Part shown: positions 1-35,920 of the stretch, in pieces
Position numbering within the stretch: the first letter of the stretch is position 1
Layout: the number at the start of each line of letters is the position of its first letter
DNA from: Alphaproteobacteria bacterium
GTDB lineage: Bacteria > Pseudomonadota > Alphaproteobacteria > Micropepsales > Micropepsaceae
Assembly (NCBI GenBank): GCA_016792565.1
Contig: JAEUMK010000035.1
Span: 1 to 35,920 of the forward strand
Direction: 5' to 3'
Length of the DNA: 35,920 nucleotides
The notes under the pieces: generated by a model
Database searches by the model: none
Told to the model about the DNA's origin: nothing
Seen by the model: only the letters and a program-made list of their open reading frames with translations
Translations under genes and position numbers: made by a program

Positions 1-39
1 TGAGGAAGGAACTGCGATACGGCAGGAGCGCGCGCCGCT

Positions 40-108
40 CTAGGCCCGGCGCTCCAGCCGCATCGGCAGCCCGCCCTGGGGGCGAAGCGTGATCGTCGAG
101 AGCGGCAT
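40..108 (-). pseudogene. Possible remnant of a cytochrome P450 C-terminus
   Basis: After the stop of the neighbouring methyltransferase, in the same frame and after two more codons, there is a short open stretch of 22 codons ending in TAG. Its translation ends TITLRPQGGLPMRLERRA. From memory, P450 proteins often end with a strand of the type 'TLRPR-GLPMR-RRR', so this resembles the last residues of a P450. Nothing upstream encodes the haem-binding cysteine region, because that space is occupied by the methyltransferase. It could be the 3' scar of a P450 gene replaced by the methyltransferase, or chance similarity in GC-rich DNA. Low confidence. Confidence 0.22.
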
Positions 109-114
109 CCCGCG

Positions 115-954
115 TCAGGCGCTCGCGGTGACGATCCAGCAGCGCGCCGGCAAGGTCACGCCGTCGGGGCCGAGATGGCCCTGATAGGTCTGGGTCAGTT
201 CGGCGATCACCTTCTCCCTGGTCTCGTCGCTCTCGTTCATCAGCAGGCGCGAGGCCATGCCGACCAGCACCGCCTCGCGGGCGGCGCTTTCCGGCTTGCG
301 GCCGATGACCATGGTCGTGTCGAAGGTCGCGAAGGCCGGCGTCTTGAAGCCGGCCTGCGTCAGGATGTGGCCGACCCGGACGGCGTCGGCGAAGGCGAAC
401 GGGCCGGGGGCCGTCGGATCGGGCCGGGGCTGAGGCGGCAGATGCCTGAGCGCCGCCTGGGTCGGCAGCGCCGCGAAGGGATTTTCGGCCATCGGCCGCC
501 AGCAGATGAAGGCGAGCCGGCCGCCGGGCTTGGCCGCCCGGTGAAGGTTGGCGAAGGCGGCTTCGGGATCGGCGAAGAACATGACGCCGAACTTCGAGAA
601 GACGAGGTCCGCCCCCGGTCCGTGGAAGACGTGGGACGCCGCGTCCGCTTCGAGGAAGGAGACGTTCTCGCGCCCCGCGGCGCGCGCCCGGGCGACTTCG
701 AGCATGGGATGCGACACGTCGATGCCGAGCACGCGGCCATGCGAGCCGACCGCATCCGCGAGCAGCAGCGAGGTGCCGCCCGAGCCGCAGCCGACATCGA
801 TGACCGTCTCGCCAGGCTGGGGCGATGCGGCGGCGATGGCGGCGGCGGCCATCTCGCTCATCATCGCGTCCATCTTGTCGGCGTCCTCGGCCCATTTCCG
901 GCCCGAGGCGGCGTTCCAGTAGGCGATCTGGTCGGCGTTGGTCGGTTCGGCCAT
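115..954 (-). CDS. Class I SAM-dependent methyltransferase
   Basis: 279 residues with a Rossmann-type SAM methyltransferase fold. Motif I is VIDVGCGSG at about residues 51-59, followed by an acidic end of beta-2 (GIDVS) and a post-I region with LEADA. A motif near GPGADLVFSKFGVMFF fits beta-4, and KPGGRLAFICW fits beta-5. The N-terminal YWNAASGRKWAE stretch is typical of UbiE/arsM-like methyltransferases of unassigned substrate. The start is supported by a strong AGGGGAG ribosome-binding site six bases upstream. The gene is divergent from the secreted-protein gene, with 128 bp between them. The substrate cannot be told from sequence; small-molecule methylation is inferred. Confidence 0.85.
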   Translation of the reverse strand: MAEPTNADQIAYWNAASGRKWAEDADKMDAMMSEMAAAAIAAASPQPGETVIDVGCGSGGTSLLLADAVGSHGRVLGIDVSHPMLEVARARAAGRENVSFLEADAASHVFHGPGADLVFSKFGVMFFADPEAAFANLHRAAKPGGRLAFICWRPMAENPFAALPTQAALRHLPPQPRPDPTAPGPFAFADAVRVGHILTQAGFKTPAFATFDTTMVIGRKPESAAREAVLVGMASRLLMNESDETREKVIAELTQTYQGHLGPDGVTLPARCWIVTASA

Positions 955-1082
955 GGCGCTCTCCCCTTCGCCCGGCGTTGCGGGCTTTTTTTCCCTAGCC
1001 TATGGCGGCGCGCCGCCGATTGACGCGCGTCAAGGGCGGCCCAGAGTTGTCGGGCGATGCTGATGGCTGTCAATGACCTGAG

Positions 1083-1736
1083 ATGGCCGCGATGCGAATT
1101 TTCCCAGCCCTGCTCTGCGCCGCGCTTGTCGGTGCCGTGCCGCCCGCGCTCGCCCAGGACAGCGCGCCGACGCTGGGCGGATCGCTGCAGCCCGCCCCGC
1201 CCGATCCCGATGCGCCGCCCGCTCCCTCGCCGCCGCCCGTCGAAACTGAAATGACCGCCGTGCCCGAACTGACGGGCGGCTGGATCCTGGAGAAGACCAA
1301 CTTCCGCGACCGCGTCTTCGTGGCGCTCGACGGCATGGCGGGCGCGGAAACCGTGACCATCCTCGACGGCAAGCAATGGCTGGGCACCGGCCGCTGGTGG
1401 CGCAAGCCGTCGCAGGGCGCCCACGCCCTGATCCAGTTCCGCGACGAGCATGCCGAGGAAGGGTCCGTCGACTTCTGGCTCGACCTGACCTTCACAAGCC
1501 AGGACGCCGCCTCGGGGACGCTGCACAGCGCCGCCTCCTCGCTGGTCGAGCCGGTGACGCTGACCCGCTCGCCCTGCGACTTCCGCTATTCCGACACGCC
1601 CGAACCGGCGGTCGAGGGCTGCACCTGGGACCAGCTCTCCGACGACTGGCTGATGGAGGCGATCTTCAGCGGCGAGTGCGCCGAGCTCGGCCCCTGCTAC
1701 CGCCTGCTGCCGGGCGAGTTCGTCCTGCCGGACTGA
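1083..1736 (+). CDS. Secreted protein of unknown function
   Basis: 217 residues. The N-terminus carries a clear Sec signal peptide (RIFPALLCAALVGAVPPALA, cleavage likely after ALA before QDS), so the mature protein should be periplasmic or exported. A Pro/Asp-rich spacer (about residues 30-55) is followed by a compact domain with four cysteines in its C-terminal part (SPCDF, EGCTW, GECAELGPCY), which could form two disulfides. I do not recognise the family. An alternative ATG at 1092 begins directly at the signal peptide. The gene lies 61 bp upstream of the helicase gene on the same strand, but there is no evidence of functional linkage. Confidence 0.8.
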   Translation: MAAMRIFPALLCAALVGAVPPALAQDSAPTLGGSLQPAPPDPDAPPAPSPPPVETEMTAVPELTGGWILEKTNFRDRVFVALDGMAGAETVTILDGKQWLGTGRWWRKPSQGAHALIQFRDEHAEEGSVDFWLDLTFTSQDAASGTLHSAASSLVEPVTLTRSPCDFRYSDTPEPAVEGCTWDQLSDDWLMEAIFSGECAELGPCYRLLPGEFVLPD

Positions 1737-1797
1737 ACGGCCGGCGGAACGCAAACTTCGCGTGGCGCGGCGGCCCCGACGGCCCTAAATACAGGGC

Positions 1798-4101
1798 ATG
1801 TCCCAGTCGTTCGAAGACGCCCTCAGCGAGGCGGCGGCGCCCGTCGCCGGCGAGCCCCCCTATCTGGCGGGCCTCAACCCCGAGCAGCGCGAGGCGGTGC
1901 TGGCGTCCGACGGCCCGGTGCTCGTCCTTGCCGGGGCGGGCACCGGCAAGACCCGCGTGCTGACGACCCGTCTCGCCCATCTGCTCTATTCGCGCCGCGC
2001 CTATCCGGGACAGATCCTCGCCGTCACCTTCACCAACAAGGCGGCGCGCGAGATGAAGGAGCGCATCGGCCTTCTCATCGGCGGCGTGGTCGAGGGCATG
2101 CAGTGGCTGGGCACCTTCCATTCGATCGGCGCGCGCATGCTGCGCCGCCATGCCGAGCTGGCGGGTCTGAAGTCCAATTTCACCATCCTCGACGCCGACG
2201 ACCAGCTGCGCCTGATCAAGCAGGTCGTCGCCGCCGCCGATCTCGACGAGAAGCGCCACCCGCCGCGCCAGCTCGCGGCGCTGATCGACCGGTGGAAGAA
2301 CCGCGGCTGGCTGCCCGCCGACGTGCCCAACGGCGAGACCTACGGCTATGCCGCCGGCAAGGGGGCGATCCTCTACGCCGCCTACCAGCAGCGTCTCGCC
2401 GAGCTCAACGCCGCCGATTTCGGCGACCTGCTGCTCTCCACCATCAAGGTGCTGCGCGAGAATCCCGACGTGCTGGAGGAGTATCGCCGCCGCTTCGTCT
2501 ACATCCTGGTCGACGAATACCAGGACACCAACGTCGCCCAGCACCAGTGGCTTAAGCTGCTGGCCGCGCCGCGCCACAATATCTGCTGCGTCGGCGACGA
2601 CGACCAGTCGATCTACGGCTGGCGCGGCGCCGAGGTCGACAACATCCTCTCGTTCGAGCGCGACTATCCGGGCGCCAAGGTGATCCGCCTGGAGCAGAAC
2701 TACCGCTCGACGCCCGAAATCCTCAGCGCCGCCTCCGGACTCATCAAGGAGAACCGCAGCCGGCACGGCAAGACGCTGCACACCAAGGCGGCGAGCGGCA
2801 GCCCGGTCGCGGTGCTCTCCGTCTGGGACGCCGAGGAAGAGGCCCGCCAGATCGCCGACGAACTGGAGGCGATGCAGAAGCGCGGCGAGCGCCTCGCCTC
2901 GGCGGCGATCCTGGTGCGCGCCTCGCACCAGATGCGCGAGTTCGAGGAGCGCTTCGTGGCGGTCGGCCTGCCCTATCGGGTGATCGGCGGCCCGCGCTTC
3001 TACGAGCGCCAGGAAATCCGCGACGCCCTCGCCTATCTGCGCGTCGTCGCGCAGGGCGACGACGATCTCGCCTTCGAGCGCATCGTCAACAAGCCCAAGC
3101 GCGGCATCGGCGACAAGGCGATGCAGGACGTCCAGGTGGCGGCGCGGCGCATGGGCGTGTCGCTGAGCGTCGCCGCGCGCCGCCTGTCGGAGAGCGACGA
3201 GATGACCGGCAAGGCGCGCACCAGCCTGCGCCAGCTGATGGACGGCTTCGACCGCTGGCGCGCCGCGATGACGAGCCTGCCGCATCCCGATCTCGCGACG
3301 CTGGTGCTGGAGGAGTCGGGCTATGTCGAGATGTGGCAGGCCGACAAGTCCGTCGAGGCCGAAGGCCGGCTTGAAAACCTGAAGGAGCTGATCCGCTCGA
3401 TGGACGGCTTCGAGAACCTGACCGGGTTCCTGGAGCACGTTTCGCTGGTGATGGAGGCCGAGCAGAACGAGACCGGCGACAAGGTCTCGATCATGACCCT
3501 GCACGGCGCCAAGGGACTGGAGTTCGACACCGTCTTCCTGCCCGGCTGGGAGGAGGGCCTGTTTCCCTCGCAGCGTTCGATGGACGAGAACGGCCTCGCC
3601 GGTCTGGAGGAGGAACGCCGCCTCGCCTATGTCGGCCTCACGCGCGGCAAGAAGCGGGTGCAGATCAGCCATGCCGCGAACCGGCGCACCCACGGCCTGT
3701 GGCAGAGCGCCCTGCCCTCGCGCTTCATCTCCGAACTGCCGCCGGGCGCGGTGGAGCTGAAAGAGGGCGTCGGCGGCGGCTTCGGCGGCCGCGCCGCTTT
3801 CGCCGAGAACCGCTGGTCGCAGTCCGATTTCTCAAGCGCCTATGACAGCCCCGGCTGGCGGCGCGCCCAGGCCCAGGTGCAGCCGGGCGGTCTGCGCCCC
3901 CGGCCGCCGGTGATCGAGGCCCAGGCGACCCTCGTCGCCCACAGCGATCCGGAGGGCGCCGGATTCGCGCGCGGCGACCTCGTCCGGCATGCCAAGTTCG
4001 GCCAGGGCCGCGTCGTCCATGCCGACGGCAACAAGCTGACCGTGAAATTCGACGCGGCCGGCGAGAAGAAAGTGATCGCCGCCTTCCTCAGCCGCGGCTA
4101 G
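1798..4101 (+). CDS. uvrD: UvrD/PcrA-type superfamily 1 DNA helicase
   Basis: 767 residues, normal for the family. It is a 3'-5' ATP-dependent helicase acting in nucleotide excision and mismatch repair and in removal of stalled complexes. The Q motif LNPEQREAV lies at 26-34, Walker A AGAGTGKT at 45-52, motif Ia in VTFTNKAAREM, Walker B VDEYQDTN near 237-245, motif III GDDDQSIYGWRGAE near 265, motif V MTLHGAKGLEFD near 565 and motif VI RRLAYVGLTRGKK near 610. The C-terminal GDLVRHAKFGQGRV segment to the end matches the Tudor-like domain of PcrA/UvrD that contacts RNA polymerase. All catalytic motifs look intact. It converges with the brnA gene only 22 bp beyond its stop. Confidence 0.95.
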   Translation: MSQSFEDALSEAAAPVAGEPPYLAGLNPEQREAVLASDGPVLVLAGAGTGKTRVLTTRLAHLLYSRRAYPGQILAVTFTNKAAREMKERIGLLIGGVVEGMQWLGTFHSIGARMLRRHAELAGLKSNFTILDADDQLRLIKQVVAAADLDEKRHPPRQLAALIDRWKNRGWLPADVPNGETYGYAAGKGAILYAAYQQRLAELNAADFGDLLLSTIKVLRENPDVLEEYRRRFVYILVDEYQDTNVAQHQWLKLLAAPRHNICCVGDDDQSIYGWRGAEVDNILSFERDYPGAKVIRLEQNYRSTPEILSAASGLIKENRSRHGKTLHTKAASGSPVAVLSVWDAEEEARQIADELEAMQKRGERLASAAILVRASHQMREFEERFVAVGLPYRVIGGPRFYERQEIRDALAYLRVVAQGDDDLAFERIVNKPKRGIGDKAMQDVQVAARRMGVSLSVAARRLSESDEMTGKARTSLRQLMDGFDRWRAAMTSLPHPDLATLVLEESGYVEMWQADKSVEAEGRLENLKELIRSMDGFENLTGFLEHVSLVMEAEQNETGDKVSIMTLHGAKGLEFDTVFLPGWEEGLFPSQRSMDENGLAGLEEERRLAYVGLTRGKKRVQISHAANRRTHGLWQSALPSRFISELPPGAVELKEGVGGGFGGRAAFAENRWSQSDFSSAYDSPGWRRAQAQVQPGGLRPRPPVIEAQATLVAHSDPEGAGFARGDLVRHAKFGQGRVVHADGNKLTVKFDAAGEKKVIAAFLSRG

Positions 4102-4106
4102 TCCGC

Positions 4107-4137
4107 CGGGCTGAAGCGTTTCGTCACTTCAGGCCCG
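4107..4137. terminator. Hairpin between convergent uvrD and brnA
   Basis: A stem of ten base pairs (4107-4116 against 4127-4137, with one bulged base at 4133) and a ten-base loop spans the uvrD/brnA convergence point, including the brnA stop codon. No good T-run follows on either strand, so it would be at best a weak bidirectional terminator. The call rests on position and pairing only. Confidence 0.35.
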
Positions 4138-4450
4138 CCACCTTGCGCAGCGCCTGGTCGATCCGCGTCTGCCAGCCCGGCCCCGTCGCGCGGAAGAAGT
4201 CGAGCACCTCGGGCGAGAGGCGCAGATTGACCGCGCGCTTCGTCACGGCCGCCTTCGGCCGCCCGCGCTTCACAGGAATCCCGCCCCTCATCAGGACGCC
4301 GCGGTCGAGCTCTGCGGCGGTCAGTTCGGGAAGATCGTCATACTCTTCAGGCCGGACGACATGCGCATCCAGCTTTGCAAGATCTGTGAATGTCTTCCTT
4401 CGGCCCTCAGACCGCAAACCGGGGCCGGTATTTCGCTTGCTCGCGGGCAT
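4124..4450 (-). CDS. brnA: BrnA-type antitoxin
   Basis: 108 residues. The C-terminal part (AVNLRLSPEVLDFFRATGPG followed by WQTRIDQALRK) is the characteristic BrnA ribbon-helix-helix module, which binds DNA and dimerises. The N-terminal half, with EYDDLPELTAAEL, resembles the toxin-contacting region of the family. In known systems BrnA neutralises the BrnT RNase toxin and represses the operon. The gene overlaps the end of brnT by 44 bp in a different frame. The start is backed by a GAGAAAG ribosome-binding site a few bases upstream, inside brnT. Family assignment is good; activity is inferred. Confidence 0.88.
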   Translation of the reverse strand: MPASKRNTGPGLRSEGRRKTFTDLAKLDAHVVRPEEYDDLPELTAAELDRGVLMRGGIPVKRGRPKAAVTKRAVNLRLSPEVLDFFRATGPGWQTRIDQALRKVAGLK

Positions 4451-4682
4451 TGCACTTTCTCATCGTGAAGACATGGCGGCTCGCGCCGCGTTGGGTCCAG
4501 CCGATCATCACCATCCTGCCATCGAGGTAGCCGATCGAGATCGTCCGGGCTTCGCCATATTCCTTGCGCAGATCCGGAAAGTCGATCGTCAGACCTTCAA
4601 AGACCCTGGCGGCATCAAGAAAGTCGATCTGCCGCTCTTGAAGGGTTCGCTCGCGCTTTGCCGGATCGAATGAAATTTTCAT
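4407..4682 (-). CDS. brnT: BrnT-type ribonuclease toxin
   Basis: 91 residues, the usual BrnT length. It shows the family pattern: N-terminal ISFDPAKRERTLQERQIDF followed by DAARVFEG, then EARTISIGYLDGRMVMIGWT and RHVFTMRKCNAREQAKY. BrnT adopts a RelE-like RNase fold and inhibits translation until bound by BrnA. The toxin-first order with overlapping antitoxin is standard for this system. The ATG lies only five bases from a 16-bp palindrome with promoter-like TATA sequence, and there is no Shine-Dalgarno sequence, so the mRNA may be leaderless or nearly so. The DNA just upstream is AT-rich, unlike its surroundings, which fits an acquired module. Confidence 0.88.
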   Translation of the reverse strand: MKISFDPAKRERTLQERQIDFLDAARVFEGLTIDFPDLRKEYGEARTISIGYLDGRMVMIGWTQRGASRHVFTMRKCNAREQAKYRPRFAV

Positions 4683-4687
4683 CTATA

Positions 4688-4703
4688 TATTGTATATACA
4701 ATA
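4688..4703. promoter_or_regulatory. Perfect palindrome, probable BrnA operator and promoter
   Basis: TATTGTATATACAATA is a perfect 16-bp palindrome immediately upstream of brnT. It overlaps TATA-like -10 candidates on the minus strand. BrnA ribbon-helix-helix dimers are known to autorepress their operon, and a palindrome at this place is what such a repressor would bind. The role is inferred from position and symmetry. It also lies in the divergent gap to prmA (start 4786). Confidence 0.6.
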
Positions 4704-4785
4704 AATCCGCAATCCCCCTCGATCATGACACGGCCGAAGGCGGCGCCCATTGCGTTTCTCTGCCGCATGAGACAAGGCCTGCCCC

Positions 4786-5643
4786 ATGAACCCGCCGCTC
4801 TGGAAAGCCTCGACGCGCGCCGCGCACGAGGACATCGACCGCCTGTCCACGCTGTTCGAGCTGACCCCCGAGCCGTCGCCCCAGTCGGTCATCGTGCTGA
4901 CCCATCCGCACGAGGACGATGCGGTGATCGAGGCCTATTACGACGAAGCGCCGGACGGCGCGGCGCTGACCGCGATCCTCGGTCAGGCCGTGAAGGTCGA
5001 GGCGCTGCCGGATATCGACTGGGTGAAGCTGAGCCAGGAGGGCCTGCCGCCGGTGCGCGCCGGACGGTTTTTCGTCTATGGCGCGCACGACAAGGGCAAG
5101 GCCCCGGCCAACGCCGTCGCGCTGGCGATCGACGCGGGCGTCGCCTTCGGCACCGGCCATCACGAGACGACGACCGGCTGCCTGATGGCGCTGGAATGGC
5201 TGGCGCACACGCGCTTTCGGCCGCGCAGCGCGCTGGACCTCGGTTGCGGCACCGGCGTGCTGGCGCTGGGCGCCGACCGGCTGTGGCGCATTCCCGTCGT
5301 CGCCTCAGACATCGACCCGCAGGCGATCGGCGTGACGCGCGAGAACCTGCGGCTGAACGGCGGGCAGATGCGCATCCGCCCGGTCGTCGCGGAAGGCTTC
5401 GCCCATCCCATGATCGCCGCCGCCGCGCCCTACGACCTGATCATCGCCAACATCCTCGCCGGGCCGCTGACCCAGCTCGCCCCCGGCATCCGCAGCCACC
5501 TCGCGCCGGGCGGCCGCGTCGTCCTCTCGGGCCTTCTGAGGACGCAGGAACTGCTGGTCCTCTCCTTCTATCGCGCGCTCGGCTTCCGCCTGGCGCGGCG
5601 CTGGCGGCTGGGTCCGTGGTCGGTGCTGCTGCTCGCGCTTTGA
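4786..5643 (+). CDS. prmA: Ribosomal protein L11 methyltransferase
   Basis: 285 residues, typical PrmA length. It trimethylates lysines and the N-terminus of ribosomal protein L11 using SAM. An N-terminal substrate-binding domain (about 1-110) precedes the catalytic domain. The PrmA hallmark AFGTGHHETTTGCL is at about residues 122-135, SAM motif I LDLGCGTGVLAL at about 150-161, and the catalytic-loop motif LIIANILAGPL near 218-228. The start was chosen at the ATG directly before the family N-terminus. It leads a plus-strand run of genes, with two membrane-protein genes following. Confidence 0.93.
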   Translation: MNPPLWKASTRAAHEDIDRLSTLFELTPEPSPQSVIVLTHPHEDDAVIEAYYDEAPDGAALTAILGQAVKVEALPDIDWVKLSQEGLPPVRAGRFFVYGAHDKGKAPANAVALAIDAGVAFGTGHHETTTGCLMALEWLAHTRFRPRSALDLGCGTGVLALGADRLWRIPVVASDIDPQAIGVTRENLRLNGGQMRIRPVVAEGFAHPMIAAAAPYDLIIANILAGPLTQLAPGIRSHLAPGGRVVLSGLLRTQELLVLSFYRALGFRLARRWRLGPWSVLLLAL

Positions 5644-5692
5644 CGCCGCGCGGGCGTTGCGCCACAACGCCCCGACGCGAACCGGAAACGTC

Positions 5693-6130
5693 ATGCCGCC
5701 AGAACTCCAGACCGCGACCCTTGCCCAGCTCGCGCTGGGCGTCCTGCTGGGCTCGTTCTTCGCCGCGGCGCTGCTGGCGCTGCCGCTGAAGCTGGCGGCC
5801 GAATCGGTCTATCGCGCGCCGGTGCGTCTCGTCGACGCGCTGAAGGCGCTGTTTGCCGCCTACGCCCTGCTGACCGCGCTGATCCTCGGCCTCGTCAGGC
5901 TGAAAGTGGTCGATCTCGCCCAGGCCGGCAGCATTTCGCTGCAGATCGTCGGCCTGACGGTCGGCCTCGTGATTCTCGCCTTCACCATCGCGATCTTCGT
6001 GCGCCGGCCGGACGGAACGCGTCCCGACTTCGCCCAGTCGGGCGTCGTCGCGGCGATCATGCAGGTGGTCTCGCTGGTGATCGCGCTGGCGCTCTCCACC
6101 CTCGACCTGCCGCTGAACGGACGGCCATGA
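5693..6130 (+). CDS. Four-helix membrane protein, paralogue A
   Basis: 145 residues from the ATG at 5693, which is preferred because it has GGAA a few bases upstream and begins just before the first helix; the frame is open back to 5657. Four hydrophobic segments are visible: LALGVLLGSFFAAALLALPL, then LFAAYALLTALILGLV, IVGLTVGLVILAFTIAIFV and AAIMQVVSLVIALALSTL. Between helices three and four sits IFVRRPDGTRPDF. The same layout and a related motif (VFVRDPQDRRPSW) occur in the next gene, so the two look like tandem duplicates. I do not recognise a named family. An inner-membrane location is inferred. Confidence 0.72.
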   Translation: MPPELQTATLAQLALGVLLGSFFAAALLALPLKLAAESVYRAPVRLVDALKALFAAYALLTALILGLVRLKVVDLAQAGSISLQIVGLTVGLVILAFTIAIFVRRPDGTRPDFAQSGVVAAIMQVVSLVIALALSTLDLPLNGRP

Positions 6131-6218
6131 CGCGATGGCGCATGGCGCGGCGGCGCGGCCGCGTTAGACTGAACGCTGAATCGCGGCGATCCCGGCCGCG
6201 CGACAAGGACCGACTTCC

Positions 6219-6737
6219 ATGCAGCTGATCTTTGCCCTGCAACAAAGCGTTGCGAGCGACCCGGTCATCACGCCCGCCGATCTCGGGCTGTCGCCGGGCC
6301 TGGTGGTCACCGGCGCGCTGATCTCGGCGCTGATCATCGGCCTGATCCTCGGGATCATCCTGAAATTCGTCGGCCAGGCCGTGCTGGGCGGAACGGTCAA
6401 GTTCTCCAGCGCATTCACCGCCATGTTCATCTACGGCCTCATCACCACGGCCATCGGCTTCGCCGCGCTCTATGGCGGCATGGTGAGGCTCAGCGACATG
6501 TCGGCCGCCAGGGAAGGCGGCATGAACGCCATGATGCCCTACGGCCTCGCCGCCTTCGTCGTCTCGCAGGCGGTCGGCATCCTGCTGATCGCCTGGACGG
6601 TCAGGGTCTTCGTCCGCGACCCCCAGGACCGCCGCCCGAGCTGGGGCAGCGCCATCATGATCGCCGTCATCATGGCGGTCATCGGGCTCGTGCTGTCGCT
6701 GCTGCTGTCGCGGGTCAATCCCGGCATGCAGGGCTGA
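6219..6737 (+). CDS. Four-helix membrane protein, paralogue B
   Basis: 172 residues with four predicted membrane helices: VTGALISALIIGLILGIIL, AMFIYGLITTAIGFAALYGG, FVVSQAVGILLIAWTVRVFV and IMIAVIMAVIGLVLSLLL. Compared with its upstream neighbour it has about 25 extra residues, partly at the N-terminus and partly in a Met-rich loop (RLSDMSAAREGGMNAMM). The stretch VFVRDPQDRRPSW before helix four aligns with the matching loop of the first copy. It lies 88 bp downstream of the first gene and 44 bp upstream of the aminopeptidase gene. The function is unknown; a small integral membrane pair is all that can be said. Confidence 0.8.
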   Translation: MQLIFALQQSVASDPVITPADLGLSPGLVVTGALISALIIGLILGIILKFVGQAVLGGTVKFSSAFTAMFIYGLITTAIGFAALYGGMVRLSDMSAAREGGMNAMMPYGLAAFVVSQAVGILLIAWTVRVFVRDPQDRRPSWGSAIMIAVIMAVIGLVLSLLLSRVNPGMQG

Positions 6738-6781
6738 GGCGGCGGATTGCGGAGGGGCGGAAGGTTTCCTAGGGTCCGCCC

Positions 6782-8617
6782 ATGTCAGAGACGATCGCCC
6801 CTCCCAGCCGCTTCCAGACCTACGACGACCCGCCGCCGCCCAGCGCGACGCAGAGCCGGGTCGCCGCCATCCGCGCCCAACTCGCCCGCCGGGGCCTTGC
6901 CGGGGTCATCGTGCCCCGGGGCGACGCCCATATGGGCGAGTACGTCGCCCCCCACGACGAGCGCCTCGCCTGGGCGAGCGGCTTCACCGGCTCGGCCGGC
7001 ATGGCGATCGTCATGACCGACCGCGCGGCGGTCTTCATCGACGGCCGCTACACGCTCCAGGTCCGCGACCAGGTGGATCTGTCGATCTTCGCGCCGCAGC
7101 ACCTGATCGAGGAGCCGCCGGCCCAGTGGCTGGCCGCCCATGTGAAGCCCGGCGACCGCATCGCCTACGATCCCTGGCTGCATACGCCGAGCGGCCTCGC
7201 ACCGCTGGCGAAGGCCGTGGCCGAGGCCGGCGGCACGCTGGTCGCCACGGCGGACTCGCCGGTGGACGCCGCCTGGACCGACCAGCCGCCGCCGCCGCGC
7301 GCCCCGGTCGTGCCCCATCCGATCGAGATCGCCGGCGAGGCCGCGTCCGACAAGCGCGCCCGCATCGCCGCCGCTCTGGCGAAGTCGAAGCAGGACGCGG
7401 CCGTGCTGACGCTGCCCGAATCCATCGCCTGGCTGCTCAACATCCGCGGCGGCGATGTCGGCCATGTGCCGCTGCCCCATTCCTTCGCCGTGCTGAAGAA
7501 CGACGGCGCGGTCGATCTCTTCCTCGACGCCCGCAAGGTGACCGACGGGCTTGCCGCGCATCTGGGCAACGGCGTGCGCCTGCGCGCGCCCGAGGAGTTC
7601 GGACCCGGACTCGACGAGCTGGCGGGCAAGACCGTGCTCGCCGATCCCGGCACGGCGGCCCAGTGGGTGTTCGACCGTCTGGAGGCGGCGGGCGCGACGA
7701 TCGTGCGCGGGGCCGATCCCGTGCTGCTGCCCAAGGCGCAGAAGAACGCGGCCGAACTCGCCGGCGTGCGCGCCGCCCATGTCCGCGACGGCGCGGCGCT
7801 GACCCGCTTCCTGCGCTGGGTGACGAAGGAAGGCGCGGCCGGCAACGTCACCGAAATCCAGGCCTGCGAACGGCTTGAGGACTATCGCCGCGAGACCGGC
7901 GCGCTGAAGGACCTGAGCTTCGACTCCATTTCGGGCTCCGGCCCCAACGGCGCCATCGTCCACTACCGCGTGACGCAGAAGACCGACCGCCGCCTCGCCG
8001 CCGGCGAGCTGTTCCTGATCGATTCCGGCGGCCAGTATCTCGACGCAACCACCGACGTCACCCGCACCGTCGCGCTCGGCGCGCCGACCGCCGAGATGAA
8101 GGACCGCTTCACCCGCGTGCTGAAGGGCCACATCGCGCTCGCCACCGTGCGCTTCCCGGCCGGCACCACCGGCGCGCAGCTCGACACCCTCGCCCGCGCC
8201 CCGCTGTGGGAGGCCGGCCTCGACTACGACCACGGCACCGGCCACGGCGTCGGCGCCTATCTCAGCGTCCACGAGGGGCCGCAGAGCATCTCCAAGCGCC
8301 CGGTCGCCCAGCCGCTGCTGCCCGGCATGATCTGCTCCAACGAGCCCGGCTACTACAAGACCGGCGGCTACGGCATCCGCATCGAGAACCTGATCGTGGT
8401 GCGCGAGGCGGCGATCGACGGCGCGGAACGGCCGATGCTGGAGTTCGAGACGGTGACGCTCGCCCCCATCGACGTGGACCTGGTCGAACCGGCGCTGCTC
8501 ACCGACGCCGAGAAGGCCTGGCTCAACGCCTATCATGCCCGGGTGCGCGAGACGCTGACGCCGCTGGTCGACCCCGACACGGCCGCCTGGCTGAAGACCG
8601 CGACACGGGTGCTCTGA
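6782..8617 (+). CDS. pepP: Xaa-Pro aminopeptidase, M24B family
   Basis: 611 residues, the long eukaryote-like three-domain type of aminopeptidase P, which removes an N-terminal residue from peptides with proline at position two. Two creatinase-like N-terminal domains (about 25-160 and 175-325) precede the pita-bread catalytic domain. Metal-ligand motifs are visible: DSGGQYLDATTDVTRT (two Asp), HGTGHGVGAYLSVHEGP (His), NEPGYYKTGGYGIRIEN (Glu) and FETVTLAP (Glu). All appear intact. No signal peptide is seen, so it is probably cytoplasmic. The stop is followed two bases later by the start of the glyoxalase-like gene, indicating an operon. Confidence 0.93.
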   Translation: MSETIAPPSRFQTYDDPPPPSATQSRVAAIRAQLARRGLAGVIVPRGDAHMGEYVAPHDERLAWASGFTGSAGMAIVMTDRAAVFIDGRYTLQVRDQVDLSIFAPQHLIEEPPAQWLAAHVKPGDRIAYDPWLHTPSGLAPLAKAVAEAGGTLVATADSPVDAAWTDQPPPPRAPVVPHPIEIAGEAASDKRARIAAALAKSKQDAAVLTLPESIAWLLNIRGGDVGHVPLPHSFAVLKNDGAVDLFLDARKVTDGLAAHLGNGVRLRAPEEFGPGLDELAGKTVLADPGTAAQWVFDRLEAAGATIVRGADPVLLPKAQKNAAELAGVRAAHVRDGAALTRFLRWVTKEGAAGNVTEIQACERLEDYRRETGALKDLSFDSISGSGPNGAIVHYRVTQKTDRRLAAGELFLIDSGGQYLDATTDVTRTVALGAPTAEMKDRFTRVLKGHIALATVRFPAGTTGAQLDTLARAPLWEAGLDYDHGTGHGVGAYLSVHEGPQSISKRPVAQPLLPGMICSNEPGYYKTGGYGIRIENLIVVREAAIDGAERPMLEFETVTLAPIDVDLVEPALLTDAEKAWLNAYHARVRETLTPLVDPDTAAWLKTATRVL

Positions 8618-8619
8618 AC

Positions 8620-9465
8620 ATGACCGGCCCCCTCTGCGCCATCGACCACGTGATGCTCGCGGCCGGCGACCTCGACGCCGCGCAGAAGCTGTGGCGGGCG
8701 CTCGGCTTCACGCCGACGCCGCGCGCCGTCCATGGCGGCGGCGCGACCGCCAATCACTGCCTCATGTTCCGCGACACCTATATCGAGCTGATCGCCCCGA
8801 CCGGCGCATCGGGCTCGCCGCTGGCCGAGGGCCTCGCGGCGCGCGGCCCCGGCGGCATGGGGATCGCCTTCACCGCCCCCGATGCCGACGCGACCGCCGC
8901 CGCGCTGCGCGACGCCGGCATCGCGACCCAGGACCCCGTCGCCCTGTCGCGGCCTCTGGAGCTGGACGGCCGCACCGAAACGGTTTCCTTCCGGAACGTG
9001 ATGTTCGAGGGCGGCCTTCCCGGCGTCTTCGCCTTCGCCTGCCATCACGCGACGCCGCAACTGACGCGGGCCCGCGCCGAATGGCAGCTGCACGCCAACG
9101 GCGCGACCGGCCTGTCGGAGGTCGTCATCGGCGCCGCGCACCCGGCCGATTTCCGCCCGGCGCTGGAACGCCTGTTCGGCATCGATCATGTCGCCGACGG
9201 CCCGCACGGGCTTTCGGTCGTGCTCGACGGCGTGGCGCTGGCGGTGACCAGTCCGGTCGGCCTCGCTCAGCGCTTCGGCACGAAGGCGCTGGACGGGCTT
9301 TCCCCCCTGCCCGGCATCGCCGCGCTCTCCATCGTGGTGAACGAGGCCGACGCCGCCGGCGCGATGCTGGACATGGCGCGCATCCCCTATGCCGACGGCC
9401 ATCACGGCCTCGTCGTCGGCGCGAAGGATGCGGGCGGCGTCATCGTCGAACTGGTCGAGGACTGA
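8620..9465 (+). CDS. Glyoxalase-like VOC family protein
   Basis: 281 residues from the ATG two bases after the pepP stop. The reading frame is open further upstream, but that part overlaps pepP and is not credible. The start IDHVMLAAGDLDAAQKLW and the following GATANHCLMFRDTYIELI match the first beta-alpha-beta-beta-beta module of the vicinal oxygen chelate (glyoxalase-like) fold, with His and Glu as candidate metal ligands. A second module is around residues 155-280 (LSEVVIGAAHPADF, then GIDHVADGPHG). The substrate is unknown. Members act as dioxygenases, isomerases or resistance proteins, so no specific reaction is assigned. Confidence 0.83.
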   Translation: MTGPLCAIDHVMLAAGDLDAAQKLWRALGFTPTPRAVHGGGATANHCLMFRDTYIELIAPTGASGSPLAEGLAARGPGGMGIAFTAPDADATAAALRDAGIATQDPVALSRPLELDGRTETVSFRNVMFEGGLPGVFAFACHHATPQLTRARAEWQLHANGATGLSEVVIGAAHPADFRPALERLFGIDHVADGPHGLSVVLDGVALAVTSPVGLAQRFGTKALDGLSPLPGIAALSIVVNEADAAGAMLDMARIPYADGHHGLVVGAKDAGGVIVELVED

Positions 9466-9471
9466 GGGCTG

Positions 9472-9828
9472 TTGCAGCGCCTGCTCTTTCTCTGCAGCCG
9501 CAACCGCCGCCGCAGCCCGACTGCCGAACGCCTCTTCGCCGCCGACCCGTCGCTGGAGGTCGCCTCCGCCGGTCTCGCACCCGATGCGGACGAAGGGCTG
9601 ACTCCGGACCATCTGGACGGCGTCGATATCGTCTTCGTCATGGAGCCAGCCCATCGCCGGCGGCTGATGGCGGGCTTCAAGCATCAGCTGAAAGGCGTCA
9701 GGATCGTTTGCCTGAATATTCCGGACGACTATGACTATATGGACCCGCTCCTCCTCGCCTTGCTCGAAGCGCGGGTGACGCCGCACCTGAAGCGGCGGAC
9801 GGCGCGGACAGAAGGAGATGCCCCATGA
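9472..9828 (+). CDS. Low-molecular-weight protein tyrosine phosphatase-like protein
   Basis: 118 residues starting at TTG, six bases after the previous stop; GAGGG just upstream can serve as ribosome-binding site and no ATG occurs before residue 57. The N-terminal LFLCSRNRRRSPTAERLF carries the phosphatase P-loop C-x5-R-S with the Asn and SPTAE of the LMW-PTP family. An Asp-rich IPDDYDYMDPLL near the end corresponds to the family's general-acid loop. It is shorter than classical LMW-PTPs (about 150), like a small subgroup found in many Proteobacteria. The stop overlaps the hydrolase start as ATGA, so the two are translationally coupled. The physiological substrate is unknown. Confidence 0.82.
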   Translation: MQRLLFLCSRNRRRSPTAERLFAADPSLEVASAGLAPDADEGLTPDHLDGVDIVFVMEPAHRRRLMAGFKHQLKGVRIVCLNIPDDYDYMDPLLLALLEARVTPHLKRRTARTEGDAP

Positions 9829-10535
9829 CCCCCGTCCTGCTCGTCCACGGCGCCTGGCACGGCGCCTGGTGCTGGCACAAGCTGATGCCCGCCCTGGAAG
9901 CCGCCGGCTTCGCGCCGCATGCGCTCGACCTGCCCGGCCATGGCCTGCGCGCCGGCGAGACGCAGAGCCTTGCCGCCTATGCCGAGGCGGTGGCGGCAAG
10001 ACTGGCGGCGATCGGCGAGCCCGCCATCCTGCTCGGCCACTCGATGGGCGGACAGGTGATCAGCGCGGCGGCCGAGCTGACGCCGGAGCGCATCTCAAGC
10101 CTCGTCTATCTCTGCGCCTTCCTGCCGCGCACGGGCGAAACCATCTTCGCCAACGCGGCGGGCGACACGGAATCCGTGCTCGGCGGTTACATGGCGCCGC
10201 TGGACGACGGGCGGCTGATCGTGAAGGACGAGGGCCTCAAGCCCGCGCTCTATGCCGACTGCGCCGCCGAGGACATTGCGCTGGCCCGGCTGATGCTGGT
10301 GCCGCAATCGGCCGAGCCGTTCCAGGCGCCCGTGGCGCTGACCCCCGAACGCTTCGGCGGCGTGCGGCGCGCCTGTATCGTCTGCACCGGCGACAAGGCG
10401 ATCGGACCGGCGATCCAGCGCGGCATGATCGAACGCTCGCCGGTCGCCGCCCAGGTCGACCTCGCCACCAGCCACTCGCCCTTCTTCTCCGCCCCCGACA
10501 AGCTCGCGGCGGCGATCCGGCAGGTGACGGCGTAA
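9825..10535 (+). CDS. Alpha/beta hydrolase
   Basis: 236 residues, the size of the short esterases related to plant salicylate/methyl-ketone esterases (EstC-like). LLVHGAWHGAWCW at 5-17 forms the oxyanion region. The nucleophile elbow LLGHSMGGQ holds the catalytic Ser near residue 73. The acid is probably the Asp in IVCTGDKAIG, and the catalytic His is in ATSHSPFF near residue 220. All triad residues are therefore present. No signal peptide is visible. It is the last gene of the pepP operon, and its ATG overlaps the upstream stop. The substrate is not predictable from sequence. A long inverted repeat follows its stop. Confidence 0.88.
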   Translation: MTPVLLVHGAWHGAWCWHKLMPALEAAGFAPHALDLPGHGLRAGETQSLAAYAEAVAARLAAIGEPAILLGHSMGGQVISAAAELTPERISSLVYLCAFLPRTGETIFANAAGDTESVLGGYMAPLDDGRLIVKDEGLKPALYADCAAEDIALARLMLVPQSAEPFQAPVALTPERFGGVRRACIVCTGDKAIGPAIQRGMIERSPVAAQVDLATSHSPFFSAPDKLAAAIRQVTA

Positions 10536-10570
10536 CGCGGCCTGCGAACCGATGGACCGGTACGATCTCG

Positions 10571-10653
10571 TCCTCATGGCCGGGCCTGACCCGGCCATCC
10601 AGCGTCACGCCCGCCGCCGCGCTGGATGGCCGCCTCAAGGGCGGCCATGAGGA
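10571..10653. repeat. Long imperfect inverted repeat between convergent genes
   Basis: Two 34-bp arms (10571-10604 and 10620-10653) are inverted copies differing at only a few central positions, around a 15-base loop. Each arm contains its own small hairpin (GGCCGGGCCTGACCCGGCC and GGCCGCCTCAAGGGCGGCC). The changes keep the hairpin of each arm paired, so RNA structure looks selected. This kind of 'CCTCATGGCCGGG...' element is, from memory, a common dispersed intergenic repeat in Alphaproteobacteria. It sits between the hydrolase (plus) and ligA (minus) and may terminate both transcripts. Confidence 0.7.
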
Positions 10654-10696
10654 GGGAGAGCGCGGTCCGGCATGAACGCAGATCGCGCCGCCGCGC

Positions 10697-12817
<2,121 letters not shown>

Positions 12818-12834
12818 CTATCGCACCGTCGCCG

Positions 12835-12997
12835 TGCGTCCTTCGCGACGCGGCCTGCGGCCGCTCCTCAGGATGAGGAGGCGGGAGAGTGGCATAGGCG
12901 ATTGCGGGAAGGAACGACCCGAGCGGTCCTCATTCCGAGGATTCACCGCACGCCCTCATCCTGAGGAGGCCGCGCAGCGGCCGTCTCGAAGAACGCA
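12835..12997. repeat. Pair of inverted dispersed-repeat copies
   Basis: Between recN and ligA lie two inverted copies of one element: 12835-12880 and 12954-12997. Read on the same strand, both carry CCTCATCCTGAGGAG, then a GC-rich hairpin (CGGCCGCAGGCCG or GGCCGCGCAGCGGCC) and a TCTCGAAG/TCGCGAAGG end. A degenerate third piece, CCTCATTCCGAGGA, lies near 12928-12941. From memory, this motif is a very frequent REP-like intergenic element in several alphaproteobacterial genomes. No coding potential is evident. It separates recN from ligA and may alter co-transcription. Confidence 0.7.
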
Positions 12998-13008
12998 CGA
13001 AATCCACC

Positions 13009-14679
13009 TCAGCCCCGCGCCGCGAGCAGCGTCTCGGCCGCCGCCCTGGCCTCGTCGGTGATCGAGGCGCCCGACAGCATCCGCGCGATTTCCTCGCGCC
13101 GCCCGGCCTCGTCCAGCGCGCTCACCCCGGTCAGCGTGACGCCGGCGGCCGTCTTCTTGTGGATGCGGAAGTGCCGGTCGCCGCGCGCCGCCACCTGCGG
13201 CGAGTGGGTGACGACCAGCACCTGCGCCTGACGCCCCAGCCGGGCGAGCCGGGCGCCGACCGCATCCGCCACAGCGCCGCCGATGCCCTGGTCGACCTCG
13301 TCGAAGATCAGTGTCGGCGCGGTGCCGCGTTCGGCCAGCACCACCTTGAGCGCGAGGATCACCCGCGCGAGTTCGCCGCCCGAGGCGATCCTGGTCAGCG
13401 GCCCGGTGGGCGCGCCGGGATTGGTGGCGATCTGGAACTCCACGGCGTCGTGGCCGGCGGCCGTCGCCTGCTCCAGCGTCAGGGCGTGCACGGCGACCGC
13501 GAACTTCGCCTTGTCGAGCTTCAGCGGCTTCAGCTCCTTGGTCACCGCCGTCTCCAGCTTCGCGGCGGCGGCCTTGCGCCTGGCCGTCAGCGCGTCGGCG
13601 GCGTCGGCGAAGGCGAGGCGCGCGGCGGTCTCGGCCCGCGCCAGTTTCGCCGTGCGGCCCTCGGCGTCGGCGAGCGCCTGCACCTTGTCGGCAAGCTCGG
13701 CGGTCAGCTTCGGCAGGTCGTGCACCTGCACCTTGTATTTGCGGGCCGCGCCGCGCAACGCGAACAGACGCCCCTCGATGGCGTCGAGCCGGGCGGGGTC
13801 GAAGTCCATCGCTTCCAGCGCCGCCTCCGCCTGCGCCCGCGCTTCGGTCGCTTCCAGGACGGCGCGTTCCAGCGCCTCGCCGGCCGCATCGAGCCGGCCG
13901 AGCGCCTGCGGCCGCAGCCGCTCGATCCGCCGCGAGGCCGAGATCAGGCGGGTATCGACCGCCCGGTCGCCGCCGCCCAGCAGATCGACCACCGCGGCGA
14001 GTTCGCCCGCCAGCTTCTCCGACGACATCATCAGCGCCCGCTCGGCCGCCAGCCGGTCCTCCTCGCCCTCCTCGGGCGCCAGCTTGCCGAGTTCGGCGAC
14101 CGCCGCCTGGAGATAGTCCGCGTCGGCGCGGGCGTCGGCCGTCTCGCGCGCGAAGGCTTCCGCCTCCGCCGCGGCGGCGCGCCAGGCAGCATAGGCGGCG
14201 GCGGTCGCTGCGACCTCCTTGTCGTGGCCGCCGAAGGCGTCGAGCAGCGACCGGTGGGCGGCGGCGCTGAGCAGCCCCCGCCCGTCGTTCTGGCCATGCA
14301 GTTCGACCAGCGCGTCGCCGACCTCGCGCAGCAGCGCCGCCCCGACCGGCTGGTCGTTGATGAAGGCCCGGCTCTTGCCGTCGGCGGCGATCGTGCGGCG
14401 CAGGATGATCTCGTCCTCCGCCTCGATGCCGTTGTCGGCCAGCAGGCGGTGCGCGGCGTGCTGCGCGCCGGGGTCGAAGACCGCCGTCACCGCGCCGGAG
14501 GAAGCGCCCTGGCGTACTGCGGCGCGGTCCGACTTGCGGCCCAGCGCCACCTGCAGCGCATCGAGCAGGATCGACTTGCCGGCGCCGGTCTCGCCGGTCA
14601 GCACGTTCAGCCCGGCGTCGAGCGCCAGGTCCAGCCGTTCGATCAGGACGACGTCCCGGATCGAGAGCTGGGTCAGCAT
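13009..14679 (-). CDS. recN: DNA repair protein RecN
   Basis: 556 residues, normal for RecN, an SMC-like ATPase that acts at double-strand breaks. Walker A GETGAGKS is at 29-36 after the typical MLTQLSIRDVVLIERLDL start. The ABC signature is ASGGELARVILALKV and Walker B is LIFDEVDQGIGG, followed by the His switch region VVTHSPQVAARGD. The middle (about 150-390) is Ala/Glu-rich coiled coil, as expected. AGAGGGG five bases before the ATG supports the start. It lies 22 bp after bamD, an order common in Alphaproteobacteria, so the two are probably co-transcribed. Confidence 0.95.
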   Translation of the reverse strand: MLTQLSIRDVVLIERLDLALDAGLNVLTGETGAGKSILLDALQVALGRKSDRAAVRQGASSGAVTAVFDPGAQHAAHRLLADNGIEAEDEIILRRTIAADGKSRAFINDQPVGAALLREVGDALVELHGQNDGRGLLSAAAHRSLLDAFGGHDKEVAATAAAYAAWRAAAAEAEAFARETADARADADYLQAAVAELGKLAPEEGEEDRLAAERALMMSSEKLAGELAAVVDLLGGGDRAVDTRLISASRRIERLRPQALGRLDAAGEALERAVLEATEARAQAEAALEAMDFDPARLDAIEGRLFALRGAARKYKVQVHDLPKLTAELADKVQALADAEGRTAKLARAETAARLAFADAADALTARRKAAAAKLETAVTKELKPLKLDKAKFAVAVHALTLEQATAAGHDAVEFQIATNPGAPTGPLTRIASGGELARVILALKVVLAERGTAPTLIFDEVDQGIGGAVADAVGARLARLGRQAQVLVVTHSPQVAARGDRHFRIHKKTAAGVTLTGVSALDEAGRREEIARMLSGASITDEARAAAETLLAARG

Positions 14680-14701
14680 GGGAAGCCCCTCTTGAGCGGT
14701 C

Positions 14702-15568
14702 CTAGAGGCCGAAGGTGCGCGAGATCCACGAACCTTCGTCTTCGCGCGGCTGCAGCTCCTGCCCGGTCAGGAGAGCGTAGGATTCCTCGTACCAGCGGCT
14801 GCCGGGGAAGTTGTAGCCGAGCACGGCGGCGGCGGTCTGCGCCTCGCCGGTCAGGCCGAGCGCCAGATAGGCTTCGGTCAGGCGGTGCAGCGCCTCGGGG
14901 GTCTGCGCCGTCGTCTGGAAGTTGGTCACCACCACGCGGAAGCGGTTGATCGCCGCGACGTATTGCTCGCGGTTCAGATAATAGCGTCCGATCGCCATTT
15001 CCTTGCCCGCCAGATGGTCGAGCGCGAGGTCGAGCTTGAGCCGCGCGTCGCGCGCGTAGATCGTGCCGGGGAAGCGCTGGACGACATCGTTCAGCGCCAC
15101 CAGCGCCTGCTGCGTCGTCGCCTGGTCGCGGCCCACGTCGACGATCTGCTCGTAATAGGAAATGCCTTTCAGATAATAGGCATAGGCTGCGTCCTTGTTG
15201 CCCGAGTAGAGCGCCAGGAAGCGGTCGACGGCGTTGATCGCATCGCCGTACTTGTTGATCTGGTAATAGCAGTAGGCCGACATCAGGATCGACCGGCGGG
15301 CCCACACCGAATAGGGGTACTGGCGCTCGACCTCCTCGAAGATCGGCACGGCGGAGCGGTAGTCTTCCTGCTGCAGCTGGTCCATCGCCAGATTGTAGAT
15401 CTGCTCGACCGGCATCTCGCCCTGGCCGGGGGCGTATTGCGGCTCGCTGCTCGAGAACGGGTTGATGCTGTCCAGCGTTTCGCAGGCGCCGAGCGTCAGC
15501 GCCCCTGCCAGCGCCGCGACAGCAGGCCAGAGCCTCGATAACCGGCCGAAACCGCCCGCGAACGACAT
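14702..15568 (-). CDS. bamD: Outer membrane assembly lipoprotein BamD
   Basis: 288 residues from the ATG at 15568, preferred because GAGG lies five bases upstream; an in-frame ATG at 15586 would add six residues. A lipoprotein signal peptide ends in TLGAC, with the Cys at about residue 29 for lipid attachment to the outer membrane. Five TPR-like repeats follow, for example YNLAMDQLQQEDYRSAVPIF and DAINAVDRFLALYSGNKDAA. BamD works with BamA to fold beta-barrel proteins. The YxxA.....D.A......P pattern of the repeats is clear. It is located between lpxC and recN, as in many alphaproteobacteria. Confidence 0.94.
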   Translation of the reverse strand: MSFAGGFGRLSRLWPAVAALAGALTLGACETLDSINPFSSSEPQYAPGQGEMPVEQIYNLAMDQLQQEDYRSAVPIFEEVERQYPYSVWARRSILMSAYCYYQINKYGDAINAVDRFLALYSGNKDAAYAYYLKGISYYEQIVDVGRDQATTQQALVALNDVVQRFPGTIYARDARLKLDLALDHLAGKEMAIGRYYLNREQYVAAINRFRVVVTNFQTTAQTPEALHRLTEAYLALGLTGEAQTAAAVLGYNFPGSRWYEESYALLTGQELQPREDEGSWISRTFGL

Positions 15569-15690
15569 GCTGACCTCATACGCCACGAAAGGACTGACAC
15601 AAACGAGCCCGGCGGCGTACCGCGATACGCCTCGAATCCGGACCCAGCCACGGTGTCTTAAAAGAAAGCGGAGCGGACCGCCATAGGCGG

Positions 15691-15724
15691 CCGGTCACAT
15701 CGGCGCGCCGGTCACATCGGCGCG
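15691..15724. repeat. 17-bp tandem duplication at the lpxC stop
   Basis: CCGGTCACATCGGCGCG occurs twice head to tail (15691-15707 and 15708-15724), with no mismatch. The second unit contains the lpxC stop codon and last codons, so the duplication has copied the end of the gene into the 3' untranslated region without altering the protein. Confidence 0.85.
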
Positions 15725-16626
15725 GCGGCGATGGGCAGCTTGACCACTTCGCCGCGTCCCGTCCCGGCCGGGACGATGTCATAGGCCGAGGGGTCGGCGA
15801 ACAGGGCGCGCAGCACCTTGTTGTTCATGGCATGACCCATCTTGACGCCCTCGAAGCGGCCGAGCAGCGGCATGCCGGCCAGCGCCAGGTCGCCCAGCAC
15901 GTCCAGCGCCTTGTGGCGGACGCACTCGTCGGCGAAACGCAGGCCCTCGGGGTTGAGCACGTCGCCGCCGTCCACCACGACCGCATTGTCCAGCGAGCCG
16001 CCGAGGGCGAGACCGTGGGCGCGCAGCGCCTCGATGTCCTTGGCCTGGGTGAAGGTCCGGGCGCGGGCGACCTCGGCCTTGAAGGCCTCGCCGCGGACCT
16101 CGAACACGAAGCGCTGGCGGGCGATCGCCGCCGCCTCGAACACGATGTCGCAGTCGATCTGGAAGCCGTCATGCGGCAGCAGGCGGGCGACCTTGTCGCC
16201 GTCCACCACCTCGACCGGGCGCAGCACGCGGACATAGTGGCGCGTCGCCGCCTGCGATTGCAGGCCGGCGGCCTCGATCAGCGCCACGAAGGCGGCCGAA
16301 CTGCCGTCCATGATCGGAATCTCGATGCCGTCGATCTCGACCAGCACGTTGTCGACGCCGGCGGCGGCCAGCGCCGCCATCAGGTGCTCGACCGTGCGCA
16401 CCTCGACGCCCGCCGCGTTGCGCAGCGTCGTGCCGTAGGCGGCCGAGGCGACGAGCGCGAAATGGGCGGGGACCAGCGCGTCGGCGTCATCCACATCGAC
16501 GCGGCGGAACACGACGCCATGGCCGGCCGGCGCCGGACGCAGGGTCAGTTCGGCATCGACGCCCGAATGCAGGCCGATGCCCTTGCAGGACACGCTCTGC
16601 TTGATGGTGGTCTGGTGAGCCTTCAC
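15712..16626 (-). CDS. lpxC: UDP-3-O-acyl-N-acetylglucosamine deacetylase
   Basis: 304 residues starting at GTG, with GGGAG seven bases upstream. LpxC is the zinc-dependent, committed step of lipid A synthesis. Zinc and catalytic residues are present: EHLMAALAAAGVDN (first His), HKALDVLGD (His and Asp) and GHAMNNK (catalytic His near the end). The N-terminal TTIKQSVSCKGIGLHSG is typical. It follows ftsZ but is separated by a strong terminator and a 169-bp AT-richer stretch, so it probably has its own promoter. Its 3' end carries a 17-bp tandem duplication. A short CCGCC/GGCGG hairpin with a T-rich tail lies just downstream and may end some transcripts. Confidence 0.95.
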   Translation of the reverse strand: MKAHQTTIKQSVSCKGIGLHSGVDAELTLRPAPAGHGVVFRRVDVDDADALVPAHFALVASAAYGTTLRNAAGVEVRTVEHLMAALAAAGVDNVLVEIDGIEIPIMDGSSAAFVALIEAAGLQSQAATRHYVRVLRPVEVVDGDKVARLLPHDGFQIDCDIVFEAAAIARQRFVFEVRGEAFKAEVARARTFTQAKDIEALRAHGLALGGSLDNAVVVDGGDVLNPEGLRFADECVRHKALDVLGDLALAGMPLLGRFEGVKMGHAMNNKVLRALFADPSAYDIVPAGTGRGEVVKLPIAAAPM

Positions 16627-16795
16627 GCCGAACTCCCGGTCGAACGCGCACGAGGGAACCGCCGCATTCAGGACAGAGTAAATAGGACTTTGTTTGCGCT
16701 GCAGCGAATGAACGAATGTTTCAGACTGTTTCAGTCTCTAAGTCGTTGCTTCTAAATGAATATTACCTGAACGACCGCCACCGCCCGGAAAAAGA
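16627..16795 (-). promoter_or_regulatory. lpxC: Probable lpxC promoter region
   Basis: This 169-bp stretch between the ftsZ terminator and the lpxC GTG is AT-richer than the genes around it. On the minus strand TATTTA (near 16678-16683) resembles a -10 element, with no convincing -35. A small inverted repeat AGACT-GTTTC-AGTCT lies at about 16725-16740. The existence of a promoter is inferred from the terminator in front and the base composition; the exact site is uncertain. Confidence 0.35.
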
Positions 16796-16827
16796 AAACC
16801 CGCCCCGGAGCGCTCCGGGGCGGGTTT
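16796..16827 (-). terminator. Rho-independent terminator of ftsZ
   Basis: A perfect 32-bp palindrome (arm AAACCCGCCCCGGAGC) lies 13 bases after the ftsZ stop. On the minus strand it is followed by TTTTCTTTTTCC, a good U-run. This is a strong intrinsic terminator that closes the dcw transcript before lpxC. The hairpin tip is GC-rich without unpaired loop bases, so a few central pairs must open in RNA. Confidence 0.9.
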
Positions 16828-16839
16828 ATGGTGAACGGC

Positions 16840-18525
16840 CTACGAGTTCGCCTGACGGCGCAGGAAGGCCGGGATCTCCAGCGGGTCCTCGGCCGGGCTG
16901 CTGGCGAACAGCGACGGCGTCTCGGGCGCCTTGACCGTCCGGGCGCTGGCGCGCGGCTGGCCGGCATCGGCGAAGCGCGGCTCGATCGGACGCGGCGTCG
17001 CAGGCGCCGCATCGGGATCGGGCTGGTAGCGGGTCTGCGGCGCCGCATCGGCCCGCTTGGCCTTGCTGCGCGTGAAGAGACCGCCGAGCGTGCCCATCAG
17101 GCCGGTGCTCGCCGGTTCGGAGGGCGGGGCGGGACGGCCGATCGGCGGTTCGCCGGCGCCGCCGCGCAGCCCGCCCGACTCTGCCGTGATGGCGAAGTCG
17201 TCGAACGACACGGTGGGGCGCGGCGCGGCCGGCTGGGCCGGCGTCTGGCGCTGGCGGCTGATCGCAGCTTCGGCCTCCGCCACCCGGGCGCGCGCCTCGG
17301 CAAGAGCGCGTTCCTGGCTGGCGAGGTCGGCTTTGAGCTTCTCCTCGGCCGCGCTTTGCATGGCGTGCACCGCGTTCGGCTGGGGCGCCGGGGCCGGCGC
17401 CGGTTCGGGCAGCGTCATTTGCGCCGCCGGCGCGCCGGTGGCGACGGGCGAGTGCGCGGCGACCGGCGCGGCCGGCTGCGGCGCCTGGCGGACCGGCGTG
17501 AAGCCGCGGCCGATCGCCGAGGCCGCGGGCTGGGCGGCGGGCTTGGGCTGGGCGCGTTCCATCGCGTCGATGCCGGTCGCCACGACCGACACGCGGATGC
17601 GGCCTTCCAGCTTCGCGTCGAAGGTCGAGCCGACCTTGATGTTGGCTTCCGGATCGACTTCCGAACGGATGCGGTTGGCGGCTTCGTCGGCCTCGAACAG
17701 AGTCAGGTCGGGACCGCCAGTGATGTGGATGAGAACGCCCTTGGCGCCCTTCATCGAGACGTCGTCGAGCAGCGGGTTCGAGATCGCCGCCTCGGCGGCA
17801 TCGAGCGCGCGCTTCGGCCCTTCGGCCTCGCCCGTGCCCATCATCGCCTTGCCCATCTCCATCATCACGGTGCGGACGTCGGCGAAGTCGAGGTTCATCA
17901 GGCCGGGGACGATCATCAGATCGGTGATCCCGCGCACGCCCGAGTGCAGCACCTCGTCGGCCATCGCGAAGGACTGCGCCAGCGTCGTCTTCTCGTTGGC
18001 GACGCGGAACAGGTTCTGGTTCGGGATGACGATCAGCGTATCGACGATTTCCTGCATCTTGGAGACGCCGGCTTCCGCCTGGCGCATGCGCTTGTCGCCT
18101 TCGAAGTGGAACGGCTTGGTCACCACGCCGACCGTCAGGATGCCCATCTCGCGGGCGATCCGGGCGATGACCGGCGCGGCGCCGGTGCCGGTACCGCCGC
18201 CCATGCCGGCGGTGATGAAGGCCATGTGGCTTCCGGCCAGGATCTCCTCGATCTCGGCGCCGCTGGCTTCCGCCGCCTGCGCCCCGATCTCGGGCTTGGA
18301 TCCGGCCCCGAGGCCGAGCGTCACATTGGCCCCCAGCTGGACCTTGCGCGGCGCAAGGTTCTGCGCCAGCGCCTGGCTGTCGGTGTTGGCGACCACGAAC
18401 TCGACGCCCTGAAGCTCGGACGCGAGCATGTTGTTGACGGCGTTTCCGCCGGCCCCGCCGACGCCGAAGACCACGATGCGGGGCTTCAGCTCGGGCGATT
18501 CCGGGGCATGGAATTTAATCGACAT
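16840..18525 (-). CDS. ftsZ: Cell division GTPase FtsZ
   Basis: 561 residues, a long alphaproteobacterial FtsZ. The tubulin-like GTPase core (about 10-322) has [15 protein letters not shown], the GTP signature GGGTGTG near residue 110 and the T7 loop [11 protein letters not shown] that completes the neighbouring subunit's active site. A Pro/Ala/Gln-rich linker of more than 200 residues follows. The conserved C-terminal peptide [12 protein letters not shown] binds FtsA and other anchors. The ring it forms directs septal wall synthesis. GGAGG seven bases upstream of the ATG is a near-ideal ribosome-binding site, fitting high expression. The gene lies 114 bp after ftsA. Confidence 0.97.
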
Positions 18526-18531
18526 GGATTG

Positions 18532-18536
18532 CCTCC
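18532..18536 (-). promoter_or_regulatory. ftsZ: Strong ftsZ ribosome-binding site
   Basis: GGAGG on the minus strand (CCTCC on plus), placed seven bases from the ATG. It is the clearest Shine-Dalgarno in the cluster, in contrast to the coupled NTGA starts upstream, and fits independent, stronger translation of ftsZ. Confidence 0.75.
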
Positions 18537-18639
18537 GTTTGAGTCACTTCGCCTGATCCCCGCCATTGATCTTGGCATCCGCCGGCGTGGTCGCCGGTCG
18601 AATTGGTGTGGTCGTACGCCTGATGGCGCCTGCCGCATT

Positions 18640-19941
18640 TCATAGAAACGTCTCCTTGATCCAGGCGCCGAAGCGCCCGAAGGACTGCGCCCGGACGGGC
18701 GCGGTGATGATCGATTGCTGCTCGCGCGGCCCGCCGGCCTGGGCGAGCGCGATGAGGCCGGCCGCCGCCGAGAAGGCCGGGCCCGACACCGACGGCGGCA
18801 GGGCGTCGAGCCGCATCGGCCGGCCGATCCGCACCCGCTTGGCGAGCGCCCGGCTGGCGAATTCCTGCAGGCCCATCAGTTCCGATGCGCCGCCGGTCAG
18901 CACGACGACATTGCCGCCGATCTTGTCGGCGCCGGCGGCCTTCAGACGTTCGGCGACCAGTTCGATGGTCTCCTCGACCCGCGGCTGGATGATCGAGATC
19001 AGCTCCTCGCGCGGCACGCGGTTGCCGTCGACGTCGCGCTCCTCGCCGATCTGGGCGACGCGGATCATCTCGCCATGGGCGCCCGGCACCGGCAGCGCAT
19101 TGCCGTGCAGCGTCTTCAGCCGCTCGGCCTCGCGGAACGGCGTCGACAGGCCGCGCACGATATCGTTCGTAATGTGGCGTCCTCCCACGGGAATCACGTC
19201 GCAGAACACCAATTTGCCTTCCGAGAAGGCGGCGATGGAAGTGGTTCCGCCGCCCATGTCGACGATTGTCGCGCCGTATTCGAGTTCCTCGTCGTGCAGG
19301 CAGCCGAGGCCGGCCGCATAGGCCGCGACGGCGCGCCCGGCGACCTCGAGATGGCACTTCTCGACGCAGACCTCCAGATTGTGCAGCGGCGCGATCGCCG
19401 CCGAGACCATGTGGACCGACACGCCGAGCCGGTCGCCGAACATGCCGCGCGGGTCGCGGATGCCGCTCGCCGCGTCGACCGCATAGCCCAGCGGCGCGCT
19501 GTGCACGATCTCGCGGTCCTGGCGGTTGCCCTGCTGGCGGGCCATCGAGATGACGCGGCGGATATCGGCGTCCGTGACCTCGCCCGAGCCCAGCGGCGTC
19601 TCGACCCGCACGATCTGGCTCTGAGGACGCCCGCACGAGAACGAGATGAAGACGTCCTCGATCTGGGTGTCGGCCATCTCCTCGGCGCGGGTGACGACCT
19701 GGCGGATCGAGGCTTCGACGCGGTCGAGTTCGGCGATCTGGCCCTGGCGTATGCCCGCCGATTCGCCGTAGCCGACGCCCAGGACCTTGGTCTTGGGCCG
19801 CGCCCCGTCGCGGCCCGGCTCGACCCGGGCGACGAAACACACCACTTTCGAGCTGCCGACGTCGAGCGAGGCGTAGACGCCCGGCTTCACCGCGGCGCCC
19901 GACTTCTTCGCCCGCTTGTCCTTGCTCATCCGGCCGATCAT
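18640..19941 (-). CDS. ftsA: Cell division protein FtsA
   Basis: 433 residues from the ATG at 19941, which overlaps the ftsQ stop as ATGA; an ATG at 19929 (MSKDKRAKK) is also possible. FtsA is an actin-like ATPase that tethers FtsZ to the membrane. Phosphate-1 motif SLDVGSSKVVCFV, the 1C domain (about 90-170), phosphate-2 motif IVDMGGGTTSIA and the adenosine motif VVLTGGASELMGL are all seen. The C-terminal FGRFGAWIKETFL is the amphipathic membrane-targeting helix. Gene order ftsQ-ftsA-ftsZ is the standard one. The frame is open far upstream inside ftsQ, but that part is not FtsA-like. Confidence 0.95.
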   Translation of the reverse strand: MIGRMSKDKRAKKSGAAVKPGVYASLDVGSSKVVCFVARVEPGRDGARPKTKVLGVGYGESAGIRQGQIAELDRVEASIRQVVTRAEEMADTQIEDVFISFSCGRPQSQIVRVETPLGSGEVTDADIRRVISMARQQGNRQDREIVHSAPLGYAVDAASGIRDPRGMFGDRLGVSVHMVSAAIAPLHNLEVCVEKCHLEVAGRAVAAYAAGLGCLHDEELEYGATIVDMGGGTTSIAAFSEGKLVFCDVIPVGGRHITNDIVRGLSTPFREAERLKTLHGNALPVPGAHGEMIRVAQIGEERDVDGNRVPREELISIIQPRVEETIELVAERLKAAGADKIGGNVVVLTGGASELMGLQEFASRALAKRVRIGRPMRLDALPPSVSGPAFSAAAGLIALAQAGGPREQQSIITAPVRAQSFGRFGAWIKETFL

Positions 19942-20873
19942 GTGCTCTCGCCCCTCGCGATCGATTCCGCCGCGCCCCCGCGCGGTTTGATCACCAGCCG
20001 GTCCGGCAATCTGAGATCGATCGTCTCGATGTCGCGCTCGAAGATGCGCTGTTCCTGTTCCAGGACCGTCAGGCGGTGCAGCGCGTCTTCCACGCCGTCT
20101 TCGGGCAGGCGCACCTGGATGCCGTTCTTCAGATGGAGGTCCCAGCGCCGGTCGCCGACCCTGACCGACGCCTTGGTGGCGCGCTGCACGGCCGGAAAGC
20201 GCATGAGGACGTCGATCAGTTCGCCCGCGTGCTGCGGCGCGCCGTCGCCCACCACCAGCGGCAGGCCGGCGAATTCGGCGATGTCGTTCTTGGTGATCGG
20301 CTCGCCCTTGCGGTCGATCAGCCAGGTCACGCCCTTGGTCTGCCACAGCGCATAGGGCTGCTTCTCGACCACCTGCACCTGCAGCGTCGCCGGCCACAGG
20401 CGCGAGACCTTGGCGCTGTCGATCCAGTCGAGCGCCTCGACGCGCAGGCGGATCGCCTCGGGATCGGCGTCGAGCATGTCGTCGCCGGGCTTGAGCCCGA
20501 TCGCCGCCAGCAGATCGGCGCGGCGCGTATGATAGTGGCCGGCGGCGAGGATCTCGCCGATCGGGAACCAGGCATCGGCCGCCGCGACCGCGTCCTCGTT
20601 CGCCGCATCGCCGCCGAAGCCGAGATGCCCGCCCTGGACGAGGCCGGCGCCGGCCGCGAGCAGCAGAAAGCTGGCCAGGCCGATCGCGCCCGGCGAGACC
20701 GACCCAAGGCGCGGCAGCCAGCGCAACAGCCCGCCGCCCGCGCTGCCCCGGCGCGCGCCGTGACGCCCGCCGCGCGCGTTTCTGGCGAGCGTCGGCCGCG
20801 CCGCCCCGTCCAGCGCCGCGGCGCGGCGCGGCCGGCGTACCGGCGCGTCGTCGAAATCGGGTTCGCGCCTCAC
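19938..20873 (-). CDS. ftsQ: Cell division protein FtsQ
   Basis: 311 residues from a GTG that overlaps the ddl stop as GTGA. The N-terminal cytoplasmic part (about 1-58) is Arg-rich ([16 protein letters not shown]). One membrane helix, [17 protein letters not shown], follows at about 64-80. The periplasmic POTRA domain ([20 protein letters not shown] to [18 protein letters not shown]) comes next, then the beta domain ([35 protein letters not shown]). FtsQ links early and late divisome proteins. The sequence [17 protein letters not shown] is strongly FtsQ-like. The ftsA start overlaps its stop. Confidence 0.93.
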
Positions 20874-21799
20874 CGCCCGCACGACGCGTCCTCCACCATC
20901 CAGGCGCAGAGCTTGCCGTAGGTAATGCCCTTGTAGGCGGCCTGCTCCGGCACCAGCGAGGTCGGCGTCATGCCGGGCTGGGTATTGATCTCCAGGATGA
21001 TCAGCCGCCGCGTGCCGGGCACGGTGTCGTCGTAGCGGAAGTCGGTGCGCGTCACGCCGCGGCAGCCGAGCGCCGCATGCGCAAGCTCCGCATAGCGCAT
21101 CGCTTCGGCCGCGACCTCGTCCGGAATCGGCGCGGGGATCGTGTGGTCCGAACCGCCTTCGGCGTATTTCGACTCGTAGTCGTAGAAGGCGTGTCCCCTT
21201 GTGGTGATCTCGGTGACCGCCAGCGCCTTGCCGTCCATGACCGCGACGGTGAGTTCGCGCCCGGGCACGAACTCCTCGACCATCACGTCGTCGCCCAGCG
21301 CCCATTGCTCCGAGCCGATCGCCCCCGGCGGACGGTTGTCGCCCTTGCGGATGATGAAGATGCCGACGCTCGAGCCTTCGGCCACCGGCTTCACCACATA
21401 GGGCGGCTCCATCTGATGGCTTTCGGAGGCGATGCGGCGCGGCACCACCAGGCTTTTCGCCACCGGAATGCCCGTCGTGCGGAACATCGCCTTGGCGCGC
21501 TCCTTGTGCATGGCGAGGGCCGAGGCGAGCACGCCGGAATGCGTGTAGGGGATCTTCAGGATCTCCAGCAGGCCCTGGACGCAGCCGTCCTCGCCCCAGC
21601 GCCCGTGCAGCGCGTTGAAGACGACGTCCGGCTTCACGCGCAAAAGAATTTCGGCCAGATCGGGCTTTGCGTCGATTTCGCTGACCCTGAAGCCCTCGGC
21701 GCGCAGGGCCGCGGCGCACCCGGCGCCCGAGACGAGGCTCACCTCGCGCTCGGCCGACCAGCCGCCCATCAACACCGCGACGTGAGGATTATCCCTCAA
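20870..21799 (-). CDS. ddl: D-alanine--D-alanine ligase
   Basis: 309 residues if started at the TTG at 21799, which has AAGGG seven bases upstream, follows the murB stop by 23 bases and gives the usual family N-terminus ([20 protein letters not shown]). An ATG at 21853 would give 327 residues and overlap murB by 31 bp. Ddl makes the D-Ala-D-Ala dipeptide used by MurF. It has the ATP-grasp layout: Ser in [36 protein letters not shown] with the ATP-binding Lys, and the metal-binding end [22 protein letters not shown]. Its stop overlaps the ftsQ start. Confidence 0.93.
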
Positions 21800-21822
21800 A
21801 ATCAGACCCTTAGGGATGACGA

Positions 21823-22737
21823 TTAGGCGTCGCCGATCCGCTTGATCTCCCATTCGAGGTCCACGCCGGTGGCCGCCTTCACCGCCGCGCGAACCTCTTC
21901 GCCCAAGGCCTCAATTTCGTTTCCCTTTGCTTCAGAAAGGTTAACGAGGAAGTTACAGTGAAGATCGGAAACCATGGCGTTTCCGCGCCTCAGGCCTCGG
22001 CATCCGGCCGCATCTATGAGTTGCCATGCCTTGCGTCCGCCACTTCCGGCGGGGTCCGGATTCTTGAACGTCGAGCCGCCCGTCCGCGTCTTGATCGGCT
22101 GGCTCGCCTCGCGCTTGGCGGTGATCTCGTCCATCGCCGCGCGGATCGCAGCGGGATCGCCCGGCCGGCCCTGGAACAACGCCTCGACGAAGATCAGATC
22201 CTCCGGCGCCTCGCTATGGCGATAGGTCATCTTGAGGTCGGCGGGCGTGAAGGATCTGAGGTTCCCCGCCCCGTCCACGGCGAGCGCCTCGACCAGCGCG
22301 TCCTTGAACTCGCCGCCATAGGCGCCCGCGTTCATGCGCAGCCCGCCGCCGATCGTCCCCGGAATGCCGCGCAGGAATTCCAGCCCCGCGATCCCGGCAT
22401 CGGCCGCGACCCGCGCCGCCGCCACGTCCAGCGCCGCCGCCCCGGCGCGCAGGCGATGGCCGTCCTCCGCGCTCACCTTGCCGAACGCCGCGCCCAGACG
22501 GACGACGACGCCCCTGACGCCGCCGTCGCGGACCAGCAGGTTCGAGCCGACGCCGACCGTCATCACCGGCACGTCCGCCGGTTTTGCCTTCAGGAAGGCC
22601 TGCAGGTCGGCGACGTCGGCCGGACGGAACAGCACCTCGGCCGGCCCGCCGGCGCGGAACCACGTCAGATCGCTCATCGGCGCGTTCGCGGTATAGGCGC
22701 CGCGCACCTTGGGCAGGCGTGAGACGAGATCGCTCAT
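21823..22737 (-). CDS. murB: UDP-N-acetylenolpyruvoylglucosamine reductase
   Basis: 304 residues, a type II MurB. It reduces UDP-GlcNAc-enolpyruvate to UDP-MurNAc with NADPH and FAD. FAD-binding motifs are [15 protein letters not shown] near 62-76 and [20 protein letters not shown] near 123-142. The catalytic Ser is in GGSTFKNP, and the C-terminal HCNFLVN is also conserved. The ATG overlaps the murC stop as ATGA. All key regions are intact. The spacing to ddl is the one loose junction in this part of the cluster. Confidence 0.95.
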
Positions 22738-24137
22738 GACGCCGCCAGCTGCGAGGGCAGCTTCTTCGCCCAGAAGGTGTTCGAGCCAGCCCCGAGCACG
22801 ATCACATAGTCGCCCGGTTTGGCGATGCCGCGCACCAGCGCCGGCAGATCGTCCGGAGACGGAAGATAGCGCGCATCGGCATGGCCGTGGCGGCGGACGG
22901 CCTCGGCCAGCGCCGCGCCGGTCACGCCCTCGATGGGCGTCTCGCCCGCCGTGTAGATGTCCGAGACGATCGCCACGTCCGCGCCGTCCATGCAGGCGAC
23001 GAAGCCGTCCCAGAGATCGCGGACCCGCGTGAAGCGGTGCGGCTGCACGACGGCGATGACGCGTCCCTCCGCCACCTGCCGCGCCGCCTCGATGGCGGCG
23101 GCGATCTTGGGCGGGTTGTGGCTGTAGTCGTCGATGATGGTGACGCCGTTCCAGACCCCCACCTTGGTGAAGCGCCGCTGCACGCCCTCGAACCCCGCGA
23201 GGCCCTTCACGGCGTCGGAATCGGCGACGCCGAGTTCGCGCGCCACGGTCATCGCAGCCAGCGCATTGGCGACGTTGTGGCGGCCCGGCATCGGCAGACG
23301 CACGCCCTTCAGAGTCGCCGCGCCGCCGGCCATGCGGGCCGAGAAGGTCACGTCGAAGACCATGCCGTCGCGGCCGGCGGCAAGATTGCGCGCCCGCACG
23401 TCAGCACCCTCGGCGAAGCCGTAGCTGAGGATGCGCCGGTCGCGCACGGCGGCGGCGATCTCCATGGTCGCCGCGTGATCGGCGCAGGCGACGGCGAAAC
23501 CGTAGAACGGCACGCCCTCGATGAAGCTGCGGAACGCCGCCTTCACGTTGTCGTAGTCCTTGAAGTGGTCGAGATGTTCGGGGTCGACATTGGTGACGAC
23601 CGCGACGCGGGCGGGCAGCTTCAGGAACGTGCCGTCGCTCTCGTCGGCCTCGGCCACCATCCATCGTCCCTGGCCGCTCTTGGCGTTCGAGCCGTAGGCG
23701 TTGATGATGCCGCCGTTGACGACGCTGGGATCGAGCCCGCCCGCTTCCAGGACCGCCGCGACCATCGTCGTCGTCGTCGTCTTGCCGTGCGTGCCGGCGA
23801 CCGCCACCGCCTCCAGCGGCTTCATCAGCTCGGCCAGCATCTCGGCCCGGCGCACGATGGCGAGGCCCGCCGCCCGCGCGGCCATGAGTTCCACATTGTC
23901 GGGACGGATCGCCGACGAGACGACGACCACCCTTGCCCCTTCCACGTTCGCCGCCGCATGGCCGGCGAAGACGGCGACGCCGAGCGATCGCAGGCGGTCC
24001 AGCGTATAGCCCTCGGCCGCGTCGCTGCCCTGCACGCGATAGCCCTTGGCGGCCAGCATCTCGGCGATGCCCGACATGCCGATGCCGCCGATCCCGATGA
24101 AGTGGATCGCGCCGACCGCTTCCGGCGGCGGCATCAT
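22734..24137 (-). CDS. murC: UDP-N-acetylmuramate--L-alanine ligase
   Basis: 467 residues from the ATG at 24137 (MMPPPEAVG), which overlaps the murG stop as ATGA. MurC adds L-Ala to UDP-MurNAc. The N-terminal UDP-binding loop is IHFIGIGGIGMSGIAEML. The ATP-binding P-loop GTHGKTTTTTM is near residue 115. The Mur-ligase central region VTNVDPEHLDHFKDYDN is clear, as is the C-terminal domain with IDDYSHNPPKIAAAIEA. The upstream open frame overlaps murG and is not part of the protein. A normal, complete member. Confidence 0.96.
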   Translation of the reverse strand: MMPPPEAVGAIHFIGIGGIGMSGIAEMLAAKGYRVQGSDAAEGYTLDRLRSLGVAVFAGHAAANVEGARVVVVSSAIRPDNVELMAARAAGLAIVRRAEMLAELMKPLEAVAVAGTHGKTTTTTMVAAVLEAGGLDPSVVNGGIINAYGSNAKSGQGRWMVAEADESDGTFLKLPARVAVVTNVDPEHLDHFKDYDNVKAAFRSFIEGVPFYGFAVACADHAATMEIAAAVRDRRILSYGFAEGADVRARNLAAGRDGMVFDVTFSARMAGGAATLKGVRLPMPGRHNVANALAAMTVARELGVADSDAVKGLAGFEGVQRRFTKVGVWNGVTIIDDYSHNPPKIAAAIEAARQVAEGRVIAVVQPHRFTRVRDLWDGFVACMDGADVAIVSDIYTAGETPIEGVTGAALAEAVRRHGHADARYLPSPDDLPALVRGIAKPGDYVIVLGAGSNTFWAKKLPSQLAAS

Positions 24138-25222
24138 CGCCCCAGCGCCTCGATCGCGTCGGCCATCGCCTCGGCCGCGTCGGGCCGGCCCAGCCCCTTC
24201 GCCGCATCGGCCATCGCGGCGAGCCGCGCGGGGGCGGCGACGAGGCCCTCGATCGCGCGCGCCACGGCGTCGGCGGTGAAGGCGGGTTGGGGAATCATCG
24301 TCGCGGCTCCGGAATCGGCCAGTACGCGCGCGTTGTAGCTCTGATGGTCGTCCGTGGCGAACGGATAGGGCACCAGCAGCGACGGCCGCCCCATCACCGT
24401 CAGTTCGGCGCAGGACGAGGCGCCCGAGCGGCAGATCACCAGGTGCGCCGCCGCCATGCGTTCGGGGATGTCGGTGAAGAAATCGGCGGTCACGGCCGCG
24501 ACACCGAGCGCCGCATAGGCCGCGCGCGCCCGCTCCAAATCCTCGCCCCGGGCCTGCTGCACGACATGCAGCCGGGCGCGCAGGGCGTCGGGCAGCAGCG
24601 CCAGCGCGGCCGGCACCACGTCGCTCATCACCCGCGCCCCCTGCGAGCCGCCGAAGACGAGCAGGTTGATCGGTCCCTCGGCCCCCGGCGGCGCATAGGG
24701 CGTCGCCTTCTCGACGATCGCCGGGCGCACCGGATTGCCGACGAGGATGGTTTTCGAGGCGGCGTTGGCCGGCAGCAGATGCGTGCCGGGAAAGGCGACG
24801 GCGATCTTCGTCACCCGTTTGGCGACGAGCCGGTTGACCCGCCCGAGCAGGGCGTTCGCTTCGTGCAGGATCGAGGGCGTGCCGGTCAGCCGCGCCGCCA
24901 GCATCGAGGGCAGCGCCGGATAGCCGCCGAAGCCGACGACGGCGAGCGGCTTCTCCCGGCGGAAGGCGGCGCGCGCCTGCATCACGCCGCGCAGGATCTC
25001 GATCGACGCGGCGGCAATCTTGATGGGATTGCGCCCGCTGAAGGTCGCCGAGCGGATCGGCAGCAGCTCGGCCCCGGGCACCTTGGCGGCGAAGGCCGCG
25101 CCGCGCGGGTCGGTCGCCAGCAGCACGCGGTGGCCGCGCGCCATCAGCGCCTGGGCCGTCGCCTGCGCCGGAAATGTGTGTCCGCCCGTTCCCCCCGCCG
25201 CGATGACGATGGGCCGGCTCAC
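24134..25222 (-). CDS. murG: Lipid II synthase (UDP-GlcNAc transferase) MurG
   Basis: 362 residues from a GTG that overlaps the ftsW stop as GTGA. MurG adds GlcNAc to lipid I at the inner face of the cytoplasmic membrane. The N-terminal glycine loop AAGGTGGHTFPAQA contains the catalytic His; HEANALLGRVNRL, VFGGSQGARVMSD and CRSGASSCAELTVMGRPSLL are the family motifs. The donor-binding end LVPYPFATDDHQSYNA is intact. It is encoded between ftsW and murC, as in most dcw clusters. Confidence 0.95.
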   Translation of the reverse strand: MSRPIVIAAGGTGGHTFPAQATAQALMARGHRVLLATDPRGAAFAAKVPGAELLPIRSATFSGRNPIKIAAASIEILRGVMQARAAFRREKPLAVVGFGGYPALPSMLAARLTGTPSILHEANALLGRVNRLVAKRVTKIAVAFPGTHLLPANAASKTILVGNPVRPAIVEKATPYAPPGAEGPINLLVFGGSQGARVMSDVVPAALALLPDALRARLHVVQQARGEDLERARAAYAALGVAAVTADFFTDIPERMAAAHLVICRSGASSCAELTVMGRPSLLVPYPFATDDHQSYNARVLADSGAATMIPQPAFTADAVARAIEGLVAAPARLAAMADAAKGLGRPDAAEAMADAIEALGR

Positions 25223-26352
25223 CGCAGCGCTCTCCTCCGCCGTGCGCCGGGGCGCTTGCGGGTGAGGGCGATGAGGCAGCCGACGCTGAGGGCCAGCGCC
25301 AGGATCGACGAGCCGCCATACGAAATGAAGGGCAGCGTCATGCCCTTGGCGGGAATGAGCTGGAGGTTGACGGCCATGTTGATGACCGCCTGCAGGCCGA
25401 GCATCACCGCAAGGCCGGCGGCCGCGATCTGGGAGAACGCATCGGGGCACTGGACGCTGCGATGGAGCGCCCGCAGCACCAGAAAGCAGAAGACCGCCGC
25501 CAGAACCATGCAGGCGGCGAGGCCGAACTCCTCGCCCACCACCGCCATGATGAAGTCGGTATGGGCGTCCGGGATGCTCGCCTTCACCGTGCCCTCGCCC
25601 GGCCCGACGCCCAGGAAGCCGCCGTTCTCCAGCGCCCGCATGGCGCGGTCCACCTGGTAGGTGTCGCCGCTGTCGGGGTTGAGGAAGCGGTCCACCCGGC
25701 TCTGCACGTGCGGAAAGAAGAGATAGGCCATCACGGCCGCGCCGGCGCCTGCCGCCAGGAAGACGCCCATGATCCAGATCGAGATGCCGGCGAAGAACAG
25801 CAGCGCGCCGAACGTCGCGGTCACCAGAAGCGTCTGGCCGAAATCGGGCTGCTGGATCAGCATGGCGACGAACGCGCCGTAAAGCAGGAGGCCGGCGATC
25901 AGTCCGGCCGGTTTGCCGGTGCGCTGCCACTGGGCGAGGCAGGCGGCGCACAGCACGACGAAGGCCGGCTTGGTGAATTCGGACGGCTGGATCGACAGCG
26001 GCCCGAAATCGAGCCAGCGATGCGCGCCCTTGACCTCCGGCCCGATCGCGATGGCGAGCCCCATCAGCACGAGGCCGCCGAAGAACCCGGCCAGGGAGAG
26101 GCGGCGTATGTCGCGCAGCTTCAGCAGCGAGACCAGCATCATCACGCTGAGCGCCAGGGCCGCGAAGACGATCTGGCGCGAGACGAAGTGGAACGTATCG
26201 TAGCGCAGCTTCTCGGCGATGGCCGGGCTCGCCGCCATGCCGATCAGGACGCCGGCGAACATCAGCGCCGAGACCGTGGCGAACAGCCAGCGGTCGGACG
26301 TCCACCACCATTCCGCAAGGGCGCTGCGGTTGGTGCGATCGAATGTCATCAT
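25219..26352 (-). CDS. ftsW: Septal peptidoglycan glycosyltransferase FtsW
   Basis: 377 residues with about ten membrane helices, a SEDS-family polymerase working with FtsI. SEDS hallmarks are the RWLDFGPLSIQPSEFTKPAF segment around residues 115-135 and the C-terminal PAKGMTLPFISYGGSSILAL. The periplasmic loop between them holds the catalytic Asp region (HTDFIMAVVGEEFG). The ATG at 26352 overlaps the murD stop; a second ATG is three bases later. It is FtsW rather than RodA on the strength of its context between murD and murG. Confidence 0.95.
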   Translation of the reverse strand: MMTFDRTNRSALAEWWWTSDRWLFATVSALMFAGVLIGMAASPAIAEKLRYDTFHFVSRQIVFAALALSVMMLVSLLKLRDIRRLSLAGFFGGLVLMGLAIAIGPEVKGAHRWLDFGPLSIQPSEFTKPAFVVLCAACLAQWQRTGKPAGLIAGLLLYGAFVAMLIQQPDFGQTLLVTATFGALLFFAGISIWIMGVFLAAGAGAAVMAYLFFPHVQSRVDRFLNPDSGDTYQVDRAMRALENGGFLGVGPGEGTVKASIPDAHTDFIMAVVGEEFGLAACMVLAAVFCFLVLRALHRSVQCPDAFSQIAAAGLAVMLGLQAVINMAVNLQLIPAKGMTLPFISYGGSSILALALSVGCLIALTRKRPGARRRRALR

Positions 26353-27860
26353 GCTGCGGCCGCCGCTCCCTCGCCCCGTTCGAGCTCGGCGACGATGCGA
26401 CGGAAATGGTTACCGCGTTCTTCATAGTCCTGGAACTGGTCGAACGAGGCGCAGGCCGGCGACAGCAGGACGACCGGGTTCTCGGCCGTCTCGGCCTGGG
26501 CCTCGGCCAGGGCCTCGCGCGCCGCGGCCTCCAGCGTGCCGCAGCGGCTATAGGCGACGCCGGCCTTCGCCAGCGTCTCGGCGAAGTCGTCCGCCGCCTG
26601 TCCGATGAGATAGGCGCGGGCGATGCGCGGGAAGTAGCGCTTCAGGCTCTCGATGCCGCCCTCCTTGGCGACGCCGCCGATGATCCAGTGGATGTCGCCC
26701 GGATAGGCGGCCAGCGCCTTCTCGGCGGCGTCGGCATTGGTCGCCTTGCTGTCGTTGAGGAAGCGCACCTTGCCGATCTTGCCGACCGCCTCCAGGCGGT
26801 GCGGCAGGCCGGCGAACGAGGCGAAGGCGCGGCCGATCGCCTTGGGGTCCTTGATGTAGCCGCGCACCGCGGCATAGGCGGCGGCGGCGTTCTCCCAGTT
26901 GTGCGCGCCGGTCAGCGTGGCGACGCCCTTGAGATCGGCGATCTCGGCCGGCGGCGAATAGAGCCCGTCATAGAGGACGCCGTCGAGCGCATAGATGCCG
27001 CGCCCGACCACCCGGTCGACCGCGACCGGCGCGACCGAGGGGCCGCCGCGCCCCGAGACCGCCGTGCAGGTTTCGGCCGCCGCCGGGGTATCCACGCCGA
27101 TGACCGCCAGATCGCCCTGCCCCTGGCGCGCGAAGATGCGCCGCTTGGCGGCGATGTAGCCGTCCATGCCGCCGTGCCGGTCGAGATGGTCCGGCGTGAT
27201 GTTCAGCAGCACCGCGACGTTGGGCTTCAGGCTCGGCGTCAGGTCGAGCTGGTAGGACGACAGTTCCAGCACGTAGATCGTGCCCTCGCGCGGGGCGCCG
27301 AGTTCCAGCACCGGCTTGCCGATATTGCCGCCGACCTGGGCGTCCCAGCCGTTCCGCGCCAGGAGATGCCCGATCAGCGCCGTCGTCGTCGACTTGCCGT
27401 TGGTGCCGGTGATGCAGATCAGCGGCGTCTTTGCTTTCGAACCGTTACCGTTGCCGTTGCCCCTTAACCCGTGGGTAGGGTTAACCGTTCCTTGCGAAAA
27501 AAAAGCCGGCCCGCCGTTGCCGTTGAAGTGCCCCATGGCCTTCAGCGTGCGGCAGAACAGCTCGATGTCGCCGATGATCTCCACGCCATGCGCCTGCGCC
27601 GCCAGCACGACGTCGTGCGGCCTGGGGTGGGTCAGCGGGATCCCGGGCGACAGGACGAGCGCCCTGACCTCGCTCCACGACCAGTGCGCGGGATGGACGA
27701 GGGGTATCTCGCCATCCGCCGCCGCCCGGCCGCGCTCGTTGTCGTCCCAGGCGACGACGTTCGCGCCGCCCGCCTTCAGCGCCCGCGCGGCGGCGAGGCC
27801 CGACCGCGCCAGGCCGAAGACCGCGACGGTTTCATTGGGAAAGAGCGGAACGGGGATCAC
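26349..27860 (-). CDS. murD: UDP-N-acetylmuramoylalanine--D-glutamate ligase
   Basis: 503 residues, longer than the usual 450-470, starting at GTG four bases after mraY. MurD adds D-Glu to UDP-MurNAc-L-Ala. N-terminal VAVFGLARSGLAAARALKAG binds UDP, the P-loop ITGTNGKSTTTALI is near residue 150, and LLNITPDHLDRHGGMDGYIA and VRFLNDSKATNADAAEKALA are family motifs. Between the first domain and the P-loop (about residues 108-145) lies an odd Asn/Gly-rich insertion (GNGNGNGSKAK, AFFSQGTVNPTHGLR) that I do not recall in other MurDs. Its DNA is less GC-rich and contains a run of eight A/T bases. The frame is intact and the catalytic residues are present. Confidence 0.95.
   Translation of the reverse strand: MIPVPLFPNETVAVFGLARSGLAAARALKAGGANVVAWDDNERGRAAADGEIPLVHPAHWSWSEVRALVLSPGIPLTHPRPHDVVLAAQAHGVEIIGDIELFCRTLKAMGHFNGNGGPAFFSQGTVNPTHGLRGNGNGNGSKAKTPLICITGTNGKSTTTALIGHLLARNGWDAQVGGNIGKPVLELGAPREGTIYVLELSSYQLDLTPSLKPNVAVLLNITPDHLDRHGGMDGYIAAKRRIFARQGQGDLAVIGVDTPAAAETCTAVSGRGGPSVAPVAVDRVVGRGIYALDGVLYDGLYSPPAEIADLKGVATLTGAHNWENAAAAYAAVRGYIKDPKAIGRAFASFAGLPHRLEAVGKIGKVRFLNDSKATNADAAEKALAAYPGDIHWIIGGVAKEGGIESLKRYFPRIARAYLIGQAADDFAETLAKAGVAYSRCGTLEAAAREALAEAQAETAENPVVLLSPACASFDQFQDYEERGNHFRRIVAELERGEGAAAAA
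27425..27535. repeat. Low-complexity insertion inside murD
   Basis: Within murD, a stretch of lower GC content holds a CGTTGC-type hexamer repeat (27442-27460, coding Asn-Gly), a 7-bp inverted repeat TTAACCC/GGGTTAA (27464-27470 with 27478-27484), an A8 run (27497-27504) and a second CCGTTGCCGTTG piece near 27513-27524. The repeat units bracket the hairpin and the A-run. It looks like a small inserted or slippage-expanded element that kept the reading frame. Confidence 0.6.
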
Positions 27861-27864
27861 GGCG

Positions 27865-28953
27865 TCACCTCAGTTTGAGCGTCGACAGGCCGATGAGCGC
27901 GAGGATCACCGCCACGATCCAGAAGCGGATCACGATGGTGGGCTCGGCCCATCCCTTTTTCTCGTAGTGATGATGGATGGGGGCCATGCGGAACACCCGC
28001 TTGCCCGTCAGCTTGAACGAGGCGACCTGCACGATGACCGAGAGCGCCTCGACCACGAACAGGCCGCCGACGATGCCCAGCACGATCTCGTGCTTGGTGA
28101 TGACGGCGATCGTGCCGAGCGTGTCGCCGAGGGCCAGCGAGCCGGTGTCGCCCATGAAGACCATGGCGGGCGGCGCGTTGAACCACAGAAAGGCGAGGCC
28201 GGCGCCCAGCAGCGCGCCGCAGATGATGGCGAGCTCGGCCGTCCCCGGCACGGCGTGGATCTGCAGATACTCCGCGAAGTTCAGGCTGCCGACGAGATAG
28301 GCGATCAGGCCGAAGCAGGCCGCCGCGATCATCACCGGCACGATGGCGAGGCCGTCGAGCCCGTCGGTCAGGTTCACGGCGTTCGAGAAGAGCACGATGA
28401 CGAGCGTCGCGAAGACGATGAAGCCGTAGCCGAGGGGGACGAGGAAGTCCTTGAAGAACGGCACCGCGACCCCGCCCGACAGGGCCGCCGGGTGCCACTC
28501 CATGATCAGCCACGAGGCGGCGATCGCGCCGGCGAACTGCACCAGCAGCTTCAGCTTGCCCGAGACGCCGTCGGCCTTCTGCTTCGTCACCTTCAGGTAA
28601 TCGTCGTAGAAGCCGAGCACCCCGAACAGCGCGGTCACGCCCAGCACGATCCAGACATAGCGGTTGGAGAGATCGGCCCAGAGCAGAGTCGCCACGAAGG
28701 CCGAGATCAGGATCAGCAGGCCGCCCATCGTCGGCGTGCCCTTCTTGCCGACCACATGGGCGTCGCCCATGAAGTCGCGGATCGGCTGGCCCTTGCCCTG
28801 CTTCACCTTCAGCCAGTCGATCAGCGGCCGTCCGAAGACGAGACCGATCAGGAGCGCCGTCATGATCGCGCCGCCGGTGCGGAAGGTGAGGTAGCGGAAC
28901 AGGTTGAAGAGCTGGAAGTCGGCGCTGAGCGGTTCGAGCAGAAGGTAAAGCAT
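27865..28953 (-). CDS. mraY: Phospho-MurNAc-pentapeptide translocase MraY
   Basis: 362 residues with about ten membrane helices. It transfers phospho-MurNAc-pentapeptide to undecaprenyl phosphate, making lipid I. Signature regions are [11 protein letters not shown] near residue 73, [17 protein letters not shown] with the Mg-binding Asp pair, [25 protein letters not shown] and the [20 protein letters not shown] motif near the end. The gene lies nine bases after murF and four before murD. It is normal in length and complete. Confidence 0.97.
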
Positions 28954-28962
28954 GGCGGTCCC

Positions 28963-30363
28963 CTATCCTGCCGCCGCTTCGAGCGCGCGCGCCTTAAGGG
29001 CGTCGACCACCAGGGCCATCCGGCTTCCGAGCGAGCCCTTCACCATCACGACGTCGCCCGGCCGGATGTCGGCCGCGACCAGTGGGGCGAAGTCCGCTGA
29101 GCTTTGCGCGTAGGCGCCGCGAATCGAAACGGGCAGTGCGGCCCACAGATGCGACATCGACGGGCCGCAGGCAAAGACAAGATCGCAGGACGCCGCAAGG
29201 ACGGCGGGCGCGAGACCGGCATGCATCGCCGCGCCCTCGGGGCCGAGCTCCAGCATGTCGCCCAGCACCGCGATGCGGCGGCCGCCGGGACCGGGCCTGG
29301 AGACGCCGAGCAGCGCCAGCGCGGCGGCGACCGAGGCCGGATTGGCGTTGTAGGATTCGTCCAGCAGATCGAAGCTGCCGCCTGCGATGGCGATCGTATC
29401 GCGCGCGCCGCGGCCCTTGACCGCCCGCACGCCGCGCAGGGCGCCGGCGGCCGCCGCGACGTCGGCGCCCAGCGCCTTGACCACCAGCAGCAGGCCGAGC
29501 GCGTTCTGGGCGAAATGCCGTCCCGGCGCGCCGTAGGTGAAGCTCAGAGGCTGGCCGAGGATATCCGCCTCGATCTCGGACGAGGCCTCGCCCAGCGCCA
29601 CCGAGACGAGCTGCGCCTCGCCGCCCTTCTCGCCGAACGTCCAGACCCGCGCCCCGGCCCGCGTCGCGGCGGCAGCGAGCCGCGCGGCGTGGGGATTGTC
29701 GGCGTTGACGACCGCGACGCCGCCCGGCTTCAGGCCTTCGAAGATCTCCGCCTTGGCGTCGGCGATCGCCTCGACATGCGGGAAGTGCTCCAGATGCACC
29801 GGCTCGACGGTGGTGACGATGGCGACGTCCGGCTGCACCTGGGCGACTAGCGGGCGGATCTCGCCGGCATGGTTCATGCCGATCTCGAAGATGCCGAACT
29901 TCGTCTCGGCCGGCATGCGGGCGAGCGTCAGCGGCACGCCCCAGAGATTGTTGTAGGAGGCCTCCGAGGCATGGGTCGCGCCCTGCTGGCCGAGCACGAA
30001 GCGCAGCGCTTCCTTGGTGCTCGTCTTGCCGACGCTGCCGGTGACGGCGGCGATCTTCGCCCCGGTGCGCGCCCGGGCCGCCCGGCCCAGCGCCTCGAGC
30101 CCGGCTTGCGTGTCGGCGACGATCAGCAGCTTCGCCGGGTCGATCCCCTCCGGCGCGCGCGACACCAGCGCGGCCGAGGCCCCCTTGTCGAGCGCCTCGG
30201 CGACGAAGGCGTGCGCGTCGCGGTTCTCGCCCACCAGCGCGACGAAGAGATCGTCCCGCTGGAGCGTGCGCGTGTCGATGGAGACGCCGTGCGCCTCCCA
30301 GTGTCCGGCCGCCCTGCCGCCCGTCGCCTCGGCCGCCTCGCGCGATGTCCACAGCGGTCTCAC
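28963..30363 (-). CDS. murF: UDP-MurNAc-tripeptide--D-Ala-D-Ala ligase
   Basis: 466 residues starting at a GTG that overlaps the murE stop as GTGA. MurF adds D-Ala-D-Ala to the UDP-MurNAc-tripeptide. The N-terminal domain SIDTRTLQRDDLFVALVGEN binds UDP-substrate. The P-loop VTGSVGKTSTKEAL is near residue 110. SYNNLWGVPLTLARMP, FEIGMNHAGEIRPL and NADNPHA are central-domain motifs, and LLDESYNANPASVAAAL is the C-terminal signature. All motifs are intact, and its place between murE and mraY is canonical. Confidence 0.96.
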   Translation of the reverse strand: MRPLWTSREAAEATGGRAAGHWEAHGVSIDTRTLQRDDLFVALVGENRDAHAFVAEALDKGASAALVSRAPEGIDPAKLLIVADTQAGLEALGRAARARTGAKIAAVTGSVGKTSTKEALRFVLGQQGATHASEASYNNLWGVPLTLARMPAETKFGIFEIGMNHAGEIRPLVAQVQPDVAIVTTVEPVHLEHFPHVEAIADAKAEIFEGLKPGGVAVVNADNPHAARLAAAATRAGARVWTFGEKGGEAQLVSVALGEASSEIEADILGQPLSFTYGAPGRHFAQNALGLLLVVKALGADVAAAAGALRGVRAVKGRGARDTIAIAGGSFDLLDESYNANPASVAAALALLGVSRPGPGGRRIAVLGDMLELGPEGAAMHAGLAPAVLAASCDLVFACGPSMSHLWAALPVSIRGAYAQSSADFAPLVAADIRPGDVVMVKGSLGSRMALVVDALKARALEAAAG

Positions 30364-31805
30364 AGCGCCACGCCTCCTCCGGCCGCCGCCGCGCGGCGTG
30401 CCTCGTCGCTGTCGTCGAAGGGAAGGACGCTCTGGCCGACGATCTGGCCGCCCTCGTGGCCCTTCCCGGCGATCACCAGGATGTCGCCTTCGCCGAGGCC
30501 CTCGATGGCCGCCGCGATCGCCGCCGCGCGGTCGCCGATTTCGCGCGCCTTCGGCCCCGCGCCTTGCAGCGCCGCCGCCCGGATCGCCGCCGGGTCCTCG
30601 CTGCGCGGATTGTCGTCGGTGACGATCACGACGTCGGCGTTGGCCGCCGCCGCCGCGCCCATCAGCGGGCGCTTGCCGGGATCGCGGTCGCCGCCGCAGC
30701 CGAAGACGACCTGCAGCCGGCCCTGCACGTGCGGGCGCAGCGTCTTCAGAACGGTTTCGAGCGCGTCGGGCGTGTGGGCGTAGTCGACGAAGACCGGCGC
30801 CCCGCTCTTGGCCGTCGCCACATGGTCGAGCCTCCCCTTGGCGCCCTTGAGGGTCGCCAGCGCCGCAAAGACCGCGAACGGGTTTTCGCCGAGGCCGATG
30901 GCGATGCCCGCCGCGACCAGCGCGTTCGAGGCCTGGAACGAGCCCGCCAGCGGCAGCCGCGCGACATGGCTGACCCCGCCATGCAGGATCGTCAGCACCT
31001 GGCTGTCGAGATGCGCCTCGCGCGCCGTCAGCTTCAGAGTCTCGCCCGCCTTGCCGACGGTGACGAGCTTCAGGCCCCGCGCCCGCGCCGCCGCGACGAA
31101 ATCGCCCGCGCCTTCGCCGTCGGCATCGACGACCGCGACGCCGCCGTCCCGCACCACTTCGCGGAACAGCCTCAGCTTGGCGTCGCGATAGGCTTCCAGC
31201 GTCGCGTGATAGTCGAGATGGTCGCGCGTGAGATTGGTGAACGCCGCCGCCGCGATGCGCACGCCGTCCAGGCGGTGCTGGTCGAGGCCGTGGCTCGACG
31301 CTTCCAGCGCCAGGTGCGTGACGCCTTCGTCAGCGAGGCGGGCGAGTTCCTGGTGCACGACCACCGGATCGGGCGTCGTGTGGCTCAGTGCCCGCTCGCC
31401 CGAGGGCGAGACGATTCCGACCGTGCCCATGCTGGCCGCCTTGCGGCCGCAGGCGGCGAAGATCTGGCGCACGAAGGCGGCGATCGAGGTCTTGCCGTTG
31501 GTCCCGGTGATCGCCGCGACGGTCTCGGGCTGGCGGCCGTAGAAGCGCGCGGCGGCCAGCGCGAAGGCGCGGCGCGGATTGGCGGCGGCGGCGACGGGAA
31601 TGGCGGCTTGGGTGCCCGGCGGCGCGATCACGGCGGCGGCGCCCGCCTCGATCGCCTTGGCGATGAAGGCACGGCCGTCGGCCTTCACGCCCGGCAGCGC
31701 CGCGAACAGATACCCCGGCTTCACCGCCCGGCTGTCGGCGGTGAGACCGGCGATCTCGGGATCGCCCTCACCCGTCCAGCCGTCGATGAGGGCCGAGAGC
31801 TTCAT
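30360..31805 (-). CDS. murE: UDP-MurNAc-tripeptide synthetase (meso-DAP adding)
   Basis: 481 residues from the ATG at 31805, four bases after the ftsI stop. The N-terminal KLSALIDGW and GLTADSRAVKPGYLFAALPG are typical. The P-loop ITGTNGKTSIAAFV is near residue 108. The TDDNPRSEDP motif is the DNPR sequence that selects meso-diaminopimelate over lysine, so the wall is the Gram-negative DAP type. Also seen are FTNLTRDHLDYHATLEAY and VFVDYAHTPDALETVL. Complete. The open frame upstream of this ATG overlaps ftsI and does not belong to it. Confidence 0.96.
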   Translation of the reverse strand: MKLSALIDGWTGEGDPEIAGLTADSRAVKPGYLFAALPGVKADGRAFIAKAIEAGAAAVIAPPGTQAAIPVAAAANPRRAFALAAARFYGRQPETVAAITGTNGKTSIAAFVRQIFAACGRKAASMGTVGIVSPSGERALSHTTPDPVVVHQELARLADEGVTHLALEASSHGLDQHRLDGVRIAAAAFTNLTRDHLDYHATLEAYRDAKLRLFREVVRDGGVAVVDADGEGAGDFVAAARARGLKLVTVGKAGETLKLTAREAHLDSQVLTILHGGVSHVARLPLAGSFQASNALVAAGIAIGLGENPFAVFAALATLKGAKGRLDHVATAKSGAPVFVDYAHTPDALETVLKTLRPHVQGRLQVVFGCGGDRDPGKRPLMGAAAAANADVVIVTDDNPRSEDPAAIRAAALQGAGPKAREIGDRAAAIAAAIEGLGEGDILVIAGKGHEGGQIVGQSVLPFDDSDEARRAAAAGGGVAL

Positions 31806-31809
31806 CGGC

Positions 31810-33507
31810 TCAATGATCCTGGGCCAGAAGAACGGCGTCGCTCTTGGACTCGCCCTGGGCGATGGCGGTCGCCTCGGCCTCGGGCAGGCGCTCCGGCTCC
31901 ACTCCCAGCATCGGCGCGATGCGCGCGACGATCTGGCTGGTCGCCGGCGCGGCCGTCCAGCCGCCGGTCGCATAGCCGGAGGTTTCCTTGATGCCCTTGG
32001 GCTCGTCGATGATGACGAGCACCGCGTATTGCGGATCGCCCGCCGGGAAGACGCCGATGAAGGACGACAGCAGCGCCTTGCGGGCATAGCCGCGGCCCTT
32101 GGCCTTTTCGGCCGTGCCGGTCTTGCCGCCGACCGGATAGCCGGGCACGTCGGCCTTGCGCGCCGTGCCCTTCTCGACCACGACGCGGAAGAGGCGGTTC
32201 ATCTCGGCGCTGGTCGAGGCCTTCAGCACGCGATGCGCCGCGATGGGCTTGCCCGCCTCGCGCGCCAGCACGGTCGGCGCGATGTAGAGACCGCCATTGG
32301 CCATCGCCGAAACGCCGGTGACGACATGCATCGGGCTCACCGCGATGCCGTGCCCGAACGAGATCGTCAGCATCGACACCTCGCCCCAGTTCGAGGGCGA
32401 CAGCGGCATGCCGCGTTCGGGCAGCTCCAGCGGGATCGGGTCGAGCTGGCCGAGCGAGGCGAGGAACGCCTTCTGGTGCGCCGCGCCCATCTTCCGCGCC
32501 ATGTTGGCCGAGCCGACATTGGACGAGTGCTCGAAGATCTCCTCCACCGTCAGGGCGCGGCCCATCGGGTGATAGTCCTTGATCGTGAAGCGGCCGATCC
32601 TGATCGAGGAGCGGGCGTCGAAATAGTCCTTCGACGACACCCCGGCGTCCAGCGCCATCGCGGTGTTGAACGACTTGAAGGTCGAGCCCATCTCGTAGAC
32701 GCCGAGCGTGTTGCGGTTGAAGCGGTTCTCGGCCGGATCGTCGTTGACGTGGTTGGGATCGAAGTCGGGCAGCGACACCATGGCGACGACCTCGCCGGTA
32801 TCGACGTCCATCACCAGGCCGGCGCCGCCGAGCGCGCTGAACTTCTCGATCGTCTTGGCGAGTTCGTCCGCCACCACGTGCTGGACGCGCAGGTCGATGG
32901 ACAGCTTCACCGGCTCGCCATGCGCGGTGCGCGCCGCCAGCGAGGTGTCGATCGCCTGCTCGATGCCGGCGAGGCCCTTGTTGTCGACGTCGACGAAGCC
33001 CAGCACATGGGCGGCGGCGCGGCCGTTGGGATAGACGCGCTTGAGCTCCTGGCGAAACGAGATGCCCGGCAGGCCGAGGTCGTGCACCGCCGCGTGCTGG
33101 CGCGGGGTGATGTCGCGCTTCACCCAGACGAAGGCGGTCTTGGCCTGCAGCTTGGCCGTCAGCTCCTCGACGTCGAGTTCGGGGAAGACGCCGTTGAGCG
33201 CCCGCGCCGTCTCGGCGGCGTCCCAGACGCTGCGCGGATCGGCATAGATCGAGGCGACGGCGAGATCGGTCGCCATGATGACGCCGTTGCGGTCGAGAAT
33301 GTCGGGGCGTCCTTCCGGGGCGGCCTCGGCCCGGACCGGCACGCCGCCCTGGTCGCCGCCCGAGAACAGGGCGATCTGCGCCATGCGCCCGGTGATCAGC
33401 GCGAACAGCCCGACGAACAGCGCCGCCGCGAAGGCGATGCGCCCGCGCGTCGGTTCGGGTCTGTCGCGGCCGCGCCGGGCGCGCGCGTCTTCGCCGGCCT
33501 GCCCCAT
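31810..33507 (-). CDS. ftsI: Septal transpeptidase FtsI (PBP3)
   Basis: 565 residues. A short cytoplasmic Arg-rich tail and one membrane helix (IAFAAALFVGLFALITGRM, about residues 24-42) anchor it in the inner membrane. A PBP dimerisation domain follows, and then the transpeptidase domain: active-site STFK with Ser near 275, SSN in EHSSNVGSANMA, and KTG in VGGKTGTAEKAKG. It cross-links septal peptidoglycan together with FtsW. It lies two bases after ftsL. The absence of a PASTA domain is normal for Gram-negatives. Confidence 0.95.
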   Translation of the reverse strand: MGQAGEDARARRGRDRPEPTRGRIAFAAALFVGLFALITGRMAQIALFSGGDQGGVPVRAEAAPEGRPDILDRNGVIMATDLAVASIYADPRSVWDAAETARALNGVFPELDVEELTAKLQAKTAFVWVKRDITPRQHAAVHDLGLPGISFRQELKRVYPNGRAAAHVLGFVDVDNKGLAGIEQAIDTSLAARTAHGEPVKLSIDLRVQHVVADELAKTIEKFSALGGAGLVMDVDTGEVVAMVSLPDFDPNHVNDDPAENRFNRNTLGVYEMGSTFKSFNTAMALDAGVSSKDYFDARSSIRIGRFTIKDYHPMGRALTVEEIFEHSSNVGSANMARKMGAAHQKAFLASLGQLDPIPLELPERGMPLSPSNWGEVSMLTISFGHGIAVSPMHVVTGVSAMANGGLYIAPTVLAREAGKPIAAHRVLKASTSAEMNRLFRVVVEKGTARKADVPGYPVGGKTGTAEKAKGRGYARKALLSSFIGVFPAGDPQYAVLVIIDEPKGIKETSGYATGGWTAAPATSQIVARIAPMLGVEPERLPEAEATAIAQGESKSDAVLLAQDH

Positions 33508-33509
33508 GC

Positions 33510-33908
33510 TCAGCGCCTCACGCCGGCGGGCTTGGCCAGCGGCGTAGGCACCGTGTCGTCATAGACCGGCGCGCCGTCCGCGCCCCTGGCGAAAGGCAGC
33601 GCGGCGAGGTCGGCCATCGTCGCGGCGCCCTCGGGACGCATCGGAATGTCGTTGAGATAGGCGATCTGGGTCGCCTTCATCGGCTCCAGGTCGAGATAGC
33701 GCGAGGCCATCGCCTGCATCTTCGAGGGCTGGCTGAGATGGGTCCACTCGGCCTTCAGCACGCCGATCGCCCGCTCCTCCTCGGCGATCCTCGACTCGAT
33801 CGACTGGAGGTCCGCCTCGCGTTCCTGCGCCGCGTGGGTCACGCGGTAGAGGCCGAAGCAGATGACGACGGTAAGCGCCAACATGGCGAGGTTGAGAGCG
33901 CGGATCAT
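33510..33908 (-). CDS. ftsL: Cell division protein FtsL
   Basis: 132 residues from the ATG at 33908, which overlaps the rsmH stop as ATGA; an ATG at 33917 is also in frame. The layout fits FtsL: a membrane helix ([20 protein letters not shown], about 3-22), a coiled-coil heptad region ([20 protein letters not shown] and following) and a conserved [19 protein letters not shown] motif. FtsL works with FtsB and FtsQ to activate FtsW/FtsI. FtsL proteins are poorly conserved in sequence, so the call relies on topology plus its fixed place between rsmH and ftsI. Confidence 0.88.
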
Positions 33909-34891
33909 CGCGACCACTCCTCTTGAGTAATTTCAGGCACGGCGAGCGAACGCGCCTCGGCCTTGTGGGCCGGGGCATGGGTACGGCTGGCGGCGCGCAG
34001 CTTGGCCGAGCGGGCGCGCGGGTTGCGCTTCAGCTCGGCCTCGCCCGGGGCCACCGCACCCTTGGTGATGGGCGCGAAACTGGGCGCCACCGTGGCGGCG
34101 GCCGGGACATGGCGCGACGGCCCGGCCTGGCGGCCGCAGCGCGCCGCGAGGAACCGCTTCACGATGCGGTCCTCCAGCGAATGGAAGGTGACGACGGCGA
34201 GACGGCCCTCGGGGGCCAGCAGCCGCTCGGCCGCCTCCAGCCCGCGCGTCAGTTCGCCCAGTTCGTCGTTCACATAGATGCGCAGCGCCTGGAAGGTGCG
34301 GGTCGCCGGATGGCTCTGGTCGGGACGGCCGCGCCCCAGCACGCTTTCCACCGTCTGCACCAGCTCGCCGGTGCGCGCGAAGGGCTGCGCGCGCCGCGCC
34401 GCGACGATCGCCCGGGCGATCGCCCGCGCCCGGCGCTCCTCGCCATAGTGGAAGAGGATGTCGGCGATCAGGCCCTCGCCCGCCCGGTTGACGACATCGG
34501 CGGCGCTCGGCCCCTCGCCCGACATGCGCATGTCGAGCGGTCCGTCCTTCTGGAACGAGAAGCCGCGCGCCGCTTCGTCGATCTGCATGGACGAAACGCC
34601 AATATCCAGCACGATGCCGTCGGCGGGGGCGAAACCGGCCTCTTCGGCCAGCGCCTCCATGTCGGAATAGACGCCGCGCACCAGGGTCAGCCCGGCCAGC
34701 CCCAGCGCCTCGCCCGCCGCGATCGCAGACGGGTCGCGGTCGATGCCCAGCACGCTGACCCCGGGAACCGCCAGGATCGCGCTTGCATAGCCGCCGGCCC
34801 CGAACGTGCCGTCGATCATCCGCTCGCCGGCCTTGGGCGCCAGCGCGGCGACCACTTCGTCCAGCAGGACGGGGATGTGGCGGGCGCTCAT
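33905..34891 (-). CDS. rsmH: 16S rRNA (cytosine-1402-N4) methyltransferase
   Basis: 328 residues. RsmH (formerly MraW) methylates C1402 in the 16S rRNA P-site. N-terminal [13 protein letters not shown] and the SAM motif [16 protein letters not shown] are clear, as are [39 protein letters not shown], and the catalytic-region [16 protein letters not shown]. The C-terminal basic segment ([13 protein letters not shown]) is also typical. Its ATG overlaps the mraZ stop as ATGA and its stop overlaps the ftsL start. Confidence 0.96.
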
Positions 34892-35391
34892 TCCGCGCCC
34901 TCCGCCTTGGCCGCGGCCTTCGAGGCGGGCGGCAGGATCGGGCCCTTGCCGGTCAGCAGCAGATGGCGGAACTGCGCCGCCTTGGCCATGGCGGCGGCCT
35001 CGACGGCGGCGAAGGCCTCGGGCGACCAGACCTGGAAGCGGTCGCCGCGCCCGGCGAAGGTGATCGCCTTGTCGATGCCGGCGGCTTTCAGGATGCGCTC
35101 GGGAAAGCTGACGCGGCCCTCGCCGTCGAAGGCGAGTTCGACGCCGCGCGTGATGACGGCCAGCTCAAGCTGCTCGCGCGCCTCGGGGCTTTCGACGATG
35201 CCCTCGATCCGCTCCAGCAGCGCGAAATAGGCCTCGGGCGGATAGCACTCGATGGCGGCGTCGACGAAGCTCGGGAAGCAATAGATGCGGTCGCCGCCCA
35301 AGGCGCCCAGCGCGGCGCGAAACGGCGCCGGGACCGAAACGCGGCCCTTCGCGTCGATCTGTTTCTCGAAATTCGAAAAGAACTTCGACAT
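34888..35391 (-). CDS. mraZ: Transcriptional regulator MraZ
   Basis: 167 residues from the ATG at 35391 ([17 protein letters not shown]), the usual family N-terminus, with GGGG five bases upstream. Earlier in-frame ATGs up to 35448 lie in a Met/Gly-rich lead that looks non-coding. Two SpoVT/AbrB-like repeats each carry a DxxGR motif: [17 protein letters not shown] and [19 protein letters not shown]. MraZ forms rings and binds TGGGN repeats in front of its own operon, acting as a repressor in E. coli. Three such repeats are found upstream here. The Ala/Lys-rich C-terminal tail is poorly conserved. Confidence 0.93.
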
Positions 35392-35507
35392 GAACCCCGC
35401 CATTCCCGGCATCCCCATGCCGGACATCCCGGCAACAAGGCGGCGCAAGGGCTGACTCAGGCGGCGATCGCTGAATGGGCCCGGACGGGCACCCCTCGCC
35501 CCTCGCT

Positions 35508-35532
35508 TGGGACAATTTGGGATACCATGGGG
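35508..35532. promoter_or_regulatory. Triple TGGGN MraZ operator
   Basis: On the plus strand TGGGA, TGGGA and TGGGG occur with exactly five bases between consecutive repeats (CAATT and TACCA). This is the geometry reported for the MraZ site of E. coli (three TGGGN repeats with 5-nt spacers). It lies 117 bp upstream of the mraZ start and overlaps a promoter candidate, so MraZ autorepression is expected. Confidence 0.8.
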
Positions 35533-35548
35533 AAAACCGGGCCGTCAA
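35519..35548 (-). promoter_or_regulatory. Candidate promoter of the dcw cluster
   Basis: On the minus strand TTGACG (35548-35543) matches five of six -35 bases. A 17- or 18-base spacer leads to GTATCC or TATCCC as a weak -10. The -10 overlaps the middle MraZ repeat and the spacer contains the third, so bound MraZ would block RNA polymerase. This is a sequence match only. Confidence 0.5.
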
Positions 35549-35825
35549 TGGAATTCGGCTGTAGAACTTTGAAACGTCTGGACTTTTTCCCGATCTGTGG
35601 ACGCAACTGTGCAACTATACAGTAAACAATTGGTAAAAACCGGAACATCGCAAGAACATCTGTGCATACATCTGTTGATACCCCGGAATACCGGCCTCAG
35701 GCGCCCGATTTCCCCGCCCCGCCCTGCACGGCCCGCATGCCCGGCCGGGCCCGCTCCGCCCTGTGAAGAACTCTGTGGAGCCTCGCCGAAGGGCCGGCGG
35801 TGTGGGCTGGCGATGTCGAAAATGC

Positions 35826-35920
35826 GTCAGATGGCCTGTAAGCCGGGTTCTGTCCCCCGCTTGCGCGGATGGATGACCATTCCTCTGGGACGTCCGTTAC
35901 CGGACGCCTCGCGCGACCAA
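35826..35920 (-). ncRNA. rnpB: RNase P RNA, 3' end (truncated by window edge)
   Basis: Read on the minus strand the sequence contains CCAGAGGAATGGTCATCC and later ACAGAACCCGGCTTACAGG, the conserved 3' part of bacterial type A RNase P RNA. It continues to GCCATCTGA, close to the usual mature 3' end. The 5' part lies beyond the window. RNase P RNA is the catalytic subunit that trims tRNA 5' ends. The exact 3' end is approximate by a few bases. It is on the same strand as mraZ and upstream of it. Confidence 0.9.

Follow-up and report, generated by a model that had tools for sequence, protein, structure and literature searches.

A genus-specific insert in MurD with a nucleotide-constrained core, a possible intragenic CtrA-type site in an alphaproteobacterial dcw cluster

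The murD gene of an alphaproteobacterium of the family Micropepsaceae contains an in-frame, genus-specific insert that is a real feature, beyond chance, and comparison of the five species of the genus indicates that the DNA of its core is constrained at the nucleotide level beyond what the protein requires. The core most likely functions as regulatory DNA within coding sequence. We tentatively favour, at close to an even chance, the reading that ftsW and the genes downstream are regulated from this core through an intragenic CtrA-type site, placed in a linker that MurD tolerates. A broader scenario, which we regard as possible and hold with somewhat less assurance, is that an essential enzyme gained a lineage-specific disordered insert which was selected for its DNA, namely a cell-cycle regulator site serving downstream division genes, with the peptide as a by-product, and that murB arrived at the same solution for ddl-ftsQAZ.

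The MurD insert and its distribution

The window, by which we mean the whole 35,920-nucleotide stretch of contig JAEUMK010000035.1 that was analysed, encodes a MurD with the Mur ligase domains, the P-loop and the equivalog score by which this ligase is recognised. The gene and the parts of its insert that concern us are as follows.

26349..27860, minus strand: murD, UDP-N-acetylmuramoyl-L-alanine--D-glutamate ligase, 503 aa (TIGR01087, 3.6e-110, 369 bits; Pfam Mur_ligase_M and Mur_ligase_C)
27426..27536, minus strand: genus-specific in-frame insert, residues ~109-145, lying after the N-terminal domain and ahead of the P-loop strand, with predicted disorder (alignment, AlphaFold)
27497..27504, minus strand: T8 tract (A8 on the plus strand) forming the Phe codons TTT-TTT; eight T in four of the species, seven in the fifth

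The initial annotation had described an in-frame, low-complexity insertion of some 25 extra residues before the P-loop of MurD, and alignment with relatives bears out the insertion and its restriction to one lineage, while revising its size to about 30 extra residues relative to Caulobacter MurD. By a hand count on the alignment, the spacing from the conserved D-[IV]-E-L to ITG is 55 residues in the window's MurD; Caulobacter has 25 and many Rhodospirillales records have 19. A search of 61 related genomes for MurD gave 55 positives at E <= 1e-60, 30 of which were retrieved as loci, and the best 80 of 195 confirmed MurD candidates from the genome collection were added to produce an alignment of 110 sequences, of which 109 are distinct records because L032 equals L004. 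The insert is present in 5/5 species of the genus and in 0/104 of the other aligned MurD loci. A MurD tree of 45 sequences, built with the insert columns removed, placed the five insert-bearers in one clade with a support of 1.0, which makes a single gain on the genus stem the simplest history.

AlphaFold returned a mean pLDDT of 88.1 for the window's MurD, with stretches of three or more residues below 50 at 114-117, 121-141 and 501-503; the input alignment of 30 sequences contained just one other insert-bearing sequence (L032), and this shallow depth may partly lower pLDDT there. The model is consistent with the insert being a disordered linker, as predicted, in an otherwise ordinary enzyme. 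At the DNA level, the A8 run, the TTAACCC/GGGTTAA arms and the hexamer repeats on both sides that had been annotated earlier were all recovered in place, with TTAACCC at 27464-27470 and GGGTTAA at 27478-27484 (plus-strand letters), and with AACGGC-type hexamers on either side of the core as CCGTTACCGTTGCCGTTGCC (27442-27461) and CCGTTGCCGTTG (27514-27525). Against a window GC content of 70%, the A8 run stands out as an outlier, and so do the two TTAA tetramers: the 36-kb window has only one other A/T run of at least six, a T7 at 986, and two of the seven TTAA tetramers in the whole window lie inside the insert.

Nucleotide-level conservation of the core

All five species share an invariant core consisting of T7-8, GCAAGG, CGGTTAACCCTA and the second TTAA, and in the codon alignment the codons TTT TTT, CAA, GTT, AAC, CCT and TTA are unchanged, although four core residues vary among the species (S/A, T/P, T/N and H/P). 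Third positions of codons 120-132 are identical at 11-12 of 13 sites in all ten species pairs, compared with 56-73% elsewhere in murD, where 4-fold sites agree at about 49-73%; the window's MurD is 77-80% identical to the MurD of the other four species. When the whole insert is considered (residues 109-145), 4-fold sites are unevenly conserved, agreeing at 44-60% in the four pairs that include one species (G001) and at 71-94% in the other pairs, and the claim of constraint therefore rests on the core and not on its flanks.

Scanning for plain nucleotide invariance over 30 bp failed to pick out the insert, since such a scan is dominated by protein conservation, and the comparison was therefore made on silent sites and A/T words. 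Considering A/T-ending codons at amino-acid-conserved positions, 8/9 in the insert are identical in all species versus 93/344 in the dcw cluster outside it (Fisher 2.5e-4), with 6/7 in the core alone (P 0.0024) and, in five-species columns only, 6/7 in the core versus 25/74. For codons ending in G or C, the insert does not clearly depart from the remainder (4/7 versus 1516/3384). Two overlapping windows at murD 119-139 contain the maximum number of conserved A/T-ending codons among 5492 twenty-codon windows, at 7 versus a mean of 0.35. The codon TTA is used once among the window's 5778 dcw codons, in the murD core, where it is invariant across species, and the product of smoothed same-codon baselines for six rare codons of the core, picked after being seen, is 6.6e-6. 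Word counts in the cluster alignment, limited to columns with at least four species, gave ten distinct TTAA sites, three of which, a pair in murD and a single one in murB, are kept in every species, and 20 conserved out of 461 for other A/T 4-mers, the murD T tract supplying four of these 20. For GTTAAC and for TTAACC the count is 2/2; TTAACC occurs at just two places in this alignment, in murD and murB, and is kept in every species covered. Such dual-coding constraint can readily pass for low-complexity junk or for conservation of the protein.

Candidate CtrA-type boxes and ftsW upstream elements

Two putative boxes in the murD core, the gene that follows murD and a comparable block in murB have the following positions.

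27479..27495, minus strand: box A, CtrA-like GCAA-N7-TTAACC (GCAAGGAACGGTTAACC), 8/10 consensus positions, in 5/5 species, with the layout of the Caulobacter ftsW element
27464..27478, minus strand: weaker possible box B, CTA[C/A]-N7-TTAA, 6-7/10 consensus positions, its TTAA invariant in 5/5 species
25219..26352, minus strand: ftsW, first gene downstream of murD (TIGR02614, 1.4e-102)
21928..21957, minus strand: genus-specific, nucleotide-conserved block in murB containing GTTAACC (GTTAAC at 21940-21945), from a codon-window scan and comparison with relatives

Box A combines an exact TTAACC half with an upstream half, GCAA, that agrees with TTAA at only 2/4 positions, and GCAAGG-N2-CGGTTAACC is found in 5/5 species of the genus. 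Box B begins two bases past the TTAA of box A and reads CTAA-N7-TTAA in the G001 species. With its TTAACC half, its degenerate half and its N7 spacing, the murD element resembles the CtrA-binding sites of Alphaproteobacteria (TTAA-N7-TTAA or the half-site TTAACC). It differs from those sites in having GCAA as its first half, a conserved T tract with no counterpart in the CtrA consensus and a second, weaker box; this putative site lies in an essential ORF, upstream of ftsW by 1.1 kb, within a protein insert restricted to one lineage. The ftsW gene overlaps the murD stop, with zero intergenic room, and the genes following the core are ftsW, murG, murC and murB (dcw gene names other than murD and ftsW come from ORF translations and gene order, not from a family search). 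The murB block (codons 261-286), found by the same scan as the murD core, sits upstream of ddl-ftsQ-ftsA-ftsZ. Its GTTAACCTTTCTGAA is present in all five species of the genus and in 0/25 of the other MurBs retrieved, and the protein there reads VNLSEA in the five species and INxG in most of the 25 others; the codon test is weaker for this block (5/8, P 0.04).

CtrA itself is encoded in the genome (C31:70359-70967), scoring above the cut-off of NF045991 and showing 90% identity to a reference CtrA sequence. Allowing at most one mismatch, TTAA-N7-TTAACC has 51 matches in the genome versus 11 for its reversed counterpart, with certain places counted on both strands, and the genome combines a CtrA gene with a regulon of such sites. 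A one-mismatch CtrA-type site lies ~150 bp upstream of ctrA, and exact TTAA-N7-TTAACC occurs in five regions, including fliP/flgB and hemE; the three others adjoin DUF3237, PhoH-like and PPOX/PCMT genes, among which we know of no CtrA targets. GTTAACCNTNC alone is not enriched genome-wide (6 versus 7 in the control). No sigma-70 consensus promoter was found in 26800-28000, no -10 downstream of TTAACC is evident or conserved by eye, and no intrinsic terminator is predicted at the insert, with one terminator-like match at 27937.

Both the murD and the murB element lie upstream of division genes that count as CtrA targets in Caulobacter: ftsZ, ftsA, ftsQ and ftsW are listed as CtrA-regulated in PMC2877005. 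Full and half (TTAA) CtrA motifs and internal promoters in Caulobacter are described in PMC4287350, a paper that covers ftsQ and from which the word ftsW is absent. The murD core resembles those within-CDS cell-cycle promoters as candidate regulatory DNA in coding sequence that would time downstream operon genes, and differs from them in that its protein has gained a disordered insert, as predicted, housing the putative site. In PMC11264516, non-consensus CtrA sites arranged in tandem, with a few bases between them, raise affinity and repress, and CtrA sites of Hyphomonas are mostly intergenic (211/222) according to PMC7200025. No title among the listed matches for literature on murD and CtrA concerns a CtrA-type site inside murD.

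We propose that CtrA, or another regulator that shares the TTAACC half-site, would bind GCAA-N7-TTAACC, perhaps joined by the weaker adjoining CTAM-N7-TTAA box, and that binding at the murD core would time transcription of ftsW, murG, murC and murB, with the parallel murB site doing likewise for ddl-ftsQ-ftsA-ftsZ. The loop before the MurD P-loop would tolerate the residues that the site happens to encode, and regulatory DNA might be housed there because the murD/ftsW overlap leaves no intergenic DNA. Box A placed at -35 would put the T tract at the place of an UP element; repression or a roadblock at the core is equally possible. If this proposal is true, protein insertions in essential enzymes can carry regulatory DNA, linker inserts in compact operons need rereading, and the murD core offers a testable case of ftsW cell-cycle control from coding DNA, the similar Caulobacter element being intergenic.

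That Caulobacter element emerged from the present comparison. In 9/10 Caulobacter records (L036, L038, L040, L042, L045, L049, L211, L213 and L215), the apparent ftsW ATG is preceded by the pattern [GA]CAA-N7-TTAACCCT, which begins 38-39 bp ahead of it, and the Caulobacter TTAACC lies 27-28 bp from ftsW. The motif is missing from L052, in which ftsW abuts murD, and L057 is also without it upstream of ftsW; L208, L209, L210, L212 and L214, in which no ftsW was found, were excluded from the Caulobacter counts. In Caulobacter sp. BP25 (L211) the sequence before ftsW is GCAAGG-N5-TTAACCCT, identical to the murD element, and in Asticcacaulis (L054) a perfect TTAA-N7-TTAACC (TTAATCCGATATTAACC) stands upstream of ftsW. 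Unlike the intergenic Caulobacter element, the murD element is intragenic, and the 25 family members read outside the genus lack the element near ftsW: TTAACC/GGTTAA within 150 nt before ftsW occurs at 7/61 collection loci with an ftsW start (six Caulobacter, one Asticcacaulis) and at 0/25 of the family loci outside the genus. This absence in sister genera gives no support to straightforward descent from an ftsW element of a common ancestor, and it slightly lowers our confidence in the CtrA-site reading; the likeness may instead reflect convergence on one regulator.

We came upon the Caulobacter match post hoc. In one form, the pattern is exact in 1/12 further genomes and, with at most three mismatches, gives 11 matches in these 12 genomes versus 18 in the reversed control, two of the genomes (L211 and L215) having a variant of the ftsW element that this form misses. 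GCAAGG-N5-TTAACCCT is rare, with seven places in 289 class genomes, its own site included, and two in the reversed control; six of the places are in five other class genomes, and the 3-kb loci retrieved there contain no murD, ftsW or murG match. An alphaproteobacterium of another family (L222, G209:C7:61609-61627) carries an identical GCAAGGAACGGTTAACCCT, with no murD, ftsW or murG match in the 3 kb retrieved. Several kb of other genes separate murD and ftsW in some Caulobacter records (L034, L048 (L211) and L039 (L215)), and in L211 and L215, where ftsW was found, it keeps its own TTAACCCT element.

We consider it unlikely, while worth weighing, that the core is a regulatory DNA site for a factor other than CtrA, such as a nucleoid protein or another response regulator, or an antisense or internal promoter. 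Such a factor would suit the occurrence of GCAA-N7-TTAACCCT once per genome, exclusively in murD, in 5/5 genus assemblies (88-100% complete), and the conserved T tract, GCAAGG and CCCTA, which exceed the CtrA consensus. However, the TTAACC half-sites, the matches upstream of ftsW in some Caulobacteraceae and the CtrA-listed division genes favour CtrA. A CenR site was considered and rejected, as the published motif, TGA-N8-TGA (PMC9275681), is by eye missing from the element.

Slippage, peptide selection and the origin of the insert

An improbable alternative to the CtrA-type site is that U7-U8 forms a programmed or tolerated -1 ribosomal (or transcriptional) slippery site, the two TTAA stopping both shifted frames and a truncated N-terminal fragment of MurD tuning the expression of MurD or of downstream genes. 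In 5/5 species T TTT TTT has the reading phase that a -1 slippery heptamer requires, and in all five a stop follows after 15 nt in the -1 frame and after 30 nt in the +1 frame; both stops occur within 33 nt at 16/403 codon positions of the window's murD. Slippage would in this way account for the T tract and for the shifted-frame stops, yet no pseudoknot-free downstream structure beats shuffles in the sequence of the window or of L006, and two TTAA tetramers that are open in frame can be reasoned to stop both shifted frames about half the time. It also leaves unexplained the conserved GCAAGG, the third positions of CCT and CAA, and the motif resembling that of Caulobacter ftsW.

Selection on the peptide is given a similarly low probability. 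Here FFxQGxVNPxxGL would be a short motif through which the disordered linker binds a partner, such as one from the divisome or a Mur complex, and the conservation of codons would be incidental or reflect slow codons at a domain boundary. The residues FF-QG-VNP-GL are indeed conserved in five species and rare codons do cluster at the domain boundary, but it is the exact rare codons that are kept, not merely any rare codon, and the near-identity of the core third positions persists although four core residues vary.

The idea of a slippage-expanded linker in the initial annotation survives in part, as the AACGGC-type codons flanking the core look slippage-prone and the first-branching member of the genus lacks three codons in this stretch. 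The T7 species differs from the T8 species by base changes (GCT/TCT and TCG/GCG codons) and not by an indel. A neutral, functionless linker expanded by slippage and conserved through recent common ancestry is nevertheless very unlikely for the insert as a whole. The variable number of AACGGC-type hexamers around the core fits it, as do the 4-fold sites of the whole insert, which in the G001 pairs are no better conserved than elsewhere, and the different Asn-Gly-rich linker of ~26 residues at the same place of MurD in another genus of the family (G006; L007). Against it, MurD identity and agreement at other 4-fold sites are at the levels given above, and yet the third positions of the core are almost all identical.

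Rickettsia palindromic elements are dispersed, multi-copy repeats with inverted arms that are inserted in frame in essential enzymes. The TTAACCC/GGGTTAA arms, the in-frame position in an essential enzyme and the restriction to one lineage are shared by the murD insert, and the initial annotation had suggested a small palindromic element of this type. We dismiss it as scarcely credible, given that the insert is single-copy in five assemblies, has arms of 7 bp and no stable fold, loses pairing in one species and, unlike those elements, is constrained in its DNA at a fixed place. BLAST found no second copy of the insert in the window's genome, which the initial annotation had led one to look for. 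With at most three mismatches, the T-tract half of the insert has one match per genome in 5/5 species, and for the palindrome half there is a single additional match at three mismatches, confined to G002, the reversed control also giving one. The dispersed, multi-copy form is thus refuted. A stable RNA hairpin was likewise rejected, with z = -0.41 for the 52-nt core and +1.54 for 81 nt versus shuffles; one pair of the hairpin is broken in G001 by a silent change, and no Rfam family in the window reached the gathering threshold.

Two further observations arose from the MurD loci of the collection. In L074, Asn-Gly-rich, low-complexity, coding-like DNA is present at the apparent C-terminus of MurD, just before ftsW. 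The MurD genes of L076 and L082, MAGs titled Stygiobacter and Marinimicrobia, turn up among alphaproteobacterial ones, possibly through mislabelling or contamination.
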